Assembly (NCBI RefSeq): GCF_900114765.1 | Contig: NZ_FOUD01000006.1 | Span: forward strand, 124,001 to 188,000 | Length of the DNA: 64,000 nucleotides | Source: Halopseudomonas pachastrellae | Lineage (GTDB): Bacteria > Pseudomonadota > Gammaproteobacteria > Pseudomonadales > Pseudomonadaceae | Direction of reading: 5' to 3' | Shown: positions 1 through 64,000 of the stretch, piece after piece | Layout of the letters: every line of letters starts with the position of its first letter | How positions within the stretch are numbered: the first letter of the stretch is position 1 | The notes under the pieces: generated by a model | What the model saw: only the letters and a program-made list of their open reading frames with translations | Told to the model about the DNA's origin: nothing | Databases searched by the model: none | Program-made: the position numbers and the translations under genes

Positions 1-2310
<2,310 letters not shown>

Positions 2311-2313
2311 TCC

Positions 2314-2787
2314 ATGAAGTACCCGATGACCAAGCAGGGCGCAGAAGCCCTCGAAGTCGAACTCAAGCACCTTAAGACCGAGCTGCGTCCGCAGATCACC
2401 CAGGCAATCGCCGAAGCGCGTGAGCTGGGTGATCTGAAAGAAAACGCCGAATACCATGCTGCGCGTGAGCAGCAGGGTATGGTCGAGGCGCGTATTCGCG
2501 ATATCGAAGGTCGTCTGTCCAATGCACAGGTGATCGACGTGACCGCCATTGCGCACACCGGCAAGGTTATCTTCGGAACCACGGTCACCATCGCCAATGT
2601 CGATACCGACGAAGAGGTGGTGTATCAGATTGTTGGTGACGACGAGGCTGACATCAAACAGCGTAAGCTGTCGGTCAACTCGCCTATCGCCCGCGCTCTG
2701 ATTGGCAAGGAAGAAGGCGAAATCGTGGCGGTCAAAACGCCGGGTGGCGTAGTTGAGTACGAAATCGTCGAGGTTCAGCACCTGTGA
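2314..2787 (+). CDS. greA: Transcription elongation factor GreA
   Basis: This 157-residue protein has the full family length. It rescues backtracked RNA polymerase by stimulating cleavage of the nascent RNA 3' end. The N-terminal coiled coil carries the acidic tip (residues about 38-50, with [12 protein letters not shown]) that enters the polymerase secondary channel, followed by the FKBP-like C-terminal domain. The start is 3 bases after the carB stop, with AAAGG in the end of carB as ribosome binding site. The stop overlaps the GTG start of the next gene (GTGA), implying translational coupling. Confidence 0.97.
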
Positions 2788-3209
2788 CGGAGCAGGCTGC
2801 CAGTTCAGGTGGTCCGGCGCGGCACGGTGCCGGACGCATTGCCTGGCAGCTACTGCTGACCCTGTGGGTGGGGGCGGTGTGGAGTTTGCACTTCATTCTG
2901 CTGCCCGGCCTGCAGCATATGGGGCTGGCGCCTCTGCTGGTTGAAGAGGCTGCTTCGGTACTGCGCCCGTCGGTGATGTTGATCGCGCTGGTGGCCGGAG
3001 CGTTGCAGTTGCTTCAGCTCGGGATGCGGCGTGCCGGTTGGCGAGATCTGCGTGTGCAGATGCTGGTGCTGGTGTTGCTGGCGGCGGGGGCGTTTTTTGG
3101 CTTTCGTCTGCAGCCGAACCCCTTGTACGGGATTTTCTGCTACCTGGTCGTTGCCTTTGCTGGCCTGGTGCTGGCGGTACAGCCCCGTCCGGATGAGGTG
3201 CGGGGCTGA
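2784..3209 (+). CDS. DUF4149-type small membrane protein
   Basis: This is a 141-residue protein with about four hydrophobic segments (residues about 18-40, 58-78, 88-106 and 112-132) and conserved-looking W and H residues in the first ([15 protein letters not shown]). That pattern and its place between greA and yhbY match the DUF4149/TMEM205-like membrane proteins found here in pseudomonads. Function is unknown. It starts with GTG overlapping the greA stop by 4 bases, so it is probably translated by coupling with greA. It converges on yhbY. Confidence 0.8.
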
Positions 3210-3221
3210 CGCGTTACCGGC

Positions 3222-3536
3222 TCAGAACTCCTGGAAACGCTTGAGGTTGGACAGGTTGGGGTTGGGCTTTTTGGCCCGGCGCAGCAGGATGGCCATCTTG
3301 CCGATGACCTGCACCAGCTCGGCGCCACTTTGCTGGCAGGCCTCGTTGATAAGGGCCTGCTTGGCGTCGCGGTCACTGACGGTGACGCGAATCTTGATCA
3401 GTTCGTGATCGTTCAGCGCGCGGTCCAGTTCGGCCAGGACGCCTTCGCTGATACCCTGTTCGCTGATAATGACGATCGGCTTCAAATGATGGCCGATGCG
3501 CTTGAGATCTTTTTTCTGTGCGGAGCTGAGCGCCAT
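3222..3536 (-). CDS. yhbY: Ribosome assembly RNA-binding protein YhbY (CRM domain)
   Basis: This 104-residue protein consists essentially of one CRM domain, an RNA-binding fold associated with pre-50S ribosomal subunits. The N-terminal LKRIGHHLKPIVIISEQGIS stretch carries the glycine loop region typical of the family, followed by the ELDRALNDHELIKIRV segment. The gene is transcribed divergently from rlmE, the order known from P. aeruginosa and E. coli, where both products act on the large subunit. Confidence 0.93.
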   Translation of the reverse strand: MALSSAQKKDLKRIGHHLKPIVIISEQGISEGVLAELDRALNDHELIKIRVTVSDRDAKQALINEACQQSGAELVQVIGKMAILLRRAKKPNPNLSNLKRFQEF

Positions 3537-3614
3537 AATGTTCCGTATGAAAATTCATTAAGTGTGTGATGCACTAGTTTAACCGGCGGCGTGGCCCGCT
3601 GCACGAGGTATTCC

Positions 3615-4244
3615 GTGGCACAGTCCAAGACAAGCAAGCGTTGGCTCAAGGAGCACTTTGACGATCCCTTCGTAAAGCAGGCGCAGAAGGATGGTTATCG
3701 CTCTCGCGCCAGCTACAAGCTGCTGGAGATTCAGGAGCGTGACCGCATTCTGAAGCCGGGTATGACCGTGCTGGACCTGGGCGCGGCGCCCGGCGGCTGG
3801 TCCCAGGTCGCTGCGCGGTTGATTGGCGAGAAGGGGCGCGTCATTGCCTCGGATATTCTGGCCATGGACAGCATTCCCGATGTTACCTTCATTCAGGGCG
3901 ACTTTACCGAGGACAGTGTCTTCGAGGCCATCCTGGCGGCCATTGGTGATTCGCAGGTAGACCTTGTTATTTCAGATATGGCCCCCAATATGAGTGGAAC
4001 ACCTGCGGTAGATCAGCCGCGGGCGATGTACCTGTGCGAGCTGGCGCTGGATATGGCCGCCAGAGTATTGCGTCCGGGTGGCGATTTTTTGATCAAGGTG
4101 TTCCATGGTGAAGGCTTTGACGAGTATTTCCGTGAAATGCGCGGACAATACGACAAGTTGGTGACTCGCAAGCCCGACGCTTCACGCGGGCGCTCGCGAG
4201 AGACCTACCTGCTGGCCCGCGGCTTCAAGGGGCGGGCAGAGTAG
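3615..4244 (+). CDS. rlmE: 23S rRNA (uridine-2'-O)-methyltransferase RlmE
   Basis: RlmE (FtsJ/RrmJ) methylates U2552 of 23S rRNA late in 50S assembly. The Rossmann S-adenosylmethionine site is clear: [15 protein letters not shown] near residue 55, and the catalytic K-D-K-E set is represented by [26 protein letters not shown] and [12 protein letters not shown] place the start at the GTG at 3615 ([10 protein letters not shown]), which gives 209 residues, equal to the E. coli protein, and is preceded by CGAGG. An in-frame ATG 24 bases upstream has no binding site. ftsH follows after a 183-base gap. Confidence 0.95.
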
Positions 4245-4427
4245 ATTTGGCCGCGCTGCCGGAACCCGGCGTTGTCGATGCAGTCTTTGGTGTCTGGCGA
4301 CACAGGGCGTTACACAGCGTCGACTGCCGAGTTGGCCTAAACTGGTGTAATGTGGGCAGGGTGGACAACAGACTCAGCAAGGCTCCCGCAATGGTGCTGG
4401 GAGCAAGAGGGTAGTGAATTGAACGAT

Positions 4428-6368
4428 ATGGCGAAGAACCTCATCCTGTGGCTGATCATTGCCGCCGTACTGGTCACGGTGATGAACAACTTCAGTAGTA
4501 CCAAGGAACCGGATACGCTGAATTACTCCCAGTTCCTTGATCTGGTAGAGAACCGCCAGGTCGAGCGGGTGACGGTGGATGGCTATATCATCACCGGGCG
4601 CGAGCGCAGTGGTGAGTCCTTCAAAACCGTGCGCCCGGCGATTCAGGATAATGGCCTGATCGGCGACCTGCTCGACAACGATGTCATCATCGAGGGCAAG
4701 CAGCCCGAGCAGCAAAGCATCTGGACTCAGTTGCTGATTGCCAGCTTCCCGATCCTCATCATTATCGCCATCTTCATGTTCTTCATGCGCCAGATGCAGG
4801 GCGGCGGCGGTGGCCGCGGCGGTCCGATGAGCTTTGGCAAAAGCAAGGCGCGCATGCTGACCGAGGATCAGGTCAAAACCACTTTTGCTGATGTCGCCGG
4901 CTGTGATGAGGCGAAGGAAGACGTGCAGGAGCTGGTCGAGTTTCTGCGTGATCCGGGCAAGTTCCAGCGCCTGGGCGGTCATATCCCGCGCGGCGTACTG
5001 ATGGTGGGGCAGCCGGGTACCGGTAAAACCCTGCTTGCCAAGGCAGTCGCCGGTGAAGCCAAGGTGCCGTTCTTTACCATCTCCGGTTCCGACTTTGTTG
5101 AAATGTTCGTAGGTGTCGGCGCATCCCGTGTGCGCGACATGTTCGAGCAGGCCAAGAAGCACGCGCCGTGCATCATCTTTATCGACGAGATCGATGCGGT
5201 CGGCCGTCATCGTGGCTCGGGAATGGGTGGCGGTCACGACGAGCGTGAGCAGACCCTGAACCAGTTACTGGTCGAGATGGACGGCTTTGAGCCGAACGAC
5301 GGCATCATCGTGATTGCTGCGACCAACCGCCCCGACGTGCTTGACCCGGCGCTGCTGCGCCCCGGTCGTTTCGACCGTCAGGTTGTGGTGGGTCTGCCGG
5401 ATATCCGTGGCCGCGAGCAGATTCTCAAGGTGCATATGCGCAAGGTGCCGCTGGGTGATGACGTCAAGCCATCGCTGATTGCACGTGGTACTCCCGGCTT
5501 CTCTGGTGCTGATCTGGCCAACCTGGTGAACGAGGCCTCACTGTTCGCCGCGCGTGCCAACAAGCGTCTGGTGGAAATGGGCGAGTTCGAGATGGCCAAG
5601 GACAAGATCATGATGGGCGCCGAGCGCAAATCCATGGTCATGTCCGAGAAGGAAAAGCTCAACACGGCGTACCATGAGTCCGGCCACGCAATTGTCGGTC
5701 GTCTGGTACCTGAGCATGACCCTGTCTACAAGGTCACCATTATCCCGCGCGGTCGTGCGCTGGGTGTGACCATGTTCCTGCCGGAAGAAGATCGCTACAG
5801 CCTGTCCAAGCGCGCGCTGACCAGTCAGATCTGCTCGCTGTTCGGTGGCCGTATTGCCGAAGAAATGACGCTGGGCTTTGACGGTGTAACCACCGGTGCA
5901 TCGAATGACATCATGCGCGCAACCCAGCTGGCCAAGAATATGGTGACCAAGTGGGGCTTGTCCGAGAAGCTTGGCCCGCTGCAATACGCCGAAGAGGAAG
6001 ATCAGGGTTACCTGGGCCGCTCTGGCGGTGGTGGGTTGTCTGGCGTGTCTGGTGAAACGGCCAAGCAGATTGATGAAGAGGTGCGCCGCATCATCGATGA
6101 GTGCTACGGCACGGCGCGCCGCCTGCTGGACGAGAACCGCGACAAGCTGGATATGATGGCTGAAGCGTTGATGAAGTACGAAACCATCGACACCCAGCAG
6201 ATTGACGACATCATGGCTGGCCGTGCGCCCCGTGAGCCGAAAGACTGGCAGGGTGATGGCAAGTCCGGTCCGGGCGCTATTGTCACCAGCGACGAGGGTG
6301 GCGACAGCAAGCTCGATGAGGCTTCCAAGGGCGCAGGCCCGATCGGTGGGCCGGCCGGGGAGCATTGA
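4428..6368 (+). CDS. ftsH: ATP-dependent zinc metalloprotease FtsH
   Basis: FtsH is a membrane-anchored AAA+ protease that degrades misfolded membrane proteins and regulatory targets. The 646-residue product has two N-terminal membrane segments (residues about 5-22 and 100-122) flanking a periplasmic domain. The AAA module follows with Walker A GQPGTGKT (a Q where most FtsH proteins have P), Walker [10 protein letters not shown], sensor and SRH regions ([20 protein letters not shown]), then the zinc protease motif HESGH. The C-terminal tail is glycine-rich. The start MAKNLILW matches other Pseudomonas FtsH proteins; an ATG 78 bases upstream would add a non-homologous stretch. folP follows after 7 bases. 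Confidence 0.96.
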
Positions 6369-6375
6369 TTCTGTA

Positions 6376-7242
6376 ATGAGCTCAAGCTCCAGCTGCTCCC
6401 GGTTGCTCTGCGGCAATCGGGAGCTTGACCTTTCTCGCGCCCAGATCATGGGCATTCTCAATGTCACTCCGGACTCTTTCTCCGATGGCGGGCGCTTCAA
6501 CCAGCGCGAGGCGGCGCTGCGGCATGTGGAGCAGATGGTCGCGGATGGAGCCGCTCTGATTGATGTCGGTGGTGAGTCCACCCGCCCGGGTGCGGTGCCT
6601 GTGCCGGTAGGGCAGGAGCTTGAGCGCGTGGTGCCAATGGTCGAGGCCATTGCATCACGGTTTGACGTGATTATTTCTGTGGATACCAGCTCCCCTGAGG
6701 TCATGACCGCGTCTGCCGCAGCAGGTGCCGGGCTGATCAATGATGTGCGCGCGCTCGAGCGCGAGGGAGCGCTGGAGGCTGCGCGAGCTACCGGGTTACC
6801 GGTCTGTCTTATGCATCGCCAGGGTGAGCCTGAGTCAATGCAGCTTGCGCCGCGTTATGCTAGTGTCCTCGACGAGGTAAATGCGTATCTGCAGGCGCGG
6901 GTCGAGGTATGCGAAGGCGCCGGTATCGCCCGCGAGCGTCTGGTGTTGGACCCGGGGTTTGGTTTTGGCAAGTCGCTGGAGCACAACCTTCAATTGTTTG
7001 CACGCCTGTCTGACTTGCGCCCACAAGGGTTGCCGGTGCTGGTCGGGGTGTCGCGCAAGAGTATGATTGGTCAGGTACTTGATCGGCCCGTCGATCAGCG
7101 CCTTTACGGCAGCCTGGCTTTGGCTGCCCTGGCGGTAGACGCGGGTGCGGGCATTATTCGGGTGCACGACGTTGCTGCTACCCGGGATGCCGTCGCAATG
7201 GCGCAGGCAGTGCGCCAGGCCCGGCAGTCACAACTTTCATAA
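6376..7242 (+). CDS. folP: Dihydropteroate synthase
   Basis: FolP condenses p-aminobenzoate with dihydropterin pyrophosphate in folate synthesis and is the target of sulfonamides. The 288-residue TIM barrel shows the pterin-binding signature MGILNVTPDSFSDGGRF, the second signature VDGAALIDVGGESTRPG-like segment at about residues 55-70, and GVSRKSMIG near the C terminus. I chose the ATG at 6376 because the longer frame runs back into ftsH. The ftsH-folP-glmM order is the classical one in gammaproteobacteria. Confidence 0.95.
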   Translation: MSSSSSCSRLLCGNRELDLSRAQIMGILNVTPDSFSDGGRFNQREAALRHVEQMVADGAALIDVGGESTRPGAVPVPVGQELERVVPMVEAIASRFDVIISVDTSSPEVMTASAAAGAGLINDVRALEREGALEAARATGLPVCLMHRQGEPESMQLAPRYASVLDEVNAYLQARVEVCEGAGIARERLVLDPGFGFGKSLEHNLQLFARLSDLRPQGLPVLVGVSRKSMIGQVLDRPVDQRLYGSLALAALAVDAGAGIIRVHDVAATRDAVAMAQAVRQARQSQLS

Positions 7243-7255
7243 CAAGAGTTAGTCC

Positions 7256-8599
7256 ATGGAAAAACGCTATTTTGGAACCGATGGCATTCGTGGCCGTGTC
7301 GGTGATGCGCCGATTACGCCTGAGTTCATGCTCAAGCTCGGTTGGGCTGTTGGGACTGCTTTTCGGCATCACGGTGCCTGTCGAGTCATTATCGGCAAGG
7401 ACACGCGGATCTCGGGCTATATGTTCGAGTCGGCGCTGGAGGCGGGTCTGTCGGCGGCCGGCGCGCAGGTCCAGCTGCTTGGCCCTATGCCCACTCCGGC
7501 GATTGCCTATCTGACGCGTACCTTTATGGCTGATGTGGGCATTGTTATCAGCGCCTCTCATAACCCCTTTTACGACAACGGCATCAAGTTCTTCTCGGGT
7601 GCCGGCAGCAAGCTGCCGGACAGCCTAGAGCTCGAAATCGAGCGCCTGGTCGATAGCCCGATGAGCGTGGTCGACTCGGCTGCCTTGGGTAAAGTTACCC
7701 GGGTAGAGGATGCCGCTGGCCGTTATATCGAGTTCTGTAAAAGCAGTGTTCCAACCAGCACCAGCTTCAAAGGGATGAAGCTGGTGCTCGACTGCGCACA
7801 CGGTGCCACTTACAAGGTGGCGCCCAGTGTCTTTCGCGAGTTGGGGGCAGACGTCGTGGTGATTGGCGCCAGTCCGGATGGGTTGAACATCAATGCGGGG
7901 CACGGCTCGACTGATATGGCGGCGCTGCGTGCAGCCGTCTTGCGCGAAGGTGCCGATCTGGGTATCGCGTTTGACGGTGACGGTGATCGCGTATTGATGG
8001 TGGATCACGCTGGCGAAGAGGTGGATGGCGATGAGCTGCTGTGCATCATTGCCCTTGATATGCAGCGCCGCGGGATACTCAATGGCGGCGTGGCGGGTAC
8101 CTTGATGAGTAATCTCGGTCTGGAGCTGGCGCTGAAGGAGCAGGGTATTCCCTTTGTGCGCGCCAAGGTCGGGGATCGCTACGTTATGGCTGAGCTGCGT
8201 GAGCGTGGCTGGCTGGTGGGTGGTGAGTCGTCAGGGCACATCGTGTGTCTGCACCATACCTCGACAGGGGACGGCATCATTGCTGCGCTGCAGGTGCTCA
8301 AGGCGCTGCAGCGCAGTGAGCAAAGTCTCGCGCAGGCACGCAGTTGCATGCAAAAGTGCCCCCAGAAGTTGATCAACGTGCGCTACGCGCCCGGCCAGGC
8401 ATCTCCGACGGAAAGCCCGGCGGTGAAGCAGGCTGTTGCCGAGGCCGAGGCCAGGTTGGCGGGTGCGGGGCGCGTGCTGTTGCGTCTGTCTGGTACCGAG
8501 CCGTTGGTACGGGTCATGGTCGAGGGCCAGGATGCGGCCAAGGTCGAGCAGGAAGCGACTGCGTTGGCGGCTGTTGTAACCCAGGTGTGCGGCGGGTAA
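7256..8599 (+). CDS. glmM: Phosphoglucosamine mutase
   Basis: GlmM converts glucosamine-6-phosphate to glucosamine-1-phosphate, supplying UDP-GlcNAc for peptidoglycan and lipopolysaccharide. The 447-residue protein has the catalytic phosphoserine loop [18 protein letters not shown] (Ser near residue 102), the metal loop FDGDGDR near residue 242, the sugar loop GGESSGH, and the C-terminal phosphate-binding loop [13 protein letters not shown]. The gene lies 13 bases after folP. A candidate promoter for tpiA follows its stop. Confidence 0.96.
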
Positions 8600-8608
8600 A
8601 AAAGTCGG

Positions 8609-8637
8609 TTGTGTCGCTGATGCAACTTGGTTAAGAT
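8609..8637 (+). promoter_or_regulatory. Candidate sigma-70 promoter for tpiA-secG
   Basis: TTGTGT (8609-8614) and TAAGAT (8632-8637) are separated by exactly 17 bases, just after glmM and 29 bases before the tpiA start. It fits a primary sigma factor promoter by sequence and position only. Confidence 0.5.
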
Positions 8638-8666
8638 TGGCGCCCGCCTGGGCAGAGAGGTATGGC

Positions 8667-9425
8667 ATGCGACGTCCACTAGTCGCCGGTAACTGGAAAA
8701 TGCACGGTTCACGGCAGTCTGTAGACGCCCTGCTGCAAGGCTTGGCTGCGCAAGAATGGCCTGAAGGGGTTGAGCTGATGATTGCTCCTCCGGCGCTGTA
8801 TGTTGATCGTTGTTGCGAACAGCTGCAGGGCACGCCAATTCAGGTCGGTGGTCAGGTGTGTGCTGCTCAGGCTGAGCCTGGAGCTTTGACGGGTGAGATC
8901 TCGCCCGCCCAGTTGCGTGACGCAGGTTGCGCTTACGTTCTGGTTGGGCACTCTGAGCGTCGTTCGCTGTTTGGCGAGACGGATGAAGTGGTCTGCCGCA
9001 AGTTTGCTGCTGCATTGGCCAGCGGTTTGTGTCCTGTGCTCTGTGTTGGTGAAACCCAGGCTGAGCGTGATGCGGGGCAGACAGCTGAGGTGGTAGGCCG
9101 GCAGTTGCAGGCGGTATTGGATGTGTTTGGTGTGGGTGGTTTGGCTGAGGGTGTGGTGGCGTATGAGCCTGTTTGGGCGATCGGCACTGGCTTGACGGCA
9201 ACCCCTGAGCAAGCTCAGGATGTGCACGCCATGATTCGCGCACGGCTCGCAATACTCGATGATGAGCAGGCGCGCAAGGTGCAGATAGTTTACGGTGGCA
9301 GCGTGAAGGGTGAGAACGCCGAAGCGTTGTTTGCCATGCCGGATATCGATGGGGGGCTGATTGGTGGAGCCTCTCTCAATGCAGAAGAGTTCGGCGCGAT
9401 CGCTCGCGCCGCTGGACGAGTGTAA
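8667..9425 (+). CDS. tpiA: Triose-phosphate isomerase
   Basis: TpiA interconverts dihydroxyacetone phosphate and glyceraldehyde-3-phosphate in central carbon metabolism. The 252-residue barrel shows the N-terminal GNWKMHG with catalytic Lys, the electrophilic His in VGHSERR, the catalytic Glu loop [11 protein letters not shown] and the phosphate-binding GGSVKGENA. The ATG at 8667 follows the purine-rich site AGAGAGG; another ATG 5 bases earlier is in the wrong frame. Its stop overlaps the secG start by one base. Confidence 0.96.
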
Positions 9426-9823
9426 TGATTGAGACCGTGATTGTAGTGCTGCACCTGCTGGTGGCTATCGCCCTGGTTGGTCTGGTTCTGATGCAGCAGG
9501 GCAAGGGTGCCGAAGCCGGTGCGTCCTTTGGTGCTGGTGCGTCCGGGACTGTGTTCGGCAGTCAGGGGTCTGGCAATTTCCTGAGTCGTGTTACCGCGAT
9601 TCTGGCGACTGTGTTTTTCCTCACCTCCCTGGGTCTGGCTTACTACGCCAGTCACAAGGCGGATGCGGCGGTTGAGGCGGGTTTGCCGTCCCCTGCGCTG
9701 CAGATCGAGCAGGCTGAGCCTGCGCCGGTGCTGGATGAAGATGTGCCGGTGCTGGAGCAGGATGTAGCGCCGAGTGACGTCCCTGAGACGCTGGGCGAGG
9801 AAGTGCCGCCGGCAGTCGAGTAA
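9425..9823 (+). CDS. secG: Preprotein translocase subunit SecG
   Basis: SecG is the small auxiliary subunit of the SecYEG protein-export channel. The 132-residue product has two membrane helices (residues about 3-24 and 55-75) separated by the characteristic [16 protein letters not shown] loop and [14 protein letters not shown] segment. The C-terminal tail of about 50 residues is acidic and proline-rich and poorly conserved, as usual in Pseudomonas. The gene overlaps tpiA by one base and is followed by tRNA-Leu after 28 bases. Confidence 0.93.
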
Positions 9824-9851
9824 GAACTGGCTGCGGTAGTAAAAAAGTTTT

Positions 9852-9936
9852 GCGGAAGTGGTGGAATTGGTAGACACGCTATCTTGAGGGGGTAGTGCCT
9901 TAGGGTGTATGGGTTCGAGTCCCATCTTCCGCACCA
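9852..9936 (+). tRNA. tRNA-Leu (GAG)
   Basis: An 85-base cloverleaf with encoded CCA. The acceptor arms GCGGAAG and CTTCCGC pair. The anticodon loop TTGAGGG, with GAG at 9886-9888, is closed by CTATC/GGTAG. The T loop contains GGTTCGAGTCCC. A long variable arm fits a class II leucine tRNA. The position after secG is the same in P. aeruginosa. Confidence 0.96.
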
Positions 9937-9946
9937 ATCAAAATAA

Positions 9947-9976
9947 GGGCCTGGTTCGACAGGCCCTGTTCTTTTC
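9947..9976 (+). terminator. Rho-independent terminator after tRNA-Leu
   Basis: GGGCCTG (9947-9953) and CAGGCCC (9960-9966) form a 7-bp stem with a 6-base loop, followed by TGTTCTTTTC. Confidence 0.8.
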
Positions 9977-9994
9977 AGGGGTGGTTTACGCCGG

Positions 9995-10023
9995 TTGTCT
10001 TGTGAGGCTTCTGTGCGTATAAT
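9995..10023 (+). promoter_or_regulatory. Promoter of tRNA-fMet / rimP-nusA-infB unit
   Basis: TTGTCT (9995-10000) and a perfect TATAAT (10018-10023) are separated by 17 bases. The predicted start is about 10 bases before the mature tRNA-fMet. In E. coli the metY promoter also drives rimP-nusA-infB; the same role here is inferred from gene order. Confidence 0.75.
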
Positions 10024-10040
10024 TCATGCCCTAGATTCGA

Positions 10041-10117
<77 letters not shown>

Positions 10118-10122
10118 GTCTC

Positions 10123-10149
10123 AAAAGGCCCCTTTTCAGGGGCTTTTTG
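10123..10149 (+). terminator. Terminator after tRNA-fMet
   Basis: GCCCC (10127-10132 region) pairs with GGGGC (10138-10143) around a TTTTCA loop, flanked by AAAA upstream and TTTTT downstream. Confidence 0.8.
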
Positions 10150-10215
10150 TTAGCTATATGTCGGTTTCGGCATTGGTCTCTGGGCTTCGCTTGTGCGAAG
10201 TGGCCAGACTCAACG

Positions 10216-10238
10216 ATGGGCTTTTAGGCCCATTTTTT
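10216..10238 (+). terminator. Second hairpin terminator in the rimP leader
   Basis: ATGGGC (10216-10221) and GCCCAT (10228-10233) form a 6-bp stem followed by TTTTT. It ends 27 bases before the rimP start, so it would act as a leaky terminator or attenuator for rimP-nusA-infB. Confidence 0.7.
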
Positions 10239-10264
10239 ATTCATGCAACAAACAGGCGGTGAAT

Positions 10265-10720
10265 GTGTCCGGCAAAGTGACTGAGTTGGAGGCCCTGCTG
10301 GTCCCGGTGGTCGAGGCCTTGGGCTACAGCTGCTGGGGTATCGAATACCTGTCCCAGGGTAAGCACACCCTGTTGCGCGTCTATATAGATCATCCGGAAG
10401 GGGTGAGCGTTGAGGCTTGTGCTGCCGTCAGTCGGCAGGCCAGTGCGGTACTGGACGTGGAAGACCCGATTTCAGGTGATTACACCCTGGAAGTCTCGTC
10501 TCCTGGTATGGATCGGCCGCTGTTTCGTCTCGAGCAGTATGCAGCCTATGTAGGAGAGCAGGCCAAGATCAGACTGCGCTCGCCCTATGAGGGGCGGCGC
10601 AATTTTCAGGGTGTAATTCGCGGCGTGGAAGGTGATGAAGTCGTCTTGCAGGTAGATGATCATGAATACCTGCTGCCGGTCGACTGGATCGACAAAGGCA
10701 ATATCATTCCGCGTTTTTGA
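10265..10720 (+). CDS. rimP: Ribosome maturation factor RimP
   Basis: RimP is needed for 30S subunit maturation. The 151-residue protein has the two-domain family fold, with [15 protein letters not shown] near the N terminus and the conserved [15 protein letters not shown] near residues 75-90. The start is the GTG at 10265 ([12 protein letters not shown]), in line with P. aeruginosa RimP; upstream codons run into the terminator. It is the first protein gene of the rimP-nusA-infB-rbfA-truB-rpsO-pnp cluster. Confidence 0.95.
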
Positions 10721-10770
10721 GCAAATTTCGGGCTGCACAGCCCAATGGATGGCGTTAGGCGAGGCATACG

Positions 10771-12252
10771 ATGAGCAAAGAAGTGTTGCTGGTTGTGGAA
10801 TCCGTTTCCAACGAGAAGGGTGTTCCACCCGGAGTTATCTTCGAAGCGCTGGAGCTGGCGTTGGCGACGGCGACTAAAAAGCGTTACGAAGACGAAATAG
10901 ACGTGCGCGTGTCGATCAACCGGCACACTGGCGACTACGACACCTTCCGTCGCTGGACCGTTGTGGCCGACGAAGACTTTGATGATCCGGATATCCAGTT
11001 GACCCTGGATCAGGCGCAGGAGCGTGACGCCGCTCTGACCATTGGTGACGTCACCGAAGAAAAGATCGAGTCGGTCGAGTTTGGTCGTATTGCTGCCCAG
11101 ATCGCCAAGCAGGTCATCGTACAAAAAGTGCGTGAGGCTGAGCGGGCGCAGGTAGTAGACGCTTATCGCGATCGCCTGGGCGACATCATCAGCGGCACCG
11201 TGAAGAAGGTTACCCGCGACAGCGTTATTGTTGATCTGGGTAACAACGCCGAAGCAGTGCTGCCTCGCGAAGAAATGATCCCGCGCGAAACCTTCCGCTC
11301 CGGCACCCGTATCCGTGCCCTGCTCAAGGACATTCGCACCGAGAACCGTGGCCCGCAGCTGGTGCTGTCGCGCGCCTGCCCAGAAATGATCATTGAGCTG
11401 TTCCGCATCGAAGTGCCGGAAATTGCCGAAGAGCTGATCGAAGTCATGGGTGCTGCCCGCGATCCGGGTTCGCGCGCCAAGATCGCCGTTCGTTCCAAGG
11501 ATAAGCGTATCGATCCGCAGGGTGCCTGTATCGGCATGCGTGGCTCGCGTGTTCAGGCTGTTTCCGGCGAGCTGTGCGGTGAGCGCGTGGACATCGTGCT
11601 GTGGGACGACAATCTGGCGCAATTTGTGATCAATGCGATGGCGCCGGCGGAAATCGCCTCCATCATTCTCGACGAAGACACCCAAACTATCGATCTGGCG
11701 GTCGCTGAAGACAACCTGGCGCAAGCCATTGGTCGCAGCGGTCAGAACGTTCGCCTGGCCAGCCAGCTGACCGGCTGGACCCTGAACGTGATGACTGAGG
11801 ATGACATCCGCGCCAAGCAGGAAGCCGAGACCGGTGACATTCTGCGCAACTTTGTCGACGAGCTGGATGTAGACGAAGAAGTCGCACAGATGCTGGTTGA
11901 AGAAGGGTTCACCACCCTGGAAGAGGTGGCCTACGTGCCGATGGAAGAGTTGATGGAGATTGATGGCTTTGACGAGGATATCGTCAACGAGCTGCGTGCG
12001 CGTGCCAAAGATCGCCTGCTGACCAAGGCCATCGCCAATGAAGAAAAACTGGAAGATGCCCAGCCGGCTGACGACCTGCTGAACATGGAGGGTATGGACC
12101 GAGCGCTGGCGTTCCAGCTGGCTGCTAGCGGCATCCTGACAATGGAAGATCTGGCCGAGCAGTCTGTTGACGATCTGCTCGACATCGACGGTATCGATGA
12201 AGAGCGTGCTGCGGCTCTAATCATGGCAGCCCGCGCCCCCTGGTTTGAATAA
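10771..12252 (+). CDS. nusA: Transcription termination/antitermination factor NusA
   Basis: NusA modulates RNA polymerase pausing, termination and antitermination. The 493-residue protein has the N-terminal polymerase-binding domain (1-125), an S1 domain (about 135-200, [16 protein letters not shown]), two KH domains (about 200-345, [13 protein letters not shown] and [12 protein letters not shown]), and two C-terminal acidic repeats (from about 365) as in E. coli. The ribosome binding site GAGG lies 6 bases before the ATG. It is followed by infB after 63 bases. Confidence 0.97.
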
Positions 12253-12315
12253 CCGGTCGGACTCGACGAGATTCCCCCTGCGGTGACGCACGGACCCGAC
12301 TGAGGAGAGAAGTGA

Positions 12316-14829
12316 ATGGCGGAAGTGACGGTCAAACAATTGGCTGATGAAGTAGGTACTCCGGTAGAGCGCCTGCTGCAACAGATGCAGGAAGCAGGTC
12401 TGTCCCAGACCGGTCCTGCGCAGGCAGTCAGTGATGATGAAAAGCAGGCGCTGCTGGCGTATCTGAAGAACGCCCATGGTGATTCCGGCTCTGAGCCGCG
12501 CAAGATTACCCTCAAGCGCAAAACGGTCAGCACCTTGAAAGTAGCTGGCAGTAAGACAGTAAACGTAGAAGTGCGCAAGAAGCGTACTTACGTCAAGCGC
12601 GAGCCGGCGGACCTCGAAGCCGAGCGTCAGCGCGAGCTGGAGCAGCTGCGTGCAGCCGAGGAGGCGCGCCAGCAGGCTGCCGAAGCAGAGGCCAAGCGCA
12701 AAGCCGAAGAAGCGGCCCAGCGCGAGGCTGATGCAGCTCAGGCTGAAGCCAAGCGTCAGGCCGATGCGGCCGCCGTTGCTGCCGCCAAAGAGGCTGAGGT
12801 TGCTGTGGCTGAAGCTGCTCCGGCGCCGGCCCCGGCTGCCGACCCGGCTCCGGCCGAGCATCACAAGAAGAAAGAAGAAGCGCGTCGCAAATCCCGTGAT
12901 GAGGAAGAGCAGCGCAGCCGCAAGCGTGCCGGTGGGCACGGTGGCAAGGACAAGGCCCGCAACGCGCCGCGCATGTCGGTTGATGATGACAGCGACAGCC
13001 GCCGTCGTGGTGGCGGTGGCAAGCTGAAGGCCAAGAAGCGCAATCAGCATGGCTTCGAGAAGCCGTCCGGTCCGGTCGTGCGTGAAGTGGTGATTGGTGA
13101 AACCATCACCGTTGCCGAGCTGGCGCAGAAGATGTCGGTCAAGGCGGCCGAGGTCATCAAGTACATGTTCAAGAACGGCACCATGGTTACCATCAACCAG
13201 GTGCTGGATCAGGATACTGCTGCGATCGTTGCAGAAGACATGGGCCACAAGGTCAAGCAGGTTCGCGAGAGCGACCTGGAAGACAAGCTGGTCGAGTCCA
13301 TGCACCACGAGGGTGAAGAGCTGAGCCGCGCACCGGTTGTTACCGTTATGGGTCACGTTGACCACGGTAAGACCTCGCTGCTCGACTACATCCGTCGCGC
13401 TAAGGTGGCTTCCGGTGAGGCTGGTGGTATTACTCAGCACATTGGTGCCTACCACGTAGAAACCGATCGCGGCATGGTGACCTTCCTGGACACCCCCGGT
13501 CACGCGGCCTTTACCGCCATGCGTGCCCGCGGTGCCAAGGCTACCGACATCGTGATTCTGGTGGTTGCCGCCGACGATGGCGTCATGCCGCAAACCGAAG
13601 AAGCTATCCAGCACGCCAAGGCGGCCGGTGTGCCGATCGTGGTTGCGATCAACAAGATCGATAAGGAAGAGGCTGATCCGGACCGTATCAAGAACGATCT
13701 GGCAGCCCGTGATGTGATTCCGGAAGAGTGGGGCGGCGATACCATGTTCGTTCCCGTCTCGGCCAAGGCCGGTACCGGTATCGAAGAGCTGCTCGAAGCG
13801 GTTCTGCTGCAGGCTGAAGTCCTTGAGCTCAAGGCGCAGCCGTCCGCTCCGGGTCGCGGTGTGGTGGTTGAGTCTCGTCTGGACAAGGGGCGCGGCCCCG
13901 TCGCTACCGTGCTGGTGCAGAACGGTACCCTGCGTCAGGGTGACGTCGTGCTGGCCGGGGTCAACTACGGTCGTGTGCGCGCCATGCTGGATGAGAACGG
14001 TCAGCCGATCAAGGAAGCGGGTCCGTCCATTCCGGTCGAGATCCTCGGTCTGGATGGCACGCCGGACGCCGGTGACGAGCTGAACGTGGTTGCTGACGAG
14101 AAGAAGGCCCGCGAAGTGGCTCTGTTCCGTCAGGGCAAGTTCCGCGAAATCAAGCTGGCGCGTCAGCAGTCTGCCAAGCTGGAAAACATGTTCGAGAACA
14201 TGGGCCAGGACGAGAAGAAGACTCTCAACATCGTTATCAAGGCCGACGTTCGTGGCTCGCTGGAAGCGCTGCAAGGCTCGCTGTCCGAGCTGGGCAACGA
14301 CGAAGTACAGGTCAAGATCGTCTCCGGCGGCGTGGGTGGTATCACCGAAACCGACGCCAACCTGGCACTGGCCTCCAATGCTGTGGTCTTCGGCTTCAAC
14401 GTCCGTGCTGACGCGGCGGCCCGCAAGATCATCGAGACTGAAGGTCTGGACCTGCGTTACTACAGCGTCATCTACGAAATCATTGATGATGTGAAGAAGG
14501 CCCTGTCCGGTATGCTCGGCAGCGACGTTCGCGAGCAGATTCTGGGTGTTGCCGAAGTGCGTGATGTGTTCCGTTCGCCGAAGTTTGGCGCGGTGGCCGG
14601 TTGCATGGTCATCGAAGGTACTGTGTACCGCAACCGCCCGATTCGCGTACTGCGCGAAGACGTTGTTATCTACGAAGGCGAGCTGGAATCCCTGCGCCGC
14701 TTCAAGGACGACGTTGGCGAAGTCCGTAACGGTATGGAGTGTGGTATCGGCGTCAAGAACTACAATGACGTACGTGCCGGCGACCGTATCGAGGTCTTCG
14801 AGCGTGTTCAGGTACAGCGCAGTCTGTAA
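12316..14829 (+). CDS. infB: Translation initiation factor IF-2
   Basis: IF-2 is the GTPase that brings initiator tRNA to the 30S subunit. The 837-residue protein begins with an IF2_N domain ([20 protein letters not shown]), then a long charged, alanine- and lysine-rich linker (about 80-240), a second IF2_N unit, and the G domain with [20 protein letters not shown] and NKID. Domains II, III and the fMet-tRNA-binding C2 domain follow. Length and order are normal. Placement next to the initiator tRNA gene and nusA is conserved in gammaproteobacteria. Confidence 0.97.
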
Positions 14830-14835
14830 TGTGAC

Positions 14836-14906
14836 AGCGGCGGCCCACCCGGGCGCCGCCTGCTATGTGCGACAAACTCCGGTCTGCCTGGCAGCCCGGA
14901 GTTTGT
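14836..14906 (+). other. Two consecutive hairpins between infB and rbfA
   Basis: The first hairpin pairs GCGGCG with CGCCGC (about 14836-14860). The second has an 11-bp perfect stem, ACAAACTCCGG (14872-14882) with CCGGAGTTTGT (14896-14906), and ends 17 bases before the rbfA start. There is no strong T run, so an RNA processing or stabilising structure is as likely as a terminator. Confidence 0.6.
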
Positions 14907-14923
14907 TGCTTGAGATGGTTACT

Positions 14924-15310
14924 ATGGCAAAAGAATACAGTCGTACCCAGCGGGTGGCAGATCAGATGCAGCGCGAGCTGGCGCAGCTGATCCAGCGTGA
15001 GGTGCGTGACCCGCGTTTGGGAATGGTGACAGTGACGGCGGTTGAAGTCAGTCGCGACATGTCCCATGCCAAGGTGTTTATCACTCTGATGAACCGCGAT
15101 AGCGCGGAAGACATCGCGCTCAACCTGGAGATCCTCAAGGATGCGTCGGGCTACCTGCGCATGCTGCTGGGTCGCACCATGAAGTTGCGGACGATTCCGA
15201 GCCTGCACTTTCAGTATGACGAGAGCATTCGCCGCGGTGCGCACCTGTCCTCGCTGATCGAGCGTGCGGTAGCGGAAGATCGCCAGCACGGCGACGGCGA
15301 CAAGGAGTAA
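14924..15310 (+). CDS. rbfA: 30S ribosome-binding factor RbfA
   Basis: RbfA binds pre-30S particles and helps mature the 16S rRNA 5' end, being important for cold growth. The 128-residue KH-like protein starts [19 protein letters not shown] and carries the family's [24 protein letters not shown] segment near residues 30-45 and [10 protein letters not shown] near the C terminus. The ATG at 14924 gives the normal length; the open frame upstream overlaps infB. truB follows after 3 bases. Confidence 0.95.
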
Positions 15311-15313
15311 CGG

Positions 15314-16234
15314 GTGGCCGGAGCGAAGAGCAAGCGCCGTGCGATTGACGGCATCCTGATTTTCGACAAACCCCTGGGCATGAGCTCCAACGCGGCCCTG
15401 CAAAAGGTGCGCTGGTTGTTCAATGCCGCCAAAGGCGGGCACACCGGTAGTCTTGACCCCTTGGCGACCGGCGTGCTGCCGCTGTGCCTGGGCGAGGCAA
15501 CCAAGTTCTCCCAATACCTGCTGGATGCCGACAAGGCCTACATCACCGAAGCGCGCCTGGGTATGACCACGGCGACCGGCGATGCTGAAGGCGACGTGCT
15601 GGAAATGAAGCCGGTCAACGTCACGCTGGCCGATGTCGAGGCGCTGTTGCCGCGCTTTACTGGCGAGATTGATCAGGTGCCGCCGATGTACTCGGCGCTC
15701 AAGCACGAAGGTCAGCCGCTGTACAAGCTGGCCCGCGCCGGTGAAACCATTGAGCGCAAGGCGCGCACCATCACCATCAGCGATCTCAAGGTGCTTGGCC
15801 TCGAAGGCGATCGCCTGCAGCTGGAAGTGCATTGCAGCAAAGGCACCTATATTCGCAGCCTGGTTGAGGATGTCGGCGCAGCGTTAGGCTGTGGCGCCCA
15901 CGTTGCGGCGCTGCGCCGCATCAAAGCCGGGCCCTTTGATCTGACCCAATCGGTTACCCTTGAAGCCCTTGAGGCGTTGCACGCCGAGGGCGGCGCCGAA
16001 GCACTGGATCACCTGCTGCTGCCCATGGACAGCGGTCTGGAAGACTGGCCGGTGCTGGACCTTACCGAGCAGACTGCCTACTACCTGAACCACGGCCAGG
16101 CCGTGCGGGTGCCGGGCAGCCCGGCCTTTGGCAAGGTGCGTTTACGCGATGCCAGTGGTCGTTTTCTGGGTATTGGCGAGATGACGGATGATGCTCGCGT
16201 GGCACCGAAACGCCTGCTGCGTTTCGAGCCCTGA
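15314..16234 (+). CDS. truB: tRNA pseudouridine(55) synthase TruB
   Basis: TruB makes pseudouridine 55 in the T arm of most tRNAs. The 306-residue protein shows [14 protein letters not shown], the catalytic motif [16 protein letters not shown] (Asp near residue 47) and the C-terminal PUA-like segment. The start is a GTG 3 bases after the rbfA stop. The rbfA-truB-rpsO-pnp order is the classical one. Confidence 0.95.
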
Positions 16235-16315
16235 CGAGCGGTCGCCAGCAGCGCAGGCGACAATGCAGAATTGGGCTGAATCCCCGGTCATTCGGGAGTA
16301 TGATTCGGCGTTGGA

Positions 16316-16400
16316 GTTGACCCGAAAACGGGTCACCACGAGGGTGGCTGTCAACAGGCACGGTCATGCCTCGATTTAAAACACGGGAGAACTGCTCCCG
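16316..16400 (+). promoter_or_regulatory. Structured leader of rpsO
   Basis: GACCCG-AAAA-CGGGTC (16319-16334) is followed by CCAC/GTGG, and the set is bracketed by GTTGA (16316-16320) and TCAAC (16351-16355). CGGGAG (16384-16389) pairs with CTCCCG (16395-16400) just before the rpsO binding site. In E. coli S15 represses its own mRNA through a pseudoknot here; a similar role is inferred. Confidence 0.5.
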
Positions 16401-16426
16401 GCCTGTTACCTCAGAGGAAATACGAG

Positions 16427-16696
16427 ATGTCACTGAGTGTTGAAGAAAAAGCTGCAATCGTTGCCGAGTACAAGCGCGGTGAAGGTGATACCGGTTCTCC
16501 GGAAGTCCAGGTAGCTCTGTTGACTGCAAACATCAACAAGCTGCAAGGCCACTTCAAGGACAACAAGAAGGATCACCACTCCCGTCGTGGTCTGATTCGC
16601 ATGGTTAACCAGCGCCGCAAGCTGCTGGACTACCTGAAGTCGAAAGACCTGTCTCGTTACAGCGCTTTGATCAGCAGTCTGGGTCTGCGTCGCTAA
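16427..16696 (+). CDS. rpsO: 30S ribosomal protein S15
   Basis: S15 is a primary 16S rRNA-binding protein of the small-subunit platform and forms bridge B4. The 89-residue product is the standard length, with [17 protein letters not shown] and [22 protein letters not shown] motifs. It is preceded by GAGG and a structured leader, and followed by a hairpin and pnp, the order found in E. coli. Confidence 0.97.
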
Positions 16697-16713
16697 GACC
16701 AGCCCCGTTTGGA

Positions 16714-16740
16714 CATGGCCGGGTCCGATTCCCGGCCATG
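16714..16740 (+). promoter_or_regulatory. Hairpin in the rpsO-pnp interval
   Basis: CATGGCCGGG (16714-16723) and CCCGGCCATG (16731-16740) form a perfect 10-bp stem with a 7-base loop. No T run follows. In E. coli an RNase III-cleaved stem in this place controls pnp by autoregulation; this hairpin could serve the same role or mark the rpsO 3' end. Confidence 0.6.
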
Positions 16741-16782
16741 CCCAGAGTTTCCCCCAAAGGCAAAGAAGAGAGAGAAGACACC

Positions 16783-18891
16783 GTGAAACCGGTTATTAAG
16801 CAATTCAAGTTAGGCAACAGCACCGTTACCATGGAAACAGGCCGCATTGCTCGCCAGGCTTCCGGTGCCGTTCTGGTCAGCATCGACAACGCTGTCAGCG
16901 TTCTGGTCACCGTCGTGGCCGCCAAGCAGCCCGAAGCTGGTCGTGATTTCTTCCCTCTGTCCGTGCACTACATCGAGAAGACCTACGCCGCTGGCCGTAT
17001 CCCCGGTGGTTTCTTCAAGCGTGAAGGCCGTCCCTCCGAGAAAGAGACCCTGACCTCGCGCCTGATTGACCGTCCAATCCGCCCGCTGTTCGCCGAAGGC
17101 TTCATGAACGAAGTGCAGGTTGTCTGCACCGTAGTGTCCACCGACAAGACCACCGATCCGGACATCGCTGCCATGATCGGTACCTCCGCTGCCCTGGCCA
17201 TCTCCGGCGTGCCGTTTGGCGGCCCGATTGGCGCAGCTCGTGTTGCCTTCGACGATCAGCGCGGTTACGTGCTGAACCCGACCTACGAAGAGCTGGCCAC
17301 CTCCCGACTGGACATGGTCGTTGCCGGTACCGAAGAAGCGGTACTGATGGTTGAGTCCGAAGCACAGGAACTGACCGAAGACCAGATGCTGGGCGCCGTG
17401 CTGTTTGCCCACATGGAATTCCAGGGCGCGATCGCCGCTATCAAGGAATTCGCCGCCGAAGCTGGCAAGCCGGCCTGGGACTGGCAGGCACCTGCTGAAA
17501 ACACCGCACTGATCAACGCCATCAAGGGCGAGTTTGGTGCTGGTATCGCTGACGCCTACACCATCGTCAACAAGCAGGAGCGTTACGCTCGTCTGGGCGA
17601 GCTGCGCGACCAGGCTGTTGCTGCGCTGTCTGGCGAAGAAGAAGGCAAATTCGCTGCCGGTGAAGTCAAAGACGTGTTCGGCGAGATCGAATACCGTACC
17701 GTTCGCGAGAGCATCGTTAACGGCAACCCGCGTATCGATGGCCGTGACACCAAGACCGTCCGCCCGCTGAACATCGAAGTTGGCGTGCTGGACCGCACTC
17801 ACGGTTCTGCGCTGTTCACCCGCGGCGAAACGCAGGCGCTGGTTGTCACCACCCTGGGTACTGCCCGTGACTCTCAGCTGCTGGACATGCTGGAAGGCGA
17901 GCGCAAAGAGCCCTTCATGTTCCACTACAACTTCCCTCCCTACTCTGTGGGTGAGTGTGGTCGTATGGGCGGCACTGGCCGTCGCGAAATCGGTCACGGC
18001 CGTCTGGCCCGTCGCGGTGTGCAGGCTGTCATGCCCGACATGGAGCAGTTCCCGTACTCTATCCGCGTGGTGTCTGAAATCACCGAGTCCAACGGTTCCA
18101 GCTCCATGGCGTCCGTTTGTGGCGCCTCTCTGGCGCTGATGGACGCTGGCGTGCCGATGAAAGCACCGGTTGCCGGTATCGCCATGGGTCTGGTTAAAGA
18201 AGGCGAGAAGTTCGCCGTACTGACCGACATCCTGGGTGACGAAGATCACCTGGGCGACATGGACTTCAAGGTTGCCGGTACCGAGAAGGGTGTTACTGCG
18301 CTGCAGATGGACATCAAGATCAACGGTATCACCGAAGAGATCATGGAAATCGCTCTGGGTCAGGCGCACGAAGCGCGTCTGCATATCCTCAAGCAGATGA
18401 ACGAAGTACTGCCGGAGTCGCGCAAGGAAATCTCTTCCAACGCACCGACCATGCTGAGCATGAAGATCGACCCCGAGAAGATCCGCGACGTGATCGGCAA
18501 GGGCGGCGCGACCATCCGTGGCATCTGCGACGAGACTGGCGCGTCCATCGACATCACCGACGACGGCATGGTCAAGATCTTCGCTGCCAGCAAAGATGCT
18601 GCCAACGCGGCCAAAGCGCGCGTTGACGCCATCACTGCTGAAGCGGAAATCGGCAAGGTCTACACCGGTAAGGTCGAGCGCATTGTCGACTTTGGTGCGT
18701 TCGTCAACATCCTGCCGGGCAAAGACGGTCTGGTTCACATCTCCCAGATCGCCAACGAGCGCATCGAGAAGGTGACTGACGTGCTGCAAGAAGGTCAGGA
18801 AGTGAAGGTACTGGTACTGGACGTGGACAACCGCGGTCGTATCAAGCTGTCCATGAAGGACGTTGAAGCTGCTGAGGTAAGCGGCGTGTAA
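16783..18891 (+). CDS. pnp: Polyribonucleotide nucleotidyltransferase (PNPase)
   Basis: PNPase degrades RNA 3' to 5' by phosphorolysis and is a core degradosome enzyme. The 702-residue protein has two RNase PH-like domains (first with [19 protein letters not shown] near 80-100, second with [20 protein letters not shown] near 400-420), a KH domain ([16 protein letters not shown] near 565) and an S1 domain ([18 protein letters not shown] near 625). I choose the GTG at 16783, which gives the N terminus [11 protein letters not shown] seen in the family. A strong terminator follows. Confidence 0.96.
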
Positions 18892-18910
18892 CGCGGCGCT
18901 CTGCTTAGCA

Positions 18911-18935
18911 AAAACCCGGCTCAGGCCGGGTTTTT
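18911..18935. terminator. Bidirectional terminator between pnp and the catalase gene
   Basis: AAAACCCGGC and GCCGGGTTTT form a stem with a TCAG loop, flanked by A and T runs so that both strands read as stem plus U run. It lies 20 bases after pnp and 15 bases after the end of the convergent catalase gene, so it probably serves both. Confidence 0.9.
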
Positions 18936-18950
18936 GCGTTTAAGGCTGGC

Positions 18951-20408
18951 TCAGTCGCACTTCATGCCAGCGGCGATGCGCTCGCCGATGTCTGCGTCAA
19001 TATTGCGCCAGTATTGCAGCGCCCGTTCAAGCACCGGCTCGCTGACCCCGGCGCTGAGGTGCCCTACAACGTTATTCACCAGTCGCTCGCGCTGAGCGTC
19101 ATCCATCACCTCGCGCACCAGCGTGCCGGCTTGTCCAAAGTCATCGTCATCGGTGCGCAAGGTGTAGGCTTGGCGCACCATGTCACCGCTTGTTTGCCAT
19201 ACGTCGACCGGCGGGTTGAGCGACGGATCCGCCGCCGGACCGCCTTTGGAGTTGGGTGCGTAAACCGGATCGGTCACATTGTCCATGCGCATGGCGCCGT
19301 CCTTGCTGTAGCTGTGCACAGGCGATTTGGGGCGGTTGACCGGTATCTGCTTGTAGTTGACGCCTAGGCGCGCGCGATGCGCGTCAGCGTAGGCAAAAAC
19401 TCGGCCCAGCAGCATTTTGTCCGGGCTCAGGCCGATGCCGGGTACCAGGTTGTTGGGTTCGAACGCAGCCTGCTCAATCTCGGTGTGATAGTCGGTGGGG
19501 TTGCGGTCCAGTGTCAGCTTGCCGACGGGGATCAGCGGGTAATCGCCATGCGGCCAAACCTTGGTGAGGTCGAAGGGGTTGAAGCGATATTGCTCGGCTT
19601 CGGCAAATGGCATGACTTGCACGTGAAGGGTCCAGCTGGGGTGATTGCCCTGCTTGAGGGCTTCGTAAAGGTCGCGGGTGTGATAGTCCGCATCCTGTCC
19701 GGCCAGCTTGTCGGCTTCCTCTTGGGTAAGGCACTCAACGCCCTGGTCAGTTTTGAAGTGGTATTTAACCCAGAAGCGCTCACCTTCTGCGTTTATCCAC
19801 ATATAGGTGTGGCTGCTGTAACCGTTCATGTGACGCCAGGTTTTCGGGATACCGCGATCGCCCATCAGCCAGGTCACCTGGTGCGCTGATTCGGGTGACA
19901 GGGACCAGAAATCCCACTGCATATCGTGATCGCGCAGGTTAGTGTCGGCGCGACGCTTTTGCGAGCGTATAAAGTGCTGAAACTTCATGGGGTCACGCAG
20001 GAAGAATACCGGCGTGTTGTTGCCCACCAGGTCATAGTTGCCCTGGCTGGTGTAGAACTTGACTGCGAAGCCTCGCGGGTCGCGCCAGGTGTCCGGGCTG
20101 CCGCGCTCGCCTGCGACAGTTGAGAAGCGCATTAGGACGTCGGTGTGCGTGCCTGGCTGGAAAACGGCTGCCTTGGTGTACTGGCTGACGTTGTGGGTCA
20201 CCTCAAAATGGCCGAAGCCGCCGCCGCCCTTGGCATGTGGCTGACGCTCAGGAATGCGCTCGCGATTGAATTGCGCCATCTGTTCAATCAGATAGTGGTC
20301 GTGCAGCAGGATAGGACCGTCGGGGCCAACGGTGAGTGAGTGCTCGTCACTGGATACCGGGATACCGGCGTCCGTTGTGGTCGGTTTTGGCTTTTGTTCA
20401 GACATCAT
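18951..20408 (-). CDS. katA: Monofunctional heme catalase
   Basis: This enzyme dismutates hydrogen peroxide. The 485-residue length and small-subunit architecture fit clade 3 catalases. Visible are the distal His region [19 protein letters not shown], the distal Asn in [16 protein letters not shown], and the heme-ligating Tyr in [17 protein letters not shown]. No signal peptide is seen, so a cytoplasmic enzyme is likely. GGAGA lies 5 bases before the first of two tandem ATGs (20408 and 20405). The symbol is by family resemblance; which catalase paralogue this is cannot be told. No clear OxyR site was recognised upstream. Confidence 0.93.
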
Positions 20409-20937
20409 CAGGTCTCCATGTTCTCTTCTGGTCTGGATTGCCGGACACGTATGCCCTTGGAGCTCGGTTGCGCGCACTCGGCTCCGTTCTGTTTTGGGGA
20501 GATTTGTCTGGTTTAGTTCAGAAAGAATGTGAACAGCTGGTTTTGGCTTGTCTTGCCTGGCGCGCGGCAGCCGCGCTGAGGAACCTGGTCCAGTGCGTCG
20601 CTGATCTTGTTGACGGCTGAGTCTCGGGTGTGGGCCTATTTGCGCTTAGCTCGACATGGTCAGGCGAGGAGGGGCTGGTGACGCGCTCGACGAATGAGAT
20701 GATGGCCTGGCGGCCGCGGGGGGCTGTCAGGAAGGGAGGGGTGATGTTTCAGCTTGGCAGGCGAGGCTGACCATTACGTCCAGCGGGGCGGCAAGTCCTT
20801 TCACGTATCGATGCTCCAATGGTTAACCCGGACGCCCGCAATTGCGGGCGTATCCTTGGTAACTGTAGTGGAGTCGCGTGTCAGTTCCAGTAGCGCCTGC
20901 GGCTGATATGTCGGGTTAGGCTGCAGTACGCAGTAGC
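20409..20937. other. Intergenic region upstream of the catalase gene
   Basis: This 529-base stretch lies between the catalase start and a small secreted-protein gene. I find no convincing coding frame. It holds GC-rich potential hairpins and one perfect 20-base palindrome at 20832-20851. Promoter elements for the catalase must lie here but none stands out. Confidence 0.6.
20832..20851. repeat. Perfect 20-base palindrome
   Basis: ACGCCCGCAATTGCGGGCGT is identical to its reverse complement. As RNA it would form an 8-bp stem with an AATT loop. No T run follows on either strand, so a simple terminator is doubtful; a REP-like element or protein site is possible. Confidence 0.6.
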
Positions 20938-21129
20938 TCAGACGTCCTGCTCTTCGTCTTCGTGACGGTTGGCCTGAGCCTGGGCTTCGATCAGACCCTG
21001 CAGGTAGTCTGATGTGCTTTGGCTGGCGAGGCGGTCATTGGTGCTCAGGCGGTGCCGGCTATCATCGGCCTGCACGACGGGGCTGGAGGCGAGAAACGAG
21101 GCAACGATCAAGGCTGAAAGGTTTTTCAT
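20938..21129 (-). CDS. Small secreted protein, 63 residues
   Basis: Not recognised. The ATG at 21129 is preceded by GGAG at 8 bases. The product starts MKNLSALIVASFLASSPVVQA, a clear signal peptide with cleavage expected after VQA, leaving about 42 residues rich in Asp, Arg, Ser and Gln (DDSRHRLSTNDRLASQ) and ending EDEEQDV. A second tiny exported protein with the same design lies 290 bases upstream on the same strand. Role unknown; both lie between a catalase and a LysR-type regulator. Confidence 0.6.
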   Translation of the reverse strand: MKNLSALIVASFLASSPVVQADDSRHRLSTNDRLASQSTSDYLQGLIEAQAQANRHEDEEQDV

Positions 21130-21418
21130 GGCTGCATCTCCTGAAGGTAAGGCGGGCCTGGCAAGGTTGTATTGAAATATTCTGCAACTGTTTCCGGGTA
21201 TCCTGTTGGCAAGTGCCATGGAAATACCCGGTAGCTGCTGTTTCCAGGCCGTTGTCGTCACTATATGGGGGTGACAAACTGTCGCAGTAGCGCCTATTCT
21301 GTTGATGCAGAATTTCCGAAAGGGAAACAGTGTCGTGTTTTACTGGCGGCGAGGACTTTGACTGGGAGGGTAGAGCGCCCTGTAACGGGGTGGGCAGGGC
21401 GCGTCGCTGGGGTGGTGA
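21130..21418. other. Gap between two small secreted-protein genes
   Basis: No gene is supported here. It contains an 8-base inverted repeat, CCGGGTAT (21194-21201) and ATACCCGG (21224-21231), upstream of the 63-residue protein gene, possibly a regulator site for it. Confidence 0.45.
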
Positions 21419-21568
21419 TTACTGTTGCTGGCCCGGTTGCGCGTCTTGCTGAACCTGGCCTTGTTGGTGATCGAGCATTTGGCTCAAGCGTTTGCTGCCA
21501 TCTTCGGCGTTGGCCAGAGGTGCAGTCAGTGCGCTAATTGCGAGTAGCAGGGGGAGCAGGTATTTCAT
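21419..21568 (-). CDS. Very small secreted protein, 49 residues
   Basis: Not recognised. Translation from the ATG at 21568 gives MKYLLPLLLAISALTAPLA-NA, a signal peptide, and a mature part of about 28 residues (EDGSKRLSQMLDHQQGQVQQ...), ending in a Gln-rich tail PGQQQ. The ribosome binding site context, GGAG with 8 bases to ATG, is the same as in the 63-residue neighbour, and both mature parts begin with acidic residues followed by a basic-Leu-Ser motif (SRHRLS and GSKRLS). This suggests a family of small periplasmic peptides. It is divergent from the LysR-type gene. Confidence 0.55.
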   Translation of the reverse strand: MKYLLPLLLAISALTAPLANAEDGSKRLSQMLDHQQGQVQQDAQPGQQQ

Positions 21569-21751
21569 GGCGGTATCTCCAGATTGGGTGGTGAGCGCCA
21601 GGGTAAGATCACTGTTTCTGATTTGGTCTTTATTGATGGCGCTTTTTTTGGCCTTGTTGGCTTGGTTTTTATTATATGCCTTGTTTTTATTGGCCTGCAG
21701 CCATGTTTTTGCGTATTCATTGTTTCTTTTTGGAAACTATTGGCGGGTGTG

Positions 21752-22672
21752 ATGCAAGATTTGAATGACCTTTTATGTTTTGCCCGCGTGGTGCGCTACG
21801 GCGGATTTGCTGCAGCCGAGCGTGCGACGGGGGAGCGCAAGTCGAAGTTGAGCAAGCGAGTGGCGCGGCTGGAGACTGACTTTGGTGCGCGGCTGATAGA
21901 GCGCTCTACGCGCAGCTTTAGGGTCACCGATATCGGCCGCGAGCTGTACCGGGAGTGCGAGGTCATCCTGCAGCGGCTGGAGGCGTCAGAAGCGCTGGCC
22001 ATGACCGCACGGGACGAGGTGCGTGGCACCGTGCGGGTCGCCATGTCTGCCGGTATGCTCGAGTACCTTGGACGAACGACGCTGGTCGATTTTATGAGTC
22101 GATACCCTGAGGTGCGTTTGCAGTTGCGCCTGTCTAGCCAGCGGGTCGACCTGATCAATGAGCGGATCGATGTGGCGTTCAGGGTGGCTACCCGCTTTGA
22201 TACGGATCAATCGCTGGCGATGAGGTCGCTTGGCGTGGGGGCGCGAATTCTGGCAGCGAGTCCGGCACTTCTGCAGCGTCTGGGCGGTGCGCCGGAGACA
22301 TTGGATGATCTGGCGCGGTTTCCGACCCTGTCAGTGGGCGAAATGTTGGAGCGTGATCGCTGGGAGTTCGCGAACGACGTTGGCGAAACCTGCGATCACC
22401 ACCATGTGCCCCATTTCAGCAGCGGTGATCTGCAGTTGATCTGCGAGGCGGCAGTGGCCGGGCGCGGGGTGGTGCTGTTGCCTGAGCATATCTGTGAGGC
22501 AGAAATTCGCAGCGGTCGTCTGGTGCATATCCTGCCGCAATGGCATGCGCTGGAGGGGCAGATCCACATGGTCTTTACCACGCCACGGGGCATGCTGCCC
22601 CCGGTGCGGGCCTTTATTGATCACTGTGTTGAAACCCTGGCCCAGCGCGGGGGCCGTGGCAGCTGGACCTGA
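21752..22672 (+). CDS. LysR-family transcriptional regulator
   Basis: The 306-residue protein has an N-terminal winged helix-turn-helix (residues 1-60: LNDLLCFARVVRYGGFAAAERATG... with KLSKRVARLETDFGARLIERSTR) and a C-terminal substrate-binding domain of the type that begins GTVRVAMSAGMLEYLG. The ATG at 21752 gives the usual LysR N terminus MQDLNDLLCF; the frame open upstream reads through an AT-rich leader. It is divergent from a small secreted-protein gene and may regulate it. Ligand and targets are unknown. Confidence 0.88.
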   Translation: MQDLNDLLCFARVVRYGGFAAAERATGERKSKLSKRVARLETDFGARLIERSTRSFRVTDIGRELYRECEVILQRLEASEALAMTARDEVRGTVRVAMSAGMLEYLGRTTLVDFMSRYPEVRLQLRLSSQRVDLINERIDVAFRVATRFDTDQSLAMRSLGVGARILAASPALLQRLGGAPETLDDLARFPTLSVGEMLERDRWEFANDVGETCDHHHVPHFSSGDLQLICEAAVAGRGVVLLPEHICEAEIRSGRLVHILPQWHALEGQIHMVFTTPRGMLPPVRAFIDHCVETLAQRGGRGSWT

Positions 22673-22760
22673 CAGCCAGGCCGCAGGTGGTTGTGCTGCA
22701 CGCCGAAAGGGCGCAGTTGCGGCCCTCGTTACTCACCTCATTGGCGTAGACGCTGTCCGG

Positions 22761-23516
22761 TTACGCCGGGCGTTGATCCGCCTGCTCGGCGTCGGCGCGC
22801 TTGGCCAGTTTGTGCTGGTCTTCGCTGCTGCCGTTTTTCCAGTAGCTGGAGATATACAGGTCGCCTCGTGCGACCTCTCGCTCTTCGCGCAGAAATTGGC
22901 GCAGCGCGCGCATGCTGCCGAATTCGCAGGCAGCCCAGACCTGAACCCTGCCCGGCGACCAGTCGATTTGGCGAATGCGCTCGACCAGTGGGTGGCTCTC
23001 GTCGCCAGGATGGCTGTTGACCAGCCAGATCAGCTCGATACCGTCCGGCACCTGCAGTGGCTGGATGTCGGCTTCATCGAGTATTTCCAGAACGGCCACG
23101 CCGCGTGCGTCCTGCGGCAGGCTTTCCAGGTTGACGCTGATGGCGGGCAGCGCAGTCATATCACCGGCAATAAGGTACCAATCCGGCCCTTCGTGCAGCG
23201 ATTTGCGCGGCCCCGGGCCGCCGACCAGTATGCTGTCGCCCGGCTGGCAATCGCTGGCCCAGAGCGACGCCGGGCCGCCGTCATCATGCAGCACAAAGTC
23301 GACATCAATCTCGTGCTCGCGCTGCGCGCGCACGGTGTAGGTGCGCATCAACTGCGGTTGCTCGGCGGTGGCCGGGAAGATCAGTTTGATATAGGCACCG
23401 GCCTGGTCATCCGGGAAGGCCTGCATGCCTTCGCCGCCGAGGGTCACGCGCAGCATGTTGCGGCTGACGGCTTGTTTGCCGATGACGTGCAGGGTGCGTG
23501 GTGTGGGTCTGGCCAT
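22761..23516 (-). CDS. Siderophore-interacting protein (FAD-binding ferric-siderophore reductase)
   Basis: The 251-residue protein belongs to the SIP/ViuB family, flavoproteins that reduce ferric siderophores in the cytoplasm to release iron. An N-terminal FAD-binding barrel includes RTYTVRAQR near residue 60 and GGPGPRKSL near 100. The NAD(P)H-binding half contains YLIAGDMTALPAISVNLE, and the C terminus has VWAACEFGSMRALRQFLRE and the family's YWKNGSSEDQHK ending. It starts 14 bases after the MarR gene, with GGAG before the ATG, so the two form an operon behind the operator at 23994-24035. Confidence 0.88.
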   Translation of the reverse strand: MARPTPRTLHVIGKQAVSRNMLRVTLGGEGMQAFPDDQAGAYIKLIFPATAEQPQLMRTYTVRAQREHEIDVDFVLHDDGGPASLWASDCQPGDSILVGGPGPRKSLHEGPDWYLIAGDMTALPAISVNLESLPQDARGVAVLEILDEADIQPLQVPDGIELIWLVNSHPGDESHPLVERIRQIDWSPGRVQVWAACEFGSMRALRQFLREEREVARGDLYISSYWKNGSSEDQHKLAKRADAEQADQRPA

Positions 23517-23530
23517 GGTTGAGTCTCCAA

Positions 23531-23974
23531 TCAGTTGTCTGGTGGCAGGTCGCCTTCCAGGTTCTGGGTCATATGCCAGGCAATGCGGATAAAGTGCTCG
23601 ACCTCTTCTTGGGTCAGGTCACGGGTCATACGTGCCAGCGTTTGCTGCTCAAGCGTCTGAATGCGCAGCATCATCGCCTCGCCTGCGGGCGTTGCGTGCA
23701 GCAATTGGCTGCGCTTATCGGCCGGGTTACAGGCTTTGAGGATCAGACCGCTCTCAAGCAGGTCGTTCAGTACGCGGGTGATCTGGGCCTTGTCGCGACG
23801 CATGCGCTGGGCGATGCGTTGCGCGGTGCAGCCTTCCATGTAGCAAACCGCCTTGAGCGCGCGAACATGGGTGCCGGGAAGCGGCAAGTCGGCTTCGCGA
23901 ATGGTTTGCGCCATGTGCCCGCGGTAGGCGTGTGCGACTTGTTGGAGGGCGTGACTGAGTGAGGGGCGCTGCAT
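23531..23974 (-). CDS. MarR-family transcriptional regulator
   Basis: The 147-residue protein has a MarR winged helix: TAQRIAQRMRRDKAQITRVLNDLLESGLI is the recognition region (read as two adjoining pieces TAQRIAQRMRRDK and AQITRVLNDL), then CNPADKRSQLLHATPAG is the wing. I choose the ATG at 23974. The ATG 36 bases upstream lies inside the palindromic operator and has no binding site. The gene is first in an operon with the siderophore-interacting reductase and probably represses it and itself. The effector is unknown. Confidence 0.83.
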   Translation of the reverse strand: MQRPSLSHALQQVAHAYRGHMAQTIREADLPLPGTHVRALKAVCYMEGCTAQRIAQRMRRDKAQITRVLNDLLESGLILKACNPADKRSQLLHATPAGEAMMLRIQTLEQQTLARMTRDLTQEEVEHFIRIAWHMTQNLEGDLPPDN

Positions 23975-23993
23975 GCGTGCGGGCTCTATTACG

Positions 23994-24035
23994 TTGACAG
24001 TGTCAACCATATTGCATTTTGGTTGACACTGTCAA
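23994..24035. promoter_or_regulatory. Double palindromic operator of the MarR-SIP operon
   Basis: TTGACAGTGTCAACC (23994-24008) and GGTTGACACTGTCAA (24021-24035) are perfect reverse complements, and each also holds a near-perfect internal palindrome TTGACA-S-TGTCAA. On the minus strand the distal copy supplies an ideal -35 (TTGACA) with TATGGT 18 bases downstream. A regulator bound here would block the promoter; autorepression by the adjacent MarR protein is inferred. Confidence 0.8.
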
Positions 24036-24057
24036 TCAGTTGGCCTGCAAGCACAGC

Positions 24058-24519
24058 TTAAGCGGGGGAGTAGCTGCCTACCTCTGGCTCGAAGGCGACG
24101 CCAAAGCGGTTCCAGGCATTGATCGAGCAGATGGCCAGGGTCAGATCGCTGAGTTCGCGATCATTGAACTGGGCGTGTACGTGCTCAAACAGGGCGTCTG
24201 TTACCGCCCCCGGCTCCAGGCGGGTCAGCGCCTCGGTCCAGCTCAGGGCGGCGCGCTCACGCAGGTCAAAGAACGGGGTTTCGCGCCAGGCGCTGAGGGC
24301 GTAGATACGTTGCTCGGTTTCGCCGAGCGCCCGCGCGTCTTTGCTGTGCATGTCCAGGCAATAGGCACACTGATTGAGTTGTGAGGCGCGGATCTTGACC
24401 AGTTCAAGCAAGCGCTTGGGCAGTTTGTCGTCCCCTGTGGCCTCTTTGTGCAGATAGCCCTCCAGGCCCATCATGGCGCGGGCTACGCCCGGTGCAACGG
24501 TGAAGTAGTCGACTCGCAT
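24058..24519 (-). CDS. Carboxymuconolactone decarboxylase/AhpD-like peroxidase-family protein
   Basis: The 153-residue protein has the AhpD-like core: LVKIRASQLNQCAYCLDMHSK near residues 42-62 contains the redox pair CAYC and the following His used by alkylhydroperoxidase AhpD proteins, and DLTLAICSINAWNRFGV is near residue 128. Such proteins are thiol-dependent peroxidases or oxidative-stress proteins of uncertain substrate. It is transcribed away from the AraC remnant; the start ATG at 24519 follows a purine-rich GGAGAAAC site. Confidence 0.83.
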   Translation of the reverse strand: MRVDYFTVAPGVARAMMGLEGYLHKEATGDDKLPKRLLELVKIRASQLNQCAYCLDMHSKDARALGETEQRIYALSAWRETPFFDLRERAALSWTEALTRLEPGAVTDALFEHVHAQFNDRELSDLTLAICSINAWNRFGVAFEPEVGSYSPA

Positions 24520-24624
24520 GGTGTTTCTCCGACTGTTGAATGTGAGTCCAATCTATCCGTGGCCGCGCTGGCGGTATTGTAGATTTTCGACATCTGCTGG
24601 GCGGCGCTTTGCTATTCTGCAGCC

Positions 24625-24922
24625 ATGACTACCCCTCTTGTTCAGCAGCTCAGCCCGCCCGCCTGGCAACGCAGCCTGGCGGGTTTTGGCTACCGCCAGA
24701 TAGCGCCTGCACCGGGTCGCTTTTACCCGCGAGCTGCTGAAGCAAGGCGCTCCCGAACCGCTGGCTGAGGTGGCGTACCAGGCGGGCTATGCCGATCAGG
24801 CGCACTTCAGTCATGCCTTCAAAGCCGTGGTTGGTGTGATGCCCGGGCAGTACCTGCGCCGCGCGCAGGCCCGATATCACCCTGTTGAGAGTAGCGATGC
24901 CCAGATTGTTCATCGGACTTGA
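24625..24922 (+). pseudogene. AraC-family regulator remnant (C-terminal HTH, frameshifted)
   Basis: In one frame, bases about 24719-24922 encode the second half of an AraC helix-turn-helix: LAEVAYQAGYADQAHFSHAF followed by KAVVGVMPGQYLRR and a short tail. This matches the conserved AraC signature, but no ligand domain or first helix-turn-helix precedes it. A start at 24625 in another frame (MTTPLVQQLSPPAW) reaches a stop after about 48 codons. The gene is truncated and out of frame, so it should not make a working regulator. Its end overlaps the thpR start. Confidence 0.7.
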
Positions 24923-25433
24923 ACTGCCAGCCGCGCAAACGCAGGCCCTGCTGGCGCTTGCCGAACCTGGGCCGGGCTTGCGTTGGCAATCAGCAGCCCA
25001 GTTGCACCTGACCTTACGCTTTATCGGTGAGTTACCCGATGCCCCAACCGCGCAGTTGGCAGAAGCGCTGCAGCGGCTGCAGGCGTCGGCGTTCACTTTG
25101 CAGGTGGGGGGTGTGGGCTACTTTGGCTCTCCCCAGCGTCCAAGCATCTTGTGGGCCGGTGTTGTTGCGCCGGCGCCGCTGCAGGCGCTGCGTGAACAGA
25201 TTGACCTGCTTATCTCGCCCTGGTGCGCCGCTGATCCGCAGCGCTTTGTCCCTCATGTGACGCTTGCCCGTTGTGGCTCGGAGTGCGGTTCGCTGCAGCC
25301 GTTTCTGCAAGCTCAACGCGGGTTGTTGCTGGCGCCGTGGCAGGTAACGGAGCTGTGTTTGTTTGCCAGCGATGCGGGGCAGGGCGGCTCGCGCTACTCG
25401 GTGCTGGTGCGCTATCCGTTGGAGAGTAAATGA
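24897..25433 (+). CDS. thpR: RNA 2',3'-cyclic phosphodiesterase (2'-5' RNA ligase family)
   Basis: The 178-residue protein has the two HxTx motifs of the 2H phosphoesterase fold, HLTLRFIG near residue 39 and HVTLARCG near residue 121, and starts MPRLFIGLELP, typical of ThpR. The enzyme hydrolyses RNA 2',3'-cyclic phosphates and can ligate tRNA halves in vitro; its physiological role is unclear. The ATG at 24897 is chosen over a TTG 12 bases upstream. The last 4 bases overlap the start of the cupin gene. Confidence 0.9.
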   Translation: MPRLFIGLELPAAQTQALLALAEPGPGLRWQSAAQLHLTLRFIGELPDAPTAQLAEALQRLQASAFTLQVGGVGYFGSPQRPSILWAGVVAPAPLQALREQIDLLISPWCAADPQRFVPHVTLARCGSECGSLQPFLQAQRGLLLAPWQVTELCLFASDAGQGGSRYSVLVRYPLESK

Positions 25434-25798
25434 GTCCGCTGATTCGCCGCTTTGACCCGGCCGACGAGTATTACTTCGAAGAAGGCTGCTATATCCACGA
25501 GTTGTCTAACAGCCCGGATGATCCGGTGATGTCGGTTGCCCGCGCTCGCCTGCCGTTGGGCGGGCAGACGCGGTGGCACCGGCTGCACAATGTGGTTGAG
25601 CGCTACTTGATCGAGGCTGGCGAGGGGGTGGTCGAGTTGGGCGGATAGGCGCCACAGCGAGTATCAGCGGGAGACGTGGTGGTGATTCCGGCTGGCTGCC
25701 CGCAGCGTATCCGCTGTATTGGTGAGCAGCCGCTGGTGTTTCTGGCGATCTGTACGCCGCGCTTTGAGCCCGCCTGCTATGAGGATGTAGACGCCTGA
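25430..25798 (+). pseudogene. Cupin-domain protein gene interrupted by one in-frame TAG
   Basis: The frame from 25430 encodes a cupin of about 122 residues: FEEGCYIHELSNSPDDP, then TRWHRLHNVVERYLIEAGEG with the metal-binding His region, and after the stop at 25646-25648 the frame continues with VSAGDVVVIPAGCPQRIRC and FLAICTPRF, the expected second cupin motif. Only the single amber codon separates the halves; there is no frameshift or deletion. The first 72 residues alone lack half of the barrel. It overlaps thpR by 4 bases and ends inside the convergent rsuA. Sequencing error or a recent nonsense mutation are the simplest explanations. Confidence 0.8.
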
Positions 25799-26487
25799 TC
25801 AACCGAAGCAATCTCGGCAGCGGTCAGCGCGCGATATTGCCCCGGTGCTAAAGCCGGGTCGAGCTGAATTGCGCCCATGCTTTCGCGGTGCAGTGACACT
25901 ACCTGATTGCCGACCGCATGAAACATCCGCTTGATCTGGTGATAGCGGCCTTCGTAGATGGTCAGCCGACACTCGTATTCAGCCAACTGCTCAAGCTTCG
26001 CGGGCGAGGTGGTCAACTGCTCGGTGGTCATGTAAATCCCGGCGGCAAAACGCTCGGCAGTCTCGCTGCTGATCGGGCGCAGGGTGGTCACGTGGTAGGT
26101 CTTTGGCAGCTTGACCTTTGGCTCGGTCAATCGCCGCGACCAGCTGCCGTCGTTGGTCAGAATCAGCAGGCCGCTGGAGCTGCGATCCAGTCGGCCGCCG
26201 ATATGCAGCTCATCTCTCAGTTCCGGTGCAAACAGCTCAAGTACGGTGGCGTGCTCCGGATCGCTGGTTGCACTCAGATAACCAACGGGCTTGTGCAGCA
26301 TGAAAAACAACGCCGGACGGTATTGCAGCAGCGCTTCATCGAGGTTGATCGCAACAAACTGATCCACCTCAAAGCGCGGGTCGCAGACGCGCTCGCCGGC
26401 GACCGTCACACGGCCGCTGGCGATCAACAGGCGTGCGGCCTGCCTGCTGTGCGGCGTGTTGTTGCTGATAAAACGGTCGAGTTTCAT
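25777..26487 (-). CDS. rsuA: 16S rRNA pseudouridine(516) synthase, RsuA type
   Basis: The 236-residue protein has an N-terminal S4 RNA-binding domain (MKLDRFISNNTPHSRQAARLL) and the RsuA/RluB/E/F catalytic domain, with catalytic Asp in GGRLDRSSSGLLILTNDG near residue 100. FMLHKPVGYLSAT, KTYHVTT and EGRYHQIKRMFHAVGNQV also fit. It aligns over its whole length with E. coli RsuA, which modifies U516 of 16S rRNA. It converges on the cupin gene with a 22-base overlap. Confidence 0.88.
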   Translation of the reverse strand: MKLDRFISNNTPHSRQAARLLIASGRVTVAGERVCDPRFEVDQFVAINLDEALLQYRPALFFMLHKPVGYLSATSDPEHATVLELFAPELRDELHIGGRLDRSSSGLLILTNDGSWSRRLTEPKVKLPKTYHVTTLRPISSETAERFAAGIYMTTEQLTTSPAKLEQLAEYECRLTIYEGRYHQIKRMFHAVGNQVVSLHRESMGAIQLDPALAPGQYRALTAAEIASVDQASTSS

Positions 26488-26513
26488 GGCCGCGGAGTAT
26501 ACCGCGTCTGCGG

Positions 26514-27446
26514 TTAGTCCTTGTGTTCAGGTCGCTCCCACTCTGGTGGCCGCCACAGGTGCTGCAGGCGTTGGCCGAGCGGCCCCGGTTGGCGCATGTC
26601 ACGGGCGATGTCGCGGTACTCATGCAACCAGTTCACCAGCAGACTGTTGCTGTAGACCGGGCGGGTGATGCCGTACTCGATCGGCTGGTCGGCGCGCTCG
26701 CTGGTAAAGGTGCCGAACAGTCGATCAAAGATGATAAAGACGCCGCCGTAATTGGTGTCGATGTAACCCGGGTTACGGGCGTGATGAACCCGGTGGTGGT
26801 TGGGCGTGTTGAACAGGTACTCGATCACCGGGTGCAGTTTGCCGACCACTGTGGTGTGGATGAAAAACTGATAAACCAGTGACAGCGCATAGCACACGCC
26901 AATCCATACCGGGTTGAAGCCCAGCAGCGACAGCGGCACATAGAACAGCCAGCCGCCATTGAAGATGTTGGTCGCGTTCTGGCGCATGGCGGTCGAGAAG
27001 TTCATGCGCTCGCTGGAGTGATGGGTCACATGTGCGGCCCAGAACCAGCGCACCCGATGCGAGCTGCGATGCATCCAGTAGAAGCACAGGTCGGTCAGTA
27101 GCCACAGCGCCAAGGCGCTGGTCAGGGTTAACGGGATGTCGAACAGCCGGTGTTGATAGGCCAGCGCGTGGACTGGGAAGGCGATCAGCCCGGCAAACAG
27201 CAGCTCGGTTGTTTGATAGCCCGCGCCCAGCATGAAGTTGCGTACTGATTCGCGGGTGTCGACCAGGCTATGGTCGTGGCGGATTTTCAGGTATTCCCAA
27301 ACGAACACGCCGATGAACACCGGTGTTGCCAGCACAAAGATCAGCTGGCGCTCATCGAGTGCCAACCAGGCGGGCAAACGCTGCAAAAGGTCTTGCAGGC
27401 CGCTGTCGGCGATGACCTGGGTGAACAGGCTGCTCAGGCTGTCCAT
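26514..27446 (-). CDS. Sterol desaturase / fatty acid hydroxylase superfamily membrane protein
   Basis: The 310-residue protein has about four to five membrane segments and the histidine clusters that bind a di-iron centre: HRSSHRVRWFWAAHVTHHSS near residues 135-155 and NTPNHHRVHHARNPG near 225-240. Such enzymes hydroxylate or desaturate lipids using oxygen; the substrate here is unknown. I choose the ATG at 27446, with GGAG 6 bases upstream, over an ATG 12 bases earlier. It is divergent from an AraC-family gene that may control it. Confidence 0.85.
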   Translation of the reverse strand: MDSLSSLFTQVIADSGLQDLLQRLPAWLALDERQLIFVLATPVFIGVFVWEYLKIRHDHSLVDTRESVRNFMLGAGYQTTELLFAGLIAFPVHALAYQHRLFDIPLTLTSALALWLLTDLCFYWMHRSSHRVRWFWAAHVTHHSSERMNFSTAMRQNATNIFNGGWLFYVPLSLLGFNPVWIGVCYALSLVYQFFIHTTVVGKLHPVIEYLFNTPNHHRVHHARNPGYIDTNYGGVFIIFDRLFGTFTSERADQPIEYGITRPVYSNSLLVNWLHEYRDIARDMRQPGPLGQRLQHLWRPPEWERPEHKD

Positions 27447-27552
27447 GGCGTGCTCCATCGTTGTTTTGGCGTTATTTTGCGCCGGCCAGCGGACTTGCTT
27501 ATTGACGATATGTGCCGCATTTTTGACTGAATACGCCAATGTAGAGAGAGCT

Positions 27553-28566
27553 ATGGCCGTTCCTGTACGAGTCACCGGAGCCTGGACGCAGCTGCTGAGT
27601 GACTGGCTGGACGTGCACCAGTTGGCGGCGCCTGACTTGCGCCTGCGGCTGGACAGTCGCCGGCCTGATGAACCGGTGCCCATGCAACTCTGGCAGCAGA
27701 TGCTGGCCGATGCCGTTCAACTGGTGCCACATGAGGCAGCGCCAGCGCTGCAGATCGGCGCCTGCGCGCAGCCAAGGCACGCGGGCTTGCTTGGCTATCT
27801 CAGCCTGACGAGTGCGACTCTGGCAGAGGCTCTGCAGGCGTATCAGCGCTACGAGCATCTGCTCTACGGCGAGCAACTGGTCAGCGTCTCCCTAGAGGAC
27901 GGCATACTGGCGATGCGTTGGCCGGCATCGGCCTCCACCGGTGCATTGGCGGACAGCGTGGCGATCGCAGCCTTGTGGCGGATGCTGCGGCGTCTGTTGC
28001 CGCAGGCGCGCCTGCACCAGGTGTGCTTTGCCTTTGCAGCTGATGCCTGCCAGCAACAAGCCGCCGAGGCGCACTTTGGCTGCCCGGTGCGCTATGCCGA
28101 TAACTGCACCGCCGTCATGCTGCCTGCAACCCTGCTGGCGCTGCCGCTGGCGCACACTGATTTGGCCATGCGCGCCCTGCTGGAGCAGCAGGCCCGTGCG
28201 CTGGCGCTGGCGCTGCCAACGGCAGACGCGCTGGACCGTGCACTGCAACAGGCGTTGGTAAGGCGCCTGCCCGAGGGGGAGGTCAGTCTTGCCCGGGTGG
28301 CTGCGGACCTGCACCTGTCAGTACGCAGTCTGCAGCGACGCCTGCAGCAACGTGGACTAAGCTGGCGCCTGTTGCTTGAGCGCACGCGTCAGCACCTAGC
28401 GCAGGCCTATCTGGCCGATAGCGCACTACAGCTTGGCGAGATCGCCTTGCTGCTGGGCTACAGCGAGCAAAGCGCGTTCAACCGCGCCTGGCGGCAGTGG
28501 ACCGGCACGACGCCCCTGCAATGGCGGCGTCGGCATGCGGGCCTGGCAGCTTTGGGTATAGAGTAG
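27553..28566 (+). CDS. AraC-family transcriptional regulator (Arabinose_bd-type N domain)
   Basis: The 337-residue protein has an N-terminal ligand-binding domain of the type found in OruR/ArgR-like regulators (residues about 20-200) and a C-terminal AraC DNA-binding domain (about 235-330), with SLARVAADLHLSVRSLQRRL and LGEIALLLGYSEQSAFNRAW as the two helix-turn-helices. The ATG at 27553 follows AGAGAG. The 106-base gap to the divergent sterol-desaturase-type gene would hold both promoters, so regulation of that gene is likely but inferred. Confidence 0.88.
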   Translation: MAVPVRVTGAWTQLLSDWLDVHQLAAPDLRLRLDSRRPDEPVPMQLWQQMLADAVQLVPHEAAPALQIGACAQPRHAGLLGYLSLTSATLAEALQAYQRYEHLLYGEQLVSVSLEDGILAMRWPASASTGALADSVAIAALWRMLRRLLPQARLHQVCFAFAADACQQQAAEAHFGCPVRYADNCTAVMLPATLLALPLAHTDLAMRALLEQQARALALALPTADALDRALQQALVRRLPEGEVSLARVAADLHLSVRSLQRRLQQRGLSWRLLLERTRQHLAQAYLADSALQLGEIALLLGYSEQSAFNRAWRQWTGTTPLQWRRRHAGLAALGIE

Positions 28567-28617
28567 GGGCCGAAGGATGACGCTGCAGCGTTGGCTGTGT
28601 GAACGGGGAGGGAGTGA

Positions 28618-30189
28618 ATGAATCGGGAACTGCTGCGCGCTTATCGCGGCCTGTTGTCGAGCCTGTCGGTCTTGCTGCTGCTGGGCGTGGTGGTCATTGA
28701 GGTCGCGGTGCGTGAGCTTGCCCGCATCGAGCGCCAAGGTGTTGAGCACGCGTTGCTCACCCGTGCTGCCGATGTGCGCAGCAGTCTGGAGACGCGGCTG
28801 AATCACAGCATCTACCTGAGCCGCGGGCTGGTGTCCTATCTGCAGAGTCAGCAGGGGCTGGATGACCCGCGCCGTATTCGTTTGTGGATGGCCAGCATGC
28901 TGGAGGGCACCAGTGATGTTCGCAATATCGGTGTCGCCCCGAACAACCGCATCGAGCTGATTTATCCGTTGCAGGATAACGAGGCTGCGCTGGGCTTTGA
29001 TTACACCAGCTCACCGGCGCAGTGGGCTGCGGTTGAGCGCATGATGGCCTCGGCGCAGCCGGTGCTGGATGGCCCCCTGACTCTGGTACAAGGGGGCAAC
29101 GGCCTGGTTTACCGTGCGCCGGTCTACATCAACAGGCGTTATTGGGGGCTGGTCAGCACTGTGATGGATGCAGACCAACTGCTGGGCATGCTCGACAGCG
29201 AGGCCCGCTGGCAGGACTTGCGTATCCGGCTGCTGCGCGTTCAGGCAGAGGGCGAAGCCCGGGTTATCTGGGGGACTCCCCCGGCGCCGGAGCGGCCTGC
29301 GGCGGTGCTGGATATCGAACTGCCGGGTATAGTCTGGCAGCTGCAGGTACAGTACCGCACGCCGCAGGCCGGCAGTGGTGCGCCTCGCGGCGTGCTCTAC
29401 GGGGCGCTGTTGGTGGTGCTGTTGTTGATCGGTTACACCCGGAGTAACGCCATCCGCCAGCAGCGCGACCGCGACGCCGCGCGGGCCGAGAACGAGCGCC
29501 TGAAGAGCGAGTTTGTCTCGACGATCAGCCATGAGCTGCGCACACCGCTGACCAGCATTTTGGGGACCCTGGGCCTGCTGCGCGGGGGCGCCCTTGGGCC
29601 GCTGCCCGATCGCGGACAGCATCTGGTGGAGGTGGCGATGCGTAACGCTGAACACCTGCTCAGGCTGATCAACGATTTGCTGGATATCGACAAGCTTGTC
29701 GCCGGCCAGATGCAGCTCAATGTGCAGCCGGAGAACCTCGACACGCTGCTGCATGCCGCCATGCAGGAAAACCAGGGCTACGCAGAGCAGCGTCAGGTGC
29801 GCTGGCGCTACCTCAATCCGCATCCCGATGCGCGTATTCTGGCTGACCCGACCCGCTTCAAGCAGGTGATGGACAATTTGCTGTCCAACGCCGTCAAGTT
29901 TTCCCCGCAGGGTGGTGAAGTGGGTATCAGTGTTGTCGCCGACGAGCAGCAGGATCTCTGGTGTATCAGCGTCACCGATCAGGGCGAGGGTATCCCGACT
30001 GCCTTTTACGATCGGGTCTTCGACCGTTTCACCCAGGCCGACGGCTCCAGCCGGCGGCGCAGCGGTGGTACCGGCCTGGGTCTGGCAATCACGCGGGGGT
30101 TGGTTGAGCAGATGGGCGGGCAGATTGGCTTTGTTTCCTCTGATCAGGGCACACGCTTTTTCGTCAACATGCCGCGTTTCGCAGAGTAG
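28618..30189 (+). CDS. Orphan membrane sensor histidine kinase with CHASE-type sensor domain
   Basis: The 523-residue protein has a membrane segment at about 12-32, an extracytoplasmic domain at about 40-250 that resembles CHASE (SRGLVSYLQSQQGLDDPRRI), a second membrane segment at about 258-274, then HisKA with phospho-acceptor His305 in SHELRTP and a HATPase domain with DNLLSNAVKFSP, DQGEGIP and GGTGLGLAI. No response regulator gene is adjacent, so its partner lies elsewhere. It follows the AraC gene by 51 bases and precedes a YjbR-like gene by 10. The signal is unknown. Confidence 0.88.
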   Translation: MNRELLRAYRGLLSSLSVLLLLGVVVIEVAVRELARIERQGVEHALLTRAADVRSSLETRLNHSIYLSRGLVSYLQSQQGLDDPRRIRLWMASMLEGTSDVRNIGVAPNNRIELIYPLQDNEAALGFDYTSSPAQWAAVERMMASAQPVLDGPLTLVQGGNGLVYRAPVYINRRYWGLVSTVMDADQLLGMLDSEARWQDLRIRLLRVQAEGEARVIWGTPPAPERPAAVLDIELPGIVWQLQVQYRTPQAGSGAPRGVLYGALLVVLLLIGYTRSNAIRQQRDRDAARAENERLKSEFVSTISHELRTPLTSILGTLGLLRGGALGPLPDRGQHLVEVAMRNAEHLLRLINDLLDIDKLVAGQMQLNVQPENLDTLLHAAMQENQGYAEQRQVRWRYLNPHPDARILADPTRFKQVMDNLLSNAVKFSPQGGEVGISVVADEQQDLWCISVTDQGEGIPTAFYDRVFDRFTQADGSSRRRSGGTGLGLAITRGLVEQMGGQIGFVSSDQGTRFFVNMPRFAE

Positions 30190-30199
30190 GAACGGACAG

Positions 30200-30574
30200 G
30201 TGAAAGACAGACTATTGGCCAAACCCGAGGCGGAACTTGATTACCCCTTCGGTCCCGATGCCGCCGTGTTCAAGGTGCAGGGCAAGATGTTTGCCCTGCT
30301 GTATCAGCGCGGCGGCAGTGAGTGCGTCAATCTCAAATGCGACCCACATGAGGCTGTTGGCTTGCGCGACCTGTTTGCCGCAGTAACGCCCGGTTATCAC
30401 ATGAACAAGCGACATTGGAATAGCGTACGGCTTGACGGTTCGGTGCCTGACGGCGAGTTGCAGAGGATGATCGACCAGTCTTACACCTTGGTAGTGAGGG
30501 GCCTGCCAGCGGCTACCCGGCGCGGGCTTGAGGCCCGTCACGGGCGCGCCGCGCTGTACGGCGTTACGGCATGA
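30200..30574 (+). CDS. MmcQ/YjbR-family protein
   Basis: The 124-residue protein matches the MmcQ/YjbR family (CyaY-like fold with possible DNA binding), with AVFKVQGKMFALLYQRG, VNLKCDPHEAVGLRD and PGYHMNKRHWNSVRLDG as family motifs. Function is not established. The GTG start at 30200 has the purine-rich GGAACGGACAGG before it. Its stop overlaps the next start (ATGA), so the GNAT gene is coupled to it. Confidence 0.83.
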   Translation: MKDRLLAKPEAELDYPFGPDAAVFKVQGKMFALLYQRGGSECVNLKCDPHEAVGLRDLFAAVTPGYHMNKRHWNSVRLDGSVPDGELQRMIDQSYTLVVRGLPAATRRGLEARHGRAALYGVTA

Positions 30575-31044
30575 GTCGCTGCCTGCGCAACGCCTGCGCG
30601 CGCGACTACGACGCCTGCATCGCACTGTTCCAGCGTTCGGTAGATCAGTTGGCGGCAGAGCACTATGACGCCGAGCAGCGCCATGCCTGGGCGCCGTCCA
30701 ACCCCGACCGAACCCTCTGGCATCGTCGCCTGGCGACGCTGCAGCTTTGCCTGCTGGAAGACAGTGGTCAGCTCGCCGGATTTATCGGTTACAGCCTGGA
30801 TGGTCACATCGACCTGTTGTATTGCGCTCCGGAGTCTGCGCGCAAGGGTGTTGCCAGCGAGCTTTATCTGGCTGCAGAGCAGCACCTGCGTGGCGCCGGG
30901 GTAACGCGCCTGTGGACCGAAGCGAGTCTGGCGGCCCTGCCTTTTTTCCAGGCCCAGGGCTTTCGTCTGATCGCCCGTCAGGCGGTGCAGCGGGATGGTG
31001 TCAGCCTGCTACGCTGTGACATGGACAAGGTGCTCACTGGCTGA
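30571..31044 (+). CDS. GNAT-family N-acetyltransferase
   Basis: The 157-residue protein has the GNAT fold: an N-terminal DYDACIALFQRSV segment, the acetyl-CoA loop in LYCAPESARKGVASELYLAAE near residues 85-105 (motif A, R-x-x-G-V/A variant RKGVAS), and TEASLAALPFFQAQGF, the typical C-terminal beta-alpha part. The substrate is unknown. Translation is probably coupled to the YjbR-like gene by a 4-base overlap. Confidence 0.82.
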   Translation: MSRCLRNACARDYDACIALFQRSVDQLAAEHYDAEQRHAWAPSNPDRTLWHRRLATLQLCLLEDSGQLAGFIGYSLDGHIDLLYCAPESARKGVASELYLAAEQHLRGAGVTRLWTEASLAALPFFQAQGFRLIARQAVQRDGVSLLRCDMDKVLTG

Positions 31045-31077
31045 GCACCGGCGAACTGGCGCAGGGGAGGGCGTGGC

Positions 31078-31647
31078 ATGCAAAGGGAACAGGCAAAGCA
31101 GGAATTGGCCGGCTGGTTGTTGAAAGAGCTGGATGAACAGTCACGCCGTGAGCGCATCGCGTTCTGGTTTTTTTGTGGTTTCAGCGAGGCCGATCCACAG
31201 CTGGCGGCGTTGCCGCCCGCGTTGCGCATCGCGGTAATGCGCGGTGTGGAGCCGGACGATACCGCAGACCCCTGTCTGGACCCGCTGGTGCACGTCAGCC
31301 TGGTTGAGGATCTTTACGGGGTGACCAATACCTATCTGGTGCAGGCGCTGAACCAGCGCGGTATCGCGGTTGCGCAGATAGAGGGTAACCCCGAGCCGAT
31401 GTTCGCCTGCCCGTGCTGCGGTTACTTCAGCCTGAGCAGCAGCGCCAGCTACGAGATCTGTTCGGTCTGCTTCTGGGAAGACGATGGCGTGCGTGACGAG
31501 CACACTGTCAGCGGGCCCAACCAGGCGACCCTGGCAACGGCGCGTCAGAACCTCGCTGAATTTGGTGCCTGCGACCTGGCCTCCGTTGACCGGGTGGACA
31601 GGCAGGCACGCGAGCGTTACCGTGCTCCTGAGGCCCCTGTAGACTGA
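31078..31647 (+). CDS. Cysteine-rich CPCC-domain protein
   Basis: The 189-residue protein is of unknown function. Its C-terminal half carries FACPCCGYFSLSSSASYEIC and SVCFWEDDG, the arrangement of the CPCC family, a presumed metal-binding knuckle, followed by the family's SGPNQATLATARQNLAEFG. The N-terminal 100 residues are without recognised domain. The upstream GGAGGG lies 7 bases before ATG. It seems to be an independent unit in a run of short accessory genes. Confidence 0.75.
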   Translation: MQREQAKQELAGWLLKELDEQSRRERIAFWFFCGFSEADPQLAALPPALRIAVMRGVEPDDTADPCLDPLVHVSLVEDLYGVTNTYLVQALNQRGIAVAQIEGNPEPMFACPCCGYFSLSSSASYEICSVCFWEDDGVRDEHTVSGPNQATLATARQNLAEFGACDLASVDRVDRQARERYRAPEAPVD

Positions 31648-31738
31648 CCTCTGCCCGCAACGCCGTATGGCGAAGGTAAGCCATGAACGCACCCTGCCTG
31701 CCCACTCTGTGTCACGCCCTTGCGCTGACTCTGATGTC

Positions 31739-32167
31739 GTGAGCGAAAGCCCGCTGCGCCGTCTACTGCGCTCACCGCGCCGCGTTTATCTGCTGGAGGC
31801 GGTGGTGTGTTTTGGTCCTCTGGTGGTGCTGTTGGGGCTGGGGCTGGTGCAGTTGCCGCTGGTCTTTGCCGCCGGTGAGCCGCAAGCCTTTGCCTGGCTG
31901 TTTACGGCGCTGCTGGTTGGTGGTTTTTGTGGCCTGTGGGCGCTCACCAAGTTGCTGCTGATACTGACCCGTCCGCAGCGCCAGGAGGTGTCGCCAAAGG
32001 CTGTTGTGCTGATGCTGTTGGTCGGGCTGGTGTGTCTGCTTGGGTTTTTCTGGCGTTGGCAACTGACGCCGTCGGCGGCGTTCATGCTGGTCTTTCTGCC
32101 GATGGTGGGCAGTGCCCACTTTCTCTTTCTGGCGCGCGGCTATCTGACCGCCCGCGCCCCGTCTTGA
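31739..32167 (+). CDS. Small integral membrane protein, function unknown
   Basis: Not recognised. From the GTG at 31739 the product has 142 residues and four hydrophobic segments (about 18-42, 48-70, 84-103 and 112-130). An in-frame ATG at 31667 lacks a binding site. In a different frame, AAGG precedes an ATG at 31683 that opens a 19-codon frame whose TGA overlaps the GTG start (GTGA), so coupling through a short leader peptide is possible. The true start is uncertain. Confidence 0.55.
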   Translation: MSESPLRRLLRSPRRVYLLEAVVCFGPLVVLLGLGLVQLPLVFAAGEPQAFAWLFTALLVGGFCGLWALTKLLLILTRPQRQEVSPKAVVLMLLVGLVCLLGFFWRWQLTPSAAFMLVFLPMVGSAHFLFLARGYLTARAPS

Positions 32168-32218
32168 CAGGCGGTCGCCACTTCCGGTCGACTGCTGTCT
32201 CTCCTCCCCGTTGCGAGT

Positions 32219-32905
32219 ATGTCCATGAGCCAGCCCCGTTCCCCTAGTCTGCTGTCGATTAACGCCGCCCAGGCGCAAAACCTGGAGGTGGGGGTGCGCA
32301 CTGCGCGTACCGGTCACTTCAAGCAGCCTCTGGATGGCCCGGTGATGGTTGAGCAGGCTGGTGTGCCCGGCGACTTTATTGGTGACCTGAAGCATCACGG
32401 CGGCCCGGACCAGGCCATCTATCTTTTCAGCCAGGAGGACATCGACTGGTGGAGTGAGCAGCTGCAGCGCCCGTTGGCCGCCGGTTTCTTTGGCGAAAAC
32501 CTGACCCTGTCACACTGGTGGCCTGCCTTGCGCATTGGTGATCGGCTGCGCATTGGCGAACTGTTGCTGGAAATTACCGCACCGCGCATTCCCTGCTCCA
32601 CCTTGGCCGCGCGGGTAGGTGACAGCCGCTTTGCCAAGGCCTTTGTGCGAGCCGAGCGTTGTGGCGCCTACGCCCGCGTGCTGACCTCGGGCGAGGTCAG
32701 GGCGGGAGATGAGGTCACCGTGCTGGCCGGTGACGCGGTCTTTCCGACCATCAACGAGGTGTTCCGCTACTGTCACAGCAAGGGGGCGAACCCGACCTTT
32801 TTGCGCCAGCTGCTGGCCGCGCCCCTGGCCGAGAAGATGCGTGCCGAGATGCAGGCCAAGCTGAGCAAGACCGAGCAGCAGACCTCATCCTTGCCCGGCT
32901 TCTGA
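32219..32905 (+). CDS. MOSC-domain protein (YiiM-like)
   Basis: The 228-residue protein has the MOSC fold of molybdenum-cofactor sulfurase C-terminal domains: GDFIGDLKHHGGPDQAIYLF near residues 45-65, GENLTLS near 92, and the conserved Cys in ITAPRIPCSTLAARVGD near 125. The YiiM group is linked to reduction of N-hydroxylated compounds with a molybdenum cofactor. A second ATG two codons downstream (32225) is equally possible. It converges on the FadB-like gene with a 21-base overlap. Confidence 0.85.
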   Translation: MSMSQPRSPSLLSINAAQAQNLEVGVRTARTGHFKQPLDGPVMVEQAGVPGDFIGDLKHHGGPDQAIYLFSQEDIDWWSEQLQRPLAAGFFGENLTLSHWWPALRIGDRLRIGELLLEITAPRIPCSTLAARVGDSRFAKAFVRAERCGAYARVLTSGEVRAGDEVTVLAGDAVFPTINEVFRYCHSKGANPTFLRQLLAAPLAEKMRAEMQAKLSKTEQQTSSLPGF

Positions 32906-34963
32906 ATCCTCTGCCGGCGTCCAGCCCGGGTCTGGCGCAAAGCGCGGGCCCTGGCTTTGGCTGAGGTCCTGCAGGCGGATAATCAGCGCTGCATGTCCGC
33001 AGCTGCGCGCGTAGCGCAGTGGGCCGCCGCGAAACGCCGGGAAGTGGCCGGACAGAGTCATGGCGGCGTCGAGCATTTCATCGTCGGCCACGATACCCTG
33101 GCGACAGGCACGCACCGCGCTGTTGAGCAAGGCCAGCAGCATGCGGTCGCCTTCCTCGGCGGGCAGGCGTGGCTGCTTGCGCCCTGGTAGCGTCCAGCGC
33201 CCCGCCGGATTCGGGCGGATACGTTCACGACCCTGTTCCACCCAATTGCGCAGCAACGCTGGCGGCTCGATCGGTGGCGTGTCGCGCTCGCTGTGCAGTT
33301 GTTCGAACAGCTGCAGGCTGTCGGCCAGACCCCAGTCATCCAACAGCGCCAACGGGCCCTTATCGAAGCCAAAGTCCAGGGCCGCCTGGTCGATGGCGCT
33401 GGCCTCGTGACCTTCTTCCAGCAGCAGCAGGGCTTCGAGCAGCATGGGCGCCAGCACCCGGCGCAGCAGCAGACCGGGTTGGCTGCTTACCGCAACCGGC
33501 AGGCAGCCCAGCTGGCCGAGTAATTGCCGCGCGTGCTGTTGGCTGATGGTGCGCCCGGTGCTGTGGCTGGCCAGCTCTGCCAGCGCGCCGCGCTGTACCG
33601 GCCCGGCAAAGCGCACGCCGAGCATACGGCCGGCGTCGCCGAGTGCGCTGCGCAGTGGCTCCAGCGCATCGTGCAGACTGAGCAGCAGCGCCTGTGGCCG
33701 CATCTGTGGCTCTAGGCGAGCCAGCTTGGCACGGCGTTCCTCCAGATCGCCGGTCTGGGCGTCGATCAGCGCATCGGCCAGGGCGGCGCCATGGTGCTCC
33801 GGGTCAAAGATGAGGCGATCCAGCGCGGCCTGCAGGTCTTCACTGCCGGCCAGTTGACGGATGCACGGCGTCATCGCCTGCTGATCGCCAATGCTCACCT
33901 TGAGGCCGCGTTGCGCCGCGAGTGCGGCCAGCTCAACCCCTGCCGGACTGTTACCCAGCAGGTGCAGGTGATTGGCGCGCCGGCGCGGGTCCGGCGCGGC
34001 CTCTGCCTTCAGGCGCTGGCGCAGGAAGAACAGGTGAATCAGGTTGCCGGTGGTGCCGCTGGCTAGCAGGCGGGCAAAGGAGTAGATCTCGCGGTGCAGC
34101 ATCAGGTCCGGCTTGCCGCCGTGGCGGCGCCAGAGGTCGATGAGTGCGCTGGGCGCCGGGTAGTGCGCGGGGTCCACCAGCGCGTCGGCGCGGCGCTGCA
34201 AGCCAATGGCGGCCAGGCGTCGTACCCAGTCCAGCCGGTAGGGGCGAGCGCGCAGGTTGCGGCGCTGCAGTGTCAGGCGGCCGTTGACGGCGTCGTCAAT
34301 CAGCTTGGGCAGGGCATGTTCCGCTGCCACGCCGTCCAGCAGTCCGGCCTGTGCCGCCGCATCGGCTTTGAGTGGCTTGCCGCTGAGCATCATGCGCATG
34401 GCCAGCAGCGGGTCGACCAGATCCGGCAGGCGCGCGGTGGCGCCCAGCCCCGGATGCAGACCGACCAGTATCTCCGGCAGGCCCAGCCGGGCATCCGGTG
34501 CGGCCAGGCGCATGTCGCAGCACAGCGCGAGTTCCAGGCCGCCGCCAAGGGTGTCGCCGTGCACGACGGCCAGCGTCGGGCAGGGCAGATCAATCAGTTG
34601 CTGGGCCAGCAGGTGAGCGTCCACCAGCTGGCGCACCGCGTCGGCTTCGTTGTCGACAGCGGCAAAATCGTGCAGGTCGGCGCCCAGGCAAAAGCTGCTT
34701 GCCTTGGCCGAGCGCAGGACCAGCGCGCGCGGCATTTCCCGGCGCAGGCTGGCCAGCACGTCGCCCAGTTCACGCAGCGCAGCGCTGCCGAGCAGGTTGG
34801 CCGATTGCCCTTGCTGATCGAACAGCAGCCAGGCGACCTCGCTGTCGTCGCGACGCAGGCGCCAGTGCTGCCACGGGCCCTCGTTCGGCTGCTCGAGGTC
34901 TTGCTGGCGGAAGGGGCCGTAGCAGCGCTCGCGTTGCATCAGGTCGTTGAGCGCGTCCATCAT
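32885..34963 (-). CDS. FadB/FadJ-like fatty-acid oxidation protein with decayed dehydrogenase site
   Basis: The 692-residue protein has the order of a multifunctional beta-oxidation alpha subunit: enoyl-CoA hydratase (about 30-290) then 3-hydroxyacyl-CoA dehydrogenase (about 325-690). The hydratase keeps both catalytic acids, Glu144 in GGGLELAL and Glu164 in GLPEILVG. In the dehydrogenase half the catalytic His of HFFNP is replaced: GVRFAGPVQR has Arg451 there, the Asn is Gly, and the nucleotide loop reads GNSPAG instead of GxGxxG. NAD-dependent oxidation is therefore doubtful. GAGGAGG lies 7 bases before the ATG, which overlaps the stop of the thiolase-like gene by 4 bases. The true substrate is unknown. 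Confidence 0.8.
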   Translation of the reverse strand: MMDALNDLMQRERCYGPFRQQDLEQPNEGPWQHWRLRRDDSEVAWLLFDQQGQSANLLGSAALRELGDVLASLRREMPRALVLRSAKASSFCLGADLHDFAAVDNEADAVRQLVDAHLLAQQLIDLPCPTLAVVHGDTLGGGLELALCCDMRLAAPDARLGLPEILVGLHPGLGATARLPDLVDPLLAMRMMLSGKPLKADAAAQAGLLDGVAAEHALPKLIDDAVNGRLTLQRRNLRARPYRLDWVRRLAAIGLQRRADALVDPAHYPAPSALIDLWRRHGGKPDLMLHREIYSFARLLASGTTGNLIHLFFLRQRLKAEAAPDPRRRANHLHLLGNSPAGVELAALAAQRGLKVSIGDQQAMTPCIRQLAGSEDLQAALDRLIFDPEHHGAALADALIDAQTGDLEERRAKLARLEPQMRPQALLLSLHDALEPLRSALGDAGRMLGVRFAGPVQRGALAELASHSTGRTISQQHARQLLGQLGCLPVAVSSQPGLLLRRVLAPMLLEALLLLEEGHEASAIDQAALDFGFDKGPLALLDDWGLADSLQLFEQLHSERDTPPIEPPALLRNWVEQGRERIRPNPAGRWTLPGRKQPRLPAEEGDRMLLALLNSAVRACRQGIVADDEMLDAAMTLSGHFPAFRGGPLRYARSCGHAALIIRLQDLSQSQGPRFAPDPGWTPAEDSEAGQG

Positions 34964-36024
34964 GCCTGCACCTCCTCTGCACGGGTCAGCAGCCAGGCCT
35001 GGGCCTGATCGGTATCCTGTTGCTCGCACACCAGCGCCCGGCCCAGTGCATGGCGATGCAAGGTGTCGGCCTGTTGCAGCAGTTGTCGGCAGCCACCACT
35101 GACCGGCAGCGCGCCCAGCGCCAGAGAGCCGCCCAGCGGGTTGAGGCTGGTCGGGTCCAGACGGCCCATGGGCTGCTCCAGCTCCAGCTGGCGCTCGCAA
35201 AAGCGCGCGTCCTGCCAGGCGGCCAGATTGGCGAGCAGCGCCAGTGCGGGCGCGTCGGGTAACTCCCACAGATCAATGTCGTTCAGGCCTAGCCGCTCTT
35301 TCTGCAGCAGGCGGGTGCTGGCCAGCAGCGGCGCCAGGCTGGGGTAGTCTGCCGGCGCGCGGGCCAGGGCCTGGCTGCTGAGCTGGGCCAGCGGGCGTTG
35401 CTTGAGTTGTGCGCAGCCTTTGGCAGAGGCCAGCAGCAAGGCGCAGGCACCGCTGTCGGGAGTGGTCTGATCGCTGTTGTAGGCTTCGCCCTGGCGATCA
35501 AACAGGGCAATGCGGTAGGGGCTGAACAGGCCGCTTTGCTCGGCTTCGCTATGGCGCTGGCCGCAGGCCTGATCGTAGGCTTCGGCGTCTTCCTCTGCCA
35601 CCTCGAACAGGGCTGCCAGGCGCTTGGCTGATTCGCTGATGGCGCTCGAGCCATGCGCAGCTGCTGCGTCGCTGGCAATGACCAGCAGCAGATCGGCGTC
35701 GCCGCTGCGGATCTGCTGGCTGGCGCGGGCGACGGCATCGAGCCCCTGGGTGCATTGCTGCAGTGGCGTAACCGGGCTCAATTGCAGCCGCTGACGCACT
35801 TTATCTGCTGCCTGGCTGGCGTCAGTGGCCAGTACCACGCCGTCCAGTGCGCTGGCGGCCAGGCCGCAGCGCAGTAACAGGGCGTTGGCACTTTGCACCG
35901 CCAGATCCAGTGCGCTGAAGCCGGCGCGGGCTCGGCTGGCGCTGTTCAAGCCAGGCGTACGGGTACCTTCAAGCAGGTAGGCGCCGGGCGGCAGGGTGAC
36001 GCAAGGGCTGTTCTGGCTGTCCAT
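34960..36024 (-). CDS. Thiolase-like protein lacking catalytic His and Asn motifs
   Basis: The 354-residue protein is shorter than the usual 390-430 and follows the thiolase fold: LEGTRTPG near the start and the nucleophile region LQQCTQGLDAVARASQQI with Cys91. The NEAF motif is replaced by LPDAPA near residue 256, and the GHPxGxSG motif reads GALPVSGG near 304, so the catalytic His is lost. A late Cys (333) is present without the GGG loop. Either the enzyme is inactive, as in some partner subunits, or it has a new job. The ATG at 36024 is chosen; a GTG at 36051 is possible. It is translationally coupled to the FadB-like gene. Confidence 0.75.
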   Translation of the reverse strand: MDSQNSPCVTLPPGAYLLEGTRTPGLNSASRARAGFSALDLAVQSANALLLRCGLAASALDGVVLATDASQAADKVRQRLQLSPVTPLQQCTQGLDAVARASQQIRSGDADLLLVIASDAAAAHGSSAISESAKRLAALFEVAEEDAEAYDQACGQRHSEAEQSGLFSPYRIALFDRQGEAYNSDQTTPDSGACALLLASAKGCAQLKQRPLAQLSSQALARAPADYPSLAPLLASTRLLQKERLGLNDIDLWELPDAPALALLANLAAWQDARFCERQLELEQPMGRLDPTSLNPLGGSLALGALPVSGGCRQLLQQADTLHRHALGRALVCEQQDTDQAQAWLLTRAEEVQA

Positions 36025-36133
36025 GCAGGGCTCGCAAGATTGAAGTGGCACAGGTAAGCACCTGCGACAGGTGCTGCGCAGGCTATGACCGGTTTGCGGG
36101 CGGTCAGTTCAACAGTGTAGGAGGCAGTGCAGG

Positions 36134-36178
36134 CGCTTGCGAGCAAGCAATGCAATGGCGCCGGGCGGCGCCATTGCA
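36134..36178. repeat. Two adjacent hairpins downstream of the acetyltransferase gene
   Basis: GCTTGC-GA-GCAAGC (36134-36147) is followed by a 12-bp perfect stem, TGCAATGGCGCC (36151-36162) with GGCGCCATTGCA (36167-36178) and a GGGC loop. No T run follows on the minus strand. It may end the acetyltransferase transcript by another mechanism or protect its 3' end. Confidence 0.6.
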
Positions 36179-36189
36179 GGCGGGGGAGA

Positions 36190-37371
36190 TCAGTCGCGGG
36201 CCAGTGCCAGGGCGACACCCTGGCCGCCACCAATGCACAGGGTGGCCAGGCCTTTCTTGGCGTCACGGCGCAGCATCTCGTGCAGCAGGGTGACCAGCAC
36301 GCGGCAGCCGGAAGCGCCAATCGGGTGGCCCAGCGCGATGGCGCCGCCGTTGACGTTGACCTTCTCGGCATCCCATTTGAGCTCCTTGCCGACGGCCAGC
36401 GCTTGTGCGGCAAAGGCTTCGTTGGCCTCGATCAGGTCCAGGTCAGCGACCTGCCAGCCGGCCTTGCTCAGGCAGCGTTGGGTGGCGGAGACCGGGCCAA
36501 TACCCATGATCGCCGGATCAACCCCGGCATTAGCGTAGGAGGCGACGCGGGCCAGCACCGGCAGACCCAGTTCGGCGGCCTTGCTGGCGCTCATCATCAG
36601 CACCGCGGCGGCGCCGTCATTGAGGCTGGAGGCGTTGCCGGCGGTGACGCTGCCGTCTTTCTTGAAGGCCGGCTTGAGGCCGCCCAGGCTCTCGGCGGTG
36701 GTGCCTGCGCGCGGCTGTTCATCCTGGGTGATCAGCACGGCGTCGCCCTTGCGCTGGGGAATGCTCACCGGGGTGATTTCCTGATCAAAGACGCCTGCCT
36801 CACGGGCAGCAACCGCTTTCTGCTGGGAAGCCGCCGCGAAGGCGTCCTGCTCCTCGCGAGTGATGCCGTACTTGTCGACCAGGTTCTCGGCGGTGATGCC
36901 CATGTGGTAGTTGTTGAAGGCGTCCCACAGGCCGTCCTGAATCATGGTGTCGATCATCTGACCGTGGCCCATGCGCTGGCCGGTGCGGGAGGTGGGGATG
37001 ATGTGGGGCGACAGGCTCATGGATTCCTGACCGCCGGCGATCATGATCTCGGCATCGCCGCAGCGAATAGCCTGGGCAGCCAGATGCAGGGCTTTGAGGC
37101 CGGAGCCACAGACCTTGTTCAGGGTCAGTGCGGGGACGCTGTGCGGCAGGCCGGCGTGGATGGCAGCCTGACGGGCGGGGTTCTGGCCACAGCCGGCGGT
37201 GAGTACCTGGCCGAAGATAACCTCGTCGACCGACGCCGGGTCAATTTCGGTTTCGTCCAGCAAGCGGCGGATAACGGTCGCGCCCAATTCGTGGGCGGGC
37301 ACTTTGGCAAACTGGCCCCCGAAACTGCCGATGGCGGTACGGGTGGCGGCTACAATCACGACCTCTTGCAT
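36190..37371 (-). CDS. Acetyl-CoA C-acetyltransferase (thiolase)
   Basis: The 393-residue protein is a complete biosynthetic-type thiolase that condenses or cleaves acetoacetyl-CoA. The nucleophile is in [19 protein letters not shown] (Cys near 88), the [14 protein letters not shown] motif is intact, [18 protein letters not shown] holds the catalytic His near 349, and [12 protein letters not shown] holds the second Cys near 379. It contrasts with the decayed thiolase just downstream, with which it may share transcription (138-base gap with hairpins). atoB or phbA would be fitting names; I leave the symbol open. Confidence 0.93.
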
Positions 37372-37451
37372 GAACAGACTCCTCTACACAGGCACTATTT
37401 TTCGAGTGCACAAGCATAGAGGGGTGGTCTGGTCAGAACAAGCTGTCTCGA

Positions 37452-37481
37452 CACTGGTACAGCCGGGCGGCTGCACCAGTG
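37452..37481. terminator. Hairpin between acs and the acetyltransferase gene
   Basis: CACTGGTACAGCC (37452-37464) pairs with GGCTGCACCAGTG (37469-37481) with one mismatch and a GGGC loop. It lies just after the acs stop on the minus strand. A T run is lacking, so termination is plausible but not certain. Confidence 0.55.
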
Positions 37482-37488
37482 CCTGTTC

Positions 37489-39429
37489 TCAGGCGTGGGC
37501 GATGCGGTTGCTGATCAAATCCTGCACAACAGTCGGGTCGGCCAGGGTTGAGGTATCGCCCAGGCTATCGAGTTCGTTGCAGGCGATCTTGCGCAGGATG
37601 CGGCGCATGATTTTGCCCGAGCGGGTTTTCGGCAGGCTCGGAGCCCATTGCATGAACTCGGGGCGGGCAAAGGCGCCCACCTGGTCGGCGACAAAGGTTT
37701 TCAGTTCCTTGACCAGCTCCTCGCTCGGCTCGACACCGTTCATCGGCGTGACGTACACATAGATGCACTGGCCCTTGATGTCGTGCGGGCAGCCAACCAC
37801 GGCTGCCTCGGCAACGGCGTCGTGCAGTACCAGAGCGCTTTCTACTTCGGCGGTGCCGATACGGTGCCCGGAGACGTTGAGAACGTCGTCCACGCGACCG
37901 GTGATCCAGTAGAAGCCGTCTTCGTCACGGCGCGCACCGTCGCCGGTGAAGTAAACATCCTTGTAGGTGCTGAAGTAGGTGTCGACCAAGCGCTGGTGAT
38001 CGCCATAGACCGTACGGATCTGGCTGGGCCAGGAACGTTTGATGACCAGGTTGCCGCTGGTCGCGCCTTCCAGTTCGTTGCCTTCCGGATCGTACAGCGC
38101 TGGCTCCACACCAAAGAACGGACGGGTTGCCGAGCCGGGTTTCAGAGTGGTGCTGCCCGGCAGCGGGGTGATCATGGCGGCGCCGGTTTCGGTTTGCCAC
38201 CAGGTGTCGACAATCGGGCAGCGCTGTTCGCCGACCACGTGGTAGTACCACTCCCAGGCTTCCGGGTTGATCGGCTCGCCAACCGTGCCGAGCAGGCGCA
38301 GGCTGGCGCGTGAGGAGGACTTCACCGGCTCGTCACCCTTGGCCATCAGTGCGCGCAGGGCGGTGGGCGCGGTGTAGAAGATGTTGACCTGATGCTTGTC
38401 GATAACCTGCCAGCAACGCGAGGCGTCCGGGTAGGTCGGCACGCCCTCGAACAGCAGGGTGGTGGCGCGGTTACACAGCGGGCCGTAGACAATGTAGGAG
38501 TGGCCGGTGATCCAGCCCACATCAGCTGTACACCAGTAGACTTCGCCCGGCACGTAGTCGAAGACGTAGTAATGCGTCATGGCCGCCATCAGGAGGTAGC
38601 CGCCGGTGGTGTGCAGCACACCCTTGGGTTTGCCGGTGGAGCCTGAGGTGTAGAGGATGAACAGCGGGTCTTCGCTGTCCATCGGTTCGGGCGGGCAGTC
38701 GGCACTGACGTTGGCGGTGGCTTCGTCGTACCAGACGTCACGGCCTTCGGTCCAGGCAACGTCGGCGCCAGTGCGTTTGACGGTAATAACGGTGTGGACG
38801 TTGGGGCATTCTTGCAGGGCTTTCTCGACGTTGACCTTCAGCGGTACGCGCTTGCCGCCGCGCACGCTTTCGTCTGCGGTTATTACGGCCTGGCAGTCGG
38901 CATCCAGAATGCGATCGCGTACGGCGTCGGGCGAGAAGCCGCCAAACACCACAGAGTGCACCGCGCCGATGCGCGCGCAGGCCAGCATGGCGTAGGCCGC
39001 TTCGGGGATCATGGGCATGTACAGGCAAACCCGGTCGCCTTTCTTGACGCCGCGAGCCTTGAGCACGTTGGCCAGGCGGCAGACCTTGTCGTGCAGCTGC
39101 TTGTAGCTGATGCGCTGGGCGTCGCTCGGGTCGTCGCCTTCCCAGATGATGGCGATATCGTCGCCGTGCTCGGCCAGGTGGCGGTCGATACAGTTGACGC
39201 TGACGTTGAGTTTGCCGTCGATGAACCAGGCAGCCTGGCCTTTGCTCAGATCACTTTCGTGAACCTTGCTCCAGCGCTTGTCCCAGGTCAGGAAGCGTTC
39301 GGCCTGCTCGGCCCAGAACTGATCGGGCTGTTCAAGTGACTGCTTGTACATGCGCTGGTAGCCGGCGTCGTCCAGGTGCGTATGCGCACGGGCGGCGTCC
39401 GATACCTTGTGGTTTTCAATCTTGTACAT
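37489..39429 (-). CDS. acs: Acetyl-CoA synthetase
   Basis: Acs activates acetate to acetyl-CoA through acetyl-AMP. The 646-residue protein has the normal length, the AMP-binding motif [20 protein letters not shown] near residue 263, [16 protein letters not shown] near 412, [21 protein letters not shown] near 500, and the C-terminal acetylatable lysine motif [15 protein letters not shown] near 605. The leader holds an AAYAAYAA motif beside the ribosome binding site AGAGGGG, which marks Crc/Hfq control. In P. aeruginosa acsB is separated from panC by pgi and panD; here they are adjacent. Confidence 0.96.
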
Positions 39430-39450
39430 GGGAATTCCCCTCTTGTTATT
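39430..39450 (-). promoter_or_regulatory. Catabolite-activity (CA) motif and ribosome binding site of acs
   Basis: On the minus strand AATAACAA (39450-39443) matches AAYAAYAA exactly and abuts the ribosome binding site AGAGGGG, 7 bases before ATG. In pseudomonads Hfq with Crc binds such motifs and blocks translation under catabolite repression. Binding here is inferred. Confidence 0.75.
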
Positions 39451-39632
39451 GAATCAGGCAGTCTCTTGTCAGCCGGCCCTGCGGGGTATCCGGTACTGCA
39501 GTAGAGAATCTGGACCGACGAAACCGCGCGGGGTTGGTCGGTCAGTTTAGGCTAATTAGCGTCGGCCATCAGAGGGGGGCAAGACAACCCTTCTTTGGTA
39601 TGAGAGGAGGGCGTCTTATTGGCGGGCGGATG

Positions 39633-39751
39633 GGGAAGCACAGATCAACTCCACACGCCCTCTGCGAGTGCTCAAGGGGCAGATACTGGCGCTATTGGCA
39701 AGCGACGCAACGCACGCCCCAGAGGGCATGCGGAATTAATCAGTGCTTCCC
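39633..39751. mobile_element. 119-bp element with 32-bp imperfect terminal inverted repeats
   Basis: Bases 39633-39664 and the reverse complement of 39720-39751 agree at 27 of 32 positions, starting GGGAAGCAC and ending GCCCTCTG. The 55-base centre encodes nothing. The size and inverted ends resemble a miniature inverted-repeat element or an IS remnant; I see no clear target duplication. As RNA it would form a long stem-loop, and as it begins 29 bases past the panC stop it could also stop panC transcription. The rest of the 350-base interval between acs and panC holds no gene. Confidence 0.6.
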
Positions 39752-39779
39752 ACGGCCCGCAGGAGAGAGGTTAAGCCGC

Positions 39780-40631
39780 TCAGGCGCGGCTGAATTCCAG
39801 GTTGTCGATCAGGCGGGTGGTACCCAGATAGGCGGCAGCCAGCACCACCAGATCGGTGCTGTCGTCGCTCGCCGGCGCCAGGTTGTCGGCGTTGCGCAGA
39901 TCCAGATAGTCGGGTCGCAGCCCGGCTTCGCTGAGGCGCAGGCTGGCCTCGTTGATGACCTGCGCGTAGTCCGTGCGCCCGCTCTGCACAGCGCTGGCGA
40001 TCTGCTGCAGCGTCTGTTGCAAGACGGGGGCAATGGCCCGCTGTTCGGCACTCAGGTAACCGTTGCGCGAGGACAGCGCCAGGCCGTCTTCGGCGCGCAC
40101 GGTGGGGTGGCCCATGATCTGTACCGGCAGGCTCAGGTCCTGGGCCATCTTGCGGATCACCGCCAGCTGCTGGTAGTCCTTCTGTCCGAACACGGCGACA
40201 TCTGGCCCGACAATATTGAGCAGTTTGCTGACCACGGTGGCCACGCCCTCAAAGTGCCCTGGGCGGCTGGCACCGCACAGCCCCTCAGAGACTACGGGTA
40301 CGCTGATACGCGTGTGGCCGTCCATGCCATCGGGGTACATTTCGTTGGCGTTGGGGGCAAACACCAGATGAGCGCCTACTTCCAGCAGCTTTTTCTGGTC
40401 TTCTGCCAGGGTGCGCGGGTAGCTGTCCAGATCTTCTCCGGGGCCGAACTGCATCGGGTTGACGAAGATGCTCACCACCACGTAATCGGTACGTTGCAGG
40501 GCCTTTTCCACCAAGGCAACGTGACCTGCGTGCAGATTGCCCATGGTGGGCACCAGACCAATGCGCTTGCCTTCCTGGCGGGCACGACCAACCGCAGCGC
40601 GCACTTGCGCGATGGTATGCAGGGTGTTCAT
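39780..40631 (-). CDS. panC: Pantothenate synthetase
   Basis: PanC joins pantoate and beta-alanine with ATP to form pantothenate. The 283-residue protein has the HIGH-like [37 protein letters not shown], the [15 protein letters not shown] motif near 150, and [17 protein letters not shown] near 185. It begins 4 bases after panB, so the two form an operon. The beta-alanine-forming panD is not between it and acs as in P. aeruginosa. Confidence 0.96.
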
Positions 40632-40635
40632 GGGT

Positions 40636-41430
40636 TCAGAACTCGTGTTCGGCTGCTGGGAATTCGACGTTCTTGACCGCCGCGACGTAGGCGCGAATTG
40701 CTGCCGGAATGTCAGGCTGGCCGGACATGAAGTTTTTCACGAAGCGCGGCACACGTCCACTCAGAGACAGGCCCAGCATGTCGTGGACCACCAGCACCTG
40801 ACCATCGGTACCACTGCCGGCGCCAATGCCGATAACCGGCACTTTCACCGCCTGGGTGATGGCGTTGGCCAGTGCCGGGGGCACGCACTCGAGCAGCAGC
40901 ATGGCCGCACCGGCGGCTTCCAGCGCCTTGGCGTCTTCGATCATCGCGCGGGCCTGGACCTCGTCGCGGCCCTGTACCTTGAAGCCGCCCAGCACATTCA
41001 CGGCTTGCGGCGTCAGCCCCATGTGGGCGCAGACCGGGATGCCGTTGCGGCTCAGCACCTCAATGCTGTCGGCCAGCCAGCGGCCGCCTTCCAGCTTGAC
41101 CATGTGGGCGCCGGCCTGCATCAGTGTGGTGCTGTTGGTCAGTGCCTGTTCCAGGGTGGCGTAGGCCATGAACGGCAGATCGGCCATGATCAGTGCGCCT
41201 TTGTTGCCGCGCTTGACCGCAGCGGTGTGGTACGCCATGTCGTCGACGCTGACCGGCAAGGTGCTGTCGTGACCCTGCAGGACCATGCCCAGGGAGTCGC
41301 CGATCAGCATCACCTCGACACCGGCCTCGCTTTCAACATGGGCGAAGGTCGCGTCATAGGCTGTCAGGCAAACGATCTTTTCGCCGCTTTGCTTGAGCTT
41401 GTTCAGTGTGGTCAGAGTAACGTCAGGCAT
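40636..41430 (-). CDS. panB: 3-methyl-2-oxobutanoate hydroxymethyltransferase
   Basis: PanB adds a hydroxymethyl group from methylenetetrahydrofolate to ketoisovalerate, making ketopantoate. The 264-residue barrel shows [38 protein letters not shown] with metal-binding Asp, VKLEGG near 111, [20 protein letters not shown] near 137, and [15 protein letters not shown] near 190. A candidate promoter lies about 95 bases upstream. It is first of panB-panC. Confidence 0.96.
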
Positions 41431-41521
41431 GGCTGTTTCCAGTGTGTGGCCTTTGCTGTGCGCAACTGCATGGCAGCGGCGCCGTTGAGTCCGGACTCCC
41501 GCGCAGGGGCACTGCTGCGAG

Positions 41522-41549
41522 AGTATAGCCTTGGTAAGACGGCTGTCCG
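41522..41549 (-). promoter_or_regulatory. Candidate promoter of panBC
   Basis: On the minus strand CGGACA (41549-41544) is followed after 16 bases by TATACT (41527-41522), about 90 bases before panB. The -10 is good and the -35 moderate. Confidence 0.35.
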
Positions 41550-41592
41550 TCAGAGCCGGGGTAGAGCCCTGCCGGAATCGGCATCCTACGTG

Positions 41593-42123
41593 TCAGTCAT
41601 GGGGTGTCAAGTCTGATCGCGCATCAGGCTGTTGTATAAAAAAGGGCAATGCCTGCAGATCACCACGCGGGCAGTTCTGCAGCAGGGTGTCGAGCTGTGT
41701 GCCGTCGGGCATCTGCAGCGCTGGCGCTATCTCGGCCAGGGGGTAGAGCACGAAGGCCCGGGCATGCATGTGGTAATGCGGCACCTGCAGCCGGTCGGTG
41801 TGTATCACCTCGCTGCCGTAGAGCAGAATGTCCAGATCCAGCGTACGCGGCCCCCAGCGTTCGGCCTTACGCACACGGCCGTGCTCCTGTTCGATTGCCT
41901 GCAGGTGATCCAGCAGTGGCTCTGCGGCCAGTGTGGTCTGCAGGCAGGCGACAGCATTGACGTAGGACGGCTGGTCCTGCGGCCCCATGGGGGCGCTGCG
42001 GTAGAGCGACGAGCAGGCCAGCAGCTGGCTGCCCGGCAGCGCGGCCATGGCCTGACAGGCAGCGCGCACCTGCGCAACGGGGTCGCCCTGGTTGCTGCCC
42101 AGCGCGATATAGACCTGAGGCAT
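41593..42123 (-). CDS. folK: 2-amino-4-hydroxy-6-hydroxymethyldihydropteridine pyrophosphokinase
   Basis: FolK transfers pyrophosphate from ATP to hydroxymethyldihydropterin, the step before FolP. The 176-residue protein starts MPQVYIALGSNQGDP and has RSAPMGPQDQPSYVNAV near residue 43 and the signature ERWGPRTLDLDILLYG near 90, with the metal-binding Asp pair. The ATG overlaps the pcnB stop by one base (ATGA), so folK is translated with pcnB. Confidence 0.95.
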   Translation of the reverse strand: MPQVYIALGSNQGDPVAQVRAACQAMAALPGSQLLACSSLYRSAPMGPQDQPSYVNAVACLQTTLAAEPLLDHLQAIEQEHGRVRKAERWGPRTLDLDILLYGSEVIHTDRLQVPHYHMHARAFVLYPLAEIAPALQMPDGTQLDTLLQNCPRGDLQALPFFIQQPDARSDLTPHD

Positions 42124-43493
42124 CAGTCGTTCGACTGTGGCTTGCGCGGTTTGCGGCGCGAGCGTGAACGACCGCGCTTGCCGCCGCTCTTGGGTGCGTC
42201 ACCCAGCTCACGAATCATCTGGCGGCGCTGGTCTGCGCTGGCGTCCTGGTAAAGGGTCCACCAGCGGCCGAGGCCATCGGTCTGTTCGCCGGCTTCTTCG
42301 CGCAGCAGCAGAAAGTCATATGCCGCGCGAAAACGCGGGTGCTCCAGCAACTGATCGGCGCGCCGGCCACTGCGTCGCTCCAGACGCGGCTGCATGTCCC
42401 ATATCTCGCGCATAGGAATGCTGAAACGCTTGGGAATCGCGGTGTGCAGGCACTGCTCGGCGAGCAGTTCGTGGGCCGCTTGCTGATAAGCGGGGATCGG
42501 CGGTATGCCTTGCTCTTCCAGGGCTGCGACGCGCGCGGGCAGGGCCGGCCAGAGGAAGGCTGCAAACAAGAAGGCCGGGGTTACCGGCTTGTCCTGGGCG
42601 ATGCGCGCATCGGTGTTGTCCAGTGCCTGGCGCACCAGGCGCAGGGTGTACTCCGGGTTCTCCAGAATCGCCTCATCGGTGTCCGGGAACAGCGGTGCAA
42701 TCAGATCGAACTGGTACAGCAGATCAAAGGTGGCCTTGCCCTGGCCGCTCATCAGTAGCTTGAGGGACTCGTCGAACAGGCGCGCTGCGGGAATGTCGTG
42801 CAGCAGCGGGGCCATCTCTTCGATGGGAGCGGCGGTGTGCGGCTCGATCTCGAAGTCCAGCTTGGCGGCAAAGCGGATGGCCCGCAGCATGCGCACCGGG
42901 TCTTCCTGGTAACGCTGCTCGGGGTGGCCGATCAGGCGGATCAGGCGGTTACGAATATCGTGCACGCCGTGGGCAAAGTCGTGGATCTGCCCGGTGCTGA
43001 CGTCGAAATACAGGGCATTGATGGTGAAGTCGCGGCGTTGCGCATCCTGCTCGAAGGTGCCGTACACATTGTCACGCAGCAAGCGACCAGATTCGCTTTG
43101 GCGGGACTGTTCTTCCGAGGCCTGAGTTTCGTGGTTGGCGCGAAAGGTGGCCACCTCGATGATCTCGCGGCCAAAGTGCACATGGACCAGCTTGAAGCGC
43201 CGGCCGATCAGGCGCGCATTGCGGAAGGTGGCGCGCACCTGCTCGGGCGTGGCACTGGTGGCGACGTCAAAATCCTTTGGCGTGATATCCAGCATCAGGT
43301 CGCGAACACAGCCACCTACCAGAAAGGCCTCATAGCCGGCCTGCTGCAGTTTTTCCACTACGCTCACCGCGTGCCGGCTCAGACGCTCTCGCCGCACCTG
43401 GTGCTGGCTGGCGGGAATGACGGACGGGGTGGTGCGCCGGCGCTGGGGTAGGCCGAAGGGAGAGGGCATTTTCTGCAACAGCTTTCGAATCAT
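42123..43493 (-). CDS. pcnB: Poly(A) polymerase I
   Basis: PcnB adds poly(A) tails to RNA 3' ends and so promotes decay. The 456-residue protein has the class II nucleotidyltransferase head: YEAFLVGGCVRDLMLDITP, KDFDVATSATPEQV with the DxD acids, RRDFTINALYFD, and EDPVRMLRAIRFAAKLDFEI. The C terminus is strongly basic (KRGRSRSRRKPRKP). The start MIRKLLQKMPSP resembles P. aeruginosa PcnB. It lies downstream of crcZ, as in other pseudomonads, with its own candidate promoter. Confidence 0.94.
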   Translation of the reverse strand: MIRKLLQKMPSPFGLPQRRRTTPSVIPASQHQVRRERLSRHAVSVVEKLQQAGYEAFLVGGCVRDLMLDITPKDFDVATSATPEQVRATFRNARLIGRRFKLVHVHFGREIIEVATFRANHETQASEEQSRQSESGRLLRDNVYGTFEQDAQRRDFTINALYFDVSTGQIHDFAHGVHDIRNRLIRLIGHPEQRYQEDPVRMLRAIRFAAKLDFEIEPHTAAPIEEMAPLLHDIPAARLFDESLKLLMSGQGKATFDLLYQFDLIAPLFPDTDEAILENPEYTLRLVRQALDNTDARIAQDKPVTPAFLFAAFLWPALPARVAALEEQGIPPIPAYQQAAHELLAEQCLHTAIPKRFSIPMREIWDMQPRLERRSGRRADQLLEHPRFRAAYDFLLLREEAGEQTDGLGRWWTLYQDASADQRRQMIRELGDAPKSGGKRGRSRSRRKPRKPQSND

Positions 43494-43638
43494 AGATGGC
43501 AGTGGTTCCGGCGGCAGTGCGGGGATGCAGCAGGGTTGTCAGCAAGCAAGCATCGTCACGGCAGCGCAAGGTGAGTGAGCCGGGTTGGCGGTATGCCTGG
43601 CCTGGCACGCAGGTGGCGAGAGGCCACGGTTGCCGAGC

Positions 43639-43667
43639 ATTCTAGCTTGATTTGTGAACAAAGGTAA
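43639..43667 (-). promoter_or_regulatory. Candidate promoter of pcnB-folK
   Basis: On the minus strand TAGAAT (43644-43639) is a fair -10 element about 145 bases before pcnB and downstream of the crcZ terminator; the -35 17 bases upstream (TTACCT) is weak. Confidence 0.35.
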
Positions 43668-43691
43668 GGAAAGGGGGGATGTTGCCGGAGA

Positions 43692-44047
43692 AGGAAAGCT
43701 CAAGGGGAGTAGGGCACTCCCCCTAATGGTTTTTTATTATTGTTGTTATGAGAGCTATTCTTTTTTGTTCAAAGCGGCAAGCGCCGCTTTCCGACTGACC
43801 CATCTCGGGTTGTCTAAACCAAACGGATTGCTTTGGAAGCGTAGGTTCAGCTCGGCCTGCGTATGGCTCTGGATGGCGGGTTGCTTGGGCAACTTTTATT
43901 CTTCTTCATCCAACTGAGCATCCTGCTCACGATCTGACTGCTATTCTCCAAAAAAATCAGTTTGCTGCGTCTCTCACGTCTTGTTTTTATTGTGTGTGGA
44001 GTAGAATGTTATTTTTGTTATGTGCTTTGGTTTTTATTGTTGTTGTG
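43692..44047 (-). ncRNA. crcZ: CrcZ small RNA, decoy for Hfq/Crc
   Basis: No protein gene is supported in the 815 bases between cbrB and pcnB, the place of crcZ in P. aeruginosa and P. putida. The predicted RNA is about 355 bases. It starts about 12 bases after a sigma-54 promoter and ends at a GGGGAGT/ACTCCCC hairpin (43704-43722). It has six A-rich AANAANAA clusters: 44044-44034 (AACAACAATAA), 44019-44007, 43991-43981, 43906-43894, 43769-43758 and 43747-43731 (AACAACAATAATAA), plus a GC stem (43771-43790). CrcZ sequesters Hfq/Crc and relieves catabolite repression. Exact ends are estimated. Confidence 0.88.
43704..43722 (-). terminator. Terminator of crcZ
   Basis: On the minus strand GGGGAGT and ACTCCCC pair around GCCCT, followed by TTGAGCTTTCCTT, a moderately U-rich tail. 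Confidence 0.7.
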
Positions 44048-44056
44048 CCAGATATA

Positions 44057-44074
44057 AAGCATTCCGCGTGCCAA
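44057..44074 (-). promoter_or_regulatory. crcZ: Sigma-54 promoter of crcZ
   Basis: The minus strand reads TTGGCACGCGGAATGCTT. GG and GC are 10 bases apart, as required for -24/-12 elements, and the match to TGGCACG-N4-TTGC is nearly complete. It sits downstream of the CbrB half-site cluster. Confidence 0.88.
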
Positions 44075-44132
44075 CTTTTTAAAATCCTTTAAAATCAATG
44101 AGTTGGTGTTTTTGCTTATTTTCTTGCCCCCG

Positions 44133-44254
44133 TGTTACCCCCAAGGTGTTACCTCCAATTGGACTAAAGTGTTACCTCTGGGTAGGAGTGCGGTAACAGT
44201 TTTGCGGGAACTTTCCCGGTAACAGGTAACACATGGTGGGGTGCAAGGCGTTAC
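44133..44254. promoter_or_regulatory. CbrB upstream activating sites for crcZ
   Basis: Six perfect half-sites lie within about 100 bases: TGTTACC at 44133-44139, 44147-44153 and 44170-44176, and the inverse GGTAACA at 44192-44198, 44218-44224 and 44225-44231. A seventh partial GTTAC is at 44250-44254. The P. putida literature, as I recall it, gives an inverted TGTTAC...GTAACA motif for CbrB. The array starts about 60 bases upstream of the sigma-54 promoter. Confidence 0.8.
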
Positions 44255-44308
44255 AAGGGGACGCAGAGGTGGCGACTTGCGCCTGAGCCTCTGCTGCGAG
44301 GGGGAGGA

Positions 44309-45736
44309 TCAGGTGCTGGCGGTTTTCTTACGCGGGATGCCCAGACGCTGACGGCGTTCCCACAGGCACTTGCGGCTGATGCCTAGCTTGTGCGCCAGCT
44401 GGGTTTCGGTCATGTGGTCCTGATGCTCCAACACAAAGTGCTGGAAGTAGTCCTCCAGCGACAGGTCTTCTGCCGGCTCCTGGCCTGGCGTGACGTCGTG
44501 CTGCATGGTCTGCAGGGCGTTGGCAGCTTCGGAGGCGCGCTCTATCTCTGCATCCAGCTCAATGCCCAGCAGGTCTGCGGTGATCTCGTTGTGGTCGCAG
44601 AGAATGGCTGAGCGCTCAATGGCGTTTTCCAGCTCACGCACGTTACCGGGCCAGCTGTAGGCCAGAATGGCCTGCTCGGCATCCTTGCTGAAATGCAAGC
44701 CTTCCATGTTCATGTTGTCGGCGGCGCGTTGCAGCAGAGCTTCGGCGATCAGCATCACGTCGCGGCCGCGTTCGCGCAGCGGCGGCAGGCGCAGCTCGAT
44801 CACGTTCAGGCGGTAGTAAAGGTCTTCGCGGAACAGGCCCTGACGCGCCATGGTTTTGAGGTCGCGGTGGGTGGCTGCGACCAGGCGCACATCGACCTTC
44901 TGCGATTGCACCGAGCCAACGCGGCGGATTTCGCCTTCCTGCAGCACGCGCAGCAGGCGCGCCTGCGCTTCCAGTGGCAGCTCGCCAATTTCGTCCAGGA
45001 ACAGAGTGCCGCCGTCGGCGGCTTCAACCAGACCGGTGCGATTGCTGGTGGCGCCGGTGAAGGAGCCCTTTTCGTGACCGAACAGCTCGGACTCGATCAG
45101 GGTCTCCGGAATGGCTGCGCAGTTGACCGAAATCAGCGGCGCTTTGGCGCGTTGCGATTGCTCGTGCATGGCCCGGGCGACCAGCTCCTTGCCGGTACCC
45201 GATTCGCCTTGAATCAGCACGGTGGAGTCGGTGGGCGCGACCTTGCGAATGCGTTTGAACAGCGTGAGCATGGTGTCGCAGCCGCCGATGATGCCCATCT
45301 GTTTGCGAATGTCTTCGTCCGGGATGGCTTGCGGCGCTTGCTTGGCTGCGGGTTGTTCGGGCGCGGCCGCTTGCTGCTTGCGTGCGCTGCCGCTGGCAAT
45401 GATGCGTTGCACGGTTTCGACCATCTCGTCATGGTCGAAGGGCTTGGCAATATAGTCGACAGCGCCGAGCTTCATGGAGTCGACGGCCGAGCGCAGGCTG
45501 GCGTAGCTGGTCATGATCAGCACCGGGGTGTTGGCGGCGCGTCGAATCAGTTCGGTGCCGGGTTCGCCTGGCAGGCGCAGGTCGCTGATGATGAGATCAA
45601 AGTTGTCGAGGTTGTGGCGTTCGCAGGCCTCGCTGACCGATCCGGCTTCCGCTACCTGGTAGTGGTGGCGCTCCAGCAGCCGCTTGAGTGCCGTGCGGAT
45701 GATGGCTTCGTCTTCAACAACCAGAATATCTGACAT
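44309..45736 (-). CDS. cbrB: Sigma-54-dependent response regulator CbrB
   Basis: CbrB is the NtrC-type activator of carbon/nitrogen balance genes, foremost crcZ. The 475-residue protein has a receiver domain (phospho-acceptor Asp52 in [12 protein letters not shown]), an AAA+ domain with [17 protein letters not shown], the sigma-54 contact loop, and [13 protein letters not shown] as Walker B, and a Fis-type helix-turn-helix ([19 protein letters not shown]). The contact loop at 224-229 reads GSFTGA rather than the usual GAFTGA. The gene is 34 bases after cbrA and directly precedes the crcZ control region. Confidence 0.94.
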
Positions 45737-45770
45737 AGTTACCTCGTGCGTGACGGCGCCTGAATACAGC

Positions 45771-48722
45771 TCAGGCAGGGGCGCCGTTAGCGCTCATACT
45801 GTAGCGCGGCAATGTAATGGTAAAGCGGGTGCCGCGCTGGTTTGTCTGGTCGACCGGGCTGTCGATGGTAATCTGCCCATAATGCTCTTCGATGATGGAG
45901 TAGACCAGTGCCAATCCGAGCCCGGTACCTGTCCCTGGTTCCTTGGTGGTGAAGAAGGGCTCGAACAGACGGTCCTTGATTTCCTTGTCGATGCCGCTGC
46001 CCTGATCTTCAACCTGCAGCAGCACCTGATGCTCGTTTTCCTGACTGGCAATGGTGATGCTGTCGCCGCTCTGGCTCGCGTCCCGCGCGTTGCCGAGCAG
46101 GTTGATCAGCACCTGTACCAGACGCTGTGCATCGCCGGCGACCAGGTGCTCGGGTCGGCACAGGTTAACATACTTGACCTCCGGCCCCCTGCGATTGAGC
46201 GACAGCAGGTGGATCGCCTCGTTGGTGCAGGCCGCCAGGTCTACCGGGTCGTTGGGGTTCTGGTGGCGTCTGCCGACGTGGGCAAAGTTGACCAGCGACT
46301 GCACGATGCGCGAGACCCGGCGGGTCTGCTCCAGAATCTGCTCACTGGCTTCGCGCGCTTCCGGCTGCTCGGACTCTTCGCGCAGATTCTGCGCCAGGCA
46401 GGCGATACCGGTAATCGGGTTGCCGATCTCATGGGCCACACCGGCGGCCAGGCGACCGATTGAGGCCAGACGCTCCGAGTGCATCAACTCCTCTTCCAGC
46501 ATCTGCGTGTCGGTTTGATCCTCGATCAGCAGCACCAGGCCGCTGCCGCCGACGTAGCCCGGCTCGTCAATGGCTGCCTTGTGCAGGCTGAGCCATTGGG
46601 TGTGGCCGTTGATGCTGAGCTTCTGTTTGTGCAGGTGAGCCGACTGGTCTTCGACAAAGCGCTCGAGCAGCTCGCGCCAGGGTTCGGGCAGGCTTTGCAG
46701 GCGCGAGCCGACTACGGTGTCAGCCTGGATGCCGGTCAGCACCTGCATGGCGCGGTTCCACATCAGAATCTCGCTGTCCTGGCCCAGCGAGCAGACGCCC
46801 ATCGGCAAATCCTGCAGGGTCTGGCGGTGGTAGCGGCGCAGGGCGTCCAATTCGGCCGCCAGGCCGGTCAGGCGGCTGTGGTAGTCCTCCAGCCGGTTTT
46901 CGATAAAGTGGATGTCCTCGGTCATGTAGCCGTCGCGGCCCATCTTGAACGGCAGGAAGGTCTCGATGATGTCCTGGGCAACCGAGGGCCCCATCAGGCC
47001 TGACAGGTTGGCCTCCAGGCGGTCGCGCAGGCGGCGCAGTGCGTACGGGCGGCGCTCGTCAAAGGGCAGCTTGAGATCACGAAGGGCTTGTTCAACTTCG
47101 TACTGGGCGGTCTTGTTACCCAGCGGCTTGGCCAGTTGCTGGGCAAACTCCTGCGGCGAGGATGCCATCAGCTGCATGCGCTGCGGCCGGCTGACGTTGT
47201 CCACCGAGCAGGCTTCGGCCGCGCTTTGTTCCTCGCTCGAGCGCTGGGTGAACAGTGAGACCACCGCCAGTACCAGCACGTTGGCAGCCAGCGAGCTGAT
47301 GGCCGCCAGATGCCAGGTGTCGGCGTTAAAGGCCAGCGTCAGGCCGAACAGCTGCAGGCCCGGCAACTCGGTAACCAGCGGCAGCAGCAGGGTAATACTC
47401 CAGACCAGCATGCCGGCCATCACCCCGCCGATAAAGCCGCGCCGATTGGCCTGCGGCCAGTAGAGCACCGACAGGGTGCCGGGCAAAAACTGCACTGTGG
47501 CCACAAAGGAGGCGATACCCAGATTGGCCAGATCCTGTTCGGCGCCAAGCAGGCGGTAGAAACCGTAGCCCGCCATGATGATCGCGGCGATGAGGGTGCG
47601 TCTGGTCCACAGCAGCCAGCGATAGATGTTGTTGTCGGCGCTGGGCTGATAAAGGGGCAGCACCACGTGGTTGAGCACCATGCCCGAGAGCGCCAGGGTG
47701 ATGACAATGATCAGGCCGCTGGCCGCCGACAGGCCGCCGACGAAGGCCAGCAGCGACAGCCATTCGGACCCTGCTGCGACCCCTAAACCAAGGGAGAAAT
47801 ACTCCGGGTTGGTGCGCACACCCAGGTGCAGGCCGGCCCAGAGGATGGGCGGCACGGCCAGGCTCATTAGCAGCAGGAACAGCGGCAACCCCCAGCTGGC
47901 GGTGCCCAGCGCGCGCGGGTTGAGGTTCTCGGTAAAGGCCATGTGGTACATGTGCGGCATCACAAAGGCGGCGGAGAAAAACACCAGCAGCAGGGTGCGC
48001 CAGGGTCCTTCCTGCAGCGGCGTGTGCAGGGTGATCAGGGCTTCCTGATTGTTGTTCAGCCACAGCTGCAGACCTTGCGGCCCGTCGAACACCACGTACA
48101 ACGCATACAGGCCGATGGCGGCAATGGCGACCAGTTTGACTACCGACTCGAAGGCAATCGCCATGACCAGACCTTCGTGCTTTTCCCGCGCTGAAATGTG
48201 CCGCGCACCGAACAGGATGGCGAACAGGATGATCAGTACGCAGAAGCCCAGCGCGACGGTGCCTTGCCCGGGTTCGGCGGTCAGAATCTGCACCGAGTCG
48301 GCCACCGCCTGTATCTGCAAGGCGAGCAGCGGCAGTACGCCGACCAGCATGAACAGCGTGGTCAGAGTGCCGGCCCAGGTGCTGCGAAAGCGAAAGGCAA
48401 ACAGGTCGGCCAGCGATGACAGCTGATAGGTACGGGTGATGCGCAGGATGGGGTTGAGCAGCACCGGTGCGAGCAAAAAGGCGCCGCACACGCCGAGGTA
48501 GTAGGTCAGGAAGCCGTAGCCATACTGATACGCCAGCCCCACGGTGCCGTAAAAGGCCCAGGCGCTGGCGTACACTCCGAGTGACAGTGTGTAGATCGCC
48601 GGGTGGCGTAACAGGCCGCGGGGAATATGGCCGTTTTCGGTGGCCCAGGCCACGCCGAACAGCAGGATCAGGTAAACGATACTTATCAGCAGCAGCTGAC
48701 TCAGGTCAAAGCTCATCGGCAT
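45771..48722 (-). CDS. cbrA: Sensor kinase CbrA with SLC5-like transporter domain
   Basis: CbrA is a hybrid of a sodium/solute symporter-like membrane part and a histidine kinase; in Pseudomonas it senses nutrient state (histidine uptake has been reported) and phosphorylates CbrB. The 983-residue protein has about 13 membrane helices in the first 490 residues, a linker, a PAS domain (about 640-750), HisKA with LAAGVAHEIGNPITGIACLA near 770, and HATPase motifs NLLGNARDAS, VEDQGSGID and TGTGLGLALV. The start overlaps the end of cbrX by 17 bases (or 11 if the ATG at 48716 is used), so translation is coupled. Confidence 0.94.
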   Translation of the reverse strand: MPMSFDLSQLLLISIVYLILLFGVAWATENGHIPRGLLRHPAIYTLSLGVYASAWAFYGTVGLAYQYGYGFLTYYLGVCGAFLLAPVLLNPILRITRTYQLSSLADLFAFRFRSTWAGTLTTLFMLVGVLPLLALQIQAVADSVQILTAEPGQGTVALGFCVLIILFAILFGARHISAREKHEGLVMAIAFESVVKLVAIAAIGLYALYVVFDGPQGLQLWLNNNQEALITLHTPLQEGPWRTLLLVFFSAAFVMPHMYHMAFTENLNPRALGTASWGLPLFLLLMSLAVPPILWAGLHLGVRTNPEYFSLGLGVAAGSEWLSLLAFVGGLSAASGLIIVITLALSGMVLNHVVLPLYQPSADNNIYRWLLWTRRTLIAAIIMAGYGFYRLLGAEQDLANLGIASFVATVQFLPGTLSVLYWPQANRRGFIGGVMAGMLVWSITLLLPLVTELPGLQLFGLTLAFNADTWHLAAISSLAANVLVLAVVSLFTQRSSEEQSAAEACSVDNVSRPQRMQLMASSPQEFAQQLAKPLGNKTAQYEVEQALRDLKLPFDERRPYALRRLRDRLEANLSGLMGPSVAQDIIETFLPFKMGRDGYMTEDIHFIENRLEDYHSRLTGLAAELDALRRYHRQTLQDLPMGVCSLGQDSEILMWNRAMQVLTGIQADTVVGSRLQSLPEPWRELLERFVEDQSAHLHKQKLSINGHTQWLSLHKAAIDEPGYVGGSGLVLLIEDQTDTQMLEEELMHSERLASIGRLAAGVAHEIGNPITGIACLAQNLREESEQPEAREASEQILEQTRRVSRIVQSLVNFAHVGRRHQNPNDPVDLAACTNEAIHLLSLNRRGPEVKYVNLCRPEHLVAGDAQRLVQVLINLLGNARDASQSGDSITIASQENEHQVLLQVEDQGSGIDKEIKDRLFEPFFTTKEPGTGTGLGLALVYSIIEEHYGQITIDSPVDQTNQRGTRFTITLPRYSMSANGAPA

Positions 48723-48882
48723 CTTTCGGGCTCTGCAGCAGCATGCCGGCGATGATCAGAATCAACCACAGCACGTAGGGGCGGTACCAGGCACCCTGGG
48801 GTTCTATCCACCAGTCCATGATGGCCGGGGAGAACAGGTAGATGCCGATGACCAGCAGCAATACCAGGCGATAGATATACAT
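48706..48882 (-). CDS. cbrX: Small membrane protein CbrX
   Basis: The 58-residue product MYIYRLVLLLVIGIYLFSP... has two membrane helices (about 3-20 and 36-53) with a polar link DWWIEPQGAWYRPY. A short gene of this kind, named cbrX, precedes and overlaps cbrA in pseudomonads and couples its translation. Here it overlaps the cbrA start by 17 bases. Its own function is unknown. Confidence 0.82.
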   Translation of the reverse strand: MYIYRLVLLLVIGIYLFSPAIMDWWIEPQGAWYRPYVLWLILIIAGMLLQSPKDADEL

Positions 48883-49028
48883 GGGTGTCCGTAATCCGGG
48901 GAGCGCGCCGACGGGGTTGTTTCGCTCGGTCGGGGCGTCAGGTTCAGGACACCGATGGTAGCCAGCCAGGCACTGCTTGCCAAGCGATGGACCGGTTTAT
49001 TGCGCTGGCAGCCTGGCGTGCGCTGGCG

Positions 49029-49919
49029 TTAGTCCGACAGGCTGTGTTCCATGATGTGCGGAGTGGCCGGCAGGCGCTCTGGCTGCCAGTGCGCGATGGC
49101 CCAGTCGAGCTGCTGCGCCACTGGTGCGCCGCGCAGATCGGTAGGGATTGGCTGGGCCAGCGCGCGCAGGGCGCGCCACAGGGTGTGCGGCGCCTGGTCC
49201 GCCTGCAGCGGCGCCGAGCCCAGGCGCTTGCTCAGTTTTTCGCCATCTTCGCGCATGATCAGCGGCACGTGCAGGTAGCCTGGTGTCGGCTGGCCAAGCA
49301 GCTGATACAGCCAGACCTGGCGCGGCGTTGAGTCGAGCAGGTCGGCCCCGCGCACTACGTCGGTGATGCCTTGATCGATGTCGTCCAGCACTACCGCCAG
49401 CTGGTAGGCGTAAACGCCGTCGCGTCGGCGGATGATGAAGTCGCCCAGCTCGCGGGCGAGATTCTGGGTCAGCGGTGGCTGCAGGCGGTCGTGGCAGGTG
49501 ATGGGCTGATCGTTGACGCGCACGCGCACGGCGTGGTCCGCCCTGGCGCCGAGATGCCGCCGGGAGCAGGTGCCGGGATACACAGGGCCGTGCTCCAGCA
49601 GCGCGCGCCGTGGGCAGTCGCAGTAGTAGGCCAGGTCCTGCTCCAGCCAGCGCTCAGTCTGGGCGCGATACAGCTCAAGGCGTTCGCTCTGGCGCACCGG
49701 GGTGCCGTCGTATTCCAGCCCAAAGTCTTCCAGTGCCTGCAATATCTGGCGTTCGGCGTCGGCTTGGCTGCGGGTTTGATCCAGGTCTTCGATACGCAGC
49801 AGCCATTGGCCGCCGGCGTGGCGCGCATCCAGAAAACTGGCCAAGGCGGCGATCAGCGAGCCGAAATGCAGCAGGCCGCTGGGGGTGGGGGCAAAGCGCC
49901 CGATATAGGGGGAGGTCAT
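49029..49919 (-). CDS. gluQ: Glutamyl-Q tRNA(Asp) synthetase
   Basis: GluQ attaches glutamate to the queuosine base of tRNA-Asp. The 296-residue protein is a glutamyl-tRNA synthetase catalytic core without the anticodon domain: YIGRFAPTPSGLLHFGSLIA has the HIGH-like site, KLSKRLGS the KMSK-like site, and YCDCPRR with YPGTCSRRH forms the zinc site. The ATG at 49919 matches the family N terminus; a longer frame from 49964 is not conserved. The gene sits beside dksA, as in E. coli and P. aeruginosa. Confidence 0.93.
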   Translation of the reverse strand: MTSPYIGRFAPTPSGLLHFGSLIAALASFLDARHAGGQWLLRIEDLDQTRSQADAERQILQALEDFGLEYDGTPVRQSERLELYRAQTERWLEQDLAYYCDCPRRALLEHGPVYPGTCSRRHLGARADHAVRVRVNDQPITCHDRLQPPLTQNLARELGDFIIRRRDGVYAYQLAVVLDDIDQGITDVVRGADLLDSTPRQVWLYQLLGQPTPGYLHVPLIMREDGEKLSKRLGSAPLQADQAPHTLWRALRALAQPIPTDLRGAPVAQQLDWAIAHWQPERLPATPHIMEHSLSD

Positions 49920-49984
49920 GCGGGGAGGGTAACAGCAAGCCCTGCACGCGGGCTTGCTGAACACTTGCTGAACAACAGAGCGGC

Positions 49985-50428
49985 TTAGCTGCCGACCTGT
50001 TTTTCTTTGATTTCAGCCAGGGTCTTGCAGTCGATGCAGAGCGTGGCTGTGGGGCGTGCTTCCAGACGGCGGATGCCGATCTCGACGCCGCAGGAGTCGC
50101 AAAAGCCGTAGTCGTCGTCTTCGATGCGCTGCAGAGTCTGGTCGATCTTCTTGATCAGCTTGCGCTCGCGGTCACGGGTACGCAGTTCCAGGCTGAACTC
50201 TTCTTCCTGGCTGGCGCGGTCGGCCGGGTCGGGGAAGTTGGCCGCTTCGTCCTGCATGTGATGCACGGTGCGGTCGACTTCTTCCATCAACTCCTTTTTC
50301 CAGGTGTTGAGAATGTTGGTGAAATGCTCGAGCTGCTGCTCGTTCATGTACTCCTCGCCCTTCTTTTCCTGGTAAGGGACGAAGCCGCGGATCAACATGG
50401 ATGTTTTCTGCTTGGCATTGCTGGGCAT
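49985..50428 (-). CDS. dksA: RNA polymerase-binding transcription factor DksA
   Basis: DksA works with ppGpp in the stringent response, acting through the polymerase secondary channel. The 147-residue protein has the coiled coil with the acidic tip [12 protein letters not shown] near residue 72 and the C4 zinc finger CDSCGVEIG...CIDCK near residues 114-138. It is the long, zinc-containing form typical of Pseudomonas dksA1. It lies 65 bases upstream of gluQ. Confidence 0.96.
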
Positions 50429-50647
50429 GAGGACCCCTCACTTTTCTCTCAATCTTCCTGTTTCAGGTCCGGCGCACGCACATTGGCGGGGGCCGGCCAA
50501 AATCCTGCAAGCGGGCAAAGCTACCAGAACCTTAAGGCCCGCGCTACTGTTTGACGCCCGATGGCAGGGTGCGGCGGATTGGGGCGCTGCGGCAGGGGCT
50601 CTGGCAGGGTATCATCGGCGTTTTTGCGGTAATGGCGAGAGTACTTC

Positions 50648-51829
50648 ATGGCGCAGCAACGCTGGACCAAGCGGGTGCAGGATATCCAACCCTTTCATGT
50701 GATGGCCGTGCTGGCGAGGGCCAGGGCGCTGGAGGCCGAGGGGCGCGATGTCATTCATATGGAGATTGGCGAGCCGGACTTCACTACCCCTGAGCCGATC
50801 ATTCAGGCCGGCCAGCGGGCGCTGGCTGACGGCTGCACGGGGTATACCCCGGCATTGGGGCTGCCAGCGCTGCGCGAGGCTATCGCCGGGCTCTACGCCG
50901 AACGGCACGGCCTGGCGCTGGACCCGGAGCGCGTGGTGGTCACGCCGGGTGGCTCGGCGGCGTTGCTGCTGGTCAGCGCGCTGCTGGTCGAGCCGGGCAA
51001 GAAGATCCTCATGGCTGACCCTGCCTACCCCTGCAATCGTCATTTTTTGCGCTTGGTAGAAGGTCGCGCGGTGCTGGTGCCGACGGGGCCCGAGACGCGT
51101 TACCAGTTAACGCCCGAGTTGATCGAGCAGCACTGGGACGCCGACTGCGTTGGTGTGCTTGCGGCCTCGCCGGCCAACCCCACCGGTACCTTGCTGTCGC
51201 GCGCCGAACTTAAGGCGCTGGCGGCCTGTTGTCGGCGCCTGGGCGGGCAATTGATTGTCGATGAGATCTACCACGGCCTGACCTACGGGTTGGACGCGCC
51301 TTCGGTGCTGGAGGTGGCAGACGATGCCTTTGTGCTCAACAGCTTCTCCAAATACTTCGGCATGACTGGCTGGCGCCTGGGCTGGCTGGTGGCGCCCAAG
51401 GAGGCGGTATCGGCGCTGGAGAAGCTCGCGCAAAACCTCTACATCTGCGCGCCGCACATGGCGCAGCAGGCCGCACTGGCGGCCTTCAGCGAGCAAAGCC
51501 GGGAAATCTGCGAGCTTCGCCGCCGCGCCTTTCAGGTGCGCCGCGATTTCCTGCTGCCATCGGTACGCGAGCTGGGCTTTTCGGTGCCCGTCACTCCCGA
51601 GGGGGCCTTCTATCTATACGCCGACATGCAGGCGTTGGGCGGCGACAGTGCGGCCTTTTGTCAGCATGTGATCGAGCGGGAGTTCGTAGCCCTGACGCCG
51701 GGGCTGGATTTTGGGCAACACCGCGCCGATCAGCATCTGCGCCTGGCCTATACGACATCGCTGGAGCGCCTGGAGCAGGCGGTTGAGCGCTTGCAGCGGG
51801 CCCTGGGCAGCTGGTCTCCGGCATGCTGA
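50648..51829 (+). CDS. PLP-dependent aminotransferase (class I/II)
   Basis: The 393-residue protein is a fold-type I aminotransferase: IGEPDFTTPEPI near the start, TPGGSAALLLVSALLVEPG near 100, ASPANPTGTLLSR near 175, IVDEIYHGLTYG near 205 and SFSKYFGMTGWRLGW with the PLP lysine near 235. The substrate is not clear from sequence. P. aeruginosa has a probable aminotransferase in the same position next to dksA. Its 3' end overlaps sfsA by 7 bases. Confidence 0.9.
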   Translation: MAQQRWTKRVQDIQPFHVMAVLARARALEAEGRDVIHMEIGEPDFTTPEPIIQAGQRALADGCTGYTPALGLPALREAIAGLYAERHGLALDPERVVVTPGGSAALLLVSALLVEPGKKILMADPAYPCNRHFLRLVEGRAVLVPTGPETRYQLTPELIEQHWDADCVGVLAASPANPTGTLLSRAELKALAACCRRLGGQLIVDEIYHGLTYGLDAPSVLEVADDAFVLNSFSKYFGMTGWRLGWLVAPKEAVSALEKLAQNLYICAPHMAQQAALAAFSEQSREICELRRRAFQVRRDFLLPSVRELGFSVPVTPEGAFYLYADMQALGGDSAAFCQHVIEREFVALTPGLDFGQHRADQHLRLAYTTSLERLEQAVERLQRALGSWSPAC

Positions 51830-52536
51830 TTCCCTTCGCGCCGGCCTTGCAGGAGGCAGTGCTGCTGCGCCGCTACAAGCGCTTTCTCACCGATATCCGT
51901 CTGCCGGATGGTCAGGAGCTGACCGTGCATTGCCCCAATACCGGCTCGATGCGTAACTGCGGGCAGCCGGGCGATCGCGTCTGGGTCAGCCTGGAACATA
52001 AGCCTGGGCGCAAGCTGCCCGGTACTTGGGAGCTGGTTGAGGTAGCGCCGGCGCAGCTGGCCTGCATTCACAGCGCCCGCGCCAACCGGGTGATAGGCGC
52101 CGCGCTGGCAGAGGGGCTGATCGCGCCGCTGGCGGACTACCCGCAGCAGCGTGCGGAGGTGAAACTGCCGGAGCTGGCCAGTCGCTTCGACTTTCTATTG
52201 TCCGGCGCTGATCAGCCGGACTGCGTGGTTGAAGTCAAAAGCGTCACGCTGGCGCTGGGGGACGGGGTTGGCGCCTTTCCGGATGCGGTAAGCCAGCGCG
52301 GCCAAAAGCATCTGCGTGAACTGATCGAGGTGGTGCGCGCCGGGCGCCGCGCCTGCCTGCTGTTCTGTGTCATGCATTCTGGCATCAGCCAGGTACGGCC
52401 CGCCGATGAAATAGACCCGGAGTACGGGCGACTGCTGCGCGAGGCGGCGCAGGCGGGTGTTGAGGTACTGGCCTGGTCGGTCTGGCCGGAGCCGGACGGC
52501 TTGCGCGTGCGGGGCGCCTTACCGGTCAGTCTGTAG
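51823..52536 (+). CDS. sfsA: Sugar fermentation stimulation protein SfsA
   Basis: The 237-residue protein matches SfsA along its length, with YKRFLTDIRL, VHCPNTGSMRNC near residue 45, DFLLSG, VVEVKSVTLALGDGVGAFPDAVS-like nuclease motif (residues about 140-160) and RGQKHLREL. SfsA has been linked to sugar metabolism and DNA binding; its biochemical role is not settled. It overlaps the aminotransferase start region by 7 bases and converges on the Rieske gene with an 11-base overlap. Confidence 0.93.
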   Translation: MLIPFAPALQEAVLLRRYKRFLTDIRLPDGQELTVHCPNTGSMRNCGQPGDRVWVSLEHKPGRKLPGTWELVEVAPAQLACIHSARANRVIGAALAEGLIAPLADYPQQRAEVKLPELASRFDFLLSGADQPDCVVEVKSVTLALGDGVGAFPDAVSQRGQKHLRELIEVVRAGRRACLLFCVMHSGISQVRPADEIDPEYGRLLREAAQAGVEVLAWSVWPEPDGLRVRGALPVSL

Positions 52537-52867
52537 GCGTCAGATAAATCCCTCCTTCACGCACTTCACAGGCAAAGGCGCGAAGTGACTGGCCAACACA
52601 AGGCCCGGCGATGCATTCGCCAGACTCGGGCAGAAAGAGTGCGCCGTGGCTGGCGCACTGGATCAGCCGCCCGGAGTTATCCAGAAACTGATCCGGCACC
52701 CACTCCAGCGGTATGCCCCGGTGCGGGCAGCGATTCTCATAGACATGCACCTGCGCGCCCTGGCGCACCACTATCAGGTTGTGGCCATCGTGCTGCACGC
52801 CCTTGCTGCCGCGTGTTGGCAGATCGCTGAGCAGGCACAGGGGGGAGAGCGTCGTGTCGTTAGGCAT
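52526..52867 (-). CDS. Rieske [2Fe-2S] ferredoxin-like protein
   Basis: The 113-residue protein is a single Rieske domain. The cluster ligands are in ENRCPHRGIPLEW (CPHRG) and IQCASHGALFLPESGECIAG (CASHG), the C-x-H and C-x-x-H pattern. There is no membrane helix, so it is a soluble electron carrier or regulatory partner of an oxygenase. No oxygenase gene is adjacent. It is divergent from the heme uptake operon, and the Fur box lies between them. Confidence 0.88.
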   Translation of the reverse strand: MPNDTTLSPLCLLSDLPTRGSKGVQHDGHNLIVVRQGAQVHVYENRCPHRGIPLEWVPDQFLDNSGRLIQCASHGALFLPESGECIAGPCVGQSLRAFACEVREGGIYLTPTD

Positions 52868-52986
52868 GGGCGCATTATCGGCCGGGCTGCTTGTAAATAG
52901 CCAGCCTTCGCTGCGCGCCGGTGCCCCTGCGTCACCTTAGCGCTTGCCACGGGCGCTTTCATTGGCCCATAATCGTCGCCTCAAGT

Positions 52987-53005
52987 GAGAATGATTATTG
53001 TTTGA
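52987..53005. promoter_or_regulatory. Fur box before the heme uptake operon
   Basis: GAGAATGATTATTGTTTGA agrees with GATAATGATAATCATTATC at about 12 of 19 positions, including the central AATGAT-AT core. It lies about 100 bases before hmuS, as expected for iron control. Confidence 0.65.
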
Positions 53006-53107
53006 CTTGGTGGCGCAATTGAAAGCTGCGCCTGTGGCGTCCGAGCAGCACGCTAGTGAGCATTGAGCAGGTCACCTCAGCGCATTGATGACAGGGGAGG
53101 AGGGGTT

Positions 53108-54175
53108 ATGACAATGCAACAGCCAATCCCGGTATTTGCCGGTGCCGATCTCTTGGGCGCCTGGCAGCATTTGCGTCAGAGTCAGCCCGGTTTGCGCATA
53201 CGTGACGGCGCGGCGCTGCTCAATGTCAGCGAGGCCGAGCTGGTCTACGCCTCGCTGGGGCGGGGTGTGCAGCGGCTGCGCTCGGACTGGCAGGCACTGC
53301 TGCATGGCTTGAAGGGGCTCGGACAGGTAATGGCGCTGACGCGCAACGCGTCTTGCGTGCACGAGCGTCACGGTGAGTACGACAACATCAGCATCGGCGG
53401 CAGCGGGCGGCTTGGGCTGGTAGTCAACGGCGCAATCGATCTGCGCTTTTTCATGCGTGAGTGGTCCAGCCTGTTTGCTGTCAGCGAGCCGCAGAAAAAC
53501 GGCAACATGCGCCGCAGCCTGCAGATTTTTGATCGCCAGGGCGCGGCCGTGCACAAGATCTATCTGACCGAACACAGCAGCGCGGCTGCCTGGTTCGACC
53601 TGTGCGACAGCCTCAGTGATGACTCGCTGGAGCCATTGACCATTGTGCCGCCGCAGATCGAAGACGGCCTGCTCGACGATGTTGCGGTGGACGAGCTGGC
53701 CCTGCAGGCCGACTGGGCAGCGCTGCAGGATACGCATCATTTTATGGCGCTGCTCAAACGCCATGGTGTCGACCGTTTGCAGGCGCTGCGCCTGGTCGGT
53801 GAGCAGTGGGCGCAGCGCCTGCCGGAGGCGGCGCTGACCGACACGCTGGAGCAGGTGGCCGCGTGCGGACAGTCGATCATGGTCTTTGTCGGCAACCATG
53901 GCTGCATCCAGATTCATACCGGCCCGGTTCAACGGGTGGGGCGGCTGGGCGAATGGTTCAATGTACTGGACCCGGACTTCAGTCTGCATCTGCGCGAGAC
54001 CGATCTGGCGTCTGTCTGGCGGGTACGCAAACCCACCGCAGATGGTATTGTCACCTCGGTGGAGGCCTATGACCGCCAAGGTGAGTTGGTCATTCAACTG
54101 TTCGGTGAGCGCAAGCCGGGGCAGCCTGAACAAAGCCTGTGGCGTGCGCTGGTAGAACGGCAGTCAGCACGCTGA
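53108..54175 (+). CDS. hmuS: Cytoplasmic heme-trafficking protein HmuS/PhuS
   Basis: HmuS/PhuS takes heme from the ABC importer and passes it to heme oxygenase. The 355-residue protein has the duplicated family fold (about 20-180 and 200-340). His210 and His211 in LQDTHHFMALLKRHG correspond to the heme-ligand His cluster (209/210/212) of P. aeruginosa PhuS. The ATG at 53108 follows a strong GGAGGAGGGG site. It is first in hmuSTUV. No TonB-dependent receptor gene precedes it, unlike phuR-phuSTUVW. Confidence 0.92.
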   Translation: MTMQQPIPVFAGADLLGAWQHLRQSQPGLRIRDGAALLNVSEAELVYASLGRGVQRLRSDWQALLHGLKGLGQVMALTRNASCVHERHGEYDNISIGGSGRLGLVVNGAIDLRFFMREWSSLFAVSEPQKNGNMRRSLQIFDRQGAAVHKIYLTEHSSAAAWFDLCDSLSDDSLEPLTIVPPQIEDGLLDDVAVDELALQADWAALQDTHHFMALLKRHGVDRLQALRLVGEQWAQRLPEAALTDTLEQVAACGQSIMVFVGNHGCIQIHTGPVQRVGRLGEWFNVLDPDFSLHLRETDLASVWRVRKPTADGIVTSVEAYDRQGELVIQLFGERKPGQPEQSLWRALVERQSAR

Positions 54176-54197
54176 CACGGAACAAGGAGAAGGTGTG

Positions 54198-55040
54198 ATG
54201 AAACGAGTGATGCAGCGTTGCCTCTGGTTATTGCTGTTGGGCACCGCCTGGTCGATGGCGGCCGAGCCGCTGCGGGTGGTCACGGCCGGTGCCAGTGTGA
54301 CGGCCATCGTGCAGGAACTGGGCCTCGCTGAGCAGGTGGTTGGTATCGACAGTACCAGCGTGCCGCTGCTTGAGGAACGCGGACTGCCGAATGTGGGTTA
54401 TCAGCGTCAGCTCAGCGCCGAGGGCGTGCTGTCGCTCAAGCCGGATGTATTGCTGGGCACCGAGGAAATGGGCCCGCCGCCGGTGCTGGCGCAGCTGCGC
54501 GAGGCTGGTGTGGATGTGGTGGTGCTGAGCGCCAGCCCGAGCCTGGATACGCTCTACAGCAATATCGCCGCCGTTGGCGAGCGCTTCGGACATGGCGCGC
54601 AGGCAGCGGAGCTGACCCAGCGCATTCAGGCAGACATCGCCGCCTTGCCGGCGCCGTCAGAGCCAGCGTCACCTGCTATTTTTGTTCTCACCCACAGTGC
54701 CAACGGCATGCTGGTGGCGGGTGAAGGCACCGTCGGCGATAGCCTGATTCGCCTTGGCGGCATGAGCAACCCGGCCGCTGACAGCTTTGCCCAGTATCGT
54801 GTGCTGTCGGCCGAGTCCTTGTTGAGTCTGGCGCCGCAGTGGATTTTGACCACCGAAAAAGGGTTGGACATGGTTGGTGGTGTTGACGGACTGCTGAGCC
54901 AGCAGCCGGCGCTGGCGGCAACCCCGGCAGGGTTGGCGAAGCAGGTAGTTGCCATCGACGACAGCCTGCTGGTGGGTGGCTTCAGCCCGCAGATTGCACC
55001 GGCGCTGCGCGAGCTGCGTGAAACCGCCGCTGGCCAATAG
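54198..55040 (+). CDS. hmuT: Periplasmic heme-binding protein HmuT
   Basis: HmuT delivers heme from the outer-membrane receptor to HmuUV. The 280-residue protein begins with a signal peptide (CLWLLLLGTAWSMAAEP, cleavage after MAA) and has the class III binding fold. Tyr68 in PNVGYQRQLSAEGVLSLKPD is at the position of the heme-ligating Tyr of PhuT. AAGGAG precedes the ATG at 54198; the GTG three bases earlier is also possible. A stem-loop follows before hmuU. Confidence 0.92.
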   Translation: MKRVMQRCLWLLLLGTAWSMAAEPLRVVTAGASVTAIVQELGLAEQVVGIDSTSVPLLEERGLPNVGYQRQLSAEGVLSLKPDVLLGTEEMGPPPVLAQLREAGVDVVVLSASPSLDTLYSNIAAVGERFGHGAQAAELTQRIQADIAALPAPSEPASPAIFVLTHSANGMLVAGEGTVGDSLIRLGGMSNPAADSFAQYRVLSAESLLSLAPQWILTTEKGLDMVGGVDGLLSQQPALAATPAGLAKQVVAIDDSLLVGGFSPQIAPALRELRETAAGQ

Positions 55041-55057
55041 TGCAAACGACAATACAG

Positions 55058-55093
55058 CGCGCCACCGTTTTTGCTGCGGTGGCGCGTTGTTGT
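55058..55093 (+). terminator. Stem-loop between hmuT and hmuU
   Basis: CGCGCCACCG (55058-55067) and CGGTGGCGCG (55077-55086) form a perfect 10-bp stem, followed by TTGTTGTT. Inside an operon it may act as a partial terminator, lowering permease relative to binding protein, or protect the hmuST mRNA. Confidence 0.65.
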
Positions 55094-55127
55094 TCCTGTA
55101 GCCCGGTCGTGTCTGAATAGGATTCCC

Positions 55128-56171
55128 ATGTCGGTACCGGCAGTAAAACGCACCATTCTCTTCTCGCTCGGCCTGCTGTTGCTGCTGGCCACTGTGCTGT
55201 CGCTGGCCCTGGGGCCGGTATCCATTCCCTTCGCTGATGCTATCGGTGCCTTGCTGCGCCCGCTGACCGGCTGGTCTGTCGCCCCTGACACGCAGTTGAT
55301 CGTTGAGCATATTCGTTTGCCGCGAACGCTGATGGGTATTTTGATCGGCGCGACCCTGGCGCTGACCGGGGCCGCCATGCAGGGGCTGTTTCGCAACCCG
55401 CTGGCTGACCCGGCGCTGATTGGTGTGTCCAGTGGTGCAGCGCTGGGCGCGGCAATGGTGATTGTGCTTGGTGGCGTCTGGCTGGCCGCATTGCCGGCGG
55501 CGCTGACGCCCTATACCCAGGCCACCGGAGCCTTTGCCGGGGCGCTGCTGACCACCTGGCTGGTGTACCGCCTTGGCAGTTCGGCGCAGGGGGTTTCCAT
55601 GGCCAGCATGCTGCTCGCCGGCGTGGCGATTGCGGCGCTCAGTGCGGCGGTGGTGGGTTTGCTGACCTATATCGCTGACGACGCCATGCTGCGCGCGCTG
55701 ACCTTCTGGAACCTGGGGAGTCTGGGCGCTGCCAGTTACGATCGGGTCGGCATGCTGGTGCTGTGCTGTGGCCCGGTGTGGTGGCGGCTGCCGCGTCAGG
55801 CCCGGGCGCTGAATGCGCTGCTGTTGGGGGAGTCAGAGGCGCGTCACTTGGGCGTTGAGGTTGAGCGCGTCAAGCGTGAATTGGTATTGCTGACCGCGCT
55901 CGGGGTCGGCGCTGCCGTGGCGGCAGCAGGGCTGATCGGCTTTGTCGGGCTGGTGGTCCCGCACCTGGTACGGCTGATGCTGGGCCCGGATCATCGCCAG
56001 TTGTTACCCGCCTGCATGTTACTGGGAGCGGCATTGCTGCTGCTGGCGGATGTAGCGGCGCGTCTGCTGGTGGCACCGGCAGAGTTGCCGCTGGGCATTC
56101 TGACCGCGCTCTTGGGTGCGCCCTTCTTTATTGCCTTGCTGATGCGCATGCAGCGCCGGGGAGGTCTGTGA
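55128..56171 (+). CDS. hmuU: Heme ABC transporter permease HmuU
   Basis: HmuU is the membrane subunit of the heme importer. The 347-residue BtuC/FecCD-family protein has about ten membrane helices. HIRLPRTLMGILIGATLALTG near residue 65, GLFRNPLADPALIGVSSGAA near 88, and GFVGLVVPHLVRLMLGPDHR near 275 (contact with the ATPase) are family motifs. The start at 55128 gives MSVPAVKRTILFSLG; a longer frame overlaps the stem-loop. It overlaps hmuV by one base. Confidence 0.93.
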   Translation: MSVPAVKRTILFSLGLLLLLATVLSLALGPVSIPFADAIGALLRPLTGWSVAPDTQLIVEHIRLPRTLMGILIGATLALTGAAMQGLFRNPLADPALIGVSSGAALGAAMVIVLGGVWLAALPAALTPYTQATGAFAGALLTTWLVYRLGSSAQGVSMASMLLAGVAIAALSAAVVGLLTYIADDAMLRALTFWNLGSLGAASYDRVGMLVLCCGPVWWRLPRQARALNALLLGESEARHLGVEVERVKRELVLLTALGVGAAVAAAGLIGFVGLVVPHLVRLMLGPDHRQLLPACMLLGAALLLLADVAARLLVAPAELPLGILTALLGAPFFIALLMRMQRRGGL

Positions 56172-56935
56172 TGTTGCAGGCATTGCAGTTGTGCTGCCAG
56201 CGCGGGCATCGACGTATTCTGGAACAGGTTGAGCTGGCGCTTGAGCCGGGTGAAGTGTTGGTGGTGCTGGGCACCAACGGTGCGGGCAAGAGCACCTTGC
56301 TGGCGACCCTGACCGGTGAACTGGCACCCGGCGCCGGGCAGGTGCTGCTGGATCAGCGCCTTTTGGCAAGCTGGTCGGCACAGGAGCGCGCGCGCCGCAT
56401 GGCGGTGCTGCCGCAAAGCTCTGCGCTGGCCTTTGCCTTTGAGGTCCAGGAAGTGGTGGCCATGGGGCGTATGCCGCATGCCAGCGGTCAGCGGCGTGAT
56501 GCAGAGATTCTGCGTGAGGCTATGGCGGCGGCGGATGTCAGCCACCTGGCTACCCGCAGCTATCTGTCGCTGTCCGGCGGTGAGCGTCAGCGCGTGCATC
56601 TGGCGCGAGTGCTGGCGCAGGTGTGGGACAGTGCCGAGCAAGGCTGTCTGCTGCTGGACGAGCCGACCGCATCGCTGGATCTGGCGCACCAGCATCTGAC
56701 CCTGCAGCAGGCGCGCGAAATGGCCTCGCGCGGCTTGGCGGTACTGGTAGTGCTGCACGATCTGAATCTGGCCGCGCGTTACGCTGACCGTCTGCTGTTG
56801 TTGCACGAGGGGCGGGTATGCGCTCAGGGTTCGCCCTGGGAGGTGCTGCAGGTCGAGCGGCTGGAGCAGGTCTTCAAGGTGCCGGTCAGGGTGCAGCCGC
56901 ACCCGCTGCACGATTGCCCGCTGGTACTGAGTTGA
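56171..56935 (+). CDS. hmuV: Heme ABC transporter ATP-binding protein HmuV
   Basis: HmuV powers heme import. The 254-residue ABC ATPase has Walker A GTNGAGKST near residue 38, Q-loop LPQSSALAFAFEVQE, signature LSGGERQRVHLARVL near 140, Walker B CLLLDEPTASLDLAHQ, and the switch His in VVLHDLNLAARYAD. Its ATG overlaps the hmuU stop (TGATG), so the two are coupled. The ChaN lipoprotein gene follows after 7 bases. Confidence 0.94.
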   Translation: MLQALQLCCQRGHRRILEQVELALEPGEVLVVLGTNGAGKSTLLATLTGELAPGAGQVLLDQRLLASWSAQERARRMAVLPQSSALAFAFEVQEVVAMGRMPHASGQRRDAEILREAMAAADVSHLATRSYLSLSGGERQRVHLARVLAQVWDSAEQGCLLLDEPTASLDLAHQHLTLQQAREMASRGLAVLVVLHDLNLAARYADRLLLLHEGRVCAQGSPWEVLQVERLEQVFKVPVRVQPHPLHDCPLVLS

Positions 56936-56942
56936 GGTTGTC

Positions 56943-57809
56943 ATGAAATCGATGCTGCTGCTGGTGTTGTTGCTGAGCTTGTCGGCCTGCAGTGCCTCCT
57001 TGCCGCCGTGGCAAGGCTCTGAAGGGTTGGCCGATCCGCATCTCGGGCAGGTCTGGGTGACTGCCGAGCAGCGCTGGATCACACCGCAGGCGCTGGTCGA
57101 GCGACTTGCCTCTGCGCCCTACGTGGTGGTGGGTGAGCAGCACGACAATCCGGATCACCATGCGCTGCAGTTGTGGTTGCTGCAGCGCTTGCAGGCCGTT
57201 CGGCCGCAGCAGTCGCTCCTGCTGGAAATGCTGCAGCCGGCCCAGCAGGCCAGGGTGGCGGCGCTGAAAGATACATCGTTACCGGGGGATGCTGAGCTGC
57301 AGCAGCAGCTGGACTGGCAACCCGGTTGGGACTGGGCGATGTACGGCCCGCTGGTGCGCTGGGGGCTGGATGTCCCGGCGCAGCTGCAGGCGGCCAATCT
57401 GGACCGGGACACCATGATGGCGCTGTATCGCCGCCCGCCGCCGCTGTCGGCGCGCTACAGCGCCGAGGCTCGGAATCAGTTGGCTGACATTATCGAGGCC
57501 AGCCATTGCGGGCGCATCAAGGATCAGCAGCTGACCGCCATGCTGGCGATTCAGCAGGCCCGCGATCAGGCCATGGCTGCGGCCCTGGCGAATGCCCCGA
57601 CGCCGGCGCTGTTGCTGACCGGTAATTATCACGCCCGGCGTGATCTGGGTATGCCGGTGCACTGGCCGCAAGCATCGGTAGCGCCGGTGATTGTGCAGTT
57701 GCAGGGCGTGAGCGCCGGCACGCTGCCGGGGCCGCAGCAAACCGACTACCTTTGGCTGACCCCGGCGACGCCTGAGCGAGATTACTGCGCTGACTGGGAG
57801 TCTGACTGA
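56943..57809 (+). CDS. ChaN-family heme-binding lipoprotein (PhuW-like)
   Basis: The 288-residue protein has a lipoprotein signal with lipobox LSAC at residues 13-16. The ChaN fold is seen in PYVVVGEQHDNPDHHALQLW near residue 60, EMLQPAQQARV, WDWAMYGPLVRWGL and LLLTGNYHARRDLG near 220. Related ChaN proteins bind cofacial heme pairs, and P. aeruginosa has phuW at the end of its heme operon. A role in heme handling at the membrane is therefore likely. It converges on the TetR gene with a 28-base overlap. Confidence 0.87.
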   Translation: MKSMLLLVLLLSLSACSASLPPWQGSEGLADPHLGQVWVTAEQRWITPQALVERLASAPYVVVGEQHDNPDHHALQLWLLQRLQAVRPQQSLLLEMLQPAQQARVAALKDTSLPGDAELQQQLDWQPGWDWAMYGPLVRWGLDVPAQLQAANLDRDTMMALYRRPPPLSARYSAEARNQLADIIEASHCGRIKDQQLTAMLAIQQARDQAMAAALANAPTPALLLTGNYHARRDLGMPVHWPQASVAPVIVQLQGVSAGTLPGPQQTDYLWLTPATPERDYCADWESD

Positions 57810-58441
57810 GTCTTGCGCAGGTGAGGGCTGTTGCGCAGCATGTCCAGCAAGGTTGCGGCAACCTCATGGGCGCGCTCGACCAGGCTCAGGCGCGCTGGGT
57901 GCATCAGCCACTGATGCAGCACGCCGTAGATGAAGCCGTGCGCGCAGAACAGCGCCAGCTCCAGATCAAGGTCGGGCGGTAGCTCGCCAGAGGCGATGGC
58001 CAGCTGCAGGGTATTGCGCAGGTTGTCGTCGTGGTGCTGGCTCATTCGTTGCAGGTGGCTCTGCTGTCCGCAGGGCTCCTCAATATAGTCGCACTTGAGT
58101 AGCAGGATTTCGTTGATCCGCCTTGCGGACGGATCTGCCTCCAGCCGCTGGAGCACGGTGATCAGCAGTTTGCTGAAACGTTCGAGCGGGTCGCTGGCGC
58201 TGGCATCCTGGCTTTTCTGGCTGAGCTCTTCGAGTGGCATCTGAATGCGCTGAAAAAGGGCATCCAGCAGGTCAGCCTTGTCATGAAAGTGCCAGTAGAT
58301 AGCGCCCCTGGTTACACCTGCTGCCTGGGCAATGTCGCTCAGAGAGGTGCGCGAGACGCCCTTGGCATGAAAGCACTGCTCGGCAGCGTCGAGGATGCTT
58401 TCACGGGTTTCAAAGGCTTCTTCTTTGGTGCGTCTTACCAT
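57782..58441 (-). CDS. ttgR: TetR-family repressor of the RND efflux operon (TtgR-like)
   Basis: The 219-residue protein has an N-terminal TetR DNA-binding domain (MVRRTKEEAFETRESILDAA, then SLSDIAQAAGVTRGAIYWHF) and a C-terminal ligand domain of the AcrR/TtgR type. The ATG at 58441 gives the N terminus typical of that group; a frame open further upstream is not conserved. It is divergent from ttgA and faces an operator that closely resembles the P. putida TtgR site. It should repress the pump until aromatic or antibiotic ligands bind. Confidence 0.87.
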   Translation of the reverse strand: MVRRTKEEAFETRESILDAAEQCFHAKGVSRTSLSDIAQAAGVTRGAIYWHFHDKADLLDALFQRIQMPLEELSQKSQDASASDPLERFSKLLITVLQRLEADPSARRINEILLLKCDYIEEPCGQQSHLQRMSQHHDDNLRNTLQLAIASGELPPDLDLELALFCAHGFIYGVLHQWLMHPARLSLVERAHEVAATLLDMLRNSPHLRKTQSDSQSAQ

Positions 58442-58518
58442 GGCGAATCTCGCAGGGTGGGAGGCCTTTGCCGGCCGGCCCGGGGTCAAGTTGTGAGCTA
58501 ATGTTAGCGTAGGGTCAA

Positions 58519-58553
58519 ATTGATTTACAAACAGGTGTGAATGTAATTATATT
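58519..58553. promoter_or_regulatory. ttgABC promoter overlapped by a TtgR-type operator
   Basis: TTTACA (58524-58529) and TATATT (58548-58553), 18 bases apart, form the pump promoter. The operator TTTACA-N11-ATGTAA (58524-58546) covers the -35 and spacer. The sequence closely matches the TtgR operator as I recall it (TTTACAAACAACC-ATGAATGTAA). Confidence 0.75.
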
Positions 58554-58640
58554 GTGCGCCAATCACTCGTGCCTCTGCATGGTTCCCGAGGGGCATATGA
58601 AAACAGTCAGTCATAACCGGTTTCCCCACGAGGTCTCTCC

Positions 58641-59771
58641 ATGCCGATGAAGCCCGCGCGCGTCGCGCTGCTCCCGCTCCTTGTCTCCACCCTGCTGCTC
58701 AGTGCCTGTCAGGAGTCGGAGCAGCAGGCCGAGCAGCAACAGCAGCAACAGCAAACTCCGACCGTGGGCGTGGTGACGCTCAAGGCCGAGCATTTTTTGC
58801 TGACCAACGACCTGCCCGGCCGCACTGCGGCCTACCGGATTGCCGAAGTGCGTCCGCAGGTCAACGGCATCCTGGAGAAGCGCCTGTTTGAGGAGGGCGC
58901 AGAAGTCGAAGAAGGGCAGCAGCTCTACCAGATTGATGACGATGTCTATCAGGCTGCTCTCAAGAGCGCAGAGGCGAGCAGCATTTCCACGCGCTCTCTG
59001 GCAGAGCGCTACGGCATCCTGGTCAAGGAAAACGCTGTCAGTCAGCAGGAATACGACGAGGCTCGCGCCGCAGGCCTGCAGGCTCAGGCAGCGTTGGATG
59101 AGGCGCGCATCAATGTGCGTTACACCAAGGTGCTGGCACCGATCAGCGGCCGCATTGGCCGGTCTGCCGTCAGTGAGGGGGCCTTGGTCACCAGCGGTCA
59201 GAGCCAGCAGTTGGCGACCATTCAACAGCTTGACCCCATCTACGTCGATATCACCCAGTCCTCGCGCGAAATGTTGAACCTGCGCCGCGACCTGGAGGCC
59301 GGACGTTTGCAGAAAGCCGGTGACAACGCCGCCGCCGTGACCCTGACGCTGGAAGACGGAAGCACCTACGGCGAGCAGGGCAAATTGGAGTTCTCCGAAG
59401 TCAGCGTGGACGAGGGCACCGGTTCGGTGATCCTGCGTGCGGTGTTCCCTAACCCGGATCGGCTGTTGTTGCCGGGCATGTTTGTGCATGCTGAGCTGGT
59501 GGCTGGTACCAAGAGCGATGCGATCTTGGCGCCGCAGCAGGGCATTACCCGCACGCCGCGGGGCAACGCCACGGCGATGGTGGTCAACGACGAAAACAAG
59601 GTCGAGAGCCGTGATGTTGTGACCGAGCGCACCGTCGGCAATCGCTGGCTGATCAGCTCCGGTCTGAACGAAGGCGACCGTCTGATCACTGAGGGCCTGC
59701 AATACATCCGCCCGGGTGCCAGCGTCAATGTTGAGCCGGCCGGCAATGTCGACGAGCCCGCTGCCCAGTAA
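58641..59771 (+). CDS. ttgA: RND efflux periplasmic adaptor (TtgA/MexA type)
   Basis: This is the membrane-fusion protein linking the inner-membrane pump to the outer-membrane channel. The 376-residue lipoprotein has lipobox LLSAC with Cys23, followed by a poly-Gln run ([11 protein letters not shown]). Then come the lipoyl half-motifs ([21 protein letters not shown] read in two parts near 72-92), an alpha-hairpin (about 105-155), [19 protein letters not shown] near 170 and [15 protein letters not shown] near 245, all close to MexA. GAGG lies 7 bases before ATG. It is first of three pump genes. Confidence 0.94.
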
Positions 59772-59782
59772 GGAATTATATT

Positions 59783-62700
59783 ATGTCGCGCTTTTTTATC
59801 GACCGGCCGATCTTCGCCTGGGTGATCGCGCTGGTCATCATGCTGGCGGGTGGCCTGGCCATTCTCAAACTTCCGATCAACCAGTATCCCAGCATCGCGC
59901 CGCCTGCCGTTGGCATCTCGGTTTCTTACCCGGGGGCTTCTGCGCAGACGGTGCAGGACACCGTGGTGCAGGTTATCGAGCAGCAGCTCAACGGTATTGA
60001 TGGGTTGCGGTATATCTCATCGGAGAGTAACTCCGATGGCAGCATGTCCATTACCGTTACCTTTGATCAGGGTATTGATCCGGATATTGCGCAGGTTCAG
60101 GTGCAGAACAAGCTGCAGCTGGCTACGCCGCTGTTGCCGCAAGAGGTGCAGCAACAGGGTATCCGCGTGACCAAGGCGGTGCGCAACTTCCTGATGGTTA
60201 TTGGTGTGGTATCCGAAGACGGCAGCATGGACCGCTTCGACCTGGCCGATTACATCGTATCCAACATCCAGGATCCGATTTCGCGGACTCAAGGCGTTGG
60301 TGACTTTCAGGTCTTTGGCGCGCCCTACGCAATGCGCATCTGGCTGGATCCGGCCAAGCTGAACAGTTTCAAGCTGACCCCCGGCGACATCAGCGCCGCC
60401 ATTCAGGCGCAGAACGTTCAGGTATCTGCCGGTCAATTTGGTGGCTTGCCGGCAGTACCCGGCCAGCAGCTCAACGCAACCATCCTCAGCAAGACCCGCT
60501 TGCAGACTCCCGAGCAGTTTCGCGACATTCTGCTGAAGGTGCAGGCCGACGGCTCCCAGGTCCGCCTGGGTGACGTCGCTCAGGTCGAGCTGGGCGCGCA
60601 GGACGCCAGCATCTCTGCCCTGTATAACGGCATGCCGGCATCGGGCATGGCGATCAAGCTGGCGACGGGCGCCAACGCACTGGACACCGCGCGCGGTGTG
60701 CGTGAAACCATTGCCGAGCTGGAACCCTTCTTCCCCGAGGGGATGAAGGTGGTTTTCCCCTACGACACCTCACCGGTGGTGTCCGAGTCCATCATGGGCG
60801 TGGTGCACACTCTGTTTGAAGCGGTGGTACTGGTCTTTCTGGTGATGTACCTGTTCCTGCAGAACTTCCGTGCCACGCTGATTCCGACCCTGGCCGTGCC
60901 GGTGGTCCTGCTGGGCACCTTTGGCCTGCTGTCGGCCTTTGGCTTCAGCATCAACATTCTGACCATGTTTGCCATGGTGCTGGCCATCGGGCTGTTGGTG
61001 GACGACGCCATCGTTGTGGTCGAGAACGTCGAGCGGGTAATGGCCGAAGAGGGCCTGTCTCCGCTGGAGGCCACGCGTCGCTCCATGGGCCAGATTCAGG
61101 GGGCGTTGGTGGGCATCGGTCTGGTGCTTTCGGCGGTGTTCCTGCCGATGGCCTTCTTTGGTGGTTCGACCGGGGTCATCTACCGGCAGTTCTCCATTAC
61201 CATCGCCTCGGCCATGTTGTTGTCGGTGCTGGTAGCATTGATCTTCACGCCGGCGCTCTGTGCCACCATTCTCAAGCCGATTGAGAAGGGCCACACCCAC
61301 GAGAAGCGCGGCTTCTTCGGCTGGTTCAACCGCACCTTTGATCGTGGGGTGAAGCGTTACGAAAGCAGCGTCGCTTCCATTCTGCAGCGCAAAGCGCCTT
61401 ATCTGCTGCTCTACGTGGTGATTGTTGGCTTGATGGCCTTCCTGTTTACCCGCCTGCCCACCTCCTTCCTGCCAGATGAAGACCAGGGTGTGTTGTACGT
61501 GCAGGTGCAGGCGCCGGTTGGCTCGAGTGCTGAGCGTACTCAGCAGACGGTTGATGCCATGCGTACCTACCTGCTGGAGGAGGAATCCGACACGGTCAGT
61601 TCGGTATTTACGGTCACCGGTTTCAACTTTGCTGGCCGTGGTCAGAGTGCGGGTCTGGCGTTCGTCGGCCTGAAGCCATGGGAAGAGCGCCAGGCGCCTG
61701 AGCTAAGTGTGCTTGCCCTGCAACAGCGGGCGCAACAGCACTTCGCCGGCTTCCTTGATGCGATGGTGTTCGCCTTTGCCCCGCCAGCCGTGATGGAGCT
61801 GGGAACCGCATCCGGGTTCAACGTCTATCTGCAGGATAATGCCGGGGTTGGTCATGATGTGCTGATGCAGGCGCGCAATCAGTTGCTCGGTATGTCTGCG
61901 CAAAGCGACATCCTGGCCAACGTGCGCCCCAACGGCCAGGATGACCAGCCGCAGTTCCAGCTGCTGGTTGACGATGAAAAGGCCAGTGCACTTGGGCTGT
62001 CGCTGAGCGACATCAATCAGACGCTGTCGATTGCCTGGGGCTCAAGCTACGTCAATGATTTCATCGATCGTGGTCGAGTGAAGAAGGTCTATATGCAAGG
62101 GCAGGCCGAATCGCGGATGAACCCCGAGGACCTGCAGAAGTGGTACGTGCGTAATAGCAGCGGCGAGATGGTGCCGTTCAGCGCCTTTGCAACCGGCGAG
62201 TGGGTTTACGGCTCACCCAAGCTGTCGCGCTACAACGGGGTGCCGGCGATGGAGATCCAGGGCGAACCGGCGCCGGGCTATAGCACCGGTGACGCCATGG
62301 CCGAGATCGAGAAGCTGGCGCAGCAACTGCCTAAAGGCATTGGTATCTCCTGGACCGGGCTGTCCTACGAGGAGCGCTTGTCAGGAGACCAGGCGCCCGC
62401 GCTGTATGCCCTGTCGTTGATCGTGGTCTTCCTCTGTCTGGCGGCGCTGTACGAGAGCTGGTCTATCCCGATGGCGGTGATGCTCGTTGTACCACTGGGT
62501 GTGATTGGTGCGCTGCTGGCGACCCTGGGGCGTGGTCTGTCCAATGACGTGTTCTTCCAGGTGGGGCTGTTGACAACGATCGGCCTGACGGCGAAGAACG
62601 CGATTTTGATCGTAGAGTTCGCCAAGGACCTGCACGAGGAGGGGATGGGCATCGTCGAGGCGGCGGTGGAAGCCTGCCGTCTGCGTCTGCGCCCGATCAT

Positions 62701-62920
62701 CATGACCTCGCTGGCCTTTACCCTGGGCGTTGTGCCGCTGGCGCTGGCGTCCGGCGCTGGCGCGGGTAGCTCGCACGCCATTGGTACCGGCGTTATCGGC
62801 GGTATGTTGAGCGCCACGGTGCTGGCGATATTCTGGGTGCCACTGTTCTACGTATTGGTGACCACCCTGTTTACCGAGCGCAAAGGCGCGAAAGCAAAGT
62901 CGACGGAGGACGTACAGTGA
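59783..62920 (+). CDS. ttgB: RND efflux pump inner-membrane transporter (TtgB/MexB type)
   Basis: The 1,045-residue proton-driven exporter of the HAE1 family has 12 membrane helices and two large periplasmic loops, full length. The proton-relay acids are in [20 protein letters not shown] near residue 405, and the helix 10 Lys in [16 protein letters not shown] near 938. The sequence starts [17 protein letters not shown], the family N terminus. AAGGA lies 8 bases before the ATG. Substrates are probably multiple drugs and solvents by family. Its stop overlaps the next start. Confidence 0.95.
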
Positions 62921-64000
62921 AAAGCAGCGTATTGAGCCTGGCGGTACTGGCAGCGCTTAGCGGCTGCTCGCTGATCCCCGAGTACGAGCGCCCTGTGGCG
63001 CCGGTGCCTGCCAACTGGACTGAGGGTGTCGAGAGCAACCTGCAGGAAACCCAGGTGATCAGCTGGCGCAGCTTCTTCAAGGACCCGGAGCTGCAGCGCC
63101 TGATTGGCCTGGCCCTGGAGAACAACCGCGATCTGCGTGTGGCAGCGTTGAACGTGGAGGCCAACCGGGCGCTGTATGACATTCAGGGCGCCGAGCTGTA
63201 TCCGCAGGTGGATGTCAACGGTAACGGCACCCGCACCCGGATGCCGGCCGACCTGTCCAACAGCGGCGACAGCATGATTACCAGCCAGTACACCGCGACC
63301 CTCGGCTTGTCCTGGGAGCTGGACCTGTTTGGCCGTATTCGCAGCCTGCGTGAGCAGGCGCTGCAGGATTTTCTCGCCAGTGACGAGGCCCGTCGTGGGG
63401 TGCAGATCAGTCTGGTGGCCGATGTGGCCAGCACCTATCTGACGCTGCAGGCGGACCAGGCCCTGTTGGACATGACGGCAGACACCCTGAAAACCTACGA
63501 AGAAAGTTACGCGCTGACCAAGCGCAGTAACGAAGTGGGTGTGGCCTCCAGTCTGGAGCTGGCCCAGGCCCGCACGGCGGTTGAGTCTGCCCGGGCGAGT
63601 CTGGCGCGTTACCGTCGTCAGGTGGCTCAGGACCGCAATGCGCTGACGGTTCTGGTCGGTCAGCCCTGGTCGGCAACAGCCGGCAACCCGATGTTGTTGG
63701 ATGAGGACGTGCTGGCCGACCTGCCTGTCGGGCTGTCTTCCGAGGTGCTGTATCAGCGCCCGGACGTGCTGCAGGCCGAGCACCAGTTGCTTGGCGTGAA
63801 CGCCAGTATCGGCGCGGCCAAGGCCGCCTTCTTCCCCAGCATCAGCCTCACTGGTGCGGCCGGCAGTGCCAGCAGTGACCTCGACAACCTGTTCGGCAGC
63901 GGCTCGGAGTACTGGACTTTCTCGCCCAGCATCAGCGTGCCGATCTTCCGTGCTGGCGCACTTAAGGCGAGTCTGGACTATGCCGAGATCAGCCGTAATC
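62917..64000 (+). CDS. ttgC: RND efflux outer-membrane channel lipoprotein (TtgC/OprM type), 3' end missing
   Basis: From the GTG at 62917 (GGAGG about 7 bases upstream) the frame stays open to the window end, giving 361 residues of an expected 470-490. A lipoprotein signal with LSGCS is at residues 14-18. The TolC-like repeat appears with [23 protein letters not shown] text (about 68-85), [20 protein letters not shown] near 128, [21 protein letters not shown] near 205 and [16 protein letters not shown] near 303. The start overlaps the ttgB stop by 4 bases (GTGA). Confidence 0.93.

Follow-up and report, generated by a model that had tools for sequence, protein, structure and literature searches.

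Halopseudomonas pachastrellae encodes a trifunctional-type beta-oxidation gene pair that appears to have been cut down to an enoyl-CoA hydratase carried by a scaffold of pseudo-dehydrogenase and pseudo-thiolase, a reading to which we give a probability of about 0.6. The pair lies in the window, the 64,000-nt stretch analysed here (GCF_900114765.1, NZ_FOUD01000006.1, positions 124,001-188,000 of the forward strand). It consists of a thiolase-like beta protein (354 aa, 34960..36024) and a FadJ/FadB-like alpha subunit (692 aa, 32885..34963); all coordinates given for features are on the minus strand. Both frames are open and alpha starts within the thiolase stop codon, giving a 4-nt ATGA overlap (34960..34963), as the first-pass annotation had described. 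The strong ribosome binding site that it reported is present before alpha (GAGGAGGT), but by eye there is none obvious before the thiolase ATG. The MDSQ start of the thiolase-like protein also occurs in some intact relatives, and an alternative upstream GTG at 36051 is possible. The overlap is conserved in all six gene pairs found in this degenerate state, whereas the four intact relatives compared have a short spacer instead. The two subunits may be made in step via translational coupling. An intact acetyl-CoA acetyltransferase of the PRK05656 type adjoins the pair (36190..37371), and the same genome encodes further FadB-like proteins that do have HFFNP or HFFSP.

The degenerate state occurs in 6 of 37 genus genomes, which represent six species of a small marine Halopseudomonas group. 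Eight other genus genomes carry a relative with intact motifs, one with its thiolase cut by contig ends. In six of these eight the intact pair is found at nearly the same locus, and it is probably orthologous to the degenerate pair. Chance or sequencing error is implausible, since the losses are common to all six degenerate members found. A phylogeny had been proposed as a check for shared loss; indeed, the alpha and thiolase trees each set the six apart from all others at 100% support, indicating common ancestry. A neighbouring-gene tree of only 12 genomes makes the same split, also with 100% support. Since all three trees separate the six, acquisition of the pair by horizontal transfer after it had degenerated is not favoured. 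G015 and G022 have no pair, though their atoB genes are 91 and 90% like that of the window (G017: 90%). Given this absence and the small neighbouring-gene tree, the pair could have been either gained or lost within the genus. On this view the ancestor of one Halopseudomonas clade had a FadI/FadJ-type complex that gave up dehydrogenase and thiolase chemistry and kept its hydratase.

Of 398 family genomes searched with query P0001, 14 had matches at E<=1e-60, all from this genus, and of 369 class genomes searched with query P0002, 33 had matches at E<=1e-20, one being the genome that contains the window. Among the matches listed for the other 32 class genomes, frames are open and at least 430 aa long, except for one of 210 aa. 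A scan of genome contigs for two short patterns recovered ten loci: four degenerate ones, all in Halopseudomonas or a Pseudomonadaceae MAG, five intact ones, and a weak Nocardia match that was excluded from comparisons. The scan was not exhaustive and missed the degenerate G008 pair. Within these limited searches of class and family genomes and contig patterns, with class matches judged by frame length, no degenerate relatives were seen beyond the genus. The thiolase-like protein had no tblastn match in the plasmid collection.

The dehydrogenase half of alpha has been extensively altered. In a gap-free alignment, R451 (33611..33613) falls on the catalytic HFFNP His of 8/8 intact genus alphas, and alignment with E. 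coli FadB (6tnm) and FadJ (6ysv) likewise places it at the His of HFFNP/HFFSP, bearing out the replacement of this His by Arg. The nucleotide loop reads GNSPAG in the window, also as first noted, and GAGAMG or GAGEMG in intact genus relatives. The other five degenerate alphas have GASQVG, GDSQVG (twice), GDSGDG and GDSEDG; GxSxxG thus replaces the NAD-binding GxGxxG, and R451 replaces the His, in all six. Asn501 (N501R) and NTSS are further losses that had gone unremarked. Positions invariant among intact relatives are retained by all six at 24 of 55 sites in the NAD-binding domain (alpha 326-495, 33479..33988) and 18 of 34 in the C-terminal domain (alpha 496-585, 33209..33478), or 42 of 89 combined. 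E463, aligned with the acidic residue that partners the catalytic His, is kept in every degenerate alpha.

The thiolase-like protein has lost motifs too. Cys91 (35752..35754), present in 6/6 members, is the only catalytic residue kept. LPDA replaces NEAF (35248..35259) and GAL replaces GHP (35107..35115), which upholds the original description of a thiolase with Cys91 but neither motif. The clade as a whole has LPDA, LPDT or LPES at the first site and GAL or GTL at the second. The CIGGGQ motif, which carries the Cys of C-x-G, is also missing, together with some 50 loop-region residues and some 30 around TAGNSS, and 53 of 163 invariant positions are kept by all six. Cys91 and E463 might let the thiolase and/or the dehydrogenase still work with unusual residues. 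This is very unlikely: the dehydrogenase His, Asn and Ser and the thiolase Asn, His and second Cys motif are all gone, and the gap-free alignment around R451, LPDA and GAL reveals no other His that could stand in at either site. By their catalytic-residue losses, with frames and purifying selection retained, both proteins would qualify as pseudoenzymes.

The hydratase domain (alpha 30-230, 34274..34876) is by comparison well preserved and is predicted to be active from its conserved positions and dN/dS. This crotonase domain matches Pfam ECH_1 at 2e-30. Both catalytic Glu residues, E144 (34532..34534) and E164 (34472..34474), were correctly read as retained; they are present in 6/6 degenerate members and the GGG loop is equally invariant. 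All six keep 43 of the 49 hydratase positions invariant among intact relatives. Consecutive windows across the active-site stretch (alpha 91-180) have dN/dS of 0.00, 0.03 and 0.03, the longest very low run of the pair, although some individual windows in other parts of alpha reach equally low values. We infer that alpha still hydrates (or isomerises) 2-enoyl-CoA through E144 and E164. A non-catalytic pair that serves as a sensor or buffer by binding CoA esters would be compatible with the loss of two of three sites and with the apparent retention of the predicted folds. It fits less well and seems improbable, because the longest very-low-dN/dS run falls on the hydratase catalytic stretch, and both Glu residues and the GGG loop do not vary.

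Frames are open in all six degenerate members, none of them broken. dN/dS across relatives, another suggested check, is 0.06-0.13 for alpha and 0.16-0.21 for the thiolase, far below 1 in both. The intact pairs compared have 0.037-0.061 for alpha and 0.032-0.071 for the thiolase, some with dS >1, and the degenerate pair exceeds most of them. Its faster evolution also goes on inside the clade. These higher rates are what pseudogenes in slow decay might show, but this explanation is extremely improbable with 0/6 frames broken, dN/dS of 0.06-0.21, a conserved 4-nt overlap and a state common to six species. Simple decay is rejected, there being neither broken frames nor neutral dN/dS in the six, and the initial impression of selected change holds.

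The stem branch leading to the six is 2.8-3.6 times longer for the dehydrogenase and thiolase than for the hydratase. This domain contrast, together with the conserved positions, is best fitted by one of the arrangements first suggested, a hydratase module whose thiolase partner is structural. On the stem the hydratase itself (0.45) evolved faster than the four neighbouring genes, and a change of substrate is therefore possible. Inside the clade, the hydratase as a whole has a dN/dS of 0.048-0.106, close to the values of the linker, second dehydrogenase domain and C-terminal part, and only the NAD-binding domain has the highest value of alpha in 4/4 pairs (0.079-0.156). Thiolase residues 241-300 reach 0.07-0.09. 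Since other parts of alpha are constrained as much as the hydratase and this thiolase segment is low, the pseudo-domains are more constrained than a mere spacer requires. Retention of Cys91 and E463 in 6/6 hints at a role beyond scaffolding. One tentative and rather unlikely alternative is new chemistry on the hydrated acyl-CoA at the former thiolase pocket (Cys91) or the former dehydrogenase site (R451, E463). The two retained residues, the clear purifying selection on the pseudo-domains and a stem burst compatible with a change of function speak for it; no novel motif was recognised, however, constraint within the pair is weakest in the thiolase, and deletions have removed several elements around its old pocket. 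Similarly doubtful is a re-purposed multienzyme whose old pockets, remodelled mostly in one burst and under selection ever since, carry a new step (Cys91, E463) or regulate through CoA esters in a way coupled to the hydratase.

The predicted fold of alpha is still trifunctional-alpha-like, and that of the beta protein is probably still thiolase-like. The best PDB match of the alpha model is 6ysv_A (TM 0.80 by query length), with the models built from alignments that include intact relatives and thus possibly pulled towards the classical fold. Alpha falls below the NCBIfam curated cut-offs for FadJ (NF008363, 245 vs 869 bits) and FadB (NF008727, 226 vs 870 bits). The pair shares domain order, gene pairing, the predicted alpha fold, probably the thiolase fold, and the hydratase active site with the FadJ/FadI and FadB/FadA complexes (6ysv, 8bnr, 6tnm, 1wdk), but lacks their dehydrogenase and thiolase catalytic residues, and its thiolase is shorter (354 aa vs 436 for FadI in 8bnu). 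A homologous pair, a full-length PRK08170-like thiolase with a FadJ-like alpha, is found in other Halopseudomonas, Marinobacter, Azoarcus and Thauera; it keeps HFFNP, GAGxMG, NEAF, GHP and GGGQ, all absent from the degenerate pair. BbsCD is reportedly a heterotetrameric dehydrogenase with inactive pseudoenzyme subunits. On that account it likewise retains a pseudoenzyme subunit in a beta-oxidation-type enzyme, but is a short-chain dehydrogenase of one reaction, whereas the Halopseudomonas pair appears to have lost two of three multienzyme reactions. The accessible part of the literature on trifunctional enzymes, inactive thiolases and Halopseudomonas beta-oxidation yielded no description of the degenerate pair, most subscription journals lying outside the search.

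We propose that the pseudo-dehydrogenase domains and pseudo-thiolase form a folded scaffold that would hold the hydratase in an assembled complex, and that other beta-oxidation enzymes of the cell would go on to oxidise and cleave the hydratase product. Similarity-only annotation is likely to label both proteins as fatty-acid oxidation enzymes, crediting these species with an extra complete cycle. The usual understanding of trifunctional beta-oxidation complexes is that they couple three reactions. A clade that has lost two of these three sites but apparently kept the architecture, beside intact close relatives, offers a natural experiment on the scaffold's value for the hydratase.

The two open frames reported by the first-pass annotation are present, a thiolase-like protein of 354 aa (34960-36024, minus strand) and a FadJ/FadB-like subunit, here called alpha, of 692 aa (32885-34963, minus strand). 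The predicted 4-base overlap is also there, with ATGA joining the thiolase-like stop to the alpha start. Alpha matches the Pfam families ECH_1 (2e-30), 3HCDH (3e-14) and, weakly, 3HCDH_N (3.5e-5). Its partner matches Thiolase_C (1e-9), with Thiolase_N below threshold. The top NCBIfam models score far under their cut-offs (FadJ for alpha, 245 vs 869 bits; PRK08170 thiolase for the partner, 138 vs 593 bits).

Alpha (query P0001, E<=1e-60) occurs in 14/398 family genomes, all within Halopseudomonas. Six, including the window's, carry pairs without dehydrogenase and thiolase motifs (degenerate), and eight carry pairs with them (intact). The partner (query P0002, E<=0.001) finds some thiolase in 37/37 genus genomes; the short form is confined to the same six (100% identity in the window, then 88, 84, 81, 54 and 54%) and a longer relative to the same eight (38-41% over the matched part), one of which, G030, has its thiolase interrupted by contig ends. 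A pattern scan of the genome_contigs database named Pseudomonas abyssi MT5, MAG UBA836, Halopseudomonas oceani DSM 100277 and H. aestusnigri VGXO14 as four of the degenerate members, and found intact pairs in two Marinobacter, an Oleiphilaceae MAG, Azoarcus and a Thauera MAG.

We aligned 14 alphas, and 13 thiolases together with one fragment; adding outgroups brought the alignments to 19 alpha and 18 thiolase sequences. Alignment to solved structures of FadB and FadJ bears out the proposed Arg for the catalytic His, placing R451 at the HFFNP/HFFSP His. All six degenerate alphas share H451R, N501R, loss of NTSS and of E405, and Ser for the second Gly of GxGxxG. Their thiolases lack the Asn, the His and CIGGGQ, and span 353-354 aa from the shared ATG vs 436-448 aa frames in intact genus members. 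Thiolase Cys91 and alpha E463 are kept in all six. The catalytic roles attached to these sites are general background; titles of PDB entries for mutants of the M. tuberculosis complex (alpha-E141A, alpha-H462A, beta-C92A) agree with those of the Glu, His and Cys.

Positions invariant in intact members are kept in all six degenerate ones at 43/49 sites in the hydratase and 9/13 in the linker, and at 24/55 and 18/34 in the two dehydrogenase domains, 8/20 in the alpha C-terminal part and 53/163 in the thiolase. The degenerate six separate with 100% ultrafast bootstrap in trees of alpha and thiolase, which include outgroups, and of neighbouring genes from 12 genomes, where no outgroup was used. 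On a fixed topology with G006, G012 and G013 as outgroup, their stem measures 0.45 for the hydratase and 0.32 for the linker; the two dehydrogenase domains reach 1.28 and 1.35, the C-terminal part 0.98 and the thiolase 1.64. Four neighbouring genes give 0.06-0.22, and on the intact sister stem these parts of the pair give 0.00-0.21. The faster pace continues within the degenerate clade (summed crown lengths: hydratase 0.50, dehydrogenase 0.94 and 0.83, thiolase 1.38, neighbours 0.11-0.80).

NG86 dN/dS for four partly non-independent pairs inside the degenerate clade is 0.070, 0.057, 0.075 and 0.131 for alpha and 0.156, 0.212, 0.193 and 0.160 for the thiolase, beside 0.024-0.039 for atoB (acetyl-CoA acetyltransferase), 0.014-0.044 for acs and 0.050-0.124 for MOSC. 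Four intact pairs, some with dS >1, give 0.037-0.061 (alpha) and 0.032-0.071 (thiolase). Both degenerate genes are thus under selection, looser than in most intact ones. The hydratase values (0.067, 0.048, 0.054, 0.106) are not clearly below those of the linker, second dehydrogenase domain or C-terminal part; each of the four pairs has its highest value in the NAD-binding domain (0.096, 0.079, 0.085, 0.156). In 30-codon windows pooled across three pairs, alpha 91-180, containing both catalytic Glu, gives 0.00, 0.03 and 0.03; single windows at 271-300, 481-510 and 631-660 are equally low (0.02 each), and hydratase window 181-210 reaches 0.20. The thiolase minima lie at 241-270 (0.07) and 271-300 (0.09).

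All six degenerate loci read acs, atoB, thiolase, alpha, then a convergent MOSC gene overlapping alpha's end; in the window the two 3' ends share 21 bases (32885-32905). Thiolase and alpha overlap by 4 nt in all six (window 34960-34963), and a short spacer takes its place at the four intact junctions examined (G010, G018, G017, G012). The run from acs through atoB and thiolase to alpha is also unbroken in intact G010, G017 and G018, with MOSC ~1.9-2.5 kb beyond. Intact G012, G006 and G013 have the pair just past MOSC, G019 has it at another site, and the G030 contig ends. The atoB-MOSC gap is 0.4-1.5 kb, with no room for the pair, in G019 and in nine genus genomes without it (G009, G015, G022, G026, G027, G031, G032, G034, G035). 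G015 and G022 lack the pair, yet their atoB is as near to the window's as the atoB of intact G017 is, so either gain or loss of the pair within the genus may account for its distribution. A perfect 12-bp hairpin without a T run directly follows the atoB stop (36151-36178, minus strand; atoB 36190-37371, minus strand); its 71-nt stretch folds with z -3.6 vs shuffles, and it may separate atoB transcription from that of the pair. A simple scan of 32700-37600 found no sigma-70-like promoter. In the MAG UBA836 genome (G023), panB (locus L040:13590-14707) reads as two overlapping frames, which probably reflects an assembly error or a frameshift.

The simplest reading is a hydratase retained on a multienzyme scaffold. 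Its strongest evidence is the domain contrast in retained positions and stem length; within-clade dN/dS supports selection on the whole pair and alone fails to single out the hydratase. We infer that alpha has hydratase activity, associates with the thiolase and hands over its product. Oxidation and thiolysis would pass to other enzymes of the cell, and the window's genome encodes two further FadB-like proteins with HFFNP or HFFSP. A pure scaffold does not explain the kept Cys91 and E463, which leaves room for a new function.
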